Shown one piece after another: positions 1 to 64,000 of a DNA stretch of 64,000 bases (positions are counted from its first letter, which is position 1; every line of letters begins with the position of its first letter). Made by a program: the position numbers and the translations under genes. Origin of the DNA: an uncultured Acidobacteriaceae bacterium (GTDB taxonomy: Bacteria; Acidobacteriota; Terriglobia; Terriglobales; Acidobacteriaceae); contig CAIVDV010000047.1 of the NCBI GenBank assembly GCA_903904755.1, positions 1-64,000 of the forward strand. The letters run 5' to 3'. The notes below the pieces were generated by a model. That model saw only the letters and a program-made list of their open reading frames with translations. It searched no databases and was not told the DNA's origin.

Positions 1-25
1 CGCCCCAGCGGATCTTGGTGGACAT
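1..25 (-). CDS. Possible 5' end of an oxidoreductase gene running off the window
   Basis: Reading leftward on the minus strand, an ATG at 23-25 opens a frame giving MSTKIRWG before the window ends. Gfo/Idh/MocA-family oxidoreductases very often begin with a short basic stretch followed by IRWG and then the Rossmann glycine motif, so this could be such a gene. Only eight residues are visible and no strong ribosome binding site precedes the ATG, so the call is a guess from the first residues only. The tRNA gene upstream lies on the same strand. Confidence 0.25.
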
Positions 26-87
26 GCGGACAATCTTACGCGGCACGGGGCAGCGCTGAAAACGACACTGGAATTTGAAGAGGGGAA

Positions 88-164
<77 letters not shown>

Positions 165-304
165 ACACGGGTGGTGGGAGTGGCCGGTCAGGCCACTCCT
201 GTAATGATACCAGTGAATTTTGTGGAAGCCGGGTACGTGGCCCCGGGCGGAGGGCCTTGCTGCAAATTGGGGTGGGGTGGGCGGGGGTTGATACACTCAT
301 CCGA

Positions 305-1156
305 GTGAAACGGCTGATTGTGAACGCGGATGATTTTGGACTGACCAGCGGGGTGAATCGCGCCATCCTTGAGCTGCATGAGCAGGGCGTGCTGACCAGC
401 ACGACGCTGATGGCCAATGCGGCAGCGACTGCGGAGGCAGTGGAAATTGCTCTGGCCACATCGACGCTGGGCGTGGGATGTCACGTGGTGCTGGTGGATG
501 GCGAACCCGTGCTGCCGGTGAGTGAGATACCCGCATTGGTGGAGCCGGAGACGGGTCGGTTCTTCCCTACCCTGGGCAAGTTCTTGAAGCACATCTATGG
601 AAGCGTGGGCCGGCGGGCGGCGATTGCCACGGCGATTGAGGCCGAGGCCTTTGCACAGCTGTCGCGGTTGAAGAGCAAGGGCGTGCGGCTGACGCACCTG
701 GACACGCACAAGCACACGCATATGTTCCGGCCGGTTTTGGAGCCGGTTCTGCGGGCGGCGGTGCGGGCGGGTGTGGAGCGCATTCGGAATCCGTTTGAGC
801 CGCAATGGGCAGTGGCGGCAACGCCGGGCGCGCCAGCGGTGCGCGGCTTGCAGGTCCGGGTGCTGCGGAGTTTTGAAAGCGGCTTCAGGCGCCGGGTTGC
901 GGCAGCGGGTTTGCGGACGACCGATGGCGCGCCCGGGGTGCTGGCGACGGGGACGCTGGATGCCGGGACGGTCAGTTCCCTGCTGGCGGCGCTGCCGGAT
1001 GGGGTGTGGGAGCTGGTGACGCATCCGGGATACAACGATGCGGATTTGGGGCGGGCGCGGACCCGGTTGCTGGCTCAGCGCGAGGTGGAGATGCAGGCGT
1101 TGGGGGCGCTGGCTGGCGCGCCGGGTGTGGAACTGATTTCGTTTGCAGAGATTTAA
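305..1156 (+). CDS. YdjC/ChbG-HpnK family carbohydrate deacetylase
   Basis: About 283 residues. The N-terminus carries the family signature NADDFG at residues 7-12, a histidine-rich metal motif HLDTHKHTH at 131-139, and THPG near 239-242, which are the conserved sites of the YdjC/ChbG fold. Known members remove acetyl groups from N-acetylated sugars (ChbG on chito-oligosaccharides; HpnK is linked to hopanoid clusters). I chose the GTG at 305 because it puts the signature at the expected place; an in-frame TTG at 257 would add 16 unconserved residues. It lies 72 bp upstream of bshA on the same strand, which raises the possibility of a role in bacillithiol synthesis, although no hopanoid gene is nearby either. 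The substrate is unknown. Confidence 0.8.
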   Translation: MKRLIVNADDFGLTSGVNRAILELHEQGVLTSTTLMANAAATAEAVEIALATSTLGVGCHVVLVDGEPVLPVSEIPALVEPETGRFFPTLGKFLKHIYGSVGRRAAIATAIEAEAFAQLSRLKSKGVRLTHLDTHKHTHMFRPVLEPVLRAAVRAGVERIRNPFEPQWAVAATPGAPAVRGLQVRVLRSFESGFRRRVAAAGLRTTDGAPGVLATGTLDAGTVSSLLAALPDGVWELVTHPGYNDADLGRARTRLLAQREVEMQALGALAGAPGVELISFAEI

Positions 1157-1228
1157 TGGGTGCTGAGGCGTAAAAGCCGCGTCGCGAGAGCGGGCTGAAG
1201 CGTCTCATAGAGTGAGAAAGAAGTAGAC

Positions 1229-2371
1229 ATGCGCATTGGGATTACGTGTTATCCGACCTACGGTGGCAGCGGAGTGGTGGCAACCGAGCTTGGCATTGAG
1301 CTGGCGGCGCTGGGCCACGAGGTGCACTTCATCAGCTACTCGCAGCCGTTCCGGCTGACGGGGCGGGAGACGGGGATTTTCTATCACGAGGTTCCGGTCT
1401 CGAATTATCCGCTGTTTGAGTTTCCTCCCTACGACCTGGCGCTGGCCTCGCGGATGGCGGAGGTTGCGGAGTACTACCATCTGGATATTCTGCATGTGCA
1501 CTATGCAATTCCGCACAGCGTGAGCGCGCTGCTGGCGCGTCAGATGCTGGCGGAGCGGGGCAAGCGCCTGCCGTTTGTGACGACGCTGCACGGCACCGAC
1601 ATTACGCTGGTGGGCATGGATCACTCCTACCTGCCGATTACGCGGTACGGCATCCAGCAGAGCGATGGCGTGACCAGCATCTCGAACTATCTGCGCGAGG
1701 TGACGATTGCAAATTTTGGCACCACCCGGCCGATTGAGGTGGTGCACAATTTTGTGAATTGTGACGTCTACCAGCCGATTCGCGATGAGGAACACAGGGC
1801 GGCGGCGCGGGCAAAGTTTGCGCGGCCGGATGAGGCGCTGCTGGTGCATCTCTCGAATTTTCGCCCGGTGAAGCGGGTAGCGGATGTGGTGCGGGCTTTC
1901 AGCCTGGTGGCCGATGCGATGCCGGCGCAGTTGCTGATGATTGGCGACGGGCCCGATCGCTCGACGGCGGAGTGGCTGGCGCACACACTGAATATCCACG
2001 ACCGGGTGCATTTTGTGGGCAAGCAGGACCGCGTGAACGAGCTGTTGCCGCTGGGCGATCTGATGCTGATGCCGAGCGAGATGGAGTCGTTCGGGCTGGC
2101 TGCGCTGGAGTCAATGGCGTGCCAGGTGCCGGCGATTGGGACCTGGGTGGGCGGCGTGCCTGAGTTGATTGACGACGGCGAGAACGGGCTGCTGTACAAG
2201 GTGGGCGATGTGGACGGAATGGCGGCGGGGGCGATTGCCCTGCTGCAGGACCGCACCCGGCTGGAAGCGATGCGCAGGGCCGCGCGGAAGACGGCGCAGG
2301 ACCGCTTCTGCGCGACGCGGATTGTGCCGCGCTATGTGGAGTACTACGAGAGGCTGCTGGCGGCGAAGTAA
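1229..2371 (+). CDS. bshA: N-acetyl-alpha-D-glucosaminyl L-malate synthase
   Basis: 380 residues, the normal length for BshA. It is a GT4-type glycosyltransferase that joins UDP-GlcNAc and L-malate to give GlcNAc-malate, the first step of bacillithiol synthesis in the cytoplasm. The N-terminus MRIGITCYPTYGGSGVVATE is the typical glycine-rich BshA start, followed by HVHYAIPHSVSA, TLHGTDITLVG and the C-terminal nucleotide-sugar motif around PSEMESFGLAALESMA. BshB (a LmbE-type deacetylase) and BshC are not in the window; the only deacetylase nearby is the YdjC-type protein just upstream. The gene ends 8 bp before the convergent sensor kinase gene. Confidence 0.93.
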   Translation: MRIGITCYPTYGGSGVVATELGIELAALGHEVHFISYSQPFRLTGRETGIFYHEVPVSNYPLFEFPPYDLALASRMAEVAEYYHLDILHVHYAIPHSVSALLARQMLAERGKRLPFVTTLHGTDITLVGMDHSYLPITRYGIQQSDGVTSISNYLREVTIANFGTTRPIEVVHNFVNCDVYQPIRDEEHRAAARAKFARPDEALLVHLSNFRPVKRVADVVRAFSLVADAMPAQLLMIGDGPDRSTAEWLAHTLNIHDRVHFVGKQDRVNELLPLGDLMLMPSEMESFGLAALESMACQVPAIGTWVGGVPELIDDGENGLLYKVGDVDGMAAGAIALLQDRTRLEAMRRAARKTAQDRFCATRIVPRYVEYYERLLAAK

Positions 2372-2379
2372 GTCGAAAG

Positions 2380-3678
2380 CTACTGGCTGGCAGGGGTGTG
2401 GGGAATCTCAATGGTGACCAGCGTTCCCCGCCCTGGGCGCGAGGTGACGGTAAATCGTGCCTGGCCCGCGTAGAGCATTTCCAGGCGCTCGCGCACGTTG
2501 CGGAGCCCGATGCCGGAGCCACCGCGATTGACGGCAGTGCGGGGCTTGAGTGTGATGCCGACGCCGTCATCTTCAACTTCAATGACGACATGGTCGCCGG
2601 TGAGGCGGCTGCGCAGGGTGATGGTTCCACCATGGATGCGGGGCTCAAGGCCGTGCTTGATGCTGTTCTCAATGAGCGGTTGCAGCAGGATGCTGGGCAC
2701 GGGAGTGCTGAGGGTGGCCGGGTCAATCTCTTTGACGACACGGAGCTTGTCTGCGCCGAAGCGGATGACCTCAATATCGAGAAAATCGTCGGTGAAGCCC
2801 AATTCCTCCTCAAACGGGACGAAGGTTTCGCGCTCGCGCAGCAGGGCGCGGAGCAGGTTGGCGAGCTTGACGATCATTTCGCGGGCGGTGTCGGGGCGGA
2901 AACGGACGAGCGAAGCGATGGAGTTGAGGGTATTGAAGAGGAAGTGTGGATTGATCTGGCGCTGCAGGGCGTCGAGGCGGGCTTCGAGCACGAGCCGCTT
3001 CTGCTCTTCGAGCTTGATTTCAATGCGCAGGGCGTTCCAGATTTTGAGGCAGATGCCGACGACGATGGGGGCGGTGAGCCAGATGAGACCCTGCAGCCAC
3101 CAGGCGCTGCTTTGGATGGCGAAGAGGCGGCGGGGATGGAGGCGGGCGAGCCAGCCATGGGCCATCTCCATGCCGGTGATGAGCAGGAGAAGGAGAATCT
3201 GGCGGTCGAATCGTGGTTGTCGCAGGTTGCGGCGAACCCACCGCCAGAGGCTGAGGTCGATGAACGGGGTGAACGACCAGATTTCTTCGCGCTCGACAAA
3301 GCGGGCGAAGATGCCGGTGACGAGGCCGACGATGACGAAGAACGGGAGGGCCAGGTACTCCTGCCGGAGCATGGCCGGGACGGACATGACGACGGCGCTG
3401 AGGGCGGCCCAGAGTGGGCCGAGGAGGAGACCGTGGAGGAAAACGGTTTCCAGCGAGAGATCGGCGGCGAGGAAGTTAGGGACGGTGAGGCGGACCCAGA
3501 CGCCAAGGGTGAGCGGGACGAGGAAGAAGGCGATGAGGCCGAGGGTCTGCCGGCGGCCGCGCTCGTCAGAGAAAAGCAGGCGCTGGAAGACGCGCGAGCG
3601 TGTGAGCGCGCTGGAGACTGAGGCTGCGATACCCAGCTTGACGAGCAGGGTGATGAGGATGAGTTTGTGATCCTGCAC
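2380..3678 (-). CDS. LytS-type membrane sensor histidine kinase
   Basis: About 432 residues from a GTG at 3678. The N-terminal half holds roughly six hydrophobic segments, including a membrane block with ARFVEREE. The C-terminal half is a His_kinase domain with the phosphoacceptor motif INPHFLFNTLNSIASLVR followed by an HATPase_c domain whose N box reads LLQPLIENSIKHG and whose G box is GSGIGLRNVRERL. Such kinases normally phosphorylate a LytTR response regulator, but no regulator gene is adjacent. The frame stays open upstream to 4518, but that part lies antisense to ribA and is low complexity, so I trimmed it. No strong ribosome binding site precedes 3678, so the start is uncertain. It converges on bshA with 8 bp between. 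Confidence 0.85.
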   Translation of the reverse strand: MQDHKLILITLLVKLGIAASVSSALTRSRVFQRLLFSDERGRRQTLGLIAFFLVPLTLGVWVRLTVPNFLAADLSLETVFLHGLLLGPLWAALSAVVMSVPAMLRQEYLALPFFVIVGLVTGIFARFVEREEIWSFTPFIDLSLWRWVRRNLRQPRFDRQILLLLLITGMEMAHGWLARLHPRRLFAIQSSAWWLQGLIWLTAPIVVGICLKIWNALRIEIKLEEQKRLVLEARLDALQRQINPHFLFNTLNSIASLVRFRPDTAREMIVKLANLLRALLRERETFVPFEEELGFTDDFLDIEVIRFGADKLRVVKEIDPATLSTPVPSILLQPLIENSIKHGLEPRIHGGTITLRSRLTGDHVVIEVEDDGVGITLKPRTAVNRGGSGIGLRNVRERLEMLYAGQARFTVTSRPGRGTLVTIEIPHTPASQ

Positions 3679-3755
3679 GAAACAAGGGTAGCAGGCAGTT
3701 TCGCGAGGTGGCACGCCAGAAGGCGACGCGGGACGGGTCACGGTAAAATGAAGGC

Positions 3756-4400
3756 ATGGCGTATGCGAGTGTGACAAAGGTTGCGGAGGCGGATTTCCCA
3801 ACGCGTTGGGGGCAATTCCGGATTCTGGGATTTGAAGGCGTGACGGAGGATGAGCGGGCCGGCTGTGACCCGATTGCCGCTCAGTCGAAGGTAGACGGGC
3901 TGGTGGCTCTGGTGATGGGCGACATCCACTCGGCGCCACCGGTAATGCGCATCCACTCGCAGTGCCTGACGGGTGATGTCTTTGGAAGCCTGCGCTGCGA
4001 CTGCCGGCTGCAACTGGAGATGGCGCTGGGCCGCATTGCGGAAGAAGGCGCGGGAATCCTGCTGTACGAGCAGCAGGAGGGGCGCGGCATCGGGCTGATG
4101 GCCAAGCTGCAGGCCTACGAGTTGCAGGACCAGGGACGGGATACGGTGGAAGCCAACGTGGAACTGGGATTTGCCGCCGATTGCCGCGCCTATGAACTGC
4201 CGGCCGCGGTGCTGAAAATGCTGGGCGTGGAAGCGGTGCGGCTGATGACGAACAATCCTGAGAAGGTGGCGGCCCTGGAGGTCGGCGGGATTCGCGTGGT
4301 GGAGCGGATTTCGGCCGAGGTGGCCCCGCAGGAGAGCTTTGAGAAGTACATGCGTACCAAGGCGGAGAAGATGGGGCACATTTTGGAAGCGTCGCTGTAA
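3756..4400 (+). CDS. ribA: GTP cyclohydrolase II
   Basis: 214 residues, a stand-alone RibA. It converts GTP to 2,5-diamino-6-ribosylamino-4-pyrimidinone 5'-phosphate, the first step of riboflavin synthesis. The zinc cysteines are present: C70 in HSQCLTGD, and C81 and C83 in SLRCDC. The active-site stretch YEQQEGRGIGL at residues 104-114 and the substrate-binding TNNPEK motif are intact. This matters because a second gene (45691-46917) encodes a RibBA whose GTP cyclohydrolase half lacks these features, so this copy is the likely source of the activity. A terminator follows the stop codon. Confidence 0.93.
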   Translation: MAYASVTKVAEADFPTRWGQFRILGFEGVTEDERAGCDPIAAQSKVDGLVALVMGDIHSAPPVMRIHSQCLTGDVFGSLRCDCRLQLEMALGRIAEEGAGILLYEQQEGRGIGLMAKLQAYELQDQGRDTVEANVELGFAADCRAYELPAAVLKMLGVEAVRLMTNNPEKVAALEVGGIRVVERISAEVAPQESFEKYMRTKAEKMGHILEASL

Positions 4401-4422
4401 AGGCTGGGCGAAGTTGAACGTA

Positions 4423-4455
4423 AAGACCGCACCGGGTGTGCGGTCTTCTGCTTTT
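4423..4455 (+). terminator. Rho-independent terminator after ribA
   Basis: A perfect 10-bp stem (4423-4432 with 4438-4447) closes a 5-nt loop and is followed by CTGCTTTT. It lies 22 bp after the ribA stop codon and before the next gene. Confidence 0.75.
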
Positions 4456-4478
4456 GGGGCGAAGGCTAGAATTGAACC

Positions 4479-5096
4479 ATGCGCGTTGTGTGGATTCGAC
4501 ATGGAGAGAGCACGGCAAATGCCGGGTTACCGACCGATGACCCGGGCGGCATTGAGCTTACGGAGTTTGGCTGGGAACAGGCGCGGGCGCTGGCTGCGGC
4601 GTGGGATCACGTACCGGGGCTCATCGTGGTTTCGCCGTTCCTGCGCACGCAGCAGACCGCGCAGCCCCTGCGGGAGCGCTTCCCTGCCGTGCCGGTGGAG
4701 GTTTGGGCGATTGAGGAGTTCACGTATCTGGAGCCGAGCCGCTGGGTTGGGTCAACCAGCCGCGAGCGACGGCCGTCAGTACGTGCCTACTGGGAGTCGA
4801 ATGACCCGGAGTATCGGGACGGGCCTGGCGCGGAGAGCGTGAAGGAGCTGCTGATGCGGGCCGATGCGGCGCTGCGCAGGCTTGAGTGGCTGGCCGCTGC
4901 GGGCGGGGCGGTTGACCATGTGCTGCTCTTCAGCCACTCGCAGTTCATGCATGCCGTACAGATTCAGACGACGGAGGCGGGGTTGCCGGCGGCAGAAAAG
5001 ATGCGTCTGATTTCGAATGGCGGCAGCGGGTCGCGGTTTGCGAACTGCGCGCGGCTGGAGATGGAGTTTGGGGCTGCCGGGTGGTTACAAAGATAG
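4479..5096 (+). CDS. Histidine phosphatase family protein (phosphoglycerate mutase-like)
   Basis: 205 residues. The N-terminal motif WIRHGEST (residues 5-12) supplies the catalytic histidine of the histidine phosphatase superfamily. Further conserved points are SPFLRTQQTA, which holds the phosphate-binding arginine, an acidic EEFTYLEPSRW segment, and the second catalytic histidine in LLFSHSQFMHAV. Enzymes of this group dephosphorylate sugar phosphates, nucleotide derivatives or proteins; the sequence does not show which. The length is normal for the small branch of the family. It sits between ribA and uvrC with no tight operon linkage. Confidence 0.82.
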   Translation: MRVVWIRHGESTANAGLPTDDPGGIELTEFGWEQARALAAAWDHVPGLIVVSPFLRTQQTAQPLRERFPAVPVEVWAIEEFTYLEPSRWVGSTSRERRPSVRAYWESNDPEYRDGPGAESVKELLMRADAALRRLEWLAAAGGAVDHVLLFSHSQFMHAVQIQTTEAGLPAAEKMRLISNGGSGSRFANCARLEMEFGAAGWLQR

Positions 5097-5109
5097 GCAT
5101 TCCAACCGA

Positions 5110-5183
5110 ATGAAACTGCGGAAGACAACAGCAGATTCCCTTCGGGAATGACAACAAGAAAAGCAAAAGCAGCTCAGGGTTGG
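5110..5183. repeat. Possible interspersed intergenic repeat with a small hairpin
   Basis: The spacer between the phosphatase and uvrC is A-rich and holds a small hairpin, ATTCCC TTC GGGAAT at 5135-5149, followed by an ACAACAAGAAAAGCAAAAGC tail. It resembles short palindromic intergenic elements that I associate with acidobacterial genomes. No second copy is in this window, so its repeat nature cannot be shown here. Confidence 0.3.
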
Positions 5184-5254
5184 TTGCGAGAATGTGAGCG
5201 GGTATTCTAGAGTTTGCGGGCCCAGCTTCCCTGCCCCGCTGAGACCTTGCGCCC

Positions 5255-7141
5255 ATGGACTTCCACGAGAAAATTCGGACGTTGCCGACGCAGCCTGGGG
5301 TGTATCTGTACAAGAACGCCGAGGGCGAGGTCATCTACGTTGGCAAGGCGCGGAACCTGCGGTCGCGGGTGCGCAGCTATCTGCTGGAAGCCAGCCAGGC
5401 CAATGCCAAAACCGGAACGCTGATGCGCGAGGCCATCGACCTGGATTACATTCTGGTGGCCAATGAGCAGGAGGCGCTGGCGCTTGAAAACAACCTGATC
5501 AAGCAGAAGAAGCCGCGCTTCAACATTCTGCTGCGGGATGACAAGACGTACCCGTATGTGAAGCTGACCTTGGGCGACCGGTATCCCAAGGTCTTTGTCA
5601 CACGCCGTCTGCGCAAGGACGGCTCGGCGTATTACGGCCCGTATTTCCCCGGCAACCTGGCCTACCGGGTGGTGGACCTGGTGCACCGCAGCTTTCTGAT
5701 TCCGAGCTGCAAGGTGGACCTGTCGCGCTATCACCAGCGGGCTTGCTTGCAGTACTACATTCATCGCTGCCTGGGGCCGTGCGTTGAAGGACTGACGACG
5801 CCTGAGGCCTACGGGGCAGCGGTGAAGGATGTGCAGTTGTTCCTGGAAGGCAAGCACGCGGAGCTGGAGACGGCGCTGACGGCGCGGATGATGGAAGCCG
5901 CGCTGGCCGAACAGTATGAGCTGGCGGCGCGCTACCGCGACCTGATTGGGACGGTGCATCAACTGGAAGAAAAGCAGCGCATCGCCAAGGCGGAATCAAA
6001 CGACGTGGATGTCTTTGGCTACCACTTTGAGCAGGAGTGCCTGGCGGTGAATCTCTTCCACATTCGCAACGGGAAGATTGTGGACCGGCGGGAGTTTTTC
6101 TGGGAGGATCTGCCGGACTTCTCCATGGCTGAGGATGAGGAGGGCGATACGGCGGAAGCGGGCAATGGAGAGGCGGGGAGCTTCCATGCGCCGTCGTTCT
6201 TTTCCGCGCTGGTGAAGCAGCTCTACATTGACCAGCGCTATGTGCCGAAGACGATTCTGGTACCGGTGGACTTTGCCGACCGCGAGGGGCTGGGAGATTT
6301 GCTGACGGCGCAGACGGGGCAGCGGATTGAGCTGGCGGCTCCGCAGCGGGGCGACAAGCGCAGCCTGATCGACCTGGCGGCGCAGAACGCGAAGCAGTGC
6401 TACATCCAGCGATTCCGGGTGCTGGAGCCGTCCAAGAAAGCTATCCAAGAGGCACTGGCAGATGCGCTTATGCTGCCGGATTTGCCGGAGCGGATTGAGT
6501 GCTTTGATATCTCGCACATCCAGGGGGCGGAGACGGTGGCCTCGCTGGTGGTATGGGAAAAGGGCGCCATGAAGAAGGCCGACTACCGCAAGTTCCAGGT
6601 GAAAACGGTGACCGGGGTGGATGACTTTGCCAGCATGCGTGAGGTGATTTACCGGCGCTACAAGCGGCTGAAGGACGAGGAGAAGCCGATGCCCTCGCTG
6701 GTGCTGGTGGATGGCGGGCTGGGGCAGTTGCACGCGGCGGCCGACGCGCTGGAGGAACTGGGCCTGACGACGCAGCCGCTGGCCTCCATTGCCAAGCGCG
6801 AAGAGGTCATCTACGTCTACGGCAACGAGGACGAGCCGGTGGTGCTGGACCGCCGCTCGCCGGTGCTGCACCTGGTGCAGCTTATCCGCGACGAGAGCCA
6901 CCGCTTTGCCGTGGGGTATCACAGGCAGCGCAGGGCGATCCGAGACCGCGCGTCAGAGCTGCTGGAGATTCCGGGGGTGGGGGCGCAGACGAGGCAGCGG
7001 CTGCTGACGCACTTTGGCAGCCTGCGCGAGGTCTCACAGGCCAGCGTGGAAAGCCTGGGGGCCGTGGTGCCGCGGAAGACCGCCGAGGCGATATGGGGGC
7101 ACTTCCACAAGACCGAGGGGCTGCGGGTGCTGAACGAATAA
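5255..7141 (+). CDS. uvrC: UvrABC system protein C (excinuclease subunit)
   Basis: 628 residues, full length. UvrC makes both incisions around DNA lesions bound by UvrB during nucleotide excision repair. The GIY-YIG nuclease is at residues 12-45, with GVYLYKNAEGEVIYVGKARN. The UVR motif that contacts UvrB follows at about 200-240. The RNase H-like second nuclease contains ECFDISHIQG and LVDGGLGQL. The helix-hairpin-helix DNA-binding end has LLEIPGVGAQTRQRLL. An acidic low-complexity insert (EDEEGDTAEAGNGEAG) near residues 292-308 is an unusual addition between the UVR motif and the second nuclease. The gene ends at a strong terminator. Confidence 0.96.
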   Translation: MDFHEKIRTLPTQPGVYLYKNAEGEVIYVGKARNLRSRVRSYLLEASQANAKTGTLMREAIDLDYILVANEQEALALENNLIKQKKPRFNILLRDDKTYPYVKLTLGDRYPKVFVTRRLRKDGSAYYGPYFPGNLAYRVVDLVHRSFLIPSCKVDLSRYHQRACLQYYIHRCLGPCVEGLTTPEAYGAAVKDVQLFLEGKHAELETALTARMMEAALAEQYELAARYRDLIGTVHQLEEKQRIAKAESNDVDVFGYHFEQECLAVNLFHIRNGKIVDRREFFWEDLPDFSMAEDEEGDTAEAGNGEAGSFHAPSFFSALVKQLYIDQRYVPKTILVPVDFADREGLGDLLTAQTGQRIELAAPQRGDKRSLIDLAAQNAKQCYIQRFRVLEPSKKAIQEALADALMLPDLPERIECFDISHIQGAETVASLVVWEKGAMKKADYRKFQVKTVTGVDDFASMREVIYRRYKRLKDEEKPMPSLVLVDGGLGQLHAAADALEELGLTTQPLASIAKREEVIYVYGNEDEPVVLDRRSPVLHLVQLIRDESHRFAVGYHRQRRAIRDRASELLEIPGVGAQTRQRLLTHFGSLREVSQASVESLGAVVPRKTAEAIWGHFHKTEGLRVLNE

Positions 7142-7163
7142 GGGCTGCCTGGATAAGAAAGGC

Positions 7164-7197
7164 AAACGGCGAGTGCTTTGGGGCACTCGCCGTTTTT
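7164..7197. terminator. Strong terminator shared by uvrC and the convergent collagen-like gene
   Basis: A perfect 13-bp stem (7164-7176 with 7183-7195) closes a 6-nt loop. A T run follows on the plus strand and a run of A precedes it, so it can act in both directions. It lies between two convergent stop codons. Confidence 0.85.
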
Positions 7198-7222
7198 GCT
7201 GGCCGGATTCCGCCGGGGTCGA

Positions 7223-10093
7223 TTATTTGACCTGCAGACGGATCAGGGAGTTGGTCAAAAGGTCATTGATCCAGACGTAGTGGCCGCCGTCGAAGGTGGC
7301 GTTGTAGGGGTAACCGGCGGACTCATTGATGGTGTTGAGGACGACGCCGGCGACGGGGTCAACCTGTGCGATGTAGCCGTTGGCGGTGGTGACCCAGAGG
7401 AAGGTTCCGTCGAAGGCCATGGACTTGAACTGGGTTCCGAGCGGGTTGGCCACCGTTGCGGTGATGGTGCCGCTGGCCACGTTGTAGCGGTAGAGGTTGG
7501 CGACAACATCCCACCAGATATTGGTGCCGTCAAAGCCGAGGCCATGAATGGCGCCTGCGGTGATCGGAATGTTCTGCACGGCGGTGCCGGTAACCGGGTT
7601 GAACTGCGTCACATAGTTGCCGTTGATAAACCAGAGAGAGCTTCCGTCAAAGATGATATTTCCGAGCGGCGCGGCGAAGCTGACACCGGCTGGGGTGACG
7701 TTGTAGGTGGCGATGCGCAGCCCGGAGGCCGTGTATTGTTCCAGCGTTTCGTTGCTTTCCGCCACCCACATATGCTGACCGTCGGAGGCGAAGTAGAAGG
7801 GCTGGTTGGTGGCGGGAGCGACTGTGTTGACCAGGCCGCTCATGGGGTCCAGGAGAAAGATGGAGTAGGTGCCAGAGACCGAACTGCCGACCCACAGGTT
7901 GCCGCCCATGTACCCGATTCCAGTGGGGCTGGCGACGGAAGAGAAGGTGGCGGTGGCAGCGCCGGTAGCGGGGTTGACCTTGACGACGGAACCGGGTGTG
8001 CTGGTGGACGGGCCGATGTAGACCGAGCCCTCAGAGACGTAGAGCGATGTGCCGTCAGAGACGATTCCATTCACATTGGCAAAGCCCGGGTAGGCTGTGG
8101 GTGCGATGGGCGCGCAGGTGACGGTGATGGCATTTGCGCTGGAGGTGGTGACGGTGCCGGATCCATTGGTGATGGTGCAGACCTGTGCCAATGGCTGGGT
8201 GGCAACCGTGACCGCGTAAGAGGAGCTGTACGGCTCGGGGCCGAAGGTGAAGGCACCGTTGGCAGAGATGCTGAGGGTGGCCGTACCGTTGAGGGCGAGA
8301 ACGAGAGTGCCGCCGGTAAGGCCGCTGAGGGTGCCGCCGAGAGGCTGGGACGGGACCGAGCAGCCCAGGCTGAGCAATGTGGTTGTGGTTGCGGTGGACG
8401 AGATGGCGTTGCAAATGGAGGCCAGCGTGACCGTGGCAACTCCGGATGGACCCTGCGGGCCGACGGGGCCCTGAGGACCAGCGGGGCCCTGGGGCCCGAC
8501 AGCTCCTGCGACCCCGGCAGCCGCGAAGAGGCTCCAGAGGCCGTTCTGGTCAGGGCTTGGCTGACCAGCAGGCACGGCGCTAAGGGCGACATAGCTGGAG
8601 CCGTTGTAGTACGCGACATCGTAGGGGTTATAGGTGTTGGCGGCAGACCAGGCCTGCTTGAAGGCGAAGCCGGTGCCGGCCGGGCCCTGGGGACCGATGG
8701 CGCCGTCATTGCCGGAGGGCCCGATTGGGCCAATCGGGCCGGTATCACCCTTGGGACCCTGGATGCCGGGAGTGCCCTGAGGGCCGGTGGCGCCAGTCAG
8801 GCCGGTGAGACCCTGTGGGCCTGTGTCCCCCTTCGGTCCCTGTGGGCCAATGGGGCCTTGCGGTCCGGTCTCGCCTGTGGCGCCGGTCAGGCCTTGCGGG
8901 CCGATTGGACCGGCGGATCCAGTTGCGCCAGCGGGGCCCGCGGGCCCCTGTGTGCCGGCGGCGGCAAAGAGCAGCCACTGGGCGGTGTTTTGGTCAGGGG
9001 AAGGCTGACCGGCAGGAATTGCTGTGAGTGCAACGTAGCTGGAACCGTTGAAGGTGGCAACGTCGTTCGGGTTATAGGCAGAGGCAGCAGACCAGAGCTG
9101 CTGGTATTGGAAGCCGGACCCTGCCGTGCCCTGGGGACCAGTGGCACCGGCAGGACCCTGCGGGCCAATGGGGCCGATAGGGCCGATAGGACCCTGCGCT
9201 CCAGTTGCTCCAGTGGGTCCTGTGGGACCAATAGGGCCTTGGGGACCGGTTAATCCCTGCGGACCGGTATCGCCCTTTGGCCCCTGCGGGCCGGTTGCTC
9301 CAGTCAAGCCAGTTGCACCAGTCAAACCTGTCGGACCGACAGGCCCTTGCGGCCCGGTGAGTCCTTGCGCTCCGGTGTCACCTTTGGGCCCTTGCGGGCC
9401 AGCGGGGCCGGTTGCACCAACGGGCCCCTGTGGGCCAGTTGCGCCGGTTGGACCCTGAGGGCCGCCGGGGCCAACCGGGCCTGCCGGACCCTGCGGACCG
9501 ACGGTGCCGGTGCCGCCGCCAGCCACGGTCAGCAGCAGTTGCGGCTGGTGGCTGGTGAAAATGCTCTCTTTGCTGTCGAAGCCGAAAGCGCCGGTCGAGC
9601 CGACAAGCGCGATGGCCAGTCCGTTGTTGGCCAGGGTACCGGAAAGCCACTGATTGACAACAGCGGTGACGTCAAAGCTGACGAACTGGTTGAGCGAGTT
9701 CGGCGTGAGCTTCAGGGAGTGGCTGCCTGTGGCGCTGCCGCCGGGGACGGGGGCGTTCTGGCTGGTCAGGCCCTGCTCGGTCCAGGGGGCGTTAAGCTGG
9801 TAAACATCGATGTTGCCGGTGCCGATGGCGGCGTCAACGAAGAGAACCAGCGTGGCCTTGGTGACAGTGCTGCCGGCAGGGACCGAGGAGATGTCGAACT
9901 TCACATAGCCGGTGGAGGCGCTATCGACGGCAATGAGTGCGGCGGCGCCATAGTTCTGCTGCGGGGTGAGCTTATAGGCAAAAGTATCCGCTGTGGGCGG
10001 AGCCTGGCCCAACAAGGCGGGAGAAGAAATTCCCAGGGAAAGAAGTGCAACACAAACGGCACTCCGCACAAGGCGCAATCCAGACAGACGCAT
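7223..10093 (-). CDS. Secreted collagen-like protein with carbohydrate-binding-type modules and a beta-propeller
   Basis: 956 residues from the ATG at 10093, which has GGAGG 9 nt upstream. Order of parts: a signal peptide (residues 1-30, ending SSPALLGQA); a CBM96/DNRLRE-like jelly-roll region (about 33-190) with [15 protein letters not shown]; a Gly-X-Y collagen tract (about 195-325); a 50-residue module with [17 protein letters not shown]; a second collagen tract (about 378-478); a second copy of the module ([17 protein letters not shown]); a short third tract; a Ser/Thr-rich linker; and a C-terminal propeller (about 668-956) with repeated FDG, NGN and W motifs. The 50-residue modules resemble small chitin-binding domains, which I infer from the GDV-NG-YVA-W pattern. 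It is probably an extracellular adhesin or matrix protein. No anchor is visible at the C-terminus. Confidence 0.8.
8660..9510. repeat. Collagen-coding DNA repeats, two main tracts
   Basis: Degenerate 9-nt units of the type GGxCCxxxx recur across about 9120-9507 and about 8660-8957, with a short third tract near 8440-8500. They encode Gly-Pro-X triplets of the collagen-like protein. The two long tracts are split by the coding DNA of one carbohydrate-binding-type module. Such repeats can change length by slippage or recombination. Confidence 0.8.
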
Positions 10094-10443
10094 CACGGGC
10101 CTCCACAATACGTTGAACTCAAGGCAGTCTGTGCTTCTCTGCGGGCAAGTGCTGGCCAGGCATACCTGCTCAGCCAGTGTCCGGGGGAAGACACAAACAG
10201 GAAATCCGCTGCGGGGGTATTCGCGCGGCAACCGATTGGAAAACAGATACTGTTGGCATGAATATTCGTCCAGGAGCAAACCCAGGGAGTTGATCCTGTG
10301 GGTCGGGAAGAGCTCGGTGGCGAACCTCAAGCCTACCCAGCATATAACGCATGCGGGTGTGCGGCAACAGGGATTATGGTTGGGATTTTGATGCGGCGGG
10401 GCGATGTGTGGGCTAGGATGCGTTGCAGAAAATTGAGCGAGGG
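10094..10443. other. Gene-free 350 bp upstream of the collagen-like gene
   Basis: This stretch separates the start of the collagen-like gene from the end of the small membrane protein gene, both on the minus strand. The frame of the collagen-like gene stays open across most of it, but the encoded residues look random and lack a signal peptide, so I treat it as untranslated. A weak -10-like TATATG lies on the minus strand at 10341-10346. I found no riboswitch or terminator that I recognise. Confidence 0.5.
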
Positions 10444-10653
10444 TCAGCGCGCAGTGGAGCGGGAGGCAAGGAGGCCTCGCGCCTTCTCCAGCGCTTTCAG
10501 AAACCGCGACGGCTGGGGTGTGGCGAGGGACTCCAGCACGGCCTTGCGATAGCCGCCCATGTAGATGGAGTACATGAGTGCGAGGGTGCTGCCGACGCCG
10601 ATGCCGAAGCCGACAAAGATGCCAAAGAAGAGTCCCATGAGGGAGTCGCTCAC
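10444..10653 (-). CDS. Small membrane protein, unknown function
   Basis: 69 residues starting at GTG 10653, with GGAAAGGGA upstream. One hydrophobic glycine-rich helix (residues 6-31, [20 protein letters not shown]) is followed by a basic cytoplasmic tail ending [13 protein letters not shown]. The glycine spacing suggests a helix that packs against another membrane helix. It starts 27 bp after mqnE on the same strand, so the two are probably cotranscribed; that hints at a membrane or quinone connection but proves nothing. I do not recognise the family. Confidence 0.6.
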
Positions 10654-10680
10654 TGATTCCCTTTCCTGCTGCCTGCGGTG

Positions 10681-11820
10681 CTAAACGGCGACGACAAAGC
10701 TGTCTTCGGTGCGGGTAACGGCGTGGTACAGGGTGTCACGCTCAACCGGGACGCGGCCAGCCTCGGTGATGAGGCGGCAGAGTTGCTTGCGGGTCATGCC
10801 CTGTGGCGTGGTGGCGCCGGCGTCGTGGTAGATTTTCTCTTCGATGACTGTACCGTCGAGGTCGTCCGCGCCGAAGCGCAGGGCGATCTGGGCGATTTTG
10901 GGGGTGAGCATCTGCCAGTATGCTTTGACGTGCGCGAAGTTATCCAGCAGCAGGCGGCCGACGGCGACCTGGCGCAGGTCGGTGAGTCCGGTGGTGACGG
11001 GCAGGTGGTCGAGCGGGGTGTTTTCCGGATGGAAGGCGAGCGGGATGAAGGTCTGGAAGCCGCCGGTGTCGTCCTGCACGTCGCGCAGTTTGAGGATGTG
11101 GTCGACGCGGTCGGCGTCATTCTCAATGTGCCCGTAAAGCATCGTAGCGTTGGAGCGGAAGCCCATTTTGTGGGCGAGGCGGGCGGTGTCGAGCCACTCT
11201 GTGCCGTCGATTTTGTGGTCGCAGATGAAGCTGCGGACGCGTGAGGAGAAGATCTCCGCGCCGCCTCCAGGCATGGAATCAACGCCGGCCTCGCGCATCT
11301 GGCGCAGGGTTTCTTGAATGCTGATTTTGGCGCGCCGGGCGAGGAAGGAGACCTCAACCATGGTGAAGGCCTTGATGTGCACCTTTGGGAAGCGCTGCTT
11401 GAGGCCGCGGACCAGGTCGAGGAAGTATTCGAATGGGAGGTCGGGGTGCAAACCACCGACGATATGGAACTCGGTGACCGCTTCGGAGTATCCCGAGGCG
11501 GCGGTCTCCCACGCCTCTTCCAGAGCCATGGTGTAGCCGTTGGGGTCGCCCTTTTTGCGGCCAAAGGCGCAGAGGCGGCAGTTGGCAACGCAGACGTTGG
11601 TGGGGTTGATGTGGCGATTCACGTTGAAGTAGGTGGTGTCGCCGTGCATGCGCTCGCGCACGAAATTGGCCAGCCAGCCGACGGCGAGAAAGTCCCCGGT
11701 GCGATAGAGGGCGAGGCCGTCGTCAAAGCTGAGACGCTCGCCTGCAAGCACCTTTTCTGCAATGGGCGTGAGGCGGGGGTCATTGGTGTGAAAGGGGCGG
11801 CGCTCGGAGGTCGTCTGCAT
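10681..11820 (-). CDS. mqnE: Aminodeoxyfutalosine synthase (radical SAM)
   Basis: 379 residues. MqnE is a radical SAM enzyme that joins 3-[(1-carboxyvinyl)oxy]benzoate to SAM-derived adenosyl radical, giving aminofutalosine in the futalosine route to menaquinone. The iron-sulfur motif [12 protein letters not shown] is the C-x3-C-x2-C form typical of this enzyme group. Further signatures are [49 protein letters not shown] and [11 protein letters not shown], all of which favour MqnE over MqnC. I chose the ATG at 11820; no clear ribosome binding site precedes it. An MqnD-like gene lies at 28088-28951, far from this one, while mqnA, mqnB and mqnC are not in the window. Confidence 0.88.
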
Positions 11821-11899
11821 ATCTTTGATGATACCGGATATGCGGAAGGCGGGAACAGCGCTGGCCACGGAGTGGTTTTGGCGGGATGGATGCCAAATG

Positions 11900-13876
11900 C
11901 TACTGCTCGAGGAGAACGCCGTCCTGGAGGGATGCGGCGACGTGCTTTGAGCCCGAGCCGGCGGCTGCGTAGAGACGGTAGCCGACCACGAGTTGGGTAT
12001 AGCCGAGGGTGGCGGGATCGACGGCGAAGATGACATTGGTGGCGCGGGAGGTGACCAGCATGCGGCCGGTTGCCGGGTTCCAGGTCATGTGGTCGACATA
12101 GCGGGCGGGCACGCGGTCCAGCCAGAACCAGCTTTCGCCCTTGTCGCGGGAGAAGTAGATGCCGTCGCCTGCGCCGATCCAGAGTGCGCCGTCAGGGGAT
12201 GTGGCAAGGGCGTGGATATCCTTGATGCGCTGGGGTATCCGCATGGCCGACCAGGTCAGGCCCTTGTCTGTGGACTGAACCAGATTCTCAGTTCGCGCGG
12301 CGAGGATATGGCCATCGAGGACGAGAACGGAGTGGTATTGCGATGAGCCGAGAACAAGGCCACCCTGCCAGGTCGCGCCCTTGTCAAGGCTGACCAGGAT
12401 GCCTTCTTCGGTGGAGGCGATCCAGGTGTCTGTGGAGAGGTCCAGGCCGTAGACGTGACCGCCCATTTCGCGGGCCGGGAGGGTGTAATCCTGTTCGCGA
12501 TTGACGCGCTTGCCGCCAACTTCCGTTGCGATGACCTTGCGGCCGTGGTTGACGATGGAAGAGCGCAGCACCCAGTGGGGCTCGGGGCCGGAGCGGTCAA
12601 GCTGGAAGATGCCGTGGCTGCTGCCGGCGAGGACAGTGCCGTCGGAAGCCGAGGCGAGAGTGAAGATATCGCGCCCATCGAGGCCGTCCTCAATCTGGTT
12701 CCAGGAGTTGCCGAAGTCATCCGTTTCGAAGACGCCGCCGAAGGTTTTGTCGTTGACGACACCGGCGAAGAGGTGGCCGGGCCGGCGCGGGTCAGAGAGC
12801 AGTGCCTGGACTTTGCGTGCGGAAAAGCCCTGGTTGGTGCCGTGGAAGGATTTGCCGTTGTCGTCACTGGCCAGAACACCGCCGCGGTCTGTGGCGACGA
12901 GGATGCGGCCCTGTGCGTTGGCATCGAGGGCGATGTCATTGACGATGACTTCAGGGCCGGTAAGGGGCTCCCAATTACGGCCAGAATCGTGGGTGCGGTA
13001 GAGGCCCTCGGTGGTTCCGGCGTAGACGACTTCGCGGTGGTTGGGGTCCTGCATCAGGACGCGGGTACGGCGGGCAGTGGCGGGAATTCCCTGCACTTTC
13101 TTGAAGAGTTCGCCGGCGTTTTCACTTTTGTAGATGCCGGAGCAGGCGCTGGCATAGACGGTAGCCGGGCGCTCGGGGTCAATGATGATGGAGAAGACGT
13201 CGGAGTCGTCGATGACGCCCTGCTTGATGTTGCGCCAGTGCAGGCCGCCGTCGGTGGTCTTCCAGGGCAGGTGCCAGGTGCCCGCGTAGATGATCTGCGG
13301 GTTGCGTGGGTCGATTGCGAGGGACTCGACCTCATGAATTTCGCGGCTGAGGGGGTTGTCTTTGGGCGGGCTGATGCGGGCCCAGGTGCGGCCATGGTCG
13401 CCGCTGCGGAAGACGCCGTCGAGGCTGCCGACGAGGAGGATATCCGGATTGGAAGGCGCCTGGGCGAGCGACCGAATGGACTGGCCAAGCATGGCCGGGA
13501 TGGATGCCCAGGTGCGGCCGCGGTCGTGGCTGACGTAAAGGCCGCCGTCTGGTCGGTCGACACGCCAGACGCCGGCGAAGAGGGTTTCGGGATCAGAGGC
13601 ATCGACGATGAGGCTGTCAACGATGAGGTCTTCAGAGCCATCGACGCGGCCAACGCGCTGCCATTTGCTGCCCCCGTCGAGGGTCTCAAAGACCCAGTTG
13701 TTTGTGTCGCCGAGGAAGAGGTGGCCGGGCTGGCCGGGAACGGGCGCGAAAGAGCGGGCGTCGCCGCCCCAGGGGCCGATGGCGGGCCAGTTGCCCGATT
13801 GCGCATCAACTGACGCAGCGGCAAGAAGGAATATGAGAGCGAGCAAACCGGGGAAGCGGCGAATTGAGGGCATCAT
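11900..13876 (-). CDS. Secreted Asp-box (BNR/sortilin-like) beta-propeller protein
   Basis: 658 residues from ATG 13876. A signal peptide (residues 1-25, ending AAASVDAQ) shows export. The rest is made of repeated Asp boxes of the form S-x-D-x-G-x-x-W: TLDGGSKW, SHDRGRTW, SGDHGRTW, TTDGGLHW, THDSGRNW, SDDNGKSF, TDDFGNSW, SLDKGATW, STDKGLTW and SRDKGESW can be read, enough for a double propeller. This architecture occurs in sortilin/Vps10-like and Ycf48-like proteins and in carbohydrate-active secreted proteins. No catalytic residues of sialidases are obvious. It lies 79 bp upstream of mqnE on the same strand but the link is probably incidental. The ribosome binding site GGAG is 14 nt away, so the ATG at 13873 is an alternative. 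Confidence 0.82.
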   Translation of the reverse strand: MMPSIRRFPGLLALIFLLAAASVDAQSGNWPAIGPWGGDARSFAPVPGQPGHLFLGDTNNWVFETLDGGSKWQRVGRVDGSEDLIVDSLIVDASDPETLFAGVWRVDRPDGGLYVSHDRGRTWASIPAMLGQSIRSLAQAPSNPDILLVGSLDGVFRSGDHGRTWARISPPKDNPLSREIHEVESLAIDPRNPQIIYAGTWHLPWKTTDGGLHWRNIKQGVIDDSDVFSIIIDPERPATVYASACSGIYKSENAGELFKKVQGIPATARRTRVLMQDPNHREVVYAGTTEGLYRTHDSGRNWEPLTGPEVIVNDIALDANAQGRILVATDRGGVLASDDNGKSFHGTNQGFSARKVQALLSDPRRPGHLFAGVVNDKTFGGVFETDDFGNSWNQIEDGLDGRDIFTLASASDGTVLAGSSHGIFQLDRSGPEPHWVLRSSIVNHGRKVIATEVGGKRVNREQDYTLPAREMGGHVYGLDLSTDTWIASTEEGILVSLDKGATWQGGLVLGSSQYHSVLVLDGHILAARTENLVQSTDKGLTWSAMRIPQRIKDIHALATSPDGALWIGAGDGIYFSRDKGESWFWLDRVPARYVDHMTWNPATGRMLVTSRATNVIFAVDPATLGYTQLVVGYRLYAAAGSGSKHVAASLQDGVLLEQ

Positions 13877-13930
13877 GACGTACAAATCATCTCCGCGCCC
13901 GAGGGTGAACCGGAACGCTGGCAAAGGAAA

Positions 13931-13958
13931 GGGGCTGACCGGTTAATCGGTCAGCCCC
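13931..13958 (-). terminator. Terminator of the OmpA-like gene
   Basis: A perfect 11-bp stem (13931-13941 with 13948-13958) closes a 6-nt loop. On the minus strand it is followed by TTTCCTTTGCC, a T-rich run. It lies 62 bp past the stop of the OmpA-like gene and just upstream of the propeller gene start. Confidence 0.65.
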
Positions 13959-14020
13959 GGTAGATTGGATGCGGCTGGAATCAGGTGCAGGCATCCGTGG
14001 ATGCCCGCATCCGGGGTCTG

Positions 14021-15721
14021 TTACTTCTTGGCGGCCTTCTTGGCAGCAGCCTTCTTGGCCGGGTGACGCTCGGCAAGGGGCTTGCGGACTTCAGGCTTGA
14101 CGTCTGCGGAGACCTTGGTGACGCCGCTGACGGTGAAGGAAGCACCGGCAGGGATCAGGTAGTCGGAGACCTTCTGCGCATCGGTTGCGTCGGTGTAGAC
14201 CGCGATGCGGGAGGCGTCGATTCCCTTTTCCGTGACCAGGTATTCCTTGGTGTTGACGGCACGCTCGGCGGCAGCATCAGCAACCGGCTTCGGGTGCTTC
14301 TTCTTGGACTCGGCCTTGGCAGCCTTGGCTTCTGCAGCCTTTTCCTTGGCATCCGAAGAGCCAACGATGGCGGCAGTTGCGTCAGTCTGCTTCTGCAAGG
14401 TCAGGGCGATGTCGTCCAGGCAGGCCTTGGCTTCGTTGTCCACACGAGTCGGGCGCTTGGCGTCCTTCTCGAAGGTGGGCGAGCAGAGCGAAGACATCTT
14501 GGGCGCCGGGGGAACATACGGAGCAACGATGGAGACCGAAGTGGTCGCAGTTGCAGTCTGTCCCTTGTCGTCGGAGACCGAGCAGGTGATGGTGGAGGTG
14601 CCCGTGGGCGCGCCGGCAGAGGAGTAGGTGGCAGAACGGCCGTTGCCGCTGACGGTACCGGCAGAAGCCGAGTAGCTGTAGGTCAGGGGGCGGTTCTGCG
14701 GGCTGACGCCAGTTGCGGAGACCGCGCTGGTTTCGCCGGGCTTGATGGTGGTGGGGTTGGCCGAGCAGCTGATGGTCGGGGGCTCGAAAGCCTTGACCGT
14801 GAAGCTGGCCGAGCACTCAGCCGACTGGCCGGGCTTGGGGCCTTCAGAGACCGAAGCCTTGACCGAGTAGGAACCCGGGGCGAGCGAGGAGGTATCCACG
14901 CTTGCCGTGGTGTCGTTCCCCTTCACGCCCGAACCGCTCCACGTGTAAGTGGCCTTGAGCTTGGGGTTCAGCTCGCCGGCAGTGGCCGAGAGATTGATGG
15001 GCTCACCGGGGAAAACCGAGAGCGGGGTGGCCGAGCAGCTGAGGGTCACCGGCGGAGGAGGAGCAATGGTGCCGACATGGAAGACCAGGCCAGCGCTGAG
15101 GCGGGCGGCGTTGATGTTGGCGATTCCACCGTACGGACGAACGCCGAAGTTGGCGTGCATGTACTCGTAATCAGCCTGGAAAAGGCGGATCGAGAGGTGG
15201 TGATTGAAGAACGGCGTGGCATAGTCCAAGCCGCCGCCAACCGTGATGTCCGGACCCCAGGTGAAGGGGTTGTGCAAAGGACCATCCACCAGAGCGCCGC
15301 CAACCAGGGCATGCACAAACGGGGTGACGTCGCCTGCGGGGTAGCGGGCAATCAGACCGCCAGCGATGGTGGTGAAGCCATCATTGTTGGTCTTGGAGCC
15401 GCTGGGGGCGTATTCGTGGATGCCCACTTCAGCCTGCGCGCCTACATAGCGATTGAAGTAGCGAGCGACGCTGACGATTCCGCCGATGTTGACGGAGTTG
15501 TAGCTGACGGCCTCAATCGGAAATCCAGCTTTCGGAAGCGGCACGTTCACCGTGCCCTTGGGGGCCAGGTAGCTGTAGCCGGCGAAGATGTCCCATCGAG
15601 AGACGTCATCGTTCTTCGCTGCCTTGGGGGCAGCCTTATCCTGTGCGAAACCGACGGCAGGCAACATCAAAGCCGCCGCAGCGAGCGACAGAACCACTGA
15701 CTTGGTGATTCCAAATTTCAT
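14021..15721 (-). CDS. Outer-membrane beta-barrel protein with Ig-like repeats and OmpA-like C-terminus
   Basis: 566 residues from ATG 15721, with GGAGG 9 nt upstream. A signal peptide (1-26, ending PAVGFAQ) leads into an N-terminal barrel of about 180 residues with WDIFAGYSYLAPKG and alternating aromatic strands typical of OmpA-like porins. Two or three Ig/PKD-like modules follow, each starting with LSCSA or ISCSANPTTIKPGE. Then comes an OmpA-type domain (DDIALTLQKQTDA, TKEYLVTEKGIDASRI) that lacks the usual GHTD motif, so peptidoglycan binding is doubtful. A Lys/Ala-rich insert (KAAKAESKKKHPKP) interrupts this domain and the protein ends in another Lys/Ala-rich tail. It is probably an abundant structural protein of the outer membrane. 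Confidence 0.8.
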   Translation of the reverse strand: MKFGITKSVVLSLAAAALMLPAVGFAQDKAAPKAAKNDDVSRWDIFAGYSYLAPKGTVNVPLPKAGFPIEAVSYNSVNIGGIVSVARYFNRYVGAQAEVGIHEYAPSGSKTNNDGFTTIAGGLIARYPAGDVTPFVHALVGGALVDGPLHNPFTWGPDITVGGGLDYATPFFNHHLSIRLFQADYEYMHANFGVRPYGGIANINAARLSAGLVFHVGTIAPPPPVTLSCSATPLSVFPGEPINLSATAGELNPKLKATYTWSGSGVKGNDTTASVDTSSLAPGSYSVKASVSEGPKPGQSAECSASFTVKAFEPPTISCSANPTTIKPGETSAVSATGVSPQNRPLTYSYSASAGTVSGNGRSATYSSAGAPTGTSTITCSVSDDKGQTATATTSVSIVAPYVPPAPKMSSLCSPTFEKDAKRPTRVDNEAKACLDDIALTLQKQTDATAAIVGSSDAKEKAAEAKAAKAESKKKHPKPVADAAAERAVNTKEYLVTEKGIDASRIAVYTDATDAQKVSDYLIPAGASFTVSGVTKVSADVKPEVRKPLAERHPAKKAAAKKAAKK

Positions 15722-15951
15722 TCCACTATCCTCCGCAACCACACTGAACGGCTCTCGCAGTTGATCAGGTTTTGACTTTTGCACCGTGATTCCCTGCGCA
15801 AAAACCGGGTTATCTGTTTCAATACTTTCGTTCTACACCAGAAAACGACACTTACAAACTTAACATAGGGCCAAAAAAATGCTGATAAAAAATGCTCATT
15901 GCCTTCTAAGGGTAACCGGTTCCCGCACCGCCAGAGGCCAGAGACAGCGGC

Positions 15952-16557
15952 TCAGTCGGCCAGATTCAGGGTCTTCTTCAGGCTTCCCCGCTCCCGCTGA
16001 ATTTTCTCCTGCAGCAGGGTAAGGGCATAAATCAGTTGCTCAGGGCGCGGCGGGCAGCCGGGCACGTAAACATCCACAGGGATAATCTGGTTGACTCCCT
16101 GCACGACAGCATAATTATTGAATACACCGCCTGAGGTAGCACAGGCACCCATGGAAATCACCCACTTGGGCTCGGGCATCTGCTCGTACAGACGTTGAAT
16201 CACGGGGACCATCTTCTGGGAGACGCGTCCGGCGATGACCATCAAATCGGACTGGCGGGGCGAGGGGCGGAAGACTTCTGCGCCAAAACGGGCCAAATCG
16301 AAGCGTGCGCCGCCTGTGGACATCATCTCAATGGCGCAGCAGGCAAGCCCGAAGGTCATGGGCCAGATGGAGTTTTTGCGAATCCAGTTAACGGCAAAAT
16401 CGAGCGAGGTGAGGATGACGCCCTCGTTTTCCTCAAAACCATAGCTAACTTCGCGCACTTTGGCGCGATTCCGGGCGCTCGAATCCATTGCGCCAAAAAG
16501 ATAGCGGTCTTTGCCGATTTGCTGCTCTGCCGACGGCGAAATCTGTTCTTCAGCCAT
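15952..16557 (-). CDS. nuoB: NADH-quinone oxidoreductase subunit B
   Basis: 201 residues from ATG 16557. NuoB carries the [4Fe-4S] cluster N2, the last electron carrier before quinone in complex I, at the junction of the peripheral and membrane arms. The ligand cysteines are present in [19 protein letters not shown] and VPGCPPRPE. The N-terminus is about 25 residues longer than in compact NuoB proteins. No other nuo gene is adjacent: the flanks are an OmpA-like gene and an unknown secreted protein. It is therefore an orphan copy here, either the only nuoB split from the main operon or a second one. Confidence 0.93.
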
Positions 16558-16635
16558 GCTCAAAGTATACGATGCGGACTTCCCCCAAAATCGTTGCCAG
16601 AAGGATGATTTTTGACCACTTTTGCGGGTTTACCG

Positions 16636-17367
16636 TCATGGTTCACAGGTTGATTTTTCTGCGTTCAACCCTTTGGGCAGTTGCCATGTGGCAGGCAGCC
16701 AGAGGCGAACGCGGAATTCGATGGAGCGAATTTCGCCCCGCGGGGTGGGGTTTGCGCCTGCCGGGAGCTGCTGATAGGGCACCCGGCCGAGGTGCGAGGC
16801 CCACTGCTGGGCGAAGGTGGGCGGATCTGCGATGCCAGCAACTATCTTTGCGCCGGTGATGGTGAAGTCGCCGGAAGCGGCATGCTTGAGCTCGGTCAGC
16901 AGGGCGTTTGAGGCGCTGGCCGCTGCAGGACCACCCGAGACAGCAGCAGGAAAGGCTTTGCGGGCCCGGGCGAGTTGATCGGGGCTGGTCAGGAAATGGA
17001 AGCGGCGGGGCATCCAGGCAATGGCGTCCTGTGCGCGCAGGCCGAAGGTGGTGCCAATTTCGCGTTCCGTAAGCGAACCCCAGGGCGGAGTGGCGAGCAG
17101 CAGCGCATCCGGATACGCCAAATCGCCAGCCGGGGCAGCTACCATGTCCCATCCGGAATAGTTGCCGGCGATGGGGACGAGGCGAAGCTCCCAACCCTGG
17201 CCGATGGCGGTTTTCCAACTGGAGCCGGAGGCAAGCTGGCCATCGAAGGTGACCAGGCGGCAGGCGGGGGCAGACTGCTGCGCCTGGGCGAGTGTCCCCA
17301 GCAGGCCCAGGCCGGCAAGGGCAAGGATGGCAAGGCTGTTCCGTGCCGCTACTGACGAAAATCTCAT
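16636..17367 (-). CDS. Secreted protein of unknown function
   Basis: 243 residues from ATG 17367, chosen because AGGGGA precedes it by 6 nt and it opens directly into a signal peptide (SLAILALAGLGLLGTLAQAQ). Upstream ATGs at 17391 and 17400 are alternatives without a good binding site. The mature part has two cysteines (CRLVTF near the front, CEP at the end) that could form a disulfide, and the motifs PPWGSLTEREIGTTFGLRAQD and AWMPRRFHFLTSPDQLARARK. I do not recognise the family. It is divergent from amt, 55 bp away, and lies 78 bp upstream of nuoB on the same strand. Confidence 0.6.
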   Translation of the reverse strand: MRFSSVAARNSLAILALAGLGLLGTLAQAQQSAPACRLVTFDGQLASGSSWKTAIGQGWELRLVPIAGNYSGWDMVAAPAGDLAYPDALLLATPPWGSLTEREIGTTFGLRAQDAIAWMPRRFHFLTSPDQLARARKAFPAAVSGGPAAASASNALLTELKHAASGDFTITGAKIVAGIADPPTFAQQWASHLGRVPYQQLPAGANPTPRGEIRSIEFRVRLWLPATWQLPKGLNAEKSTCEP

Positions 17368-17422
17368 CCAAATCCCCTGTTGCTTTTTCATCGCACTCAT
17401 GGGCGATTACAATATTGTTCAA

Positions 17423-18862
17423 ATGACGTACAAATTACAGTTGTGCCGTAGACATTTGCCCCAGTGTGCCACCGCGCTGGCCGCATTGGTTCTTCCCTTC
17501 TCAGCTTACGCGCAGACGGCGCCGGCCGCCGCCCCTCAGGCCCCGGTAACACAGGCGCAACTGCAGCAGCTTCAGCAATCGATTGCCGACGCTCACTCGG
17601 CTGGCGACAATGCCTGGATGCTGGTTTCGGCGGCGTTTGTGCTGCTGATGACCGGCCCCGGCCTGGCGCTGTTCTACGGCGGCCTGGTTCGCCGCAAGAA
17701 CATGCTGGGCACCATGATGCAGAGCTTTGCAATGATGGGTATTGTGAGCGTTCTGTGGGCTCTGGTGACCTATTCGCTTGCCTTCAGCCCCGGTAACAGC
17801 TTCATCGGCGGCTTCCACTACCTGTTTTTGCGGCATGTCGGCCTGACGCCGGAACCGGCCTACGCGCCGACGATTCCGCACCAGACATACATGATTTACC
17901 AGATGATGTTCGCCATCATCACCCCGGCGCTGATTACCGGCGCCTTTGCCGAACGCGTGAAGTTCAGCGCGATGGCCGTATTCCTTACCCTGTGGTCGCT
18001 GATTGTCTACACCCCGATGGCGCACATGGTGTGGGGCGTGGGCGGGTTGCTGAACGCCACGGGCGGCAAATTTCCCTGCCTGGACTTTGCCGGCGGCACC
18101 GTGGTACATGTGACTTCGGGCGTTTCGGCGCTGGTTTCCGCCATCTATATTGGCAAGCGTATCGGGTACCCGCGCACGCCCATGCCGCCGCACAATATGG
18201 TGCTGAGCATGGTGGGCGCATGCCTGCTGTGGGTTGGCTGGTTCGGTTTCAACGCCGGTTCGGCGCTGGCTTCCAGTTCGCTGGCCACCTCAGCGTTTGT
18301 GGCCACCCACCTGGCCGCTGCGGCAGCTGCGATTGCCTGGAGCATTGCGGAATATTTCCACAATGGCAAGGCGTCAGCATTGGGCGCGATTTCAGGCGCA
18401 GTGGCCGGACTGGTCGCCATCACTCCCGCCTCAGGCTTTGTGCAGCCAATGCCGGCCCTGGCCATTGGCGCAATCGCCGGGGCCTTCTGCTTCCAGATGG
18501 TGACCAGGGTGAAGAACTGGTTCAAGTATGACGACTCGCTGGATGCCTTTGGCGTACACGGAGCGGGCGGAACCCTGGGCGCGCTGCTGACTGGCATTTT
18601 TGCCTCGGCCGTCATCAACCCCATCTTTGGCAATGACGCCAAGGGCAATCCGGTTGGGACGGGCGGGCTCGATGGCAACTGGCATCAGCTTGGGAACCAG
18701 GCGATTGGCGTGCTGATTGGCTGGTCGATTTCGATTGTCGGGACGCTGATATTGCTGTTTGTTGTCGATAAGACGATTGGCCTGCGTCTCTCGCCGGAAG
18801 ACGAAAACGAGGGTCTGGATCTGTCGCAGCACGGAGAAGAGGGTTACGACTTCGGGTCTTAG
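17423..18862 (+). CDS. amt: Ammonium transporter (Amt/MEP/Rh)
   Basis: 479 residues from ATG 17423, which opens into a signal-like segment ending FSAYAQ; an in-frame ATG at 17399 is an alternative. The protein is an inner-membrane ammonium channel with about eleven transmembrane helices. Family motifs seen are GPGLALFYGGLVRRKNML, FAERVKF, DFAGGTVVHVTSGVSALV, GWFGFNAGSALA and GVHGAGGTLGALLTGIFA, the last holding the pore-lining histidine. A short Q-rich segment precedes the first core helix. The C-terminal tail is acidic (EDENEGLDLSQHGEEG). It is followed by glnB and glnD, the standard arrangement in which PII protein gates Amt in response to nitrogen status. Confidence 0.94.
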   Translation: MTYKLQLCRRHLPQCATALAALVLPFSAYAQTAPAAAPQAPVTQAQLQQLQQSIADAHSAGDNAWMLVSAAFVLLMTGPGLALFYGGLVRRKNMLGTMMQSFAMMGIVSVLWALVTYSLAFSPGNSFIGGFHYLFLRHVGLTPEPAYAPTIPHQTYMIYQMMFAIITPALITGAFAERVKFSAMAVFLTLWSLIVYTPMAHMVWGVGGLLNATGGKFPCLDFAGGTVVHVTSGVSALVSAIYIGKRIGYPRTPMPPHNMVLSMVGACLLWVGWFGFNAGSALASSSLATSAFVATHLAAAAAAIAWSIAEYFHNGKASALGAISGAVAGLVAITPASGFVQPMPALAIGAIAGAFCFQMVTRVKNWFKYDDSLDAFGVHGAGGTLGALLTGIFASAVINPIFGNDAKGNPVGTGGLDGNWHQLGNQAIGVLIGWSISIVGTLILLFVVDKTIGLRLSPEDENEGLDLSQHGEEGYDFGS

Positions 18863-19022
18863 CAGCGGCCACGGATATCGGTGGAGTATCGTTCCGGATT
18901 CCTGGAATTAACCTTGGATTCAACGTCTTCACCGATAACCTGATAGGCTTTCTTCGCGGGTACACTCCCTGGCAGACCTTATGAAGGCAGACCGGGGACC
19001 CAAAACGAGAGGTTTTCGCTTT

Positions 19023-19361
19023 ATGCACAAGATTGAAGCAATACTCCAGCCTTCGCGGCTGGATGCCGTGAAAGATGCGCTGCTGGACGCCGGCATTGAA
19101 GGCATGACGATTCTGGAAGCCCGCGGCCACGGCCGTCAAAAGGGCCATACGGAGTTCTATCGCGGCCGGGAATACACGGTTGACCTTTTGCCCAAGATCA
19201 AGATTGAGATTGTGGTGACCGACGACCTGAAGGACAAGACCATCCGCGCGATTATCGGTGCAGCCCGTACCGGCAAGATTGGCGACGGCAAGATTTTTGT
19301 CACCCACATTGACGACGCGATTCGCATCCGCAACGACGAGCACGGCGAGTCGGCGCTTTAG
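19023..19361 (+). CDS. glnB: Nitrogen regulatory protein P-II
   Basis: 112 residues, exactly the usual P-II length, from ATG 19023. P-II senses 2-oxoglutarate, ATP and ADP and controls Amt, glutamine synthetase adenylylation and NtrB-type kinases. The T-loop RGHGRQKGHTEFYRG carries Tyr51 in GREYTVDLLPK, the uridylylation site, and the C-terminal RTGKIGDGKIFV motif forms the nucleotide site. An in-frame ATG at 18981 would add 14 unconserved residues. Amt lies 160 bp upstream and glnD 245 bp downstream, beyond a terminator. Whether it is GlnB or GlnK cannot be told from sequence; linkage to amt would favour GlnK in proteobacterial terms. Confidence 0.95.
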   Translation: MHKIEAILQPSRLDAVKDALLDAGIEGMTILEARGHGRQKGHTEFYRGREYTVDLLPKIKIEIVVTDDLKDKTIRAIIGAARTGKIGDGKIFVTHIDDAIRIRNDEHGESAL

Positions 19362-19399
19362 TTCCCTGTTGGCCTGCGCTTAAGGCCGCGACACCAGGC

Positions 19400-19431
19400 A
19401 AGGCACAGCAACCGCTGTGCCTTCGCTTTTT
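19400..19431 (+). terminator. Rho-independent terminator after glnB
   Basis: A 10-bp stem (19400-19409 with 19414-19423) closes an AACC loop and is followed by TCGCTTTTTATT. It separates amt-glnB from glnD, so glnD probably has its own promoter in the following AT-richer 170 bp. Confidence 0.8.
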
Positions 19432-19606
19432 ATTCTCATTTTCGGGCTCTTAAAAGAAGCTATAAGAGCAAAGCAACGCTCCCCCTGCCAATCTCAGCGA
19501 TTTTCGCTTATTCTCGAAGTGTTCCTGATTCATTTCCCTTTCATCATCTCGGCAGCGATCATCGCCGATGCACCGGACCCCTATCGAGAGTCCCGCTAAG
19601 GTATTC

Positions 19607-22210
19607 ATGGAAAACGGCTTTCTGGAAATTGACGATTTACGGGAGCAGTACAGCCGGGAGATGGCGCTGATTCGCCAGACCTACGAGCGCACCGGCGATG
19701 GCACGGCAGCCATCCGGCGGCGGACGTCGATTGTGGACCGCCTTCTGATTGAGCTGTGGCGGCGGGCGTTTGGCCCGGACGGCACGCCAAAGGCGGCGAT
19801 TCTGGCGCTGGGTGGCTACGGACGCAAGGATCTCTTCCCCTATTCCGATATCGATGTTCTCTTTGCCTTTGCCGATGAAGACGCTGAAAAGCATGCCCGG
19901 GCCTCGATTCGCGCGCTGGTGCAGGCGATGTGGGATATCGGGCTGCGAGCCAGCCCGGCCTCGCGGACGCTGAAAGAGTGTAGCCACTTTGACCCGGACA
20001 ACCTGGAGTTCACGCTGGCCACCTTCGACCACCGCTTCCTGGCCGGGAACTTCCAGATGTACCAAAAGCTGCACACCGAGATTCTGCCCGGCCTGATCCT
20101 GAGCGAGTGGAACCAGATTGCCCTGAAGCTGGGCGAGATTGCCCGCTCCCGTCATGCCCGGTTCGGCAATACGATCTTCCACCTGGAACCGAATTTGAAG
20201 GACTGTCCGGGGGGACTGCGGGACTTTACCCTGGCACCGTGGTTTGCCCTGCTCTTCCACCTGAAGGAAGAGCGCGAGTGGCCCCGGCAGCGAAATATTT
20301 TCCAGAGTGCACACGGCGATGCGGAAGCCGCATTCGATTTTCTCGCCTCCACTCGATGTTTCCTGCACTTCCGTCATGGCCGGGACGACAACAATCTGGA
20401 CTGGCAGTCGCAGGATGAGGCGGCGGCGCAGTCGGTAGGGCTGGAAACCCGCGGCACCGCCGATCCGGCCTACTGGATGCGCACCTATTATCGCCACGCG
20501 CGCACCGTCTACCGCCGCGCAGTGCTGCTGATGGAGCACCTTCCGGCTCCGGTGAGTTTCTACAAACAATTCCGGCGCCGCCGCACCCCGATTGCGGGCA
20601 CGGATTTCTACCTGGACCAGGGGCGCATTGATGTTTCGCCGGGTGCGCAGTTTACCGATACCGACGCCATTCTGCGCATCTTCTCCATGATCTCCAACCA
20701 CGGATACACGCTGTCACAAGCGGCGGAAGACCGCATTACGGACGCGTTGCCGGTGCTGGCAATTCATATTCCCGAGGGGCCGTACCTGTGGAACTGTCTG
20801 CGCGAGGTGCTGCTGGGACCCCATGCCGCACACGCCGTGCGCACCATGCACGCGCTGGGCATCCTGGAGATGCTGCTGCCGGAGTTCCACGGCATTGACG
20901 CGCTGGTGATTCGCGACAGCTATCACCGCTATACGGTGGACGAGCACACCTTTTTGACAATTGACAATGTGCAGGCTCTGCGTCGGCCATTGCACGACTA
21001 TGAGCAGCGGCTGGGCACGCTGCTGCCGGAGATTGAGCGGCTGGATCTGCTGCTGCTTTCGCTGCTGCTGCATGACACCGGCAAGGCGCGCCGAACGGGC
21101 GACCACACCGTGCAGTCGGTGGAGCTGGCAGACAGCTTCCTGGCGCGGCTGGACTTTGACATTGAAGAGACTGAGGTGGTGCGCAAGCTGATTCGCCAGC
21201 ATCTGGAAATGTCGAACGCGCTGCGCCGCGATATCTTCGACCAGGAAAATGTACACACACTGGCAGAAAAGGTCGGCAGCCCGCAGTTGCTGAAGATGCT
21301 GACGCTGATGACCTATGCGGATATCAAGGCCGTGCATCCGGACGCGCTGACGCCATGGAAAGCCGAGAACCTGTGGCAACTGTATATGGCGACGGCAAAC
21401 TTCATGGACCGCTCTGTGGACGATGTGCGCTACCACGTGGATCTGGACCCGACGCTGATGTATCGCATCAACGCGATGGTGCCGGGCAAGGCCGAGCAGT
21501 TGCGGCAGTATCTGGAAGGCCTGCCGCAGCGCTATCTGCAGACGCGTATTCCCGAACAGATTCGCAATCACTTTCTGATGGCTTCGAAGCTGGATCAAGA
21601 TCCAGTGCAACTGGAACTGCGGCCACACCGGCAACTGGTGGAGTTGACCGTGATTGCCAGGGACCGCAGCCGGCTGTTTGCTGACGTGGCGGGCGCACTT
21701 GCGGCATGGGGCATGAACATTGTGAAGGCCGACGCATTTGCCAACGCGGCCGATGTAATTGTGGACAGCTTCCACTTTACGGATACCTTCCGCACGCTGG
21801 AGCTGAACCCGACAGAGAAAGACCGCTTCCTCACCAACGTGCGCGACATTCTGGAGCAGCGCGTGCAGGTGGAAACACTGCTGGCAAGCCGGCGGCAAAC
21901 CACACGCAGCGGCAGCGTGAAGGTGGACGTGATTACACGGCTGGAGTTCGACACGACCTCCTCCACGCACTCCACGCTGCTGCAGGTTGTAGCGCAGGAT
22001 ACGCCCGGGCTTCTGCGGCAAATTGCGCTGGTGCTGCACAACCACGCCTGCAATATTGAGGTGGCCTTGATTGATACAGAAGGCGAGACGGCGATTGACG
22101 TCTTCTACCTGACCCATGCGGGCGAGCGGCTGGGCGAGGCAATGCAGGCCGCTCTGCTGGCCGACCTGCGCGAAGGCATTGAGAAGCTGCTGCCGCAGGG
22201 GCAGAGCTGA
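19607..22210 (+). CDS. glnD: Bifunctional uridylyltransferase/uridylyl-removing enzyme
   Basis: 867 residues from ATG 19607, preceded by AAGG; an in-frame ATG at 19568 has no binding site. GlnD adds or removes UMP on P-II in response to glutamine. The nucleotidyltransferase motif GGYGRKDLFPYSDIDVLF lies near residues 65-85. A GlnD-specific linker follows (LKDCPGGLRDF). The HD phosphohydrolase domain has LLLHDTGKARRTGDHT, and the C-terminus holds two ACT domains for glutamine sensing (VIARDRSRLFADVAGAL and VVAQDTPGLLRQIALVL). The intact Tyr51 in the neighbouring P-II and the complete domain set argue for working uridylylation control. Confidence 0.94.
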   Translation: MENGFLEIDDLREQYSREMALIRQTYERTGDGTAAIRRRTSIVDRLLIELWRRAFGPDGTPKAAILALGGYGRKDLFPYSDIDVLFAFADEDAEKHARASIRALVQAMWDIGLRASPASRTLKECSHFDPDNLEFTLATFDHRFLAGNFQMYQKLHTEILPGLILSEWNQIALKLGEIARSRHARFGNTIFHLEPNLKDCPGGLRDFTLAPWFALLFHLKEEREWPRQRNIFQSAHGDAEAAFDFLASTRCFLHFRHGRDDNNLDWQSQDEAAAQSVGLETRGTADPAYWMRTYYRHARTVYRRAVLLMEHLPAPVSFYKQFRRRRTPIAGTDFYLDQGRIDVSPGAQFTDTDAILRIFSMISNHGYTLSQAAEDRITDALPVLAIHIPEGPYLWNCLREVLLGPHAAHAVRTMHALGILEMLLPEFHGIDALVIRDSYHRYTVDEHTFLTIDNVQALRRPLHDYEQRLGTLLPEIERLDLLLLSLLLHDTGKARRTGDHTVQSVELADSFLARLDFDIEETEVVRKLIRQHLEMSNALRRDIFDQENVHTLAEKVGSPQLLKMLTLMTYADIKAVHPDALTPWKAENLWQLYMATANFMDRSVDDVRYHVDLDPTLMYRINAMVPGKAEQLRQYLEGLPQRYLQTRIPEQIRNHFLMASKLDQDPVQLELRPHRQLVELTVIARDRSRLFADVAGALAAWGMNIVKADAFANAADVIVDSFHFTDTFRTLELNPTEKDRFLTNVRDILEQRVQVETLLASRRQTTRSGSVKVDVITRLEFDTTSSTHSTLLQVVAQDTPGLLRQIALVLHNHACNIEVALIDTEGETAIDVFYLTHAGERLGEAMQAALLADLREGIEKLLPQGQS

Positions 22211-22214
22211 GCGC

Positions 22215-23048
22215 TTACCCCAGCAGCGAGCGCACGTAAGCGCCGCCACGGACGGCGATGTCGAGCGGCTTGATTGCCTCGTCCCGCCAGATAGTGTCGT
22301 GGGTGTACTTTGGGTCGTAGCCGAAGCCCTCAACCATCAGGTATCCGTCGTAGTCGCTTGCCTTGAGTGCGGCGACGATGCCGGGAAAATCAATGTGTCC
22401 GGTGCCCGGCACGCCGCGATGATTTTCGCTGATGTGGATGTGCTTCATGCGCTTGCCCACTGAGGCGACTGCGTCAACGACATTCTTCTCTTCGATGTTG
22501 GCGTGGAAGGTGTCAATCAGCAGGCCGATGCGTGGGCTGCCGATGGCATCAACCAGAGCGTTGCCCTCGGCTGCCGTGGTAACGAGGAAAGTCTCTGAGC
22601 GGTTCACCGGCTCCAGGGCGAGTTCCACGCCGAGCGCCTGCAGCAGGTTGTCGAGTTTGTGGAAGCACTCAATGGCCCAGTTCCACTCATCGGTGGTGCG
22701 CTTGCGGCCCGGCAGGTAGCCAATGGGTGCAAACACGGGACCGCCCATGCGGGTTGCGCCAAGCGAGGCCGTAACTTCGGCAACGCGGCGCAGATGATTG
22801 AGGCTTTTCGAGCGCACATCGGCATCCGGGCTGATGGGGTTGATGCCGGCAGGCAGAATGGCGCAGACCGTGGGCTCCAGGCCCTCGGCCTCCAGTCCCT
22901 TGCGCAAGGCTTTGACGTCAACCGCTTCTGGTTCAAAGACCGGCACTTCAAAGCCGTCGATTCCCTGCTCTTTCAGCCCGCGGACAACATCAATCTGTAC
23001 CGCGTGAAAACGGAAATTCCAGGCAAACGCGCTGACGCCAATCTTCAT
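22215..23048 (-). CDS. Sugar phosphate isomerase/epimerase (AP endonuclease 2 / TIM-barrel family)
   Basis: 277 residues from ATG 23048, preceded by AGGAGT. It belongs to the xylose isomerase-like TIM-barrel family that includes D-tagatose 3-epimerase. Likely metal ligands are the glutamate in LALEPVNR, the aspartate and histidine in LLIDTFHANIEE, the histidines of KHIHISENHRG and the C-terminal glutamate in MVEGFG. These enzymes interconvert ketoses or inositol derivatives in the cytoplasm; the substrate is not evident. The gene ends 4 bp from the glnD stop, convergent. Upstream on the same strand lies the metal-sensing repressor gene, 125 bp away. Confidence 0.82.
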   Translation of the reverse strand: MKIGVSAFAWNFRFHAVQIDVVRGLKEQGIDGFEVPVFEPEAVDVKALRKGLEAEGLEPTVCAILPAGINPISPDADVRSKSLNHLRRVAEVTASLGATRMGGPVFAPIGYLPGRKRTTDEWNWAIECFHKLDNLLQALGVELALEPVNRSETFLVTTAAEGNALVDAIGSPRIGLLIDTFHANIEEKNVVDAVASVGKRMKHIHISENHRGVPGTGHIDFPGIVAALKASDYDGYLMVEGFGYDPKYTHDTIWRDEAIKPLDIAVRGGAYVRSLLG

Positions 23049-23173
23049 GGCAAACTCCTGATTCCAGAAGGATTCATCTTGCAAAAGAATGAAACCACTC
23101 TATCATTCCGCGCCGAAAGCCGGTTGTTCACCTGTTGTTCATCCAGGTGGGTTAGCCTGTGATTTCGCGGCAA

Positions 23174-23446
23174 CTACTTGAGATACGAGCGGACAAGGTC
23201 GATGAGATCTTCGGCGAGTTCGGGGGCGACCTGCTCCTTGGCACCGTCGGTGAGGTGAAAGCGGATATGGGTTTCCAGGACCTCACCCATCAGGCTGTTG
23301 ACGCCGCCGCGGACGGCTGCCAGCAGCATGAGCTGGTCGCCGCAGTCCTTGTCGCCGGTGATGGCGCGCTCGATTGCATCCAATTGACCGCGGAGTTTGC
23401 GCACCCGCTGCAGTTGCTTGAGTTTTTCACGTTCGTCATGAGACAT
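23174..23446 (-). CDS. RcnR/FrmR-type (CsoR family) metal- or aldehyde-sensing repressor
   Basis: 90 residues from ATG 23446. It is an all-helical CsoR/RcnR-family DNA-binding repressor that lets go of its operator when an effector binds. Counting from Met1, the sensor positions are His3, Cys35, His60 and His64. This is the H-C-H-H pattern described for the nickel/cobalt sensor RcnR rather than the C-H-C pattern of copper CsoR; FrmR formaldehyde sensors share Cys35 and His60. The divergent intergenic region holds two palindromes of the right type (23484-23500, 23506-23522) and then an OprB-like porin gene. Autoregulation and control of the porin are inferred. No nickel or cobalt exporter gene is adjacent. 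Confidence 0.88.
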   Translation of the reverse strand: MSHDEREKLKQLQRVRKLRGQLDAIERAITGDKDCGDQLMLLAAVRGGVNSLMGEVLETHIRFHLTDGAKEQVAPELAEDLIDLVRSYLK

Positions 23447-23483
23447 GGGAGTTTCCTTTTGGGTGGAATATGGGGTTGCCCGG

Positions 23484-23500
23484 ATACCCACCGGGGGTAT
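23484..23500. promoter_or_regulatory. Operator-like palindrome 1 of the RcnR-type repressor
   Basis: The sequence ATACCCACCGGGGGTAT is a G/C tract flanked by inverted ATACCC and GGGTAT arms. CsoR/RcnR-family operators have this design, a G/C tract bordered by A/T inverted repeats. It lies 38 bp upstream of the repressor start codon and 73 bp upstream of the porin start codon. Confidence 0.65.
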
Positions 23501-23505
23501 AGCAT

Positions 23506-23522
23506 ATACCCAGGTGGGGTAT
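23506..23522. promoter_or_regulatory. Operator-like palindrome 2 of the RcnR-type repressor
   Basis: The sequence ATACCCAGGTGGGGTAT repeats the arms of palindrome 1. The centres of the two sites are 22 bp apart, about two helical turns, so two repressor tetramers could sit on the same face of the DNA. Both lie between the divergent repressor and porin genes. Confidence 0.65.
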
Positions 23523-23572
23523 GGTTTTGTAACCATCCTACACCCGTTTCCTCTTCCTGTGGAGTTTCTACC

Positions 23573-25075
23573 GTGGTTCGTTCCGGGATCAGCCTGGCAT
23601 CCCTGTTTGCGCTTGCGATGGCACTTGCCGTGCCTGCGGCGGCGCAGAGCACTGCCCTGCCTGAGGCGCCCGCACCCCTGCAGAATCTTGCACTTGCGGC
23701 GGATGCCCAGCACGGACAGCGCGAAGACGGCATTGGGCGCAAGGCGACAGATCTGAGCCCGACGGGATCAGAACGGCAGGATGCCCCGGACGCGACGATC
23801 TTCCCGCACCCGGACAGCAACCAGTGGTGGCTGAGCGGTCAGGCAAACATCATCTTCCAGGGGCGGCCGGCGTTCCATGCGTCCTATCAGGGGCAGAACA
23901 GCTTCCGCAACTCGGCCGAGTACAAGACCAGCCTGATTGGCACGCTGTATACGGCGTGGCGGCCGACGCACTCGATTCCCTGGAATACTGACCTGATTCT
24001 GGACTTTGAGTCCGCAGGCGGGCGCGGGCTGAGCGAGGCACTGGGCATTGCCGGATTCACCAACATTGACGTGGTGCGTAATCCGAATCTGGGTTCCACG
24101 CCGTATCTGGCTCGGTACCAGGTTCACCAGACAATTGGCCTGAGCCAGGAGACCACCGAGCAGCAGGCGGGGCCGTTTGGGCTGGCTCCGGTGGTGCCGG
24201 TGCGCCGACTGGAGTTCCGCGCGGGCAAGATGACGCTGCCGGATTTCTTTGATGTCAACGGCGTGGGGTCGGACAGCCATTTGCAGTTCATGAACTGGAC
24301 GACGAACAACAACGGCGCATGGGATTATGCGGCGGATACGCGCGGCTACACGGTGGGCGCAATGGCGGAGTACGATGACCGGACGTGGAGCGTGCGTTAC
24401 GGCATTTTTGCCATGCCGGTGGTTGCCAATGGAATTGACCTGGACTGGGCCTTGAGCCGCGCGCACGGGCAGAACGGCGAGCTGGAAATCCGACACAGCT
24501 GGGTGGCCAAACAGAAGGGCGTGACGCGGGTGCTGTTCTTTGCCAATCGCGCCCACATGGGCAACTATCGCGAGGCTGTCGCGGCATATCTGAATGGCGC
24601 AGATGCAACGCCAACCGTGACCGCGCATGCGCACATGGGCGCGCTGAAGTATGGCTTTGGCTACAACGCTGAGCAGGCGATTACGGGCGACCTGCGGCTC
24701 TTTGCGCGCTTTGGTTGGAACGAGGGCCAGCAGGAATCGTTTGCCTACACCGAAGTGGAGCAGACGGTCTCAGGTGGCGCGGACTATGCAGGCGCAAGCT
24801 GGCACCGGCCTGCGGACAAGGTTGGCCTGGCGGTGGTGTCAAATGCAATCAAGCGCGACCACCAGAACTACCTGCGATATGGCGGAATGGGCTTTCTGCT
24901 GGGCGACGGCAACCTGAACTACGGCCGGGAAAACATTGTGGAGAGCTACTACAACCTGCACTTTTGGCGGGGGCTGTTTTATGCGCTGGACGTGCAGCAC
25001 GTGAACAACCCGGGCTACAACCGGGATCGCGGTCCGGCGTGGGTGGGTTCCGCGCGGGCGCATGTGGATTTTTAA
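23573..25075 (+). CDS. OprB-like carbohydrate porin family protein
   Basis: 500 residues from a GTG at 23573, with GGAG 9 nt upstream. The frame is open further upstream but that part is antisense to the repressor gene. A signal peptide (LASLFALAMALAVPAAAQS) is followed by a linker rich in Ala, Pro and Glu, then a long alternating-strand barrel with many Gly-aromatic pairs. Motifs such as WWLSGQANIIFQG, GFTNIDVVRNP, PYLARYQVHQT and RAGKMTLPDFFDVN, and a C-terminal strand ending in phenylalanine (SARAHVDF), fit the OprB family of sugar-selective outer-membrane porins. The adjacent metal-type sensor suggests expression tied to a metal or aldehyde signal. Substrate unknown. Confidence 0.8.
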   Translation: MVRSGISLASLFALAMALAVPAAAQSTALPEAPAPLQNLALAADAQHGQREDGIGRKATDLSPTGSERQDAPDATIFPHPDSNQWWLSGQANIIFQGRPAFHASYQGQNSFRNSAEYKTSLIGTLYTAWRPTHSIPWNTDLILDFESAGGRGLSEALGIAGFTNIDVVRNPNLGSTPYLARYQVHQTIGLSQETTEQQAGPFGLAPVVPVRRLEFRAGKMTLPDFFDVNGVGSDSHLQFMNWTTNNNGAWDYAADTRGYTVGAMAEYDDRTWSVRYGIFAMPVVANGIDLDWALSRAHGQNGELEIRHSWVAKQKGVTRVLFFANRAHMGNYREAVAAYLNGADATPTVTAHAHMGALKYGFGYNAEQAITGDLRLFARFGWNEGQQESFAYTEVEQTVSGGADYAGASWHRPADKVGLAVVSNAIKRDHQNYLRYGGMGFLLGDGNLNYGRENIVESYYNLHFWRGLFYALDVQHVNNPGYNRDRGPAWVGSARAHVDF

Positions 25076-25086
25076 GCCGCAAATGA

Positions 25087-25116
25087 AAGGCGCCGGAGAG
25101 TATCCGGCGCTTATTC
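25087..25116. terminator. Terminator between the porin gene and ftsB
   Basis: An 8-bp G/C-rich stem (25090-25097 with 25103-25110) closes a 5-nt loop and is followed by TTATTCCTT. It lies between two convergent genes and can serve the porin transcript. Confidence 0.7.
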
Positions 25117-25147
25117 CTTGTCTCGCGAAATCCAGGTCCCGTGAAAT

Positions 25148-25540
25148 CTAGTGACTCTGCGCGCCTGCTTCCGGCAGTTTGTAGATCACTTCGTTGGGGC
25201 GGGTGTAGCGCAGACGGCGGCGGGCCTCGTCCTCAATTGCTGCTGGGTCCTGCTTGAGCCGCTCGACGTGCTGCTGCAGGTGAGCGTTCTCGTCGGTCAG
25301 CTGCTGAATCTCCTGGCGGAGTGCCTTCTCTTCATCGTTCTTGTGCTGCCAACTGTTGAGTCCATTGCGGCCGGTGAGTGCCTGCCAGCCGAGCAGCATC
25401 GCTCCCACCATGACGCCGAAGGTTGCCAGGCGCGGCAGGTTGCCCAGCCTGCGCCACCAGGGCAACACGGGCGCAGCAACAGGCTCACCCTGCTCCATGG
25501 GCAGGGTTGGCGTCTCCGGTGCTGTGGCCTTTTTCCGCAC
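25148..25540 (-). CDS. ftsB: Septum formation initiator family protein (FtsB/DivIC)
   Basis: 130 residues from a GTG at 25540, with AAGGAAAG upstream. FtsB/DivIC bridges FtsQ and FtsL in the division septum. A Pro-rich cytoplasmic N-terminus of about 35 residues leads into one membrane helix (LATFGVMVGAMLLGWQAL), then a coiled coil with leucine heptads (EEKALRQEIQQLTDENAHLQ). The C-terminal ARRRLRYTRPNEVIYKLP matches the conserved FtsB end, in which a basic pair and a proline precede the VIYKL stretch. The family is diverse, so ftsB is used in the broad sense. Confidence 0.83.
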   Translation of the reverse strand: MRKKATAPETPTLPMEQGEPVAAPVLPWWRRLGNLPRLATFGVMVGAMLLGWQALTGRNGLNSWQHKNDEEKALRQEIQQLTDENAHLQQHVERLKQDPAAIEDEARRRLRYTRPNEVIYKLPEAGAQSH

Positions 25541-25803
25541 GATGAATCTTTCCTTTTCCCGGGGGTTTGGCTACGTTCGCTTTCCTGCTGCGGGCTCAAA
25601 TCTTCCGCATCCCAGATACTCTGGAGAAACCGGCACACAGATGCCCGGAGTTTTCTCTCAAGTTACCAGTGAACGAGCCGACGCCTGATTGGGTCAAGCG
25701 AAAGGGGTGCGGAATCCGCGAGCAGGAACCTACTTTGCCAAACATCGCGGATAGCCCGACGATTGGCTGCAAAAGGCGAATCCGCAAGGGCAAGCAGGCA
25801 CTG

Positions 25804-26952
25804 TCAAAGGGATGCAACGCCCATGGCCCGGTAGACTTCCTGAGCAGAGTACTTGAGCGCATAGCGCTCTTCGTAGCATGCTCTTGCAGCCAGGCGCATC
25901 GCGGCCAGATCTGCCGGCTGGAGGGCGTTGAATCGCTCGATGAGACGAATGGTGCCGGCGAGGGTATCCGGCTCCATCAGTCCGGCTCCATCCGCGGCCA
26001 CATCCGGCGCAATGTTGACCTGATCTGAGATGAGCGGAATGACGCCGCAGGCAAGCGCGTCAGCAACGGAGATGCCGAAGTTCTCCTGATGGGAGGGCAA
26101 GATGAAGGCATCGGCCCCGTAGATGGCTCCCCACTTCAGGCCGCCCCGGATCATCCCGGTCCAGTGGACTCGGTCGGTAATCCCGAGCTTTTCAGCCTGG
26201 GCGCGCAGAGTTTCGCCCCAGCCTTCCGAGTCAGGCCCAGCCATGACGAGTTGCATGGCGGCAGGCGCGGCTTTGGCAAAGGCCTCAATCAGCAGGTCGC
26301 AACCCTTTTTCGGGTGGATGCGGCTGAGGTAGAGCAGATAGTGCTTTCCGTGCAACTGCGGGAAAGCTGCGAGGAACTCTACGCGCATGGCACCAGGATC
26401 GCCGGCGGGCGGACCCATGGTGCCGTAAGGAACAACGACGCCCCTGAAATTGCGCCCCGGGAACCCGATGCCCGCGATTCGCTTTTCTTCCTCGCTGGTA
26501 AAGCAGACTGCCTGCGCACCATTGAGGGTGCGGCGTTCTTCCATCGTCCAGTAAACAAGCTTTTTCAGATACTTCAGGGGGTAGCGACGGTTGAAGTAAG
26601 GGTCCAGCATTCCATGGGAGAAAACAACAAAGGGGCGTACCCCCAGAAAGGCCTTTCGTGCGGCTACCCCGTGGTATTGCCAAAGCCCGTTGACGATGAC
26701 GCCGTCAAAACGGGAGCGGTTGGCCTTGAGCCAGTCAAGAAGGCGCGGCTGGAAGCCGTAGTTCCCCTTGCCGGGGCCCAACGGATGAACCACAGCCCCT
26801 GCAACGTTCGTAAAGCCCTCTTCCGGGGCATCAAGCGTGGCCAATTCCACAGTGTTGCCGGCCCGCTGATGGGCTGCAGCAAACATGTGGGCAGAGTCCG
26901 TAGGACCGCCGCTGGCCGGGTTGAGGGACCGGATCACGTGCAGGAGGCGCAT
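25804..26952 (-). CDS. Glycosyltransferase family 4 protein
   Basis: 382 residues from ATG 26952, preceded by GGTGAG. It starts MRLLHVIRSLNPASGGPTDS, the glycine-rich acceptor loop of GT4 enzymes, and has the donor-site stretch PSHQENFGISVADALACG, in which the second acidic residue of the usual E-x7-E motif is Asp. Other signatures are YLSRIHPKKGCDLLIEAFA and the TDRVHWTGMI loop. Such enzymes transfer sugars from nucleotide donors, usually for exopolysaccharide or LPS. Donor and acceptor are unknown and no polysaccharide cluster surrounds it. A run of nine C and a hairpin lie about 40 bp upstream of its start. Confidence 0.85.
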   Translation of the reverse strand: MRLLHVIRSLNPASGGPTDSAHMFAAAHQRAGNTVELATLDAPEEGFTNVAGAVVHPLGPGKGNYGFQPRLLDWLKANRSRFDGVIVNGLWQYHGVAARKAFLGVRPFVVFSHGMLDPYFNRRYPLKYLKKLVYWTMEERRTLNGAQAVCFTSEEEKRIAGIGFPGRNFRGVVVPYGTMGPPAGDPGAMRVEFLAAFPQLHGKHYLLYLSRIHPKKGCDLLIEAFAKAAPAAMQLVMAGPDSEGWGETLRAQAEKLGITDRVHWTGMIRGGLKWGAIYGADAFILPSHQENFGISVADALACGVIPLISDQVNIAPDVAADGAGLMEPDTLAGTIRLIERFNALQPADLAAMRLAARACYEERYALKYSAQEVYRAMGVASL

Positions 26953-27085
26953 AAGCTCACCATAGCATCGAGGGGCACCGGGCTCCCAGCTCCCCCCCCC
27001 GGTCGGGAGCCTTCCCTGGCGGCAGACGGGCAACGGAGGAGAAACCAGCCTCGCGCTCTGATATTCTGCCTCTTGGTAGTCTCTG

Positions 27086-27268
27086 ATGCGTTCGTTACTT
27101 GCAACTCTGTTGGTTTCGCTGGCGGCGCTGCTGATTGCGGTAGGGGCCATGGTTCGCTATATCCTCAAGCATCCCAGGATGCGAGGCGCCAGCCCGGCAA
27201 CCCCACCGGCCGCCGAAAATGCCCTGGACGCTGAAGAGATTTCACCTAAGGACCAGGACCAGAAATAG
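27086..27268 (+). CDS. Small single-pass membrane protein, unknown
   Basis: 60 residues. Residues 3-27 form one hydrophobic helix (LLATLLVSLAALLIAVGAMV), followed by a basic patch (RYILKHPRMR) and an acidic, proline-containing tail. The positive-inside rule would place the tail in the cytoplasm. There is no convincing ribosome binding site, which lowers confidence that it is translated. It lies 84 bp before bioY on the same strand. Confidence 0.4.
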   Translation: MRSLLATLLVSLAALLIAVGAMVRYILKHPRMRGASPATPPAAENALDAEEISPKDQDQK

Positions 27269-27351
27269 GCAAGACACCCGCTGAACCTGCGGAATTGTCC
27301 AAGTAGACCGTTCACCCAAACCGCAGATGAATTGAGAAGAGGGAACCAAGG

Positions 27352-27960
27352 ATGCACCACTCAGCAAAGACCCGGAGCCAGACGGCCGTACTTCCCCGCA
27401 ATTCTGCGCTGACTCAGGCTGCGGGAATCAGCAGCATGCTTCGTTCGGCGGGAATTGCCGTGGCAGGAAGCCTGTTTATCGCCCTGTGCGCGCACATTTC
27501 CATTCCCCTCCTGATTACGCCCGTGCCGGTAACGCTGCAGCCGTTTGCGGTGCTGGCGCTGGGGCTGCTGCTTTCACCGGAACTGGCCATAGCCGCCACC
27601 GCAGCCTACCTGGCTGAGGGCGCGCTGGGCCTGCCTGTGTTTACGCCGCACGGCCCGGGTGGCCTGCTGCAACTGCTGGGCCCCACAGGCGGCTATCTGC
27701 TGAGCTATCCGCTGGTGGCTCCGGCGATGGCTTCGGTCTGGCGGCGGTTTCGTCCGACGTACTTCATGGCTTTTGCCATTGCCGGGGTTGCCTCGCTGGT
27801 AACCCTGACGGCAGGCGCCGCCTGGCTGGCCCTGATTACCCACGCCTCCCCGCAAACGATTCTCACGCAGGCAGTTCTGCCCTTCCTGCCCGGGGATGCG
27901 CTGAAGGTAGCGGCGGCGGCTGGACTTGCCATGGGAGCACGGCGCTTCCGCAGGCAGTAG
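27352..27960 (+). CDS. bioY: Biotin transporter BioY
   Basis: 202 residues with GAGGGAACCAAGG before the ATG. BioY is the membrane substrate-binding (S) component of biotin ECF transporters and can also work alone. About six hydrophobic helices are visible, with the family signatures PVPVTLQPFAVLALGLLL, YLAEGALGLPVF and GPTGGYLLSYPLVAPAMA. A hydrophilic N-terminus of about 30 residues precedes the first helix. No bioM or bioN gene (ATPase and T component) is adjacent, so it either uses a shared energising module or works alone. Confidence 0.92.
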   Translation: MHHSAKTRSQTAVLPRNSALTQAAGISSMLRSAGIAVAGSLFIALCAHISIPLLITPVPVTLQPFAVLALGLLLSPELAIAATAAYLAEGALGLPVFTPHGPGGLLQLLGPTGGYLLSYPLVAPAMASVWRRFRPTYFMAFAIAGVASLVTLTAGAAWLALITHASPQTILTQAVLPFLPGDALKVAAAAGLAMGARRFRRQ

Positions 27961-28087
27961 ATTTCCGGTTGCGGCCGCCAGAAAGCGGCCATAACCCGCC
28001 TTCCCGCAAAGGCACGCAAATGATAGCCCGGAATCCGGCATAGATTCACCCCGGCCCGGCAGGAACCAGAAAGGACCCGGTCTCCCT

Positions 28088-28951
28088 TTGAACAGCACAC
28101 TGAACCAATCCGCTGAGCCGCGCTCGATCTCCATTGCGCACAGCCCGGACTCTGACGACGCATTCATGTTTTATGGTCTTGCCACCCAAAAGATTCGTGT
28201 ACCCGGCTTTCGGTTTACTCATACCCTCTGCGATATTGAGACCCTGAACCATCGCGCCATCAACGAGCAGTTCTTTGACGTGACAGCAATCTCCTTCGGC
28301 GCCTATGCCTACCTGCAGGATCACTACACGCTGATGCCCTGCGGCGGCAGCGTGGGAGAGGGCTACGGCCCCATGGTGGTGAGCAGCCGGCAACTGCACA
28401 CCGACGACCTGAAGAAGCTGCGCATCGCCGTCCCGGGAGAACTGACCACTGCTTACCTGGCATTGAAGATTTTCAATCCGGACCTGGAGACGGAGAATGT
28501 GCCGTTTGACCAGATTGTGCCGGAGATCAAGGCTGGCCGTTTTGACGCAGGGCTGATTATCCACGAGGGGCAGTTGACCTACGCCACCAGCGGACTGCAC
28601 AAGGTGATTGACCTGGGTGTGTGGTGGCGCGAGACGACCGGGCTGATGCTGCCGCTGGGCGGCAACGCCATCCGGCGCTCCCTGGGGGAAGAGACCAACC
28701 GCATCGTGACCCAGGCCATCAAGGACAGCATCCAGCACGGGCTCGACAACCGCGAGCAGGGGTTGGAGTATGCAATGCAGTTTGCCAAGGACCTGGACCA
28801 GAACCTGGCAAGCCGCTTTGTCTCGATGTATGTGAACGAGCGCACGCTGAGCTACGGGCCAGACGGACAGGAAGCAATTCGGCGGCTGCTGGCGCTGGGC
28901 TACGAGCGCGGAATCATTCCCCACAAGCCGATCGTGGACTTCGTTTCCTAG
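28088..28951 (+). CDS. MqnA/MqnD-family protein, probably a menaquinone (futalosine) pathway enzyme
   Basis: 287 residues from a TTG at 28088. The protein has the periplasmic-binding-protein-like fold used by MqnA and MqnD. The N-terminal substrate loop reads AHSPDSDDAFMFYGLA in place of the SPCPNDTF-type loop of classical MqnD. Other family points are DIETLNHRAINEQFFDVTAISFGAYAYL, GEGYGPMVVSS and LIIHEGQLTYATSGL, all close to MqnD (1,4-dihydroxy-6-naphthoate synthase, which opens cyclic dehypoxanthine futalosine). No signal peptide is present, so it is a cytoplasmic enzyme rather than a transport protein. mqnE in this window supports a futalosine pathway. Whether it is MqnD or a sister group is unsettled. 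Confidence 0.7.
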   Translation: MNSTLNQSAEPRSISIAHSPDSDDAFMFYGLATQKIRVPGFRFTHTLCDIETLNHRAINEQFFDVTAISFGAYAYLQDHYTLMPCGGSVGEGYGPMVVSSRQLHTDDLKKLRIAVPGELTTAYLALKIFNPDLETENVPFDQIVPEIKAGRFDAGLIIHEGQLTYATSGLHKVIDLGVWWRETTGLMLPLGGNAIRRSLGEETNRIVTQAIKDSIQHGLDNREQGLEYAMQFAKDLDQNLASRFVSMYVNERTLSYGPDGQEAIRRLLALGYERGIIPHKPIVDFVS

Positions 28952-28972
28952 GCGGGGTTTTCAAAGGTACCG

Positions 28973-29008
28973 GCAGGGCAGCCATTGCGGCTGCCCTGCT
29001 TTGTTTTT
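28973..29008 (+). terminator. Rho-independent terminator after the MqnD-like gene
   Basis: A perfect 11-bp stem (28973-28983 with 28989-28999) closes an ATTGC loop and is followed by TTTGTTTTT. Confidence 0.88.
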
Positions 29009-29101
29009 GCTCAGAATTCCCACTTTTGGAGTTGAGTATCCGATTTGGGCTAAGGACTCTCTAATTTCCTCCGATAAAGACAACAGGGAGGGAATGTTCC
29101 C

Positions 29102-30103
29102 ATGTCTCCAACTTCGAAGCCGATGGCGCTACTGGCTTCTCCTGACCCGGCGCTGGCACAACAGCTTTCACCCATCTTCGAATCTTTGGGCTTTGCCCTG
29201 CGGCCAATGAGTTCCGCGGCCGCGCTTTTGAGCGTCTCAGACGCGTACACGGGCGTTGAGGTGATCTTGCTCGACGAGCGGCTGCCCGGCATCCATCGTG
29301 GCGAACTGCTGGCCGCGCTGCAGGATGTTGGGGTGCGGCGTCACGCCAGCATTGCGCTGATAACCGACGGGGAAATGGACGAGCCGGCAACGCAGCGTTG
29401 GCTGGAACGGCTGGCGGACGGCATTCTGGAAGACATTGTGCCGCGCGAGGCGGTGCGGGAGCAGTGGGCCACCCACCTGCTTACTTTGCGGCGAACCGCA
29501 GCCTTGCAGCGCGAGGTGGAAACGATGCGGGAGGCTGCACTGCGGCAGGTGCAGAACGACCGGCTGACCGGGACGCTGAACCGGGAGGCGATGCTGTCGG
29601 CGCTCTTCCGCGAGACCGACCGGGTGCAGCGGATGAGCGGCTCGCTCTGTCTGCTGATGGTGGATATTGACGACTTTGGACACTGGAATGCCGAACTGGG
29701 CAACGTGCCTTGCGACGAACTGCTGAACCAGGTAGCACGGCGAATTGAGAAGCTGATGCGCAGCTACGATTTGCTGGGACGCATCGGCAACGACGAGTTC
29801 CTGCTGGCTCTGCCGGGATGCAGCATGGTGAATGCCGTGATGCTGGCGGAGCGGTTGCGGGCAGAGATCTTTGCCGAGCCATTCGCGGTGGACGGTTTAC
29901 AGATAAGGCTATCGGCGTGCTTCGGGATTACCTCGAGCCGGGGGCGCTCGCCGGTGGTGGTGCTGCGGGAGGCAGAACAGGTGCTGGCTGCGGCCCGGCT
30001 GAGCGGGCCTGACCAGATTCGCACCTCAAAAGACGCGAGCAGCGAGATGCGGGAGGAGCTGCTGATGAACTCGCCTTTCGTGGGCGTATCGCTCGCCTTT
30101 TGA
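29102..30103 (+). CDS. Receiver-like domain plus degenerate GGDEF protein
   Basis: 333 residues, with GGGAGG before the ATG. Residues 8-130 resemble a response-regulator receiver, with likely phosphoacceptor Asp58 in VILLDERLPG. A helix (ALQREVETMREAALRQ) links it to a GGDEF domain (about 150-320). The signature loop is GNDEF at 229-233 instead of GGDEF, and the upstream metal and substrate segment reads VDIDDFGHWNAELGN, where active enzymes have asparagine-aspartate. Diguanylate cyclase activity is therefore doubtful; it may act as a binding or regulatory domain. The gene sits just upstream of copper genes but has no obvious tie to them. Confidence 0.82.
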   Translation: MSPTSKPMALLASPDPALAQQLSPIFESLGFALRPMSSAAALLSVSDAYTGVEVILLDERLPGIHRGELLAALQDVGVRRHASIALITDGEMDEPATQRWLERLADGILEDIVPREAVREQWATHLLTLRRTAALQREVETMREAALRQVQNDRLTGTLNREAMLSALFRETDRVQRMSGSLCLLMVDIDDFGHWNAELGNVPCDELLNQVARRIEKLMRSYDLLGRIGNDEFLLALPGCSMVNAVMLAERLRAEIFAEPFAVDGLQIRLSACFGITSSRGRSPVVVLREAEQVLAAARLSGPDQIRTSKDASSEMREELLMNSPFVGVSLAF

Positions 30104-30201
30104 AACCTCTTAGCCGGATGATTGCCCGGCCTTGGAACCCCTGTCCCCCAGGAGCACCCGCGTCGCGTGGGAGTATGCTGGGGGCGGGGGGCTTCTTTTT
30201 T

Positions 30202-30411
30202 ATGGCAACTACTACACTTCATATCGATGGCATGCACTGCGGCAGTTGCGTTCGCCGCGTAACCCAGACAATCGCGGCCGCGGGCCCTTATACGGTGGAA
30301 GAAGTGCGGCTGGGAGCGGCGCGTTTTACCAGCCCCGGGGATGCCCCGGTGGACGCGGCAATTGCCGCGCTGGCCAAGGCCGGCTTTACCGCACACGTTG
30401 AGCAGCAGTAA
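30202..30411 (+). CDS. Heavy-metal-associated (CopZ-like) domain protein
   Basis: 69 residues, a single HMA ferredoxin-like domain with the copper motif GMHCGSCVRRV near residues 10-20. Such small proteins carry Cu(I) in the cytoplasm and hand it to CopA-type ATPases. The gene ends 7 bp before the copA start codon, so the two are surely cotranscribed. After the metal site the sequence YTVEEVRLGAARFTSPGDAPVD replaces the usual hydrophobic core in places, so the fold is slightly divergent. Confidence 0.85.
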   Translation: MATTTLHIDGMHCGSCVRRVTQTIAAAGPYTVEEVRLGAARFTSPGDAPVDAAIAALAKAGFTAHVEQQ

Positions 30412-30418
30412 ATCCACC

Positions 30419-32713
30419 ATGGCTGCGGAATCCCCTGTACAGGATGGCGTCACTTCCCTCACCCTGCCGGTGCTGGGGATGAGTTGTGCAGCCTGCCAAC
30501 TGCATGTGGAGCAGGCGCTGAAGAGTGCGCCCGGCGTGACTTCAGCGCAGGTGGACCTTATGCGGCACCGCGCGCATTTGAGCTTTGACCCATCGAGAAT
30601 CAACCCGGACGGAATCGTTCAGGTCATTCGCGACTCCGGCTACGATGCGGTACTGCCGAGGGAGGGTGCCGGAGCCGCGCAGGATGCACCGGAAGAGGGT
30701 CGCCAGGGGCTGAAGGCGGCTTTGACGCTGGCGACCGGCGCGGTGGTGATGCTGCTGGCGATGCCGGTGAGCATGGCCGAGGATGCGCCGATGGGTGCGG
30801 CGGACCATGCGCTGATGCAGTTGCTGCCGTGGCTCTACAACCTGCCGCACATGCCCCTGCGCTGGGTGCTGCTGGTTTTGACCGTGGCCATTGCGGCCTG
30901 GGCCGGAAGGCCGATCTATGCCAGTGCGATGCGGGCGCTGGGCCACGGCGAGACCAACATGAATACGCTGGTGGGGTTGGGAACGGCGGTGGCGCTGGTT
31001 TCCTCTGCGGCGGAAACGGTCGCCCCGTGGCTGAATCAGCCGGTGTATTTCGATTCTGTGCTGCTGATTCTGGGCTTTCTGCTGCTGGGCAAGTGGCTCG
31101 AAGGCCGGGCGCGGCATTCGGCTTTGGCGGCGATTGACACGCTGGCCCACCTGCTGCCGGCAACGGCTCGTGTGCGCCGAGAGATTGCCGGGCGGCCCGG
31201 CGAATTTGCAGAGGTGGTGGTTCCGCTGGACGAGGTTCATCCGGGCGACCTGGTGATGGTGCTGCCTGGGGAGCGCTTCCCGGTGGATGCGGCAATCGAG
31301 CAGGGCCGCACGACGGTGGATGAGTCGATGCTGACCGGCGAATCGCTGCCGCAGGAGCGCGGGGTTGGCGACGCGGTACTGGCGGGAAGCCTGAATTACG
31401 ACGGCGCAGTGGCTGTGCGGGCGCGATCGATTGGAGCCGACACCACTCTGGCGCAAATTGCCCGGCTGGTAGAAGCCGCGCAGGGTTCGCGCGCGCCCAT
31501 GCAGCGGCTGGCGGACCGGGCCAGCGCGATTTTCGTTCCGGTGGTGCTGGGGCTGGCTCTGGTGACCTTTGTGGTTTGGCTGGCGGTGACGCACGATGCC
31601 GCCAGGGCGATTGCCTCGACCGTTGCCGTACTGGTGATCGCCTGCCCGTGTGCCATGGGGCTGGCGGTGCCGGCTGCGTTGACAGTGGCCGTGGGCCGGG
31701 CAGCGCAACTTGGCGTGCTGATCAAGGGTGGCGAGGCGTTGGAGCGGTTGGCGGGCATTACCGCCCTAGCCATGGACAAGACGGGCACGCTGACCCAGGG
31801 CAAGCCAGAGCTGGTGAGCTCGACGACCCTGGGAGGCTGGCCTGAGACCAGTTTGCTGCGCATGGCGGCGGCGGTGGAAGACCACTCGGCGCATCCGCTG
31901 GCACACGCCGTGGTTGCTCATGCGCATGGCGCCGGGCTCAGATGGGCTGCGGCCACCGATGTGCAGGTGGTTCCGGGACGGGGGCTTACAGGGACAGTGG
32001 AGGGCCACGAGTGCCTGCTGGGAAATCTGGAGCTGTTTGCCGACCAGTTTGTGCCCATTCCCGAGGCTGCTGAGATTGCCCCGCCTGCGGCTGGAGTGAC
32101 GCGGCTGTGGATGACGCTGGATGGCAAGCTGGCCGGGTACTTTGATGCCCGGGATACGCTGCGGGCGCGGGCGGCGGCGTTTGTTGCCTGGCTGAAGGAC
32201 GCGGGACTCTCCGTGACGATGCTGACCGGCGATTCAGCAAGCGCGGCAGGGCCGATTGCCGCAGCGGCTGGAGTGACGGATGTGGCCGCCGGCTTGCTGC
32301 CGGCAGACAAGGTGGCGCGCATTCGGGCGATGCAGGCAGATGGGAAGCGCGTGGCCATGGTGGGTGACGGCATCAACGATGCGGCCGCGCTGGCCCAGGC
32401 CGATGCCGGGCTGGCAATGGGTGCCGGAGCCGCATTGGCGCAGGAGGCCGGCGATGCGCTGCTGTTGACCGATGACCTGGCGGGCGTGGTGAATGCCATT
32501 GCGCTGGCGCGGGCGACGACGCGTGTGATGCGTCAGAACCTGCTGTGGGCAGCGGGGTACAACGTCATCGGGATTCCACTGGCCGCCGGGGTGCTGTTGC
32601 CGGCCTTCCACCTGTCGCTGACGCCGTGGATGGCTGCGGCGGCGATGGCCTTCAGCTCCGTGAGCGTACTGGGCAACAGCCTGCGGCTGCGGCGGTGGCG
32701 GTCGCCGATTTAG
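30419..32713 (+). CDS. copA: Copper-exporting P1B-type ATPase
   Basis: 764 residues from ATG 30419. It pumps Cu(I) out of the cytoplasm at the expense of ATP. An N-terminal HMA domain has GMSCAAC (cysteines near 23 and 26). Eight membrane helices surround the core, with CPC at residues 409-411, GYNVIG in helix 7 and AMAFSSVSVLGN in helix 8, which together define the Cu(I) group P1B-1. The phosphorylation site DKTGT has Asp453, the actuator motif is TGES and the nucleotide-binding HP pair is in DHSAHPLAHAV. GDGINDAAAL completes the P domain. The upstream HMA protein is the likely chaperone. No CueR or CsoR-type copper regulator is adjacent. Confidence 0.95.
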   Translation: MAAESPVQDGVTSLTLPVLGMSCAACQLHVEQALKSAPGVTSAQVDLMRHRAHLSFDPSRINPDGIVQVIRDSGYDAVLPREGAGAAQDAPEEGRQGLKAALTLATGAVVMLLAMPVSMAEDAPMGAADHALMQLLPWLYNLPHMPLRWVLLVLTVAIAAWAGRPIYASAMRALGHGETNMNTLVGLGTAVALVSSAAETVAPWLNQPVYFDSVLLILGFLLLGKWLEGRARHSALAAIDTLAHLLPATARVRREIAGRPGEFAEVVVPLDEVHPGDLVMVLPGERFPVDAAIEQGRTTVDESMLTGESLPQERGVGDAVLAGSLNYDGAVAVRARSIGADTTLAQIARLVEAAQGSRAPMQRLADRASAIFVPVVLGLALVTFVVWLAVTHDAARAIASTVAVLVIACPCAMGLAVPAALTVAVGRAAQLGVLIKGGEALERLAGITALAMDKTGTLTQGKPELVSSTTLGGWPETSLLRMAAAVEDHSAHPLAHAVVAHAHGAGLRWAAATDVQVVPGRGLTGTVEGHECLLGNLELFADQFVPIPEAAEIAPPAAGVTRLWMTLDGKLAGYFDARDTLRARAAAFVAWLKDAGLSVTMLTGDSASAAGPIAAAAGVTDVAAGLLPADKVARIRAMQADGKRVAMVGDGINDAAALAQADAGLAMGAGAALAQEAGDALLLTDDLAGVVNAIALARATTRVMRQNLLWAAGYNVIGIPLAAGVLLPAFHLSLTPWMAAAAMAFSSVSVLGNSLRLRRWRSPI

Positions 32714-32800
32714 CCGGGGGAAAGGCTTTCAAGGACTCGACTGAAAACCCACATGCAGGCGGCGAGCTGATTCACGATAGACTGGACGCAGGCCAACTGC

Positions 32801-35233
32801 GTGCGCATCCTCACCCGCTACATTCTCGGCGAGATCTCCTCCTACTCCCTCATCGGATGCGCTGTCTTCACGTTCATCCTGTTCATGCGGGACCTCGAGC
32901 ACATTCTCGAGATGATTGTGAGGAACAGTTCCAGCGTCTCGGCGGTAATGGAGACCTTTGCCTACACCCTGCCCAACACTTTCATGGTCACCATTCCGAT
33001 GGCGGTGCTCGTCGGAGTGCTGCTGGGACTGAGCCGCCTGGCTGCCGACTCCGAAATTATCGCTATGCGGGCTTCAGGCTTCGGAATCTGGTACTTTGTG
33101 CGGGTTGCCGCAATTGTGGCCGTGCTGGGAACTGTGATTGGCCTGGTCAACTCCATGTACCTGTCGCCGGCGGCCAATCACGCGATTCTGGAGCTGCAGC
33201 ACGAGCTGGAGACGACCCAGGCCTCGTTTGAGATTCAGCCGCGGGTGTTTTACGAAGACTTCAAGAACACGGTTGTGTATGTGCAGGATGTGCGTTCGGG
33301 CACGGGCGCGTCGAACTGGCGGCAGTTGTTTATTGCCGACGTAACCGACCCCACGACGCCGGGCATTACCACGGCGGAGTCAGCGACAGTCGCCGAAGAC
33401 AGTGACCAGGGGCTGCTCATCCGGCTGCGCAACGGCAGCCAGCACGCCATGCAGGCCTCCGCACCGGACCAGTACAACATTTCGCACTTTGCTACGACTG
33501 ACCGGCCGCTGGCCTTCAGTCCGCAGAGCGATGTGCACCTGGGCCGCAGGGATACACCAATTTTCGCAATGACCAACGGCGAGTTGCTGACTGCGGCACG
33601 GACGGCGGATAAAGCTGCCAGCCGCCACTTCAAGATTGAGTTTCACCGTCGGCTGGCCTACCCCATCGCCTGCCTGGTGCTGATGCTGGTGGGGGTACCG
33701 CTGGGTGCGGCGTCACGGCGCGGCGGCAAAAGCATGGCGTTTGTCTACGCGCTGCTGCTGGTGCTGGCATACTATCTGCTGTCAGACCTGGGTCTGGCGT
33801 GGGCGCGCCAGGGCAAGCTGTCGCCGGCCCTTGGCGTGTGGCTGGCCAACATCGTCTTTGCAGCGGCGGGCATTTTTCTGCTGAATCAGATGGCGACCGG
33901 CGGCGTGATTCTCAACCGCGTGACGGCTCTCTTCCAGCGGCGGCCGGCGGTAGTGCCGCAGACAATCCAGTTGGATGGCTCCCCTGCCCCGGCGGGCGCA
34001 GACGAAGCCCATGAGCTCACCATCAACACCTGGACGCGCTTCCTCGCCCGTTGGCGTCCGCACAGCGTTCGAAGGCGGGTTCGCTCGCACCTGCCGCATC
34101 ATTTTGCGCATTTCAAGCGGCGTAGCTTCCCGCTGATTCTGGACTGGTATCTGCTGCGCGAGTTCACCACCATGTTCGTCATGGTGCAGTCGAGCATCGT
34201 GCTGATTCTGCTGGTCTTCACCTTCTTTGACCTGATGGGCGACATTCTGCGCAACCACGCACCGCTGTCGATGGTGGGCGCGTACCTGCTGAATCTGACG
34301 CCGAGCATGGTCTACCAGAGCACTCCCCTGAGCGTGCTGATTGCCACGCTGGTGACCTTTGGCGGGCTGAACCGGACCAGCGAACTGACGGCGATGAAGG
34401 CCACGGGCATCAGCCTCTATCGGCTGGTGATTCCGGTGGTGGCTATTGGGGCGATTCTTGGCGCAGGGCTGTTTGCGTTTGACCAAAGCTACCTGCCGCA
34501 GGCCAACCGCCGCCAGGAGGCGCTGCGCAACACCATCAAGGGCCGCCCCGCGCAGACCACGCTGCATCCTGACCAGAAGTGGATCTTCGGCCAGCAGCAA
34601 CCGGGGCAGCCGGAGCGCATCTTCTACTACCAGTTTTTCGACCAGGATGCGAACGCCTTTGCAAACATGACCGTCTTCGAGTTTGACCCTGTGAGTTTTG
34701 CCGTCACCCGGCGGATTTTTGCGGCGCGCGTGGTATGGAATGCTGACCAACACGGCTGGAACTTCGAGAACGGCTGGGTTCGCAACTGGGAAGGTCAGGC
34801 GTTTACCGGCTTCCGGCCCTTCATCCTGGCCGACTTCCCGGAAGTTACCGAGGGGCCCAGCTACTTCAAGAAGGAAAACCTGCAGTCGCAGGAGATGAAC
34901 TACGGCCAACTGCAGCACTACATCAACGACCTGCGGCAGAGCGGCTTTGACACCATGCGGCTGCGGGTCCAGCTCTATCACAAGCTGGCTTACCCTCTGG
35001 TTTCCATCATCATGACGATTCTGGCGGTGCCGTTTGCCGTCTCCATGGGGAGGCGCGGCTCGCTGACCGGGTTGGCGACGGCCATCGGCATCGCCATCAG
35101 CTACTGGGTAATTGCCGGGCTGTTTGATGCCATGGGCAGCGTGAACTACCTGCCGCCCACCCTGGCTGCCTGGTCGCCGGATATCCTTTTCGGCCTGGCC
35201 GGCAGCTATATGCTGCTGCGCACGCCCACCTAA
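32801..35233 (+). CDS. lptFG: LptF-LptG fused lipopolysaccharide export permease
   Basis: 810 residues, twice the usual length of an LptF or LptG protein (about 360 each). LptF and LptG form the membrane pair of the Lpt ABC transporter that extracts LPS from the inner membrane. The first half (about 1-375) starts ILTRYILGEISSYSLIGC and ends with membrane helices after HRRLAYPIACLVLMLVGVPLG. A basic linker (about 380-440) leads into the second half (about 445-810), which starts LILDWYLLREFTTMFVMVQS and has TPLSVLIATLVTFGGLNRTS and HKLAYPLVSIIMTILAVPFA. Each half has its own jellyroll domain. The start codon is GTG. The 3' end overlaps the convergent hydrolase gene by 4 bp. Confidence 0.88.
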   Translation: MRILTRYILGEISSYSLIGCAVFTFILFMRDLEHILEMIVRNSSSVSAVMETFAYTLPNTFMVTIPMAVLVGVLLGLSRLAADSEIIAMRASGFGIWYFVRVAAIVAVLGTVIGLVNSMYLSPAANHAILELQHELETTQASFEIQPRVFYEDFKNTVVYVQDVRSGTGASNWRQLFIADVTDPTTPGITTAESATVAEDSDQGLLIRLRNGSQHAMQASAPDQYNISHFATTDRPLAFSPQSDVHLGRRDTPIFAMTNGELLTAARTADKAASRHFKIEFHRRLAYPIACLVLMLVGVPLGAASRRGGKSMAFVYALLLVLAYYLLSDLGLAWARQGKLSPALGVWLANIVFAAAGIFLLNQMATGGVILNRVTALFQRRPAVVPQTIQLDGSPAPAGADEAHELTINTWTRFLARWRPHSVRRRVRSHLPHHFAHFKRRSFPLILDWYLLREFTTMFVMVQSSIVLILLVFTFFDLMGDILRNHAPLSMVGAYLLNLTPSMVYQSTPLSVLIATLVTFGGLNRTSELTAMKATGISLYRLVIPVVAIGAILGAGLFAFDQSYLPQANRRQEALRNTIKGRPAQTTLHPDQKWIFGQQQPGQPERIFYYQFFDQDANAFANMTVFEFDPVSFAVTRRIFAARVVWNADQHGWNFENGWVRNWEGQAFTGFRPFILADFPEVTEGPSYFKKENLQSQEMNYGQLQHYINDLRQSGFDTMRLRVQLYHKLAYPLVSIIMTILAVPFAVSMGRRGSLTGLATAIGIAISYWVIAGLFDAMGSVNYLPPTLAAWSPDILFGLAGSYMLLRTPT

Positions 35234-36618
35234 GCCTTGCGCACGGTCACCCGGTGGCGCGGGCTCAGCCCCTCAATTGCCATCGTCAGAATCACCGCAG
35301 ACATGCCGAGGTTGGGCACGCCCAGACCTGCGCCGGTTTGGGAATCATAATGCTCCCACACCCCCACTTTCAGAGCGTTGTCGAGCAGCTTGCCGGCGAT
35401 TTCTGCGGCAGCATCCTTTTCACCATAGAGAGCGAAGCCGGCAGCGGTCTGGTAGACGGTGGAGGGCCACACGTCTCCGCGCCAAAAGCCGAAGCTGCGG
35501 TACTCCTTGTAATGGCTATCGACTGAGGGCAGGGGCAGCGGCGTAGCCCAGGGCGGAGTGCGGATGGTTGCGGCCATGCGCCTGGCCTGATCTGCTGTTG
35601 GCACGCCAGCGAAGAGCGGAACCAGCGCGCCGACCGTGGCCGGCAGCACCTTTTCCATCGTCTTGCGACGAACCGCAAGGAAGCAACCAGCGGTCTCGTC
35701 CCACATGTGCTCGCGCATGGCGTTGACACCCTTCTCGTGACGGGCCATTCGCCGAGCGGCCATGGCGGTGTCGCCGGCAGCTTTGGCCAGCCGCTCCAGG
35801 CTTGCCTCCGATGCCAGCAGATAGGCGGTGTTCGCAGGAATGTAGATGTCGCCGTACCAGGGACCGTTGTCAGACCCGGCGGGGCGGCCGGGATGCGGGG
35901 TGAGCTTGAGGGTATCGAGATCGACCTCGTTGTCGTATGTCTCGTAGCGGGCATTTTGGGTAATTCCGTCATAGGAGCCGACAGTCACCAGACCCACGCC
36001 CTCCACGTCGCGCTCGCGCCAGTACCACTCATTGAAGGCCTCCAGGCCGGCGAGGCTTTCGCGAACAAGCTGCAGGTCATGGTTCCGCTGGAAAACGCGC
36101 TCCACGCCCCAGGCAAGCAGCGGCGCCTGGGAGAAGCCGGGGAAGGTTTGCCATGTCTTGCCTGTGAACTCGGTGGTTCCGCTGTCGGGAGCAATGAAGT
36201 TGGGCACCAAGCCGCGGGCGTATTCCGGCTTGACCGCGCTCAGCCGGGCCTGGGCGTCCCAGTAGTTCTGGTAGACACCGCGGACAAACTCCTCGTGACC
36301 GGGGAGAATCACCAGCAGGTCGGTCAGGAAGGTGGTATCCCAAATCCACTGGCCAATGTACCCACCGCCAGGGATAAGCCACGCGTGCTTGATGGGCGGC
36401 TCCGCCGGTTGCACGCGGCCGAGCAGGCAATGCTCGTAGATGTCGGCAGTGAAGCGCGCCATCTCCTTCGAGCCGAAGGTGAAATGCTTTGCCAGCAGCG
36501 CTTCCAGTTCTGACCGCGAGGGAACGGCGGCACCCTTGCCCTGAGCGAATCCGACCTGTGCAGCCAGCCCTGCCGTGGCTGCGGCAGCCATGCCTTCCAA
36601 GAATTTGCGACGATCCAA
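35230..36618 (-). CDS. GH63/MGH1-like (alpha/alpha)6-barrel glycoside hydrolase, Tat-exported
   Basis: 462 residues from a TTG at 36618, with AGGAGCAGG just upstream. The N-terminus DRRKFLEGMAAAATAGLAAQ is a twin-arginine (Tat) signal with an Ala-rich stretch, so the protein folds in the cytoplasm and is exported to the periplasm. The mature part resembles GH63/trehalase-like hydrolases such as mannosylglycerate hydrolase: GGYIGQWIWDTTFLTDLL supplies a likely catalytic Asp and SFGFWRGDVWPSTVYQT is the second conserved segment. Substrate could be a glucosyl or mannosyl glycoside. The stop overlaps the end of lptFG by 4 bp, convergently. Confidence 0.78.
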   Translation of the reverse strand: MDRRKFLEGMAAAATAGLAAQVGFAQGKGAAVPSRSELEALLAKHFTFGSKEMARFTADIYEHCLLGRVQPAEPPIKHAWLIPGGGYIGQWIWDTTFLTDLLVILPGHEEFVRGVYQNYWDAQARLSAVKPEYARGLVPNFIAPDSGTTEFTGKTWQTFPGFSQAPLLAWGVERVFQRNHDLQLVRESLAGLEAFNEWYWRERDVEGVGLVTVGSYDGITQNARYETYDNEVDLDTLKLTPHPGRPAGSDNGPWYGDIYIPANTAYLLASEASLERLAKAAGDTAMAARRMARHEKGVNAMREHMWDETAGCFLAVRRKTMEKVLPATVGALVPLFAGVPTADQARRMAATIRTPPWATPLPLPSVDSHYKEYRSFGFWRGDVWPSTVYQTAAGFALYGEKDAAAEIAGKLLDNALKVGVWEHYDSQTGAGLGVPNLGMSAVILTMAIEGLSPRHRVTVRKA

Positions 36619-36727
36619 AACCTGCTCCTGTGGGCCATGCTTTGACGGCCCACAACTTCTCGCAGAATTATAGCGACCCCGCTGCAACCCCTGCTGCTGC
36701 CGGGAACGCTCCCGGTACAATGAGCAT

Positions 36728-38506
36728 ATGCTGCGCGACCTGAAACCGCTGCTCCGATACATGACCCGCTATCGCTGGGGGTACGTGTGGGGCACTCTTG
36801 CCCTGCTGGGCAACAATGCCGCCGGAGTCGCCTTCCCTCTTCTTGTCGGCAAGGCGATCGGCGAATTGAACCAACTGAGCTTCAACTCGCAGGAGATGCG
36901 CCGCACCACTCTCTTTTACGCCGGACTTATCCTGGGCAATGCGGTGCTGAAGGGCGTTTTCCTGTACGCTTCGCGCTGGATTCTCATCGGTATTTCCAGG
37001 GAAATTGAGTTTGATCTGCGGAACGACCTCTTCCGGCAGCTCGAACGTCAGGACGCCGGCTACTATCAGCGCAACCGCACCGGCGACATCATGGCCCGGC
37101 TCACCAACGACCTGAACGCCGTGCGCCAGTTGCTGGGCCCGGCAATCATGTACAGCGCCAACACGGTGATGTTCTCAGTGGGCGCCCTCTATTTTCTGCT
37201 GCGCATCAGCCCCTGGCTGACTCTGGTGGCGCTGGCGCCGATGCCCATCGCGAGCATCCTGGTTCAATACTTTGGCGCGCGTATTCATGAGCGCTTCGAG
37301 CGCATCCAGGCGAGCTTTTCTGAAATCACCGCGCATGCGCAGGAGAACTTTTCCGGTGCGCGCCTGATTCGCGCCTTTGCCCGGGAAGAGTCGCAGATCC
37401 GCTCGTTTGAGAAAGCCAACCAGCAATACATCGGTCGCGCGCTGCGGCTGGTGCAGTTGATGGGCATGTTGTGGCCAACGCTGGAGTTTGTGCTGGGCGT
37501 GGCCATGGTCATCACCTTTTACGCCGGCGGTCGGCTGATTCTGGCACACCGCATTGAAGTTGGCCAGTTCGCCTCCTTCAACACCTTCATGGTGATGCTC
37601 ACGTTCCCGATTATCGCGGTAGGCTGGGTCATCAACCTCTTCCAGCGCGGCACCGCCAGCATCAAGCGCATTGATGAAATTCTCCGCGCCGAACCCTCCA
37701 TCGACGACCGCGATGCAGATACAGAGCTCGCTGGGATTCGGCTGGACGGCACAATCGAGTTCCGCGGCCTCAGCTTCCACTATGGCGAGCGCAAGGTGCT
37801 GGACGACATTCACCTGACCATTCCGGCAGGCTCGACGCTTGCGATTGTGGGGCCAACGGGCTCCGGCAAGACGACGCTGGTCAACCTGATTCCGCGCCTG
37901 CTGGATGCCGACGAGGGGACGCTGCTGATGGACGGACGACCCATCCGCAGCTATCCGCTGGACACACTGCGCAAAAGCATCGGCGTGGTGCCGCAGGAGA
38001 CTTTCCTCTTCAGCGAATCGCTGCGCGAGAATGTGCGATTTGGCGCGCCGGATGCGACGGAAGAAGAGGTGATGGCAGCCGCCGAAGCCGCGCATATCCG
38101 CAAGGAGTTCGAGGAGTTCCCTGACGGCTTTGACACCATGGTCGGCGAGCGCGGGGTTACGCTTTCTGGCGGACAAAAGCAGCGCACGTCAATTGCGCGC
38201 GCGCTGCTGCGGCGGCCAAGCATTCTCATTCTGGATGATGCCCTGGCCAGCGTGGATACCTACACCGAAGAGCGCATCCTGGAAGGGCTGCGCCAGTACA
38301 CCTGCCGCAACTGCCCGGCGGGGACAACGACAATTCTGATCTCTCACCGCATTTCAACCGTGCGCGATGCGGATCAGATCGCCGTGCTGGAACAGGGCCG
38401 CATTCTGGAACTTGGCACGCACGAAGAACTACTGGCCAAAGGCGGCTATTACACCAGCCTGTATGAAAAGCAACTGCTGGAAGAAGAACTCTCCGTTACA
38501 GGGTGA
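36728..38506 (+). CDS. ABC-type half-exporter (MdlA/YheI-like), membrane plus ATPase domain
   Basis: 592 residues. An N-terminal membrane domain with about six helices is fused to an ABC ATPase (about 340-585). Walker A is GPTGSGKTT (375-383), the signature is LSGGQKQR, the switch histidine is in ISHRIST, and Walker B is ILILDDALASVD. The catalytic residue after Walker B is Asp504 instead of Glu, as in the degenerate half of heterodimeric exporters such as MdlA or YheI. It therefore probably pairs with a second subunit, but no partner gene is nearby. Substrates of such exporters are lipids or drugs. It converges on fliS with 4 bp between. Confidence 0.85.
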   Translation: MLRDLKPLLRYMTRYRWGYVWGTLALLGNNAAGVAFPLLVGKAIGELNQLSFNSQEMRRTTLFYAGLILGNAVLKGVFLYASRWILIGISREIEFDLRNDLFRQLERQDAGYYQRNRTGDIMARLTNDLNAVRQLLGPAIMYSANTVMFSVGALYFLLRISPWLTLVALAPMPIASILVQYFGARIHERFERIQASFSEITAHAQENFSGARLIRAFAREESQIRSFEKANQQYIGRALRLVQLMGMLWPTLEFVLGVAMVITFYAGGRLILAHRIEVGQFASFNTFMVMLTFPIIAVGWVINLFQRGTASIKRIDEILRAEPSIDDRDADTELAGIRLDGTIEFRGLSFHYGERKVLDDIHLTIPAGSTLAIVGPTGSGKTTLVNLIPRLLDADEGTLLMDGRPIRSYPLDTLRKSIGVVPQETFLFSESLRENVRFGAPDATEEEVMAAAEAAHIRKEFEEFPDGFDTMVGERGVTLSGGQKQRTSIARALLRRPSILILDDALASVDTYTEERILEGLRQYTCRNCPAGTTTILISHRISTVRDADQIAVLEQGRILELGTHEELLAKGGYYTSLYEKQLLEEELSVTG

Positions 38507-38510
38507 TGGA

Positions 38511-38954
38511 TTACGCTGTCCAACCGCTTGACGGACTGGCGCCCGGTGCAGGAATGCGCGGCGAGCGCATGGCGGCAGGTGGAGCAACGGCGTGGTCTTG
38601 CTGCTCGCGCGCCACTTGCTTCCACGCATCCCGCACCGTGCGCACACACTGGATGACAGCCTCGAAACGGTCTTTCGATGCCGCCTGCGATGCCTGCAAA
38701 GTCAACGCAAACATGGACGCGTAAAACTCGCTGAGCACCTCAGCGGGGCGGCCGCCAATGTCCATGCGAAGGCGCGCCTGGAGGTGGATCAGAATGTCCA
38801 TGGCGCGCTTGACCGCCAATCGCCGGCCATCCACGTCGCCGCGCTCCACCGCGCCAATCGCTGCGTAGAGAAAACGAATGATGCCATCGTAGAGCGCCAC
38901 GACCAGTTCCACGGGCGAGGCTCCGTCCAACAGATGTTCCCGATATGTTGTCAT
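38511..38954 (-). CDS. fliS: Flagellar export chaperone FliS
   Basis: 147 residues from ATG 38954. FliS binds the C-terminal end of flagellin and keeps it unpolymerised until export. The N-terminus has TASPVELVVALYDGIIRFLY-type sequence (here DGASPVELVVALYDG), the family signature, followed by a four-helix bundle with DILIHLQARLRMDIGG and LSEFYASMFALTLQA. A Pro/Ala-rich tail of about 35 residues ends the protein. It is 16 bp downstream of fliD on the same strand, with fliC further upstream, so filament, cap and chaperone genes form one block. Confidence 0.9.
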   Translation of the reverse strand: MTTYREHLLDGASPVELVVALYDGIIRFLYAAIGAVERGDVDGRRLAVKRAMDILIHLQARLRMDIGGRPAEVLSEFYASMFALTLQASQAASKDRFEAVIQCVRTVRDAWKQVAREQQDHAVAPPAAMRSPRIPAPGASPSSGWTA

Positions 38955-38970
38955 CTCTTCCCCAGTAGTT

Positions 38971-40665
38971 CTAGTGGTTGGTGCGCGCGTTATATCCGGT
39001 AATGGCGGTATACAGCTCGTTCACGTTGTTCAGGTTGGTCGGAATCGATTGCAGAATTTCGTTGGCGCTGGTCAGGGCCAGGGTCAGGCTGACCTGCTGG
39101 GCAGAGATCACGATATTCTCGTGCGAGATGTTCTGGTTGAGCGAAGACTCAATCTGGCTGTTCGCCTTCAACGCGAGAGCAAGCGTTCCGTGGGCACTTG
39201 TGGTTCCAAGATTCCCAACCAGCGAGGAAAAGCCAGTGCCCCAACTGTTGGCATTCTGAAAGAAGGCCAGCACGCCAGAGTAGTCCGAAGTCAGTTCCGC
39301 GTTCAGCGTGCTCTGATCCAGCGAGATGGTGCCGTCGTTGCCTTGGGTGACGCCCAGCGACGCCAGGTTCTTGATGTCACTGTTGGGGTTGTAGTCGAGC
39401 GCCTTGCTGGTAGTGCTGTCAGTGATGGTGGAGGTTACGGTAAGCGCACCACTCGTGCCCATGCTTGCTGAGGCCAGCGAAAGACGAGACTGCCCGGCAG
39501 AGTCGCGCATCACGCTTGCCGTTACCCCGATGTGGGCAGCGTTGATGGCCGTGGCCAGGCCGGCAAGATTCTGCTGGCCGCTGGGCAGCGTGCTGAGGTC
39601 AAAGGTGGCGGAGGAACCCGATCCGACGGCGATCGAAAGCGTGCCGCTCAAGGTGTCCGATGAGTTCGAGATGGCGGTGAGGTAGCCGTTGGGCGTAGAG
39701 CCGCTGATGGCTGAGAGCAGTTGCTCCTGCAGCAGCGTGAGCGTTGGCGTGCCAAAGAGCGGTTCCGGCGTGCCCGAGGTGGTGTTGGTCTCCTGCGCGT
39801 TGATGGCACTGACGACCGCGTTGTAATCGGAAACCATCGAACTGAACGAGCTGACCACGGCGCTGTTGTCGTTCAGCACCTGCACCTGGACTGTCTCTGC
39901 CGAGCCGGATGTGACCGGGCTGGGCGCAAGCAACTGAAAGGTGACGCCCGGAATCACGGTGCTTACCGTATTCGAAGGGGTCGAGATGTCCACGCCATCC
40001 ACCTTGATGGAGGCATTGGCACCGGGAGAGGCCGCGTTGTAGGCAAGCGAAGCTGACGTGGTCGAATCCGTCACGGCAGAGGTTACGGTGAGGGCTCCGG
40101 CAGAGCCCGAGGTGGACGAAACAAGAGAGAGCCTGGAGCCATTCGCGTCTGTGAGCACGCTGGCCGTGACGCCGATGCCAGCGTTGTTGATTGCGCCCGC
40201 CAGCTTTGCAAGCGTGTTGCTGCTGGAGTTGATGGTGATGGTTTTGGCCGCACCGCTGCCGACCTGGATGGAGACGGAGCCGGAAAGCGTATCGCCGGCG
40301 TTGGTCACGTTGTCCAGGTAGCCTGAAGAGGTGGTTGCCAGGGAATGCACAACAATGGTGTGCGTTCCCGCAGTTGCCGAGGTCGAAGCCGCCGTTAGCG
40401 CAACCACATTGGGGTCGCTGCTGGATCCCTGCTTGCCGCTCAGCACGCCGGTGAAATCGGTGAAGTTGCCGACATCGGTGGAAAGCGTTGACAGCAAGCT
40501 TCCCAGGCTTGAAATCGCGGTGTCCTGCGCCTGCGCTGCACTCAACTGCTTCTTCCACGGTGCCTCAACGTTGCTCAGATTGCCGACAATCTGGCTCACC
40601 GTCGAACTCACATCAAATCCTGTGCCGGCGGTCGGCGAACCAAAACTGATTCCTACGGTTCCCAT
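38971..40665 (-). CDS. fliD: Flagellar filament cap protein FliD with an internal duplication
   Basis: 564 residues from ATG 40665, with GGGAGGGG upstream. FliD caps the filament and helps flagellin fold into it. The N-terminus (GISFGSPTAGTGFDVSSTVSQIV) and the C-terminal coiled region (LNNVNELYTAITGYN) match the FliD_N and FliD_C ends. In between, a segment of about 90 residues occurs twice: residues about 125-214 (DTLSGSVSIQVGSG, GIGVTASVLTDANGSRLSL, GALTVTSAVTDSTTSASL) and about 332-427 (DTLSGTLSIAVGSG, HIGVTASVMRDSAGQSRLSL, GALTVTSTITDSTTSKAL). The outer region is rich in Ser and Thr. It lies between fliC and fliS. Confidence 0.87.
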   Translation of the reverse strand: MGTVGISFGSPTAGTGFDVSSTVSQIVGNLSNVEAPWKKQLSAAQAQDTAISSLGSLLSTLSTDVGNFTDFTGVLSGKQGSSSDPNVVALTAASTSATAGTHTIVVHSLATTSSGYLDNVTNAGDTLSGSVSIQVGSGAAKTITINSSSNTLAKLAGAINNAGIGVTASVLTDANGSRLSLVSSTSGSAGALTVTSAVTDSTTSASLAYNAASPGANASIKVDGVDISTPSNTVSTVIPGVTFQLLAPSPVTSGSAETVQVQVLNDNSAVVSSFSSMVSDYNAVVSAINAQETNTTSGTPEPLFGTPTLTLLQEQLLSAISGSTPNGYLTAISNSSDTLSGTLSIAVGSGSSATFDLSTLPSGQQNLAGLATAINAAHIGVTASVMRDSAGQSRLSLASASMGTSGALTVTSTITDSTTSKALDYNPNSDIKNLASLGVTQGNDGTISLDQSTLNAELTSDYSGVLAFFQNANSWGTGFSSLVGNLGTTSAHGTLALALKANSQIESSLNQNISHENIVISAQQVSLTLALTSANEILQSIPTNLNNVNELYTAITGYNARTNH

Positions 40666-40771
40666 GGCCCCTCCCAACGACTTCCATCGCAGTCAAAGGC
40701 CCGAAGTCACTGCCGCTGGATTGAAAGAAACTCATTCCACTGGTACACGAAGCAGCGTCACTCGGCCTCTC

Positions 40772-40809
40772 AAAAGAACGGGGAAAGCGGACCAGTTCCG
40801 CCTTCCCCG
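40772..40809 (-). terminator. Terminator after fliC
   Basis: A 13-bp stem with one mismatch (40779-40791 with 40797-40809) closes a 5-nt loop. On the minus strand it is followed by GTTCTTTTGAG. It lies 24 bp past the fliC stop and before fliD, so fliC transcripts probably end mostly here. Confidence 0.7.
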
Positions 40810-40832
40810 AGGTTGCCTTGCCCTGGTTGCGT

Positions 40833-42110
40833 TTACTGCAGCAGCTTGGTCACTTCCTGCTGCAGGCTGTTGGCCTGGGCCAGAGCGGAAATGCCTGTCT
40901 GGCTCAGGATCTCGTACTTCGACATGTTCGACGTTGCCGAAGCGTAGTCGGTGGCCTGCACTGAGTTCTGCGCCGCAACCACGTTTTCCTGCTGGGTACT
41001 CACCACCTGGGAGACGGCATTCAGCGTGTTCACCTGGGCGCCCAGATAGCCGCGCTGGGCAGCCACGTTGTTGATGGCCGAGTTGATCTGGGTCAGCGCG
41101 TTCTGGGCGTTGCCCTGCGTGGTCAGATCGGTCGCCGACAGGTTGGTGTTGGACTCGTTGGCGCCGAGCTGATAACTGATGGTCTCAGTGCCCTTGGTGG
41201 ATGCCTGCAGCGCGGTCGCGCCTTCACCACTGGTGGTATCCAGCAGCGTCGCGTCGCTGATGGCGACGTTGGCATTGGTGTTGGTGAGCAGGATGCCGGT
41301 GTCGGCCAGGGCAACCGTGCCGCCGGCTACACCACCGACTGCGCCCTGGGTGCTGAGGCTGGCGCTGACGCCGGCAATGCCGTCCTTGTTGATTTCCGAA
41401 ATCAGGCCGCCGACCGTCGTCGCCGTGGTGGTGAAGTTGGTGGTCGTGCCGTCCGCGTTGGTCACGGTGAACTTGAGCCCGCCTGTGACCGCGTCACTGG
41501 TGGTGCCGGCCGTGGTAAGCACGCCGCCTGCTGCCAGCGACAGATCGACGAACTGGCCAGCCGAGCTCTGCACAACGGTGCCGCCCGAGTCGCCCACAGT
41601 CGCGCTGGAAAGCGCGGCAAAGTACAGCGAATCAATCGAAGCGCCGGTCGAAGACGAGTCGCCCGTGTAGATGTTCACGCCCGCCTGGGCTCCGGTGAAG
41701 ACCTGGCTGGAATTGTAGGTGGTGGTCTGGCCGATGTTGTTGATTTCCGAGAGAATCGACTGGTATTCCTGGTTCGCCGCAGATTCCTGCGTCACGTTGA
41801 GGGTGCCGTTCGCCGTTTCAGTGGCCAGCGTAACAGCCCGGTTGAGCAGGTTCGTCACTTGCGAAAGAGCACCGTCGGCCACCTGAAGCAGACCAACGCC
41901 TTCGCTGGCGTTCGTTGCAGACTGGGTGAGAGCCGTCGAATTGGCCTGCAGGCCGTTGACCAGCGACAGACCCGCCGCATCGTCAGAGCCCGAGTTGATC
42001 TTGGAACCCGAAGACAACTGCTGCAGAACGTCGCGCAGACTGTTGTTCGTGTTGTTCAGGTTGTTCTCTGCATACAGAGCCGAGAGGTTATTCAGTACGC
42101 CCAAAGCCAT
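40833..42110 (-). CDS. fliC: Flagellin
   Basis: 425 residues from ATG 42110, with AGGAGT upstream. The conserved D0/D1 ends are intact: N-terminal NNLNNTNNSLRDVLQQLSSG, then INSGSDDAAGLSLVNGLQAN, and C-terminal NVVAAQNSVQATDYASATSN with SQTGISALAQANSLQQEV. The central part (about 175-320) is a Ser/Thr/Gly-rich variable domain exposed on the filament. It forms the flagellar filament. The gene is divergent from flbD-motA-motB, 287 bp away. No second flagellin copy is in the window. Confidence 0.94.
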   Translation of the reverse strand: MALGVLNNLSALYAENNLNNTNNSLRDVLQQLSSGSKINSGSDDAAGLSLVNGLQANSTALTQSATNASEGVGLLQVADGALSQVTNLLNRAVTLATETANGTLNVTQESAANQEYQSILSEINNIGQTTTYNSSQVFTGAQAGVNIYTGDSSSTGASIDSLYFAALSSATVGDSGGTVVQSSAGQFVDLSLAAGGVLTTAGTTSDAVTGGLKFTVTNADGTTTNFTTTATTVGGLISEINKDGIAGVSASLSTQGAVGGVAGGTVALADTGILLTNTNANVAISDATLLDTTSGEGATALQASTKGTETISYQLGANESNTNLSATDLTTQGNAQNALTQINSAINNVAAQRGYLGAQVNTLNAVSQVVSTQQENVVAAQNSVQATDYASATSNMSKYEILSQTGISALAQANSLQQEVTKLLQ

Positions 42111-42397
42111 GGGGTTACTCCTGAGCGATGCGTGGATTTGCAACCGGTCTGCCCTCGGCCCATCGTTCCGCCTCGCTGCCGGGTCGGTTACCGCATCTGC
42201 TGCCTCTATCGACCCCGGCCCGGTGGACTTTAATCGCTCCCGGAAAACTCTGCCCGACCCCTCTCGGTATTCCCAACTTTGGCCAGTTCGGGTATCAATT
42301 CCTTTTTCGCTACCGGAAAATGGCAGAAACGGGATGCCGCCGCGGCCGCTCTCGCGTTTTTCCATGCCTGCCGATAAGGGGTGCAGCAGGAGGCACC
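42111..42397. other. Divergent fliC/flbD intergenic region
   Basis: This 287-bp spacer must hold the promoters of fliC and of flbD-motAB. A perfect sigma-28-type -10 box GCCGATAA lies at 42370-42377 on the plus strand, 20 bp before the flbD start, but no TAAA -35 box stands at the right distance. I could not find a convincing promoter for fliC. Confidence 0.4.
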
Positions 42398-42694
42398 ATG
42401 ATTCCTCTTACCCGTCTGAACGGGACACCGATGCTGGTCAACAGCGATTTGGTCAAGCTGGCCGAGTCCTCACCGGACACCATGCTCACCCTCATTCACG
42501 GAGAAAAACTCATCGTCCGGGAAAGCTGCGACGAAGTGCTGATGCGCATCCTTGCGTACCGGGCCAGGCTGCTGGCGCTGGTGGCCTCCACCTCGCCCGA
42601 TGCAGAGATTCATCGGCTGGTGGCAATGGCAAGTCTAACCCCATCGCAACTGTCGCCGGACGACTTGGCACCCGACCTGAAAAAGACCAGCTGA
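42398..42694 (+). CDS. flbD: FlbD family flagellar protein
   Basis: 98 residues from ATG 42398, with CAGGAGG 5 nt upstream. FlbD is a small protein that sits beside flagellar genes in many spirochaetes, Firmicutes and other bacteria. The conserved motif is IPLTRLNGTPMLVNSDLV at the start, then SSPDTMLTLIHGEKLIVRES. A helical C-terminal extension of about 40 residues follows. Its precise role is not established. It is not the transcription factor called FlbD in Caulobacter. motA follows after 32 bp. Confidence 0.88.
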   Translation: MIPLTRLNGTPMLVNSDLVKLAESSPDTMLTLIHGEKLIVRESCDEVLMRILAYRARLLALVASTSPDAEIHRLVAMASLTPSQLSPDDLAPDLKKTS

Positions 42695-42726
42695 ACACCT
42701 GCTGACCTCACCGAACAGGAGCAATT

Positions 42727-43503
42727 ATGGACAAGGCAAGCATTGGGGGCGTTCTGCTGGCGCTTACCGGCATCCTGGCCGGGCTGTTGATGGAAGGCGG
42801 CAACCTGGGCCAGATTCTGCAGCCCACCGCTGCGCTGATTGTTTTTGGCGGCACGCTGGGAGCGGTGATGCTGCAGTTTCCGCTTGCCACCGTAATGGCG
42901 GCCTTCAAGCGCCTCATTCACGTCTTCATCCACCCCGGGGAGCGCAACCAGCGGCTGATTCTGCAACTGGTGACCTTTGCCAACAAGGCGCGGCGTTCGG
43001 GCGTGGTTTCGCTCGATGCCGACCTGAAGACCATTGAGGAGCCCTTCCTGCGGCAGGCGCTGACGCTGGCCGTGGACGGTACCGAACCCGCCGAACTGCG
43101 CAAGATCATGGCGCTGGCGATGGATACTCGTTCCGAAGGCGAGGAGCGGCTGCCTGCCGTCTTTGAGTCGGCCGGCGGATTTTCCCCGACGGTGGGTATT
43201 CTGGGCGCGGTGCTGGGCCTTATCCAGGTCATGCAGCACCTGGACAAGATTGACGAGGTTGGCCGCGGCATCGCCGTTGCCTTTGTAGCCACCATCTACG
43301 GGGTCGGTGCGGCAAATCTCTTCTTTCTCCCCTCTGCCGGCAAGCTGCGCATCCGCCTTAGGGAAGAGCAACAAAGCCGCGAGATGATGCTGGAAGGAGT
43401 TGTGAGCATTCTGGAGGGCATCAATCCGCGGATGCTGGAAGTGAAGCTTTCCGGCTTTACCGACATGGCTTCCACCGCGACAACCAGGGAGCAGCAGGCA
43501 TGA
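42727..43503 (+). CDS. motA: Flagellar motor stator protein MotA
   Basis: 258 residues, with AGGAG upstream. MotA is the membrane half of the proton- or sodium-driven stator that turns the rotor. Four membrane helices are visible, and the cytoplasmic loop includes LRKIMALAMDTRSEGEERLP; the ESAGGFSPTVGILGAVLGLI segment marks the third helix. The Gly-Ala-Thr-rich first helix (GGVLLALTGILAGLLMEGG) fits the family. Its stop codon overlaps the motB start by 4 bp. Confidence 0.93.
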   Translation: MDKASIGGVLLALTGILAGLLMEGGNLGQILQPTAALIVFGGTLGAVMLQFPLATVMAAFKRLIHVFIHPGERNQRLILQLVTFANKARRSGVVSLDADLKTIEEPFLRQALTLAVDGTEPAELRKIMALAMDTRSEGEERLPAVFESAGGFSPTVGILGAVLGLIQVMQHLDKIDEVGRGIAVAFVATIYGVGAANLFFLPSAGKLRIRLREEQQSREMMLEGVVSILEGINPRMLEVKLSGFTDMASTATTREQQA

Positions 43504-44321
43504 GCCGCCGTAAACCTGCCGAACATCTGAATCACGAGCGGTGGCTGGTCTCGTATGCGGACTTCATTACCCTGCTGTTCGCGTTCTTTGTGGTGCTCTA
43601 CGCCACGTCAAAGGCAGACCAGCGCAAGCAGCAGCTGGTGGCGCAGTCCATTGACTCGGCATTTCAGTCACTTGGCATCTTTGCCGACAGTGCGCGGAAG
43701 CCGGCGCCCGGCAAGGTGAACAGCGGCGCATCCGCCGACCAACCGGTGACGCCGATGAACATTGTGATGGGCGAGGATGTGCTGGCCCCGGCACAGGTCA
43801 AAGAAGACCTGGAGCAGTTGAGCCGGCATATGCAGCAGTTGCTGGCTGATCAGATTGCCCAGCACACAGTCTCCGTGAAGATGGGCAAGGACGGGCTGAT
43901 CATCAGCCTGAAAGAAGCGGGGTTTTATGACTCTGGCTCGGCCACGCCGCACACTGAGGCGCTGCCGGTTCTTGGTCGGGTTGCCCAGGCGCTGGGAAAG
44001 ACCGCTTACGACCTGCGGATTGAGGGCCACACAGACAACGTGCCGATTCACAACGCGGAGTTTGACTCAAACTGGGAGCTCTCGTCGGCGCGGGCAACGC
44101 ACCTGGCGCGCGTCTTTCTGGCATCCGGATCCATTCCGCCGGAGCGGCTTTCAGCCAGTGGATATGCCGAGTATCACCCGGTGGCGACCAATGCCACGGC
44201 CGAGGGGCGGGCGGAAAACCGGCGGGTAGACCTGCTGATACTGCCGCGCACACGGACCAACCTGACCATGCCCTGGGGCGACAGCAACCGGCAAAGCTGG
44301 CGCAAGATCACCGACGAATGA
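43500..44321 (+). CDS. motB: Flagellar motor stator protein MotB
   Basis: 273 residues, overlapping motA by 4 bp. MotB anchors the stator to peptidoglycan and carries the ion-binding Asp of the channel. The single membrane helix has SYADFITLLFAFFVVLYATS, in which Asp is the conserved ion site. A linker leads to an OmpA-like domain with GHTDNVPIHN, SSARATHLARVF and AENRRVDLLILP. The presence of the complete pair shows that the flagellum is powered by this locus. The N-terminus is unremarkable and no second stator pair is in the window. Confidence 0.93.
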   Translation: MSRRKPAEHLNHERWLVSYADFITLLFAFFVVLYATSKADQRKQQLVAQSIDSAFQSLGIFADSARKPAPGKVNSGASADQPVTPMNIVMGEDVLAPAQVKEDLEQLSRHMQQLLADQIAQHTVSVKMGKDGLIISLKEAGFYDSGSATPHTEALPVLGRVAQALGKTAYDLRIEGHTDNVPIHNAEFDSNWELSSARATHLARVFLASGSIPPERLSASGYAEYHPVATNATAEGRAENRRVDLLILPRTRTNLTMPWGDSNRQSWRKITDE

Positions 44322-44420
44322 GGTCGGCCGGCCGGAGAGATGCAGTGGCATCAAAATCCGCAATATCTCAGCCCCAGGCAGCGGGAGCACAGCGGGCACG
44401 CCGCTTGTTACCATGAAGCT

Positions 44421-44822
44421 GTGCCGCTGACGACGCCCCAACCCGAGTTGACGCCCCAGGATGCCGCCCGGCTGGACGCGCATCTGCAGCAGGGGCAGGA
44501 CTTGCTTGCGGACGACGACAGCGCGGGGGCGGAAAAGGCTTTCCGACACGCTCTCGCATTGGACGCAGGCAACGTTGAAGCGCACCACGGGCTGATTCGC
44601 GCGCTCACCGAGCAGGGGCGGCCGGAGGGCGCGATCGCTGCGGCGCTGGCCCTCACAGTGCTCACTCCAAGCGATCCGCTGGCCCATGCCGGGCTTTCCA
44701 TTGCGCTGATGCGCGCCGGGCATATCCAGCAGGCTGAGGCCGCCGGAGCCAGGGCACGAATTCTGGAATGGAAGCAGCAACTGACCTCTCCCGCACCCTC
44801 TGAGGCGTTTCCCATTGCCTGA
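44421..44822 (+). CDS. TPR-like repeat protein
   Basis: 133 residues from a GTG at 44421. Residues 10-110 form about three helical hairpins of tetratricopeptide type (QGQDLLADDDSAGAEKAFRHALALD, NVEAHHGLIRALTEQGRPEGAIAAAL-type repeats). It probably serves as a protein-binding adaptor; no partner can be named. An upstream ATG at 44340 lies right behind GGAGAG, too close to work as a binding site, so the start is unclear. The 3' end overlaps the next gene by 8 bp. It follows motAB after 99 bp but may not be flagellar. Confidence 0.6.
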   Translation: MPLTTPQPELTPQDAARLDAHLQQGQDLLADDDSAGAEKAFRHALALDAGNVEAHHGLIRALTEQGRPEGAIAAALALTVLTPSDPLAHAGLSIALMRAGHIQQAEAAGARARILEWKQQLTSPAPSEAFPIA

Positions 44823-45669
44823 GCGACCGGCCAAATCGCGCCGCGCCCGCAGCGAGGAATCGCTCAGTTATCCGCTGTTTACTGAGCCTTCTCCGATTCG
44901 GTCGATTCTGCCGGAGGCCGCAAACTCCCCCGCCCCAGTGGCGCCGCCAAAGACCGTTCCAAGCGCAGTTCCTCCTCCGTTGTCCAGCCAGGATATCGTC
45001 CAGATCTTTGAGCAGGAGTACCGCAACCTGCGGCCCCGCGCGCCCATGCCGCCGTTCCGGATAAAATTCCGGCGGTTTGTCTCGCTCAACACCACGATCC
45101 GGCTGCGGGAAGAGATGCTGCATGTCTCACTTTCAGACATTCTGGAAGGCGCGCCGGAGTCGGTGCTGCGGGCCATCGCCCACATCCTGATTGCGAAAAT
45201 CTACAAGAAACCCATCGACCCCGGCCACAACAACCGCTACAAGCGCTTCCAGTACTCTGAACCCGTGGCGAGGCGCACGGAACAGACGCGCTCCGTTCGC
45301 GGGGCCAAGCGGATTCTGGGGCCCGAAGGGCACTATTATCACCTGGACAAGGTCTTTGACGAGCTGAACGAACGCTTCTTCCAGAACCTGCTCGGCCGCC
45401 CCACCCTCACCTGGAGCGAGCACCATGCCCGCCGCCTCCTGGGCCACTACGACGCCGCTCACAACACCATCGTCGTCAGCAAAATCTTCGACCGGCCCTC
45501 CAGCCCGCGCTACGCCATCGAATACCTGCTCTACCACGAGATGCTGCATCTGAAGCACCCGGTCAGCGTCCGCGGCACACGGCGGTGCGTGCACTCCCCA
45601 GCCTTCCGTGCCGACGAAAAACGCTTCCCGCAATTGAAGGAAGCGTTGGCATTTTTGAAGCGGCTTTAG
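44815..45669 (+). CDS. SprT-like zinc metallopeptidase domain protein
   Basis: 284 residues from a TTG at 44815 that overlaps the TPR gene by 8 bp, suggesting translational coupling. Residues 1-55 are a Pro/Ala-rich disordered region. The core holds the zinc motif HEMLH in YLLYHEMLHLKHP, with a further histidine in RCVHSPAFRADEKRFP, the pattern of SprT-like proteases. An earlier block (NTTIRLREEMLHVSLSDILEG) is family-specific. SprT-like proteins of bacteria may act on protein-DNA crosslinks, but their substrates are largely unknown. The protein has no signal peptide and should be cytoplasmic. Confidence 0.75.
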   Translation: MPERPAKSRRARSEESLSYPLFTEPSPIRSILPEAANSPAPVAPPKTVPSAVPPPLSSQDIVQIFEQEYRNLRPRAPMPPFRIKFRRFVSLNTTIRLREEMLHVSLSDILEGAPESVLRAIAHILIAKIYKKPIDPGHNNRYKRFQYSEPVARRTEQTRSVRGAKRILGPEGHYYHLDKVFDELNERFFQNLLGRPTLTWSEHHARRLLGHYDAAHNTIVVSKIFDRPSSPRYAIEYLLYHEMLHLKHPVSVRGTRRCVHSPAFRADEKRFPQLKEALAFLKRL

Positions 45670-45690
45670 GATGTCTGCGGGTTGGCCCCG

Positions 45691-46917
45691 CTATTTCCGC
45701 ACCACAATCGGCACCTGTTCCAAAATCTCCAGCCCAAAGCCTTCCAGCGCCGGAATGTGCATCGGAGTATTTGAAATCAGCCGAATCCGGTGAATCCCCA
45801 GATCCGACAAAATCTGCCCACCCAGGCCAACCGAGCGGATGATGCGGCGGTGGCGCTCGTCCGGCTGCTCCTGCTGGCGCAGTTCCTTGTGGTGCAGCAA
45901 TCGGCACTGGCCGTTCACTTGCTCCATCTCAAAACCGCGGCTGGTGTTGTGCAGGTAGACGATTGCTCCGCAACCGGCTTCGGCAATCATGCGCATCGAT
46001 TCATCCAGCACCTCGCGGCACTGGCAGTCGGCGCCGAAAACGTCGCCGGCGGTGCAGCGCGTATGCACGCGCACCAGCACATTCTTGCCGCAAGTGGCGC
46101 AGTTGCCCTCGTGGCAGCAGAGCGCGCCGTAAACCAGCGCCAGGTGGCTTTCGCCGCCATTCACTTCACTCTGGTAGGCAATCATGCGGAACTCGCCGTG
46201 GCTGGTCTGGATGCGGCTTTCGCCGGCGCGCTTGATGTAGCGCTCGTGCTGCAACCGGTAGCGGATGAGTTCAGCAACGGTGAGCATCTTCATGCCATGC
46301 TCGCGGCAGAACTCGATCAGGTCGGGGACACGGGCCATGGTGCCGTCGTCCTTCATGATTTCGCAGATCACCCCAGCCGGAGCCAGTCCGGCCATGCGGG
46401 CCAGATCAACCGATGCCTCGGTTTGACCGGCGCGAACCAGCACGCCGCCCTTGCGGGCGCGCAGCGGAAAGACGTGCCCTGGACGGGCGAGATCGCCGGC
46501 AACAGCCTCCGGCGCGATGGCTGTCTTGATGGTGTGGGCGCGGTCGTAGGCGGAGATGCCGGTGGTCACGCCCTCGCGGGCCTCGATGCTCTCAGTAAAC
46601 GCCGTGCCAAAGCGCGACGAATTCCGCTGCGACATCGGCGGCAGATTCAGATGGTCGGCGCGCTCTTCCGTCATGGTCAGGCAGACGAGCCCGCGGCCAT
46701 GCTTGGCCATGAAGTTGATGGCCTCAGGGGTCACGAACTCGGCGGCCAGGGTCAGGTCGCCTTCGTTTTCACGGTCCTCGTCGTCCACCACAATCAGCAT
46801 GCGGCCGGCGCGAATCTCTGCGATGGCGGTGGGTACATCCACAAACGGGTCTGCCGGCAGGTGACCGGGGCGGAGATCAGCGGAAATCGTAGTGGTGGAC
46901 ATAGTCGGCACTCTCAT
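45691..46917 (-). CDS. ribBA: RibBA: DHBP synthase fused to a degenerate GTP cyclohydrolase II domain
   Basis: 408 residues from ATG 46917. The N-terminal DHBP synthase domain converts ribulose 5-phosphate into 3,4-dihydroxy-2-butanone 4-phosphate for riboflavin. It has [19 protein letters not shown] and [17 protein letters not shown], where Gln replaces the His found in E. coli RibB; I recall this variant from other phyla. The C-terminal GTP cyclohydrolase II-like domain has cysteines at 288, 298 and 300, but the motif is one residue shorter ([12 protein letters not shown]) and the catalytic EGRGIGL stretch reads [10 protein letters not shown]. That half is probably inactive in GTP hydrolysis. 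The separate ribA (3756-4400) would supply the activity. Confidence 0.85.
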
Positions 46918-46940
46918 TGTCTCCCACCGCCCCGGAAAGA

Positions 46941-46977
46941 ACAAAGGCGCCGTTCCCGTGGATGGGAACAGCGCCTT
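46941..46977 (-). terminator. Terminator of the small 75-residue gene
   Basis: On the minus strand a hairpin of AAGGCGC and GTTCCC arms, with one mismatch, closes a 6-nt loop at 46944-46977. It is followed by TTTGTTCTTTCC. It separates the small gene from ribBA. Confidence 0.75.
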
Positions 46978-47014
46978 GATTGGGTAAAAGTTCTCCCGCA
47001 GGGGGAAAACGAAA

Positions 47015-47242
47015 TTAGAGGGTGGATTCGATCTCAAAGCCCCAGGCCTCAAGAAGCGCCTCAGGGATATACTTCGAATTCCGATTGCGGCGAGCCCATT
47101 CGCGAAGACGGGTAGACCGGATGTACTGATCCGGGGTCAACTTGAATTCCTTCACGATCTGCTCAAAGGAAGTAACGGTAGGGACAACCGGGCCGATGGG
47201 CTCTGGCTTGCCCCAGTTCGGATTACCACGACGCTTTGCCAT
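47015..47242 (-). CDS. Small basic conserved-looking protein, unknown function
   Basis: 75 residues from ATG 47242, with AGAGGA 9 nt upstream. The N-terminus MAKRRGNPNWGKPEPIGPVV is basic and Pro/Gly-rich, and is followed by helical segments (TSFEQIVKEFKLTPDQYIRS, LREWARRNRNSKYIPEALLEAW). Basic patch plus short helices would suit a small nucleic-acid-binding protein, but I do not recognise the family. It is a stand-alone unit: a near-consensus promoter at 47377-47405, a leader of about 125 nt and its own terminator. That and the helix-rich composition make it a likely real, well-expressed gene. Confidence 0.75.
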   Translation of the reverse strand: MAKRRGNPNWGKPEPIGPVVPTVTSFEQIVKEFKLTPDQYIRSTRLREWARRNRNSKYIPEALLEAWGFEIESTL

Positions 47243-47619
47243 CGATTTCCAATCCTCTTTGGGAAGATAAGGTACGAGTGTTACCTGAAAAATGCCTCGC
47301 GTTCGACTATTCCGGCCAACAGTGAAATGCTCAGAACAGGGGGTGGGTGACTTAGCGAGGAACTCGAATTTCTCTTATTTTAAGGATTTTTTCTTCAAAA
47401 ATCAATAGCAAAATGACCTTTGCAAGCGTTTACTTCATGCCCTGCAAACGGCTGGCATCTGCGAATTTAAGCCTCGTATTTTCAGAGATGTACTGCGCCG
47501 AAATGCCCTCTTTTCCTCCGTCTCACAGCGTGAAACGCACGACTTTTCTTTCGTCTCTTTTCGGCGGCTTCCCAGGGCTTCTTCCACCGCCCTTGCGCTA
47601 TCCTTGAACAAGAACCATC
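47243..47619. other. Gene-free 377 bp, leader and promoter of the small gene
   Basis: The AT-rich core at 47370-47410 holds a near-consensus minus-strand promoter (listed separately). From its predicted start near 47370 a leader of about 125 nt runs to the small gene. The leader does not match a riboswitch I recognise. The part from 47410 to 47619 would carry the promoter of the plus-strand secreted protein gene; I see no clear boxes there. Confidence 0.5.
47377..47405 (-). promoter_or_regulatory. Sigma-70-type promoter of the small basic protein gene
   Basis: On the minus strand the -35 box TTGATT (47400-47405) and the -10 box TAAAAT (47377-47382) are 17 bp apart, close to consensus in both boxes and spacing. 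The predicted start lies near 47370, 128 bp before the ATG at 47242. Confidence 0.65.
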
Positions 47620-48219
47620 ATGCGCCGTTTTCTTCTTGTTTTGATTGCCTTTTCTCTTGTCTTGCTTGCCCTGCCCCGCCCCGGCCATGCCGTGGAGCTG
47701 AAGGTGAGCCGCCAGGCGCTGGACCGCACCCTGCAGCAGCAGCTTTTCAGCTCAGCCGATGGCCGCTATTACCTCAAGGGCGATGCCAAGTCCGCCTGCT
47801 CGGTCTACGCAGAAAAGGCCACGCTCAGCTTTGTCCAGGACCGCATCTTTGTCACCGTGAAGATTCACGCCACCCTGGGCACCGGCATCGGCGGCAAGTG
47901 CCTGGGTATTTCGCTGAACCCGACTGCGATTGTGAGCATGCTGCCGGATTCCGAAGGCGAATCCATCGGCTTTCGCGATGCCAGGGTGGAGCAGATCAGC
48001 AACTCCAAAGAGCTGAATTTCCTGCTGACGCCCTTCCTCAGCCACCAGGTACCCAGCAGCATGAAGGTGAACGCCGCCGACATTCTGCGCCAGTCGCTGG
48101 TGGGCTCAGCCAAGACGACAGGCTTCGACATCACCCTGACACGGCTGAAGATTCACTCCATGGTCATCGCCGGCGACAACCTGGTGGTGGACGCTGACGG
48201 CGACCTGACCCTGAAGTAG
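47620..48219 (+). CDS. Secreted protein of unknown function
   Basis: 199 residues. A clear signal peptide (RRFLLVLIAFSLVLLALP, ending PGHA) shows export. The mature part is beta-strand rich, starting VELKVSRQALDRTLQQQLFS and with two cysteines (SACSVYAEK and GGKCLGISL) that could pair. Residues late in the protein (VNAADILRQSLVGSAKTTG) look like an amphipathic helix. The overall pattern resembles lipid-binding or barrel-like envelope proteins, but I do not recognise the family. It abuts the convergent esterase gene with no spacer, stop to stop. Confidence 0.65.
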   Translation: MRRFLLVLIAFSLVLLALPRPGHAVELKVSRQALDRTLQQQLFSSADGRYYLKGDAKSACSVYAEKATLSFVQDRIFVTVKIHATLGTGIGGKCLGISLNPTAIVSMLPDSEGESIGFRDARVEQISNSKELNFLLTPFLSHQVPSSMKVNAADILRQSLVGSAKTTGFDITLTRLKIHSMVIAGDNLVVDADGDLTLK

Positions 48220-49326
48220 CTACTTCCCCGCCCCGTAGCCGTGCCAAACGTACTCCAGCGCCTCTGCCAACGTCTGATCGCGGGTGCGCCAGTCTACGTG
48301 TCCGGCGTTTTTCGCAAAGACAAACTGGTAGTGGTAGCCCGCGCCGGCCAACGCCTTGGCCATCAGCTCGTTGGCCAGCACCCAGTCGTGCATGCCGTCC
48401 CGCATCACATTGGGGTTGTACAGATCCCGGTCGCCCACCTCCATCCATATCCGAATGGGCTTGCGCGGCGTCTCGGCAACCAGATGCTCTACGTACTCCC
48501 AGGCCCCGTGCGGAGTGACCTCATTCGTTGGCCATTGCTGGTTGATCCACGTGCCGGAGTAGGCCAGCACGCGGTGGTACAGGTCCGGCCGATACCAGGC
48601 CATCGTCCACGCAACCGCCCCGCCGCTGCTGCCGCCCATAGCAGCGCGGGCCTCCGGGTCGTGGCTCAGCCGCACATGCGCCTGCGCCTCCACACGCGGC
48701 AACACCTGCGCCTCAACCCACTCGGCATATCTGGAGGAAAGCGTGTCGTACTCAAGCCCGCGCTCCGAGCCCTGCGCGTCGCCACCCCCGTTCTGGATGG
48801 AAATCGCCACCATCGGCGGCAGCTTCCCAGCGGCTATCTCGTTGTCCAGCACCGTAAACAGCAGCCGGTCCGGCCCATCCGCGCCCACGATAAACGGCGC
48901 CTCACTCCCCGAAACGTATTGCCGGGGCACGTAGACCGTGACCGTGCGCGTCCACGCCGCCGGGTGGCTGGTGGTCACAATCATGCGCGTGGGGTCGCTT
49001 GGATCAGCCTTGCCAAAGGTCCCGGGCTCGCGCGCAATGCCGGGGTAAAACCGGCTCTCCGCCGAGGTCATCAGAATCTCAACGATTTCACCCTGCGACA
49101 CCGCGGGATTGGCGGTTGCCTCCGGCGAAGGCGCATGCGTGGGCCCAAGGATGAAATTGCCGTCGGCGTCAGCTTTGGGAAGCGCACCATCCGGCAGCTC
49201 GGTCGCCGTGACGTAGCCGGACATGTGCGGGTCGCGGACCGGCGGTTCCGTGTGGACTGGTTGGGCAAGGCCAATGGCGGGGACGGCCATCGCGGCGACG
49301 AGGAAGACGATGCGGGGGAATGCCAT
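48220..49326 (-). CDS. Secreted alpha/beta-hydrolase esterase (enterochelin esterase-like)
   Basis: 368 residues from ATG 49326, with AGGAG 6 nt upstream. A signal peptide (FLVAAMAVPAIGLAQP) shows export. The fold is that of the putative esterase/Fes family. The nucleophile is the Ser in MGGSSGGAVAW, the acid is in MEVGDRDLYNP and the histidine in NAGHVDWRTR. A long N-terminal region (residues 20-120) with alternating Thr and Pro precedes the catalytic part. The substrate is uncertain: ester-linked siderophores, acetylated or feruloylated polysaccharides are the family's usual targets. It fits the polymer-degrading theme of the window. Confidence 0.8.
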   Translation of the reverse strand: MAFPRIVFLVAAMAVPAIGLAQPVHTEPPVRDPHMSGYVTATELPDGALPKADADGNFILGPTHAPSPEATANPAVSQGEIVEILMTSAESRFYPGIAREPGTFGKADPSDPTRMIVTTSHPAAWTRTVTVYVPRQYVSGSEAPFIVGADGPDRLLFTVLDNEIAAGKLPPMVAISIQNGGGDAQGSERGLEYDTLSSRYAEWVEAQVLPRVEAQAHVRLSHDPEARAAMGGSSGGAVAWTMAWYRPDLYHRVLAYSGTWINQQWPTNEVTPHGAWEYVEHLVAETPRKPIRIWMEVGDRDLYNPNVMRDGMHDWVLANELMAKALAGAGYHYQFVFAKNAGHVDWRTRDQTLAEALEYVWHGYGAGK

Positions 49327-49407
49327 GAATGCTCCTGCGGGGAGTTGCCGGCGGCAGCTGTTCCGGGTGAACCGAACTATATCAGCCCCACACTCCCCGT
49401 CGCAGCC

Positions 49408-50943
49408 CTACAGCCTCCCCGCCCCAATCAGCCCCGCTACCGCCTCAATATCCGGCCCCGGCACGCGGTCCTCCCCCAGGTGCGGCACCACGGCGCGAAT
49501 CGCCTCATGCGCCAGCGCAACCGCACGGCTGGGCCTCAGCGGCAGCCGGAAATCCAGCCCCTGGGCCGCGCACAGGCACTCAATCGCGAGAATATGCCGC
49601 AGGTTCTCAACCACCCGCCGCAGTTTGAGCGCGCCTGTCATGCCCATCGAAACATGGTCTTCCTTGCCGCCCGAGGTCGGCACCGAATCCGTCGACGACG
49701 GATGGCTGAGCACCTTGCACTCGTTCAACAGCGCCGCTGCCGCCACGTGCGCAATCATGTAGCCACTCGACAGACCTGCCTCCGGGGAAAGAAACGCCGG
49801 CAGCCCCTCGTTGATGTCAGGGTTGATGAGCCGGTCAATGCGCCGCTCGCTGATGCTGGCCAGATCCGTCAGCGCGATGGCGGCGTAGTCCAGCGCGTAG
49901 GCCAGCGGAGCCCCGTGGAAGTTGCCACCCGAAAGGACCGCTGGAGTGTCGCCCGGGAAGATTAACGGATTGTCTGTCGCCGAGCCGGCCTCGGTCTCGA
50001 GAATGCCGCGCACATGGGCCAGCACCCCCCGCACGGCCCCGTGCACCTGCGGCATGCAGCGCAGGCAGTAGGCGTCCTGCACGCGGGTGTCGTTGGCCAG
50101 GTGCGAATTGCGAATCTCGCTCTCCGCAAGCAGCCCAATCAGGTTCTGCGCCACGGCAATCTGCCCGGCGTGGGGACGGGCCTCGTGGATGCGCGGATCA
50201 AAGGCGACGGGAGTGCCCATCAGCGCTTCCAGGCTCATCGCTCCTGCCAGGTCCGCAGTACCGGCCAGGTGAATCGCCTCCAGCACGGCCAGTCCGCCCA
50301 CGGCATTCATCGCCTGGGTGCCGTTCAGCAGCGCCAGCCCTTCCTTCGCCGCCAGCGCCATCGGTGTGAGTCCTGCCAGGCGCATGGCTTCCCCACCCGG
50401 CAGCCGACGGCCCCGGTAAAACGCTTCCCCCTCGCCAATCACAACCAGCGCCAGGTGCGCCAGCGGAGCCAAATCGCCGCTTGCGCCCACAGATCCGCGC
50501 TCCGGGATGACCGGGGTTACGCCGCAGTTCAGCATGGCCACCAGCAACTCCAGCAGTGCCGGACGCACTCCGCTGAAGCCCCGCGCCAGCACATTCGCGC
50601 GCAACAGCAGCATTCCCCGTGCCTCGGCAATGCTCATTGGCTCGCCCAGCCCGCAGGCATGGCTGCGGACAAGGTTGGTCTGCAACTGCCCCAGTTTGTC
50701 AGCCGGGATGCTGACGTCAGCCAGCTTGCCGAAGCCGGTGTTGACCCCATACATGGTTTGCCCGGTGGCCAGAATCTCTTCAATCACGCGGCGGCTGGCT
50801 GCCAGGCGCTCCAGCGTCTCGGCCGAAACCACCACGGCTCGGCCCCCCGCAGCCACCTGGCCAATCGTTTCCAACGTCAGCGCCTCGCCCACCAGCGCAA
50901 CCGGGGTCAGCCCCTGCACACTCTCAAACCTGTTTCCACTCAT
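49408..50943 (-). CDS. hutH: Histidine ammonia-lyase
   Basis: 511 residues from ATG 50943, in which the AGGAG site is unusually close (1 nt), so a start slightly downstream is possible. The enzyme converts histidine to urocanate and ammonia, the first step of histidine breakdown. The Ala-Ser-Gly triad that forms the MIO cofactor is in SVGASGDLAPLAHL. NLVRSHACG holds the His of the substrate-specificity loop typical of histidine-specific enzymes. No hutU, hutI or hutG gene is adjacent. A divergent Lrp-type regulator, 93 bp away, is a plausible regulator. Confidence 0.92.
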   Translation of the reverse strand: MSGNRFESVQGLTPVALVGEALTLETIGQVAAGGRAVVVSAETLERLAASRRVIEEILATGQTMYGVNTGFGKLADVSIPADKLGQLQTNLVRSHACGLGEPMSIAEARGMLLLRANVLARGFSGVRPALLELLVAMLNCGVTPVIPERGSVGASGDLAPLAHLALVVIGEGEAFYRGRRLPGGEAMRLAGLTPMALAAKEGLALLNGTQAMNAVGGLAVLEAIHLAGTADLAGAMSLEALMGTPVAFDPRIHEARPHAGQIAVAQNLIGLLAESEIRNSHLANDTRVQDAYCLRCMPQVHGAVRGVLAHVRGILETEAGSATDNPLIFPGDTPAVLSGGNFHGAPLAYALDYAAIALTDLASISERRIDRLINPDINEGLPAFLSPEAGLSSGYMIAHVAAAALLNECKVLSHPSSTDSVPTSGGKEDHVSMGMTGALKLRRVVENLRHILAIECLCAAQGLDFRLPLRPSRAVALAHEAIRAVVPHLGEDRVPGPDIEAVAGLIGAGRL

Positions 50944-51036
50944 ACTCCTGATGCTAGGCAAGCCCCGAAACCCAGTACAGAATCTTTCCCCACCCGGTTT
51001 GCCATTTCATGCGGCATTCCACTACGCTTGTCTGCG

Positions 51037-51543
51037 ATGACACTGGATTCCACTACCACCTACCTGATGGACAGCTTTGGCCGCCAACTGCTTGCCGAGC
51101 TGCAGGACAACGCCCGCATCTCCACCGCAGAGCTGGCCCGCCGCGTTGGCCTTTCGCCCACCGCCACCGCCGAGCGGCTCAAGCAGATGGAAGAAGTCGG
51201 CATCCTGCGCGGCTACACCATTGATATTGACCGCGAAGCCCTCGGCCTGGAGGTGATGGCGTTCATCCGAATGAGCTGCGACGGCCCCCACTACTTCCGC
51301 CTGATGGAGTTTGTGCAGACGCTCGAAGAGGTCCGCGAGTGCCACCACCTGACCGGCGGCGACGCCTTCCTGCTGAAGGTGACCACCACCAGCATGGACG
51401 CGCTGGAGGCCCTGATTGAAGCCCTCCTGCCCTACGGCAACCCGGTCACCAGCCTGGTCCTCTCCAGCCCGGTCCCGCACCGGAAATATGCGGTGACAGG
51501 CAAGCTCACCACCGCCGCCCGCAAGCGTGCCCCGAGGCGCTGA
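51037..51543 (+). CDS. Lrp/AsnC family transcriptional regulator
   Basis: 168 residues from ATG 51037. The N-terminal winged helix-turn-helix has LLAELQDNARISTAELARRV and GLSPTATAERLKQMEEVGIL. The C-terminal RAM (amino-acid sensing) domain has ALGLEVMAFIRMSC and CHHLTGGDAFLLKV. Lrp-type proteins form octamers that respond to an amino acid. The divergent histidine ammonia-lyase gene 93 bp away suggests histidine or a related amino acid as the ligand; this is inferred. The C-terminus is Lys/Arg-rich. No operator was found in the intergenic spacer. Confidence 0.9.
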   Translation: MTLDSTTTYLMDSFGRQLLAELQDNARISTAELARRVGLSPTATAERLKQMEEVGILRGYTIDIDREALGLEVMAFIRMSCDGPHYFRLMEFVQTLEEVRECHHLTGGDAFLLKVTTTSMDALEALIEALLPYGNPVTSLVLSSPVPHRKYAVTGKLTTAARKRAPRR

Positions 51544-51690
51544 ACTCTCGCCTCTCCTGACTCATTGAAGATTCACAATTTCGCGTTGCGCATTGAAAAC
51601 AAAGGCTGCTATGCTTCGCGGGACTTCAGACAGGCTTCCCAATGCCCCCTGTCTGCCCCACTGCCCTCTCACCCCTTCGCGAGGTCATCC

Positions 51691-52710
51691 ATGTCGTCTG
51701 CCCACTCTGCCCATGTCACGCCCGAACGCATCATGCAGTTTGCCTGGGGATACATTCCTCCGCTGGCCATTGAAGCTGCGATTCGCAACCGCGTCTTTGA
51801 CGTGCTCGACGAAGGTCCCAAGTCTCTTGCGGAAGTGGCTGCCGCTACCGGCGCCTCCACCCGTGGCCTCTCTGCCGTGATGAATGCCCTGGTGGGCCTG
51901 GAACTGCTTGCCAAGGACGATGCTGGCGTGTACTCGCTGACGCCGGAGAGTTCGCTCTTCCTGGTGCGCAGCAAGCCCAGCTTCCAGGGCGGCCTCATCC
52001 TGCATACCAGCGAGCAGTTGCTGCCCAAGTTCCTGAACCTCAACAAGATTGTTGCCACTGGCAAGCCCGCCAACCACGTCAATCAGGAATCGGACGGCGG
52101 CGAATTCTTCCGCCAGTTTGTCGTCGACATCTTCCCCATGAGCTACCCGGCAACTCAGGCACTGGCCGGCGCGCTCGGCCTGGCCACCTCCACGGCCCCG
52201 TTGCGCGTGCTCGACCTGGGTGCCGGCTCCGGCGTCTGGGGCATTGGGCTGGCTCAGTCGTCTCCGCACGTCACTGTCACGTCGGTTGACTGGCCTGAAG
52301 TGCTGCCCATCACGCAGACCACGGTCAACCGCTTCGGGCTCTCTGACCGATTCCAGTTTGTTGAAGGCGACCTTCTCTCGGCTGATTTCGGTTCAGGCCA
52401 CAACGTTGTCACAGTGGGCCACATTCTGCACAGCGAAGGCGAAGCCCGAAGCCGCGAACTCCTGGCCAAGACTCACGCCGCGCTGGCCCCCGGCGGCACC
52501 ATCGCCATTGCAGAGTTCCTCGTCAACCCCGACCGTCGCGGCCCCGTTGGCGGACTCTTCTTTGCCGTGAACATGCTGGTCAACACCGATAACGGCGACA
52601 CCTACTCCTTTGAGGAGATTGCAGGCTGGCTGGCCGAGGCAGGCTTCGTCAACGCCCGCCTGGTGGATGCCCCAGGCCCGTCGCCGCTCATCCTGGCCAC
52701 CAAGCCGTAG
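51691..52710 (+). CDS. SAM-dependent O-methyltransferase (family 2, dimerisation plus catalytic domain)
   Basis: 339 residues from ATG 51691, preceded by GAGG. The N-terminal half is a helical dimerisation domain of plant-O-methyltransferase type (residues about 15-100, with IEAAIRNRVFDVLDEGPKSLAEV), followed by the Rossmann domain with the SAM motif VLDLGAGSGVWGIGLAQ. The catalytic region includes TVGHILHSEGEARSRELL. Related bacterial enzymes methylate carotenoids, polyketides or small phenolics. It follows the Lrp regulator on the same strand, 147 bp apart. The acceptor is unknown. Confidence 0.84.
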   Translation: MSSAHSAHVTPERIMQFAWGYIPPLAIEAAIRNRVFDVLDEGPKSLAEVAAATGASTRGLSAVMNALVGLELLAKDDAGVYSLTPESSLFLVRSKPSFQGGLILHTSEQLLPKFLNLNKIVATGKPANHVNQESDGGEFFRQFVVDIFPMSYPATQALAGALGLATSTAPLRVLDLGAGSGVWGIGLAQSSPHVTVTSVDWPEVLPITQTTVNRFGLSDRFQFVEGDLLSADFGSGHNVVTVGHILHSEGEARSRELLAKTHAALAPGGTIAIAEFLVNPDRRGPVGGLFFAVNMLVNTDNGDTYSFEEIAGWLAEAGFVNARLVDAPGPSPLILATKP

Positions 52711-52723
52711 CCCCCACATACCC

Positions 52724-52779
52724 GCTGCGGCTCTGCCCAACCATCTCTGGGCAGAGCCGCAGCAATCCCCCCTTTTTCC
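52724..52779 (+). terminator. Strong terminator after the O-methyltransferase gene
   Basis: A perfect 16-bp stem (52724-52739 with 52748-52763) closes an 8-nt loop. It is followed by AATCCCCCCTTTTT. Confidence 0.88.
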
Positions 52780-52794
52780 GCCAGGACTTAGCCC

Positions 52795-53775
52795 ATGCGC
52801 TTCCCCATCGCTGCCCTCGCCCTCATCTGCCTTCCCGCATCTCTCTCCGCGCAATCGCTTCTGGTAGCCAATCAGAAGGTAGCAACGGTCACCGTCCTTG
52901 ACCCCGCAACGAACCAGATCTCAGCAACCATCGCAGAAAAGACAGGCGAAGTGTGGGGTCACGAAATCGTCGCCTCGCCCGACGGCAAAACCGCCTACCT
53001 GCCCATCTACGGCAGCACCGGTGTCGGCGTTCCCGGCATTGACGGGCAGGAAATCCTCGTCCTCGACCTGCCTTCCCGGGCAATCCGCAAACACATCAGG
53101 CTCGACCACGGCGTGCGCCCGCACTCCATCCAGTACGACGCCAACTCCGGCCTCTACTACGTCACCACCGAGGTCGACCAGACCGTCTCGATCCTTGACC
53201 CGAAGGCCGACTCAATCGTCGGCTCCATCCCCACCGGCGCGCCCCAGTCCCACATGCTCGCCCTCTCCCACGACGGCCGCTTCGGCTACACCGCCAACGT
53301 CGGCCCCGGCTCGGTCTCCATCCTCGACCTCAAGGCCCGCAAGCTTGTCACCGTACTGCCCCTGGCGCCCATGCTGCAGCGCATCTCCATCTCAAACGAC
53401 GACAAGTTCGTCTTCACCAGCAACTACCAGCAGCCCGAGCTCATCGTCCTCGATACCGCCACCCGGCAGGTCGCCAGGCGCATCCCGCTGCCCACGCTCG
53501 GTTACGGATCTTCCCCCACGCCCGACGGCAAGCTCCTCCTCATCGCTATTCCCAGAGCGAATCAGGTCGCCGTCATCGACATCGCTTCCCTCACGGTCGT
53601 CCGAACCATTCCCGTTGCGAACGCGCCGCAGGAAGTTCTGATTCGCCCGGACGGCAAATCTGCCTACGTCTCAAGCCCCCAAACCGGCAAAGTGACTGTC
53701 ATTGACACCGCTACCTGGCAAACCACCAGCATCGCCTCCGGTGCCTACTCCGACGGCCTCGCCTGGGCCAAATAA
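52795..53775 (+). CDS. Secreted YVTN/YncE-like seven-bladed beta-propeller protein
   Basis: 326 residues from ATG 52795. A signal peptide (ALALICLPASLSAQS) is followed by YVTN-type repeats. Each blade has a core such as VTVLDPATNQISATI, VSILDPKADSIVGSI, VSILDLKARKLVTVL and VAVIDIASLTVVRTI, with the conserved Asp, hydrophobic strands and DG turns (SPDGKTAYLP, SHDGRFGYTAN). Such proteins occur outside the cell or in the periplasm and bind other macromolecules; no enzyme activity is evident. The gene stands alone, with a strong terminator just before it. It is one of three propeller proteins in the window. Confidence 0.85.
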   Translation: MRFPIAALALICLPASLSAQSLLVANQKVATVTVLDPATNQISATIAEKTGEVWGHEIVASPDGKTAYLPIYGSTGVGVPGIDGQEILVLDLPSRAIRKHIRLDHGVRPHSIQYDANSGLYYVTTEVDQTVSILDPKADSIVGSIPTGAPQSHMLALSHDGRFGYTANVGPGSVSILDLKARKLVTVLPLAPMLQRISISNDDKFVFTSNYQQPELIVLDTATRQVARRIPLPTLGYGSSPTPDGKLLLIAIPRANQVAVIDIASLTVVRTIPVANAPQEVLIRPDGKSAYVSSPQTGKVTVIDTATWQTTSIASGAYSDGLAWAK

Positions 53776-53868
53776 CCCCGAAAACCTGTTCAGATGTCCA
53801 GACGAGACCACGGATCGTGCGCATGCCAGGCACCACCACTACATCGTCAAAAATTCATAACACGACCA

Positions 53869-53899
53869 TTGACGAACGTCAGATTGGCCCGTGTATGAT
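53869..53899 (+). promoter_or_regulatory. Candidate promoter and palindrome before the aldehyde dehydrogenase gene
   Basis: TTGACG at 53869-53874 resembles a -35 box and TATGAT at 53894-53899 a -10 box, but the spacing of 19 bp is long. The palindrome TGACGAACGTCA at 53870-53881 overlaps the -35 box, so a repressor bound there could block transcription. The gene starts 62 bp downstream. Confidence 0.35.
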
Positions 53900-53960
53900 T
53901 CGGCCCCTTGGGAGCAGGGCCGTTTTCGATGCGCCCTGAGCTTCCAATGGAGGCAAATTC

Positions 53961-55490
53961 ATGGCGAGTGCAGCATCTCTTCACCCGGGCCTGCTCGGCG
54001 GGTCGCACCCTTTCCGTGCCTGTTACGGCAACTACATCGGCGGTACCTGGGTAGAACCCGCGTCAGGCCAGTACTTTGACAACATCACCCCGGTCACCGG
54101 CAAGGTCTTTTGCCAAATCGCCCGCTCCAATGCGCAGGACATTGAGCGCGCCCTGGACGCAGCCCACGCTGCCAAAACCGCCTGGGGCCACTCCAGTGTG
54201 GCCGAACGCTCGAACATCCTGAACCGCATTGCCCAGCGCATGGAAGACAACCTGCAGCTGCTGGCTGAAGCTGAGACCTGGGACAACGGCAAGCCCATCC
54301 GCGAAACCATGGCTGCCGACCTGCCGCTCGCCATCGATCACTGGCGCTACTTCGCCGGATGCATTCGCGCCCAGGAGGGCACCCTTTCGCAAATCGACAA
54401 CGACACCGTGGCCTACCACTTCAAGGAGCCGCTGGGCGTAGTCGGACAGATCATTCCCTGGAACTTCCCCCTTCTGATGGCCACCTGGAAGCTCGCTCCC
54501 GCCCTTGCCGCCGGCAACTGCGTTGTGCTGAAGCCCGCCGAACAGACCCCCGCCAGCATCCTCGTCTGGCTGGAACTCATCGGCGACCTGCTCCCCGCCG
54601 GCGTACTCAATGTCGTCAACGGCTTCGGTCTGGAGGCCGGCAAGCCGCTGGCATCCAGCTCGCGCATCTCCAAGATTGCCTTCACCGGCGAAACCACCAC
54701 CGGCCGGCTCATCATGCAGTACGCCAGCCTGAACCTCATCCCCGTCACCCTGGAGCTGGGCGGCAAAAGCCCCAACATCTTCTTTGCCGACGTGCTGCAG
54801 GAAGACGACGACTTCTTTGACAAGGCGCTCGAAGGCTTCACCATGTTCGCGCTCAACCAGGGCGAAGTCTGCACCTGCCCCAGCCGCGCGCTCATCCAGG
54901 AGAGCATCTACGACCGCTTCATGGAGCGTGCGCTGAAGCGGGTACAGGCCGTGAAGCAGGGCAACCCGCTCGACGCCAGCACCATGATTGGCGCCCAGGC
55001 CTCCAGCGAGCAGCTTGAAAAGATCCTCTCTTACATCGACATCGGCAAGCAGGAGGGCGCAAAGCTGCTGACCGGCGGCGTGCGGGCCGACCTCGGCGGC
55101 GAGCTCTCCGGCGGCTACTACGTCACCCCGACCGTCTTTGAGGGCAACAACAAGATGCGCATCTTCCAGGAAGAAATCTTCGGGCCGGTGGTCAGCGTGA
55201 CCACCTTCAAAACCGAAGACGAAGCCCTGGAGATTGCCAACGACACGCTCTACGGGCTGGGCGCGGGCGTCTGGAGCCGCGATGCCAACCGCTGCTACCG
55301 TTTCGGACGTGGCATCCATGCCGGCCGCGTCTGGACCAACTGCTACCACGCCTACCCCGCCCACGCGGCCTTTGGCGGATACAAGCAGTCGGGCATCGGG
55401 CGCGAAACCCACTCCATGATGCTTGACCACTACCAGCAGACCAAGAACATGCTGGTCAGCTACAGCCCCAAGAAGCTCGGCTTCTTCTAG
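53961..55490 (+). CDS. NAD(P)-dependent aldehyde dehydrogenase
   Basis: 509 residues from ATG 53961, with GGAGG 7 nt upstream. It belongs to the group of AldB/ExaC-type aldehyde dehydrogenases that oxidise acetaldehyde and similar short aldehydes to acids. The catalytic Cys lies in [11 protein letters not shown], the general-base Glu in [10 protein letters not shown], and the cofactor region includes [12 protein letters not shown] and FTGETTTG. Conserved QEEIFGPV and [15 protein letters not shown] complete the fold. The DUF779 gene that follows is a frequent neighbour of this type of dehydrogenase, which supports the call. A G/C-rich hairpin separates the two genes. Confidence 0.92.
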
Positions 55491-55508
55491 ACCGCAACCC
55501 AACCCCCA

Positions 55509-55542
55509 GGCCCCGGCAGCGTTCCCCCCCTGCCGGGGCCTT
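55509..55542 (+). terminator. Intercistronic G/C-rich hairpin between the dehydrogenase and DUF779 genes
   Basis: A perfect 11-bp stem (55509-55519 with 55530-55540) closes a 10-nt C-rich loop. Only TT follows, so it may attenuate or stabilise the upstream message instead of terminating fully. Confidence 0.5.
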
Positions 55543-55563
55543 CGCGCACCGGAGGGCCACCGT

Positions 55564-55962
55564 TTGACGCAATCCATTCTTCCCGAACAGACCATTCCCG
55601 AGCAGGTCCTTGTTACACCTGCCGCAGCAGAGCTCATCGCGCTGCTCAGGCAGAAGCACGGGCTGCTGATGTTCCACCAGTCCGGCGGCTGCTGCGATGG
55701 CAGCTCACCCATGTGCTACCCGCGCGGCGAGTTCCTCACCGGCGACTCCGACGTGCAGTTGGGAACCATCTGCGATACACCCTTCTACATGAGCAAAAGC
55801 CAGTTTGAGTACTGGAAGCACACCCAACTTATCCTCGATGTCGTCCCCGGCCGCGGCGGAATGTTCTCGCTGGAGGGCCCGGAGGGGCTGCGGTTCCTGA
55901 TTCGTTCCCGAATCTTTACCAGCGAGGAGATAGCTGCCCTGCGCTCCGCAAAGAGAATTTGA
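55564..55962 (+). CDS. DUF779 protein
   Basis: 132 residues from a TTG at 55564, with GGAGGG 10 nt upstream. DUF779 proteins are commonly encoded beside aldehyde dehydrogenases; their role is unproven. A conserved cysteine cluster is visible in SGGCCDGSSPMCYP (three Cys near residues 44-52), suggesting metal or thiol chemistry, and a further Cys lies in GTICDTPFYM. The rest is a compact alpha/beta domain (HGLLMFHQSG, LEGPEGLRFLIRSRIF). It probably helps the dehydrogenase, for instance in metal handling or aldehyde protection; that is inferred from the pairing alone. Confidence 0.85.
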   Translation: MTQSILPEQTIPEQVLVTPAAAELIALLRQKHGLLMFHQSGGCCDGSSPMCYPRGEFLTGDSDVQLGTICDTPFYMSKSQFEYWKHTQLILDVVPGRGGMFSLEGPEGLRFLIRSRIFTSEEIAALRSAKRI

Positions 55963-56029
55963 ACTTCCCGTCACAGGTTCCAGATTTGCACTGGTGGTAT
56001 GCTTTTGGGTTCGGGGGAAGGAATTTCCA

Positions 56030-57433
56030 ATGCTCTGGTCGGCCCTGTATTCAAAACTAGACTCATGGAGTGCCACACTTGGAAACGGCGATTCCTGGAA
56101 ACGGTACTCAATTGCTTACCTGCTCTTTCTGCTTGCTTTTCTGAGCCGCCTGCTCATCCTTCCCATGGACGGCGGTTACCCGTTTCTCACCTTCTTTCCC
56201 GCCGCAATTCTTGCCTTTTTCCTCTGCGGCCAGCGCCCGGGATTTGTATGCGCCATTCTCAGCGGTGTCTGCGGCTATTACTTTTTTGAGCCGCCGATTC
56301 AAACCTGGATTCCCACCTACCAGTCCATGCTTTCCGGCTTTGGCTATATATTCAGCGTCTGGCTTGTCGGCAACATCATTTCTGCCTCACGACGCCATGC
56401 AAGGAATGCTGTCCAGTTGCAGAAAGAACTTGGGGAACGCACCTTGCAGGAAGCCAACGAGAATCTGCAACTCGCAATGGACTCTGCGCAGTTGGGCATC
56501 TGGAACTGGGACGTCACGGCAGGCAGCGTCCATTGCTCAAAGCGGACGCTGGAATGCCTGGGTGTCGCAAAAAACCAAAAGCTGAATTACGCCCGCTTCT
56601 GCGAGACCGTCCACCCGGAAGATCGGCAGCGAGTAGACAGCCAGGTGGCTGATTGCCTGCGCAATCACTCCAGTCTCGACCTCGAGTTCCGCGTGGTGTG
56701 GCCCGACGGTTCGGTCCACTGGATGGCGGCGCTTGGCCGCAGTTTCTTCGCGGATGACAGCACCGCTCAGCACATGCAAGGCGTGGTGCGCGACGTAACC
56801 ATGCGCAGAATACTGGAGCAGAGCGTGGTGGAACACAAACACATGCTCGAGCAACTTGCTGAAGCGATGCCGCATATTGTCTGGGCTTCTGACCGGCAGG
56901 GAAGGAATATCTACTCGAATGGCCATTGGACCAGGTACACCGGAGTGGCCGCATCCGAGAGCTTTGACCATGGCTGGCTGCTTTCCGTTCATCCGGACGA
57001 CCAGGCGCTCTCCCAACCGCACTGGGAGCGCGCCGTCAGCTCGCAGTCTGCGTTCAGTTTTGAAAGCCGCATCCGCCGCCACGACGGCCTCTACCGGTGG
57101 TTTCTGGTGCGCGGCGTACCCGTGCTGGATACCCACGGAAACACCGACCGCTGGTATGGCACCTGCACCGACATCCACGATTTGAAGACTGCCCAGCAGG
57201 AACTGGCCGCAAGCCGCGCCGAGGCGCTGGAAGAGGTAAAAGCACTGCGCGGGCTGGTGAACATCTGTGCCTGGTGCCGAAAAACCCTGGACGAAAATGG
57301 ATCGTGGGTGACGATTGAAGAATACGTCCAGCGCCACTCTGCGGCTGTCTTTTCGCACGGCATTTGCCCCACCTGCCAATCGGACGCGATAACCGAGCGC
57401 ATGCTCGCGCGGAAGGCCAAAGGCCAGGGCTGA
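56030..57433 (+). CDS. Membrane PAS-domain sensor without a kinase, ending in a four-cysteine module
   Basis: 467 residues from ATG 56030, preceded by GGAAGGAA. The N-terminus (about 25-120) is a DUF4118-like membrane block with three or four helices (YLLFLLAFLSRLLILPMDGG, FLTFFPAAILAFFLCG). Two PAS domains of PAS_3 type follow (about 155-265, 285-400), each with HPED or HPDD and W-x-x-x-G motifs. The C-terminus has no histidine kinase; it ends in NICAWCRKTL and SHGICPTC, with cysteines at 413, 416, 446 and 449. I know this C-x2-C ... C-x2-C module from the ends of other PAS and response-regulator proteins, but no function is named. A binding domain for zinc is likely. Confidence 0.78.
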   Translation: MLWSALYSKLDSWSATLGNGDSWKRYSIAYLLFLLAFLSRLLILPMDGGYPFLTFFPAAILAFFLCGQRPGFVCAILSGVCGYYFFEPPIQTWIPTYQSMLSGFGYIFSVWLVGNIISASRRHARNAVQLQKELGERTLQEANENLQLAMDSAQLGIWNWDVTAGSVHCSKRTLECLGVAKNQKLNYARFCETVHPEDRQRVDSQVADCLRNHSSLDLEFRVVWPDGSVHWMAALGRSFFADDSTAQHMQGVVRDVTMRRILEQSVVEHKHMLEQLAEAMPHIVWASDRQGRNIYSNGHWTRYTGVAASESFDHGWLLSVHPDDQALSQPHWERAVSSQSAFSFESRIRRHDGLYRWFLVRGVPVLDTHGNTDRWYGTCTDIHDLKTAQQELAASRAEALEEVKALRGLVNICAWCRKTLDENGSWVTIEEYVQRHSAAVFSHGICPTCQSDAITERMLARKAKGQG

Positions 57434-57523
57434 CCCGGCTCTTTCCCAACTGCACCATCGGCGCGATATGCTTTGGGCGCGCGCAATCCCGTGCGTATGA
57501 CCGTCTCTTCCCGGAGCCCGACC

Positions 57524-59941
57524 GTGTCCAACGCTAAATTCCCTGCTCTGCTGTCCGCCTTTCTGCTTACCGCTGCACTGATTCCCGCCGCAACAGCCCA
57601 GCAGCCTGAGCCACGCCAGAAGTGGAGCGCCATGTGGATTTCGCACCCCACGGCACCCCTGCGCGAACCCATAACGCTGCACTTCCGCAAGGCAATCACG
57701 CTGGCCACCAGGCCCGAGCACTACCGTGTGCATGTGAGCGCGGATAACCGATTCCTGCTCTACGTCAACGGCCAGCGAGCCGGCGAAGGCCCCGCCCGTG
57801 GCGACCTGGCCCACTGGCGCTACGAGACGCTGGATATCGCGCCCTACCTGCACGCCGGCCAAAACACCCTGGCCGCGACCGTCTGGAACTTTGCCATTTA
57901 CGCCCCCGTTGCGCAGATTACCGACCGCACCGCCTTCCTCGTTGAGGGCGACACCACCGCCGAATCCGATGTCAACACAAACAGCAAATGGATGGTGGAA
58001 GACGAGCCCGGACAGCAGCCGTTGCCCCGCAAAGCGGACGGATTCTGGGCCTACATGGCAGCCGGCTACGGCGAAACCCTGCGTGCGGCAGATTACGACT
58101 GGGCCTGGCAGACCGAGCCCACCACAGGCGGCCGCTGGGTGTCCGCCAAGGCAGCCCTGCGCGAGTCCATCTACCCCGGCAGCGCCGCTCCCCGTGGCGC
58201 ACAGGCCGACGTTCCCTGGCAACTGGTGCCTGACACCCTGCCGCCCATGGCCTACACCGAAGAAGATGCCGGCAAGCTCGTCCGCGAGAGCGTGGACGGC
58301 CAGATGACCCTCCACTTTGGCAACGGCCCCGGCGGCACCGAAGGCCACATTCCCGCTACCGTCGCCCCCCACCAGAAGCTGCACCTGATGCTGGACCGCG
58401 GCGAGCTGACAACCGCCTACCCGGAGCTGAAGTTCTCCGGCGGCAAGGGCGCGCACCTGACCCTGACCTACGCCGAAGCCCTCTTCGACGCCAAGCAGCA
58501 CAAGGGAAACCGCAACGAGGTGGCCGACCGCGTCGCCATCGGCATCCACGACGAAATCTACCCCGATGGCGGCGAGGGCCGGCAGTTTGAGCCCCTCTGG
58601 TGGCGCACCTGGCGTTACCTGGATATCGCCATTGAAACCGGCGATGAGCCGCTCAAGCTGGATGCCCTCACGGCGCACTTCAGCGCCTATCCTTTCAAGC
58701 AGTTAGCAACCTTTACCTCAAGCGACCCGGAACTCGACCGCATCTTCCAGATTGGCTGGCACACTGGCGAGCTCGACGCCCATGAAACCTACATGGACAC
58801 TCCCTATTACGAGCAGCTCCAGTACTCCGGCGACACCCGCATCCAGGAGCTGGTCACCTACGCAGTCTCCGGCGATGACCGCCTGCCCCGCCAGGCCATG
58901 CGCGCCCTCGACGACTCCCGCATCCCCGAAGGCATCACCGCCAGCCGCTACCCGTCGAACCTCGCCCAGTACATCCCGCCGTTCTCGCTGCTCTGGATTG
59001 GCATGATCCACGACTACAGCCAGTACCGCGACGACCCCGCCTTCCTGCACTCGCTGCTACCCGGCACCCGCACCGTCCTCGACTGGTTTGCCGGCTACCA
59101 GCACCCCGACGGCCTCCTGGCCAAGCTGCCCTGGTGGAGCTTCGTCGACTGGGTCGAAACCAAAAAGGACTTCCCTTCCTACGATGCGAAGGGCGAAAGC
59201 TGCCTGACAACGTTGGAGTACATCGGCGCGCTGCAGGAAGCCATCGACCTGGAAGCGGCCGTTGGCGACAAGGCACACGCTGAGGCCAACACCGCGCGAC
59301 TGGCACATGCCAAGGCCGGCGTGATGGCCGGCTGCTGGGATGCCGCCGCCGGACTGGTCGCCGACTCCCCGGCCAGGGACGCCTTCAGCCAGCACGCCAA
59401 CATGCTCGCCGTTCTCTATGACGTGGTGCCGGCCGCACAGCAGCGCGCTGTCATGGAAAAGGTTGTGGGCAAAGAGCTTGGCCACCCGTATTCCGGCCCG
59501 GAGCTCATCCAGGCCAGCTACTACTTCCGCTTCTACCTCGCCCGCGCGCTGGACCACGCAGGCATGGCCGACGACTACATCGCCCTGCTCGGCCAGTGGC
59601 GCGAGATGCTGAAGCTGGGCTTTACCACCTGGCCCGAGCAGCCCGGCGATACCCGCTCCGACTCGCACGCATGGACCGCCCACCCCACCTACGACCTGCT
59701 CACCCTCGTGGCCGGCATCGCGCCCGGCAGCGCCGGCTTCAAAACCGTTCGCATCACCCCGCATCTGGGCTCCCTCACCCATCTGCAGGCGACCTTCCCG
59801 CATCCGCTGGGCCTCATCCGCGTGCATTACGAAGGCGGCAAAGCCGAGATTTCCTTGCCCGCAGGCCTCACCGGCGTCTTTGTCTGGAAAGGCAAGGAGA
59901 CAGCACTGGCAAGCGGGGAGAACCAGGTGGAACTGCGATAA
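57524..59941 (+). CDS. Secreted alpha-L-rhamnosidase (GH78-like)
   Basis: 805 residues from a GTG at 57524, with CGGAG 8 nt upstream; an ATG at 57497 is an alternative. A signal peptide (LLSAFLLTAALIPAATAQQ) shows export. The N-terminal part holds beta-sandwich domains (FRKAITLATRPEHYRVHVSADN, YVNGQRAGEGPARGD) and the (alpha/alpha)6-barrel follows, with DTPYYEQLQYSGDTRIQ as the substrate-site segment and TWPEQPGDTRSDSHAWTAHP as the conserved catalytic-site segment. GH78 enzymes release L-rhamnose from plant and bacterial polysaccharides. A C-terminal beta-sandwich closes the protein. It is the last polymer-degrading gene of the window. Confidence 0.85.
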   Translation: MSNAKFPALLSAFLLTAALIPAATAQQPEPRQKWSAMWISHPTAPLREPITLHFRKAITLATRPEHYRVHVSADNRFLLYVNGQRAGEGPARGDLAHWRYETLDIAPYLHAGQNTLAATVWNFAIYAPVAQITDRTAFLVEGDTTAESDVNTNSKWMVEDEPGQQPLPRKADGFWAYMAAGYGETLRAADYDWAWQTEPTTGGRWVSAKAALRESIYPGSAAPRGAQADVPWQLVPDTLPPMAYTEEDAGKLVRESVDGQMTLHFGNGPGGTEGHIPATVAPHQKLHLMLDRGELTTAYPELKFSGGKGAHLTLTYAEALFDAKQHKGNRNEVADRVAIGIHDEIYPDGGEGRQFEPLWWRTWRYLDIAIETGDEPLKLDALTAHFSAYPFKQLATFTSSDPELDRIFQIGWHTGELDAHETYMDTPYYEQLQYSGDTRIQELVTYAVSGDDRLPRQAMRALDDSRIPEGITASRYPSNLAQYIPPFSLLWIGMIHDYSQYRDDPAFLHSLLPGTRTVLDWFAGYQHPDGLLAKLPWWSFVDWVETKKDFPSYDAKGESCLTTLEYIGALQEAIDLEAAVGDKAHAEANTARLAHAKAGVMAGCWDAAAGLVADSPARDAFSQHANMLAVLYDVVPAAQQRAVMEKVVGKELGHPYSGPELIQASYYFRFYLARALDHAGMADDYIALLGQWREMLKLGFTTWPEQPGDTRSDSHAWTAHPTYDLLTLVAGIAPGSAGFKTVRITPHLGSLTHLQATFPHPLGLIRVHYEGGKAEISLPAGLTGVFVWKGKETALASGENQVELR

Positions 59942-60019
59942 GCAGTGTGGGCCAATCTGCTACATACTACAATTTGCCTCACCTTTCATGGCATACTGTA
60001 CCCAGACGAGGCCATTCTC

Positions 60020-60472
60020 ATGACCGCTGCCCTTACCCACGACTGGAGCACCCTGGAGGCCCACGCAGCTCGCGGCGGTTCTGAGGCGCTGGCCTTCCTG
60101 GAAGGCCGCCTTCCCACCACCGTCATGGAGCAGTTGCTCGCCATCGGCTTTGACCGGGCCGAGGTACACGCCATCATCTTGCCGGCTCGCACCCTGCAAC
60201 ACCGCCGCTCCCGCAAGGAGGCGCTCACCCTTGAGGAGTCCGACCGGGTCTTCCGCCTGCTGCGGGTGCTCGCTGCCACTGAGGCCGTAATGGGCAGCCG
60301 CGAGCAAGCTCTGACGTGGCTGCGGCAGCCCAATCCCCGGCTTGACCCTGCCTCCCGTGGCAACCTCTTCGCCGCAGGCACCCGCACTCCCATGCAACTG
60401 CTGACAACCGAGACCGGCGCGCGCATCGTCGAAGAGCTGCTGCTGCAAATCGACGAAGGCATCTACCTCTGA
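60020..60472 (+). CDS. Xre/MbcA/ParS-type antitoxin (DUF2384)
   Basis: 150 residues from ATG 60020, preceded by GAGG 8 nt upstream. The N-terminal region contains an Xre-like helix-turn-helix and the C-terminus is the MbcA/ParS/Xre toxin-binding domain with TRTPMQLLTTETGARIVEELLLQIDEG, the family signature. It binds and blocks the RES-domain toxin and represses its own promoter in the known systems. The downstream toxin gene starts 1 bp after the stop codon. The upstream gene is a rhamnosidase, with no link. Confidence 0.85.
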   Translation: MTAALTHDWSTLEAHAARGGSEALAFLEGRLPTTVMEQLLAIGFDRAEVHAIILPARTLQHRRSRKEALTLEESDRVFRLLRVLAATEAVMGSREQALTWLRQPNPRLDPASRGNLFAAGTRTPMQLLTTETGARIVEELLLQIDEGIYL

Positions 60473-60473
60473 G

Positions 60474-60929
60474 ATGCCCCAACCCCTAACGCACCTCTGG
60501 CGCATCAGCCGGCACACCGACCTAGACGGCATCGGAGGCCTGCGCGCCGCTGGTCGCTGGCACCGCGCCGGGCGGCGCATCGTCTACACCGCCGAGTCGC
60601 CTGCCGGAGCGCTTCTGGAAACCTGCGTCCACACCGCCGCCGGCAACATCCCGGCCCACTACACGCTGCTGCGGATTGCCATCACTGGCCTGCCGGTCGC
60701 CGATTTCGTCCACCGCGAATTGCCGGCCGACTGGCGCACCAATCTGGATGCCACACAGTCCCTCGGCAACCGCTGGCTCACCAGCCTGCAATCGCCTCTG
60801 CTGCGCATCCCCTCAGCCCTCGCCCCGGAGACCTGGAATATCCTGGTCAACCCCGCCCACCCGGAGACCTCCCGGCTCGTCATCGAGCAGGTCTACCAGT
60901 ACCCCTTTGACGAGCGGCTGAAGCGGTAA
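60474..60929 (+). CDS. RES-domain toxin (NAD-degrading type)
   Basis: 151 residues. RES toxins break down NAD+ and stop growth. Counting from the start Met, Arg28, Tyr38 and Glu49 keep the spacing of the catalytic Arg, Tyr and Glu known from characterised RES toxins (10 and 11 residues apart). GRWHRAGRRIVYTAESPAGALLE holds all three. The rest (PADWR, SLGNRWL, NILVNPAHPETSRLV) is typical. It is immediately downstream of its antitoxin gene. A hairpin at 60920-60944 overlaps its stop codon. Confidence 0.88.
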   Translation: MPQPLTHLWRISRHTDLDGIGGLRAAGRWHRAGRRIVYTAESPAGALLETCVHTAAGNIPAHYTLLRIAITGLPVADFVHRELPADWRTNLDATQSLGNRWLTSLQSPLLRIPSALAPETWNILVNPAHPETSRLVIEQVYQYPFDERLKR

Positions 60930-60944
60930 AGTGCTTACCGCTTC
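60920..60944. terminator. Convergent hairpin covering two stop codons
   Basis: A perfect 10-bp stem (60920-60929 with 60935-60944) closes a 5-nt loop. It contains the stop of the toxin gene and that of the DUF2164 gene on the other strand. There is no T run, so its efficiency as a terminator is uncertain. Confidence 0.4.
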
Positions 60945-61210
60945 GCCCGCCGCTTGGCATCCTGCCGCGGCCAGTAGCCCATCGGCTCGGTCCACAGGTC
61001 GCCGCTCAGGTCTGCCGTCAGCGAAGCCAGCCGGGCCTGGGCATCGGCCACGGCGCGGTTGTAGATCAGGGGGCCAATCTCTTCCAGAAAGTACCCCAGC
61101 AGCAGCCCCGCGGCCAGTTCGCCAATCGGTTCCAGGTTCGCGTCCGAGTACCGGCGCAGCGAGGCAATCGCGTCCGCAGTCTCCAGTTTCGTCAATTCCA
61201 GCGTCTTCAT
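60935..61210 (-). CDS. DUF2164-family small protein
   Basis: 91 residues. The family signature is RRYSDANLEPIGELAAGLLLGYFLEEIGPLIYNRAVADAQ, here at residues 19-58, which I match to DUF2164. It is mainly helical with a basic end (RQDAKRRAKR). DUF2164 proteins are small cytoplasmic proteins without a named function. No ribosome binding site stands out. It converges on the toxin gene and is divergent from smc, 253 bp away. Confidence 0.78.
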   Translation of the reverse strand: MKTLELTKLETADAIASLRRYSDANLEPIGELAAGLLLGYFLEEIGPLIYNRAVADAQARLASLTADLSGDLWTEPMGYWPRQDAKRRAKR

Positions 61211-61463
61211 GATGACGCCAGATTAGCCCCGCCCGCGCACCCAATCTGAGGAAAACCCGGTACAAAACTCCCCGTAAACATTGCCTGTTTCGCATTTTTG
61301 AGTTTCGGACTCCTTATCCACAAGAACCCTTCCGAGCCCCGTTGACCCTACCCCCTGCCCCCCGTACCTTGAGTATTGGACGGGCTTGCTTCCGCGAGCC
61401 GACCAGGGCCCATGGGCGCAAAAACTGAGTCCCTCGTAGACCACGAACCAGCCAGGAGTATGG

Positions 61464-64000
61464 ATGCTGAAACTGAAGAAAATACACATTCTGGGCTTCA
61501 AGAGCTTTTGCGATCGAACGGAACTGGCCCTGCCAGGCACCGGCATTGCCCTTGTCGTCGGCCCGAATGGGTGCGGCAAATCCAACATCCTTGACGGCGT
61601 GACCTGGGTACTCGGCGAGCAGAGTGCCAAAAGCCTGCGCGGCACCCACATGATGGATGTCATCTTCGCCGGCACCCGCGACCGCAAGGCGCAGGGCATG
61701 GCTGAGGTGAGCCTGACTTTGGTCGATCCCGAAGCCTACGAAGGGCCCATCGCGCTGGAGCCGGAGGTTCATCTGGACCACGAGATGCCTGCCGACTGGG
61801 ACGAAGAGGCTCTGCGCAAGCAACGCGCCGCCGAAGCCGAAGAGATCATTGCCGAGAACCAGCCCGGCCAGGTAATTGACGGCGAAGAGGGCGAGCAGCC
61901 GGAAGCCGCTGCGCCGGAGCCGATGGTCCACGGCGACATGGCCCAGCCGGTCGTCCTCAAAATTCGCCGCCGCAAATTCTCCACCACGCCGCAAAAGGGC
62001 GAAATCATCATCACCCGCCGCCTCTTCCGCACCGGCGAAAGCGAATACCTGCTCAACGGCAAGCTCTGCCGTCTCCGCGACATCCAGGACATCTTCATGG
62101 GCACCGGCCTCGGCCCGGAGAGCTACGCCATCATCGGCCAGGAGCGCATCGGTCAGCTCCTCAGCTCCAAGCCGCACGACCGCCGCTCCATCATTGAAGA
62201 GGCCGCGGGCATCACCCGCTTCAAGACCAAAAAGCGCCTCGCCGAACTTCGCCTGGAATCGGCCAAACAGAACCTGGCCCGCATTGACGACATCTTCGAC
62301 GAAGTCACCCGCCAGATGAACTCGCTCAAGCGCCAGGCCGCCAAGGCCGAGCGTTTTGCCGCCCTGCGCGACGAACTGCGCAGCCGCCTGCGCGTAACCA
62401 TAGCCAGCCGCCTGGCGCGGATGGACGCCGAGCAGCTTCGCCTGACCGAGGAAATCGCCGCGCTCAACTACGGCATTGACCAGGCAGCCACCAGCATTGA
62501 AGAGCAGGAAGTTCGCCAGCACGAGCTGACCGCCCGTGGCTACGAGCTGGAAGAGGCCGGCAAGCAGGCCCAGGCGGAGTCAAACGCCGCAGCCGTGGAA
62601 CTGGAACGCGCCGCCGCCCGCGAGCGCAACAACCAGGACCGCATCGCCGAACTGGAAGCCCGCCTGGCCGGCAACGCCGCCGAACTGGAGCAGACCCGCC
62701 AGCAACTGGAAGGCCTGGCCGAGGAGCGCGAGCAGCAGAAGAACTTCCTGGCCAACGCCGCCGAGGATGCCCGCGCATTCCGCCAGCAGGTGGAAGCCCG
62801 CCAGACTGAGGCCCGCACCGCCGCCCAACAGGTTTTTGACGCCGAGCGACAGTTGGAGTCCGGCCGCCGCGCCGCCATGCATCTGCTCACCCTGGCCGGC
62901 ACCGCCCGCAACCAGACAGCGCAGGCCGAGGAGTCTCTGGCCGCGTTGGAGCGCGATGCCCAGCGGCTGGAAGATGAAATGGGCCAGGCCCGCGCCGAAC
63001 AAGGCAATCTGGGCACGGAAAAGGGCGAGCTGGGCTCCCGCGTGGCTGAGGCTCGCCAGGCTCTGCTGCAGCTTGAAACAGAGATTGCCGAGCTGCGCCA
63101 GATGCTCACCAGCCGCCGCCAGGAAGAAGGCGCCCTGCGCAGCCGCGCCCACCAGTTGCGTGGCGAGCTGGCCTCGGTCACCGGCCGCCGCAACGCGCTC
63201 GAAGCTTCCCTGCGCAACCACAGCTACTCCACTGAGACGGTTCGCAAGCTGCTCCGCCCGGATTCCCTTGGCCCCGGCATGACCCCCGTCGGTACACTTG
63301 CTGATTTTCTTGAAGTCTCCGGCGAGCACGAAATCCTGGCCGACACCTTCCTGCGCGACGAGCTGAATTACATTGTCGTCAAGAGCTGGCAGGCCGCCGA
63401 AGAAGGCGTGCGCCTGCTGCGCTCTGGCATGGACGGCCGAGCCACCTTCCTCATCCATCCCGAGGGCGGCGCGAGCTCGAATCGCGCCCAGTCTGCGACC
63501 ATTGAAGCGGAAGGGCTCATCCCCCTGCGCAATACCATCCGCGTGCTCAACGGCTTCAGCGGGCATCTGGAAGCCATGCTTCCCAAGTTGCTGAACGGCT
63601 ACCTGGCAACGGATGCCACCAGCGCGCGCGAGCTTTCCTTGAGTCATCCGCAGGCCTATTTCCTCACCCCCACGGGCGAGTGCTTCCACAACGCGACGCT
63701 TTCCGGCGGCAAGCCGGCGGCAGAGGGCCCCCTGGCCGTAAAGCGCGAACTGCGCGATGCCGAGCGCAAGCTGGCCGGCATTTCCGCGGATCTCGAAAAG
63801 GTTGACGCCGACGCCGTCGCCGCCGCGCGATCCATTGAAGAGCTGACCGGGAAGCTGGAGTTTGCCACCGAGCAGCGCCGCCAGAGCGAGCGGGATGCCG
63901 CCAACCAGGGTGCCGCCCTGCGCCAGATGGAGCAGGAGGTCGAGCGCATTGCCCGCCGCCTGCAGGAGTGGACTGCCCAGGCCACCCGAAACCTGGAAGC
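61464..64000 (+). CDS. smc: Chromosome segregation protein SMC, 3' end outside the window
   Basis: At least 845 codons from ATG 61464, with AGGAG 5 nt upstream; the frame runs on past 64000. SMC is the ATPase core of the condensin-like complex that organises and segregates the chromosome. Walker A is GPNGCGKSN (33-41), and the head also has GTGLGPESYAIIGQERI. A coiled coil rich in Glu, Ala, Gln and Arg follows from about 280. The hinge is recognisable near 605-720 (LGPGMTPVGTLADFLEVSG, LNYIVVKSWQ). An acidic insert of about 75 residues (about 91-177) splits the head between the LTLVD strand and the TRRLFRTGESEYLLNG block. The insert is not found in the compact B. subtilis form. Confidence 0.94.
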   Translation, partial: MLKLKKIHILGFKSFCDRTELALPGTGIALVVGPNGCGKSNILDGVTWVLGEQSAKSLRGTHMMDVIFAGTRDRKAQGMAEVSLTLVDPEAYEGPIALEPEVHLDHEMPADWDEEALRKQRAAEAEEIIAENQPGQVIDGEEGEQPEAAAPEPMVHGDMAQPVVLKIRRRKFSTTPQKGEIIITRRLFRTGESEYLLNGKLCRLRDIQDIFMGTGLGPESYAIIGQERIGQLLSSKPHDRRSIIEEAAGITRFKTKKRLAELRLESAKQNLARIDDIFDEVTRQMNSLKRQAAKAERFAALRDELRSRLRVTIASRLARMDAEQLRLTEEIAALNYGIDQAATSIEEQEVRQHELTARGYELEEAGKQAQAESNAAAVELERAAARERNNQDRIAELEARLAGNAAELEQTRQQLEGLAEEREQQKNFLANAAEDARAFRQQVEARQTEARTAAQQVFDAERQLESGRRAAMHLLTLAGTARNQTAQAEESLAALERDAQRLEDEMGQARAEQGNLGTEKGELGSRVAEARQALLQLETEIAELRQMLTSRRQEEGALRSRAHQLRGELASVTGRRNALEASLRNHSYSTETVRKLLRPDSLGPGMTPVGTLADFLEVSGEHEILADTFLRDELNYIVVKSWQAAEEGVRLLRSGMDGRATFLIHPEGGASSNRAQSATIEAEGLIPLRNTIRVLNGFSGHLEAMLPKLLNGYLATDATSARELSLSHPQAYFLTPTGECFHNATLSGGKPAAEGPLAVKRELRDAERKLAGISADLEKVDADAVAAARSIEELTGKLEFATEQRRQSERDAANQGAALRQMEQEVERIARRLQEWTAQATRNLE

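Follow-up and report, generated by a model that had tools for sequence, protein, structure and literature searches.

A family of probable collagen-like rods of Acidobacteriaceae with a shaft resembling phage tail fibers and apparently exchangeable heads

Within the window, the 64,000-nucleotide stretch of DNA from an uncultured Acidobacteriaceae bacterium of soil analyzed here, one gene encodes a protein in which perfect collagen tracts alternate with small modules of a type also found in phage tail fibers. We consider it probable that this protein is a secreted, trimeric collagen-like rod, that it has a beta-sandwich at the N-terminus, a shaft of the tail-fiber type, and a head that can be exchanged, that its modules act mainly as joints, and that it bridges or scaffolds surface and matrix. 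In this, trimerization, export, and a ligand of the rod are what we infer.

The gene lies on the minus strand, with its ATG at 10093 and its stop codon at 7223-7225, and the extent of 7223-10093 given by the first-pass annotation is correct. The order of domains proposed there (a CBM96/DNRLRE-like domain, Gly-X-Y tracts alternating with modules, and a C-terminal propeller) was confirmed by Pfam, NCBIfam, profile, and Foldseek comparisons (Table 1). Missed at that stage was a domain with four cysteines that follows tract 3 and precedes the propeller; it has no Pfam name, and it holds the four cysteines that the protein has outside the signal region. Relatives of this domain are many in the bacterial family, often in tandem. 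Inspection by eye recognized no cell-wall or membrane anchor in the window protein, and no trimerization domain was identified in it.

Table 1. Features of the collagen-like rod gene, in window coordinates
Feature	Position	Strand	Basis
Whole gene, 956 aa plus stop	7223..10093	-	Open frame
GGAGG, likely ribosome-binding site, 6 nt 5' of ATG	10100..10104	-	Sequence
Signal-peptide-like start, residues 1-31, end approximate	10001..10093	-	Basic then hydrophobic stretch, by eye
CBM96/DNRLRE beta-sandwich domain, residues 32-189	9527..10000	-	PF24517 3.8e-22; NF033679 3.7e-28; 8wab via family profile 3.7e-12
Collagen tract 1, 44 perfect Gly-X-Y triplets, residues 193-324, two KGD	9122..9517	-	Triplet count
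Module 1, CBM5/12 fold, residues 329-377	8963..9109	-	PF02839 profile; AlphaFold2 pLDDT 95.7
Collagen tract 2, 31 triplets, residues 380-472, two KGD	8678..8956	-	Triplet count
Module 2, residues 477-524	8522..8665	-	Second PF02839 stretch
Collagen tract 3, 9 triplets, residues 527-553	8435..8515	-	Triplet count
Unclassified four-cysteine domain, residues 554-664, Cys 561, 578, 639, 660	8102..8434	-	No Pfam match; relatives, often in tandem
Seven-repeat beta-propeller, residues 665-956	7226..8101	-	Repeats, five-protein alignment, profile, Foldseek

The three Gly-X-Y tracts noted earlier are indeed present and uninterrupted over their 44, 31, and 9 triplets, and Pfam matches them as Collagen (PF01391, 1e-33). 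The longest run with glycine at every third place is 45, whereas none of 2000 shuffles of the residues gave a run longer than 7. Proline is the commonest X residue, and KGD, a helix-stabilizing motif in collagen, occurs in tracts 1 and 2. With the triple-helix rise of 0.286 nm per residue, helical tracts would be about 38, 27, and 8 nm long.

The modules have a fold resembling those of chitinase domains and of tail-fiber modules. PF02839 (CBM_5_12) scores 28.1 bits on the whole window protein, in two stretches, against a cut-off of 26.2, and 26.8 bits on module 1 alone; across the family, 44 of 48 modules match at E <= 0.1. There are two modules between the tracts, as had been described, but calling these 50-residue units near-identical was too strong, since they are only 72% identical. 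With the AlphaFold2 model of the module (93 rows) as query, Foldseek placed phage fiber or baseplate chains (9rkv, 8fqc, and 8kec) in the top five ranks and a chitinase sixth, all with weak E values (best 0.021, none <= 0.001). The best VIA-align match was the tail fiber 8kec_a (Z 8.1, rmsd 1.3, 50 aligned), with chitin deacetylase 4nz4 at Z 7.7, chitinase domains at up to 7.7, and 1ed7 at 5.3; by the program's own note a Z near 8 may reflect mere common arrangement, and 8.1 against 7.7 is a tie. The PHROG family phrog_5073, named "tail fiber protein," is matched by 46/48 family modules at E <= 0.001. Window module 1 scores 30.6 bits with phrog_9851 and 26.7 bits with phrog_5073, the PHROG value of 30.6 and the Pfam value of 26.8 coming from libraries of different size. 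Tail-fiber families fit the modules about as well as chitinase domains do.

We also considered the positions known to bind chitin in CBM5/12, in the numbering of ChiA1, on 320 family modules (319 unique) from 71 proteins. At the columns of Q679, P680, and W687 an aromatic is found in 1/316, 0/316, and 0/17 modules, the W687 column being a gap in 303/320; the CBM5 aromatic pair was put on columns 679-680 by eye, and the test rests on the alignment of a variable loop. The core is kept, with Y662 in 320/320, an aromatic at W656 in 320/320 and at Y675 in 316/316, and W696 in 312/312. According to one study, CBM5 domains nearly always keep the exposed aromatic pair, and their core consists of a Tyr and a Trp; a work cited there mentions W687 and Q679 of ChiA1 in its title as residues for chitin binding (PMC8449059). 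The modules resemble the ChiA1 domain 1ed7 (CBM5/12) in fold and core aromatics, but its chitin-binding aromatics are missing from them, and they carry before the module core an extra [FYW]-x-G strand (aromatic 298/298, Gly 290/308) that is absent from the 1ed7 stretch. Because an aromatic adjoins the core Trp in 74/312 modules, another binding face is conceivable, and it is possible that the modules bind chitin through such a face or bind other sugars. Nevertheless, the sugar-binding sites spaced along the rod that had been suggested at first were not supported, given the near absence of the known chitin aromatics and the about equal match of tail-fiber families. A Pfam label of "carbohydrate-binding module" on such proteins need not imply chitin binding.

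The N-terminal domain is CBM96 by profile, at 79.3 bits for PF24517 (cut-off 26) and 98.7 bits for the NCBIfam DNRLRE model NF033679 (cut-off 34), and all 27 rows of the family alignment match CBM96 at E <= 0.001. Its likeness to known CBM96/DNRLRE domains (TM6-N4 of Dp0100 and PDB 8wab) is a profile match across the whole domain. The founding CBM96 is reported to bind alginate via basic residues (PMC9971899). By an approximate mapping to 7VBO, the presumed alginate loop has no Lys/Arg in 19/27 rows (window protein included), one in 6, two in 1, and three in 1, a count that leaves out the residue directly before a conserved Phe, which is basic in some rows and Lys in the window protein. That basic loop is apparently not conserved here.

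In the C-terminal part, seven FDG-x-x-LWV-type repeats align with those of four relatives. Pfam names no propeller in the window protein alone, and a profile from five propellers matches 1l0q, the YVTN propeller of a surface-layer protein from an archaeon, with an E value of 1.9e-31 and virginiamycin B lyase with one of 5.6e-12. Foldseek on a single-sequence model of the tail likewise returned propellers, with 1l0q third; the model is moderate (pLDDT 54.5 overall, about 42 to 81 in the propeller blocks, with the Cys domain unfolded at about 30). Repeats, profile, and Foldseek bear out the propeller first suggested here. The likeness to 1l0q and the lyase is one of sequence profile; the window propeller differs in capping a collagen rod.

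Is this protein one of a kind? Named genomes were scanned with a 13-row CBM96 alignment, which found 90 relatives, and the 80 with the best scores were retained; the scan leans toward collagen proteins because its alignment rows came from such proteins. Of these best 80 of 90 loci, 77 are titled Acidobacteria at some rank or genus (e.g., Granulicella, Edaphobacter, Terriglobus, Bryocella, and Acidipila), two Rhodanobacteraceae, and one Verrucomicrobia. They hold 81 CBM96-led proteins, with tracts in 80 and modules in 65; all three types occur in 65, CBM96 and collagen only in 15, and no module in 16, and the sole frame lacking a tract (L132) runs into masked bases. Thus, the tract-module rod, sought elsewhere, recurs in many genomes (modules in 65/81), and homologs with only one domain type, which the first-pass annotation had said would refute its own reading, are not the rule. 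Scored at domain E < 1e-4, modules number 0 to 14 per protein in this set of the best 80 of 90 loci, and its largest rods have 14 modules (L141 and L165) or 325 triplets (L158). Tracts and modules are both present in 55 of the 67 proteins not cut by a contig end (again among the best 80 of 90 loci); 34 of the 55 alternate strictly, and the other 21 have doubled modules (14) and/or doubled tracts (8). As an architecture, then, the rod punctuated by modules has good support. A signal-like start, by a crude rule (a hydrophobic stretch behind Met and a basic residue), is seen in 58/81 family proteins.

A search of 396 genomes of the phylum with the CBM96 profile gave 44 with a match at E <= 1e-10, 29 of them (own included) in the window's family; many genomes of this family are without a match at that threshold. 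The other 15 range from 7.5e-40 to 3.8e-11, and the best of them (G445, 7.5e-40) is stronger than the own genome (1.2e-28), the next being 1.6e-24. Two loci outside the family were read: one, L242, encodes CBM96, 41 triplets, and a propeller but no module, and the other, L244, has no tract. The window protein itself matches something in 82/200 relatives, a count that includes collagen-, Cys-domain-, or propeller-only matches; 37 collagen proteins picked from the matches, an uneven sample, have modules in 22 cases, CBM96 in 27, and both in 17. Judged from the sequences searched, the rod family is concentrated in Acidobacteriaceae.

Members differ at the C-terminal end. When 300 genomes of the family were searched for tails like that of the window protein, 80 matched somewhere, the closest outside the own genome being that of G299, with 37% identity over 391 of 403 residues. 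The protein of this genome (L099, 873 aa) reads CBM96, tract, two modules, tract, module, tract, Cys domain, and propeller, and G299 is the one other genome among those searched with the same plan including the Cys domain and propeller. CBM96, collagen, and a propeller are combined without modules in L062, of the same family, and in L242, of another family of the phylum, and L100 and L056 have collagen and a propeller with a different N-terminus. When tails were clustered by single linkage, 53/65 fell into one cluster, and the window tail grouped only with L099. The ends are C-N or C-Q in 48/67 family proteins not cut at the 3' end. Because the C-terminal parts differ among members, heads seem to have been exchanged on a common stalk; the commonest head of the family, by eye only, may be jelly-roll-like.

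The closest counterpart of the shaft was found in viruses. gp29 of Tunturiibacter phage Tunturi_5 (XOB77472.1, 1469 aa) is annotated as a tail fiber protein, and in it 8 tracts, each of 4 triplets or more, are interspersed with 13 modules; the best identities of its modules to bacterial ones are 38-59%, the 59% over 27 residues only. The terms "collagen" and "tail fiber" are absent from the main text of the Tunturi_5 phage paper (PMC11924767). Among 29 viral contigs fetched by module alignment, 19 combine a module with collagen in a single frame, and 15 reach two or more tracts, counted from 4 triplets, together with two or more modules; four of the 15 (L258, L259, L261, and L262) agree in the length and the order of their frames and could represent a single virus. 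From their PHROG names, we would regard the viral module frames as putative tail fibers. The 73 unique viral and gp29 modules have an aromatic at 679, 680, and 687 in 1/72, 0/72, and 1/14 cases and also carry the extra aromatic-x-G strand (aromatic 65/65, Gly 61/67). What gp29 and similar phage tail fibers have in common with the bacterial rods is the interleaving of Gly-X-Y tracts with the same 50-residue module type. They differ in that no CBM96 was present in the module frames of the 29 viral contigs, a CBM96 scan of viral contigs giving one weak match only, without collagen, and in that gp29 has doubled or tripled modules and other ends. It is quite possible, and we suggest tentatively, that Acidobacteriaceae draw on a rod kit, made up of a CBM96-type N-domain, a (collagen-module)n shaft that varies in length and was acquired from, or exchanged with, phage tail fibers, and swapped heads, either the common head or a propeller.

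Comparing repeat number across loci, as had been proposed, revealed variation at one shared locus. At seven loci with matching flanks (L123, L137, L142, L143, L150, L155, and L157), hand-chosen from the 80 named loci, the number of modules ranges from 6 to 8 and that of triplets from 78 to 124. The DNA of the two module regions in the window gene shows 72% identity over 209 nt, with a spacing of 444 nt; with identity no higher than that, the duplication is probably not recent. No other copies of the window modules were found in the own genome. Seven neighbors in the window were scanned, including UvrC, a CofH/MqnC-type protein, and a Sortilin/BNR protein. Comparison of seven neighbor proteins of the window with the loci of relatives did not find positional orthology; matches beyond the own UvrC were two distant CofH/MqnC-type proteins (32-34%) and one match of the OmpA-like neighbor, in L115 (46% over 496 residues). 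Among 30 UvrC loci of relatives (counting the own; flanks reach 1.5 kb at most, and one locus has almost none), a CBM96 or tail match beside uvrC occurs at the own locus only.

How might such a rod work? We imagine that three chains would wind into a triple helix in each tract and that the modules would be compact joints holding the three chains together between tracts, as we suppose for phage tail fibers. Sugar binding by the modules would be secondary, if it occurs. The N-terminal domain and the head would hold partners, and the rod would bridge or scaffold the cell surface and the extracellular matrix; its length would change through gain or loss of tract-module units. Because the rod part resembles the shaft of some virus tail fibers, a surface or matrix rod seems likelier than a proven chitin binder.

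Other explanations need to be weighed. Along the lines of the view first taken, the rod would present several chitin or glycan sites, for instance to fungal walls or insect debris in soil, with every module a functional carbohydrate-binding unit and trimerization multiplying the sites. The narrow passing of the PF02839 cut-off, the fold shared with chitinase and chitin-deacetylase domains, and the CBM96 profile of the N-terminal domain are all in keeping with it, but the near absence of the known chitin aromatics (sites from PMC8449059) from the 320 modules, the approximately mapped alginate loop without Lys/Arg in most rows, and the comparable fit of tail-fiber modules make it unlikely. It is more doubtful still that the Gly-X-Y tracts are nothing more than spacers, flexible or disordered, in a monomer resembling beads on a string. 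Such a monomer would agree with the failure to identify a trimerization domain in the window protein, yet a flexible spacer needs no Gly at every third place, and here the repeat is perfect in all three tracts, with Pro more frequent than any other X residue and KGD in two of them; a phage collagen-like protein is, moreover, reported to be trimeric (PMC3368898).

We give very little credence to a prophage remnant, in which the gene would be a phage or contractile-injection tail fiber left in the chromosome. The alternating shaft as in gp29 and the viral contigs, as well as the PHROG tail fiber families matched by the modules, would fit such an origin. Against it are the signal-peptide-like start, the CBM96 domain, which the module frames of the 29 viral contigs lack, and the chromosomal locus common to family members in seven other genomes; for the window copy, a prophage origin was set aside, as none of the seven neighbors scanned is phage-like. 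The trimeric rod with modules as joints remains the reading we favor.

Turning to systems already described, no paper on the CBM96-collagen-module-propeller architecture was found in a search of the open-access literature. Membership in the Scl1/Scl2 (SclA/SclB) and Lcl adhesins, which have in common with the window protein a collagen region and a presumed rod, was rejected; the NCBIfam scores are far under the cut-offs (SclB, 142 bits against 325; Lcl, 130.8 against 500; SclA, 105.7 against 400), and the best stretches for these profiles fall in tract 1. PclA of Streptococcus pneumoniae, compared by its description in a review, is an LPXTG surface protein, unlike the window rod (PMC8968730). 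By analogy, the nearest experimental model we found would be the collagen-like protein EPclA, from a prophage of E. coli. EPclA is reported to be trimeric by ultracentrifugation and light scattering, to form a triple helix, and to be dumbbell-shaped in micrographs, while EPclB is presumed trimeric by its authors (PMC3368898). Both proteins, from E. coli O157:H7 prophage, resemble the window rod in having tracts with globular end domains, in EPclB also between two tracts; however, they have phage-fiber N and C domains and a coiled coil where the window rod has CBM96, CBM5/12-fold modules, and a propeller (PMC3368898).

Shaft parts are common to the rod family and to a phage of the same bacterial family. 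These proteins offer a place to test the exchange of fiber parts between phages and bacterial surface proteins, and they form a natural series for asking how beads influence triple-helix register and stability. In prokaryotic collagen-like proteins, according to a review, the collagen region lies between an N-terminal and a C-terminal domain, with some interruptions (PMC8968730). We propose the rod as a bacterial collagen-like protein with a tail-fiber-type shaft; unlike the plan in that review, this family repeats a collagen-bead unit (up to 14 beads), varies the number of units at one locus, and changes its head.

The domain with conserved cysteines in the window protein is found as tandem copies in several proteins of Acidobacteriaceae; a Pfam search of the window protein gave no match for this domain. 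A protein at one of the fetched loci, L056, runs from a TIG-like start through collagen, a split fibre module (the bead of about 50 residues), Kelch-like repeats and more collagen to a propeller, with the TIG-like start and the Kelch-like region both assigned by eye. Its fibre module is interrupted by an insert of ~120 residues.

Coordinates of the features discussed
Feature	Location	Also at
Unnamed domain with conserved cysteines	window 8102-8434	G095:C7:301169-302935
Collagen-propeller protein, 1123 aa	L056:3730-7098	
CofH/MqnC-type protein frame	window 10681-12036	
Sortilin/BNR protein frame	window 11900-13924	
Second collagen-like protein, own genome (G000)	G000:C19:65471-66376	L055:10472-11377

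Family members at three loci (L167, L168 and L180) lie on contigs titled Rhodanobacteraceae and Verrucomicrobia, reflecting either misbinning or inter-phylum transfer. Among the window neighbors, the listed CofH/MqnC-type and Sortilin/BNR frames overlap, and one listed start was probably placed too far upstream. In a compared genome (G001:C15:280685-281385), additional partial uvrC matches containing stops lie ~1.3 kb past an intact uvrC, and are perhaps a decayed duplicate.

In the second collagen-like protein of the own genome, a Phage Tail Collar domain (PF07484, E = 5.2e-13) comes after a run of 36 triplets; it is a further collagen protein bearing a phage-fiber-type head.
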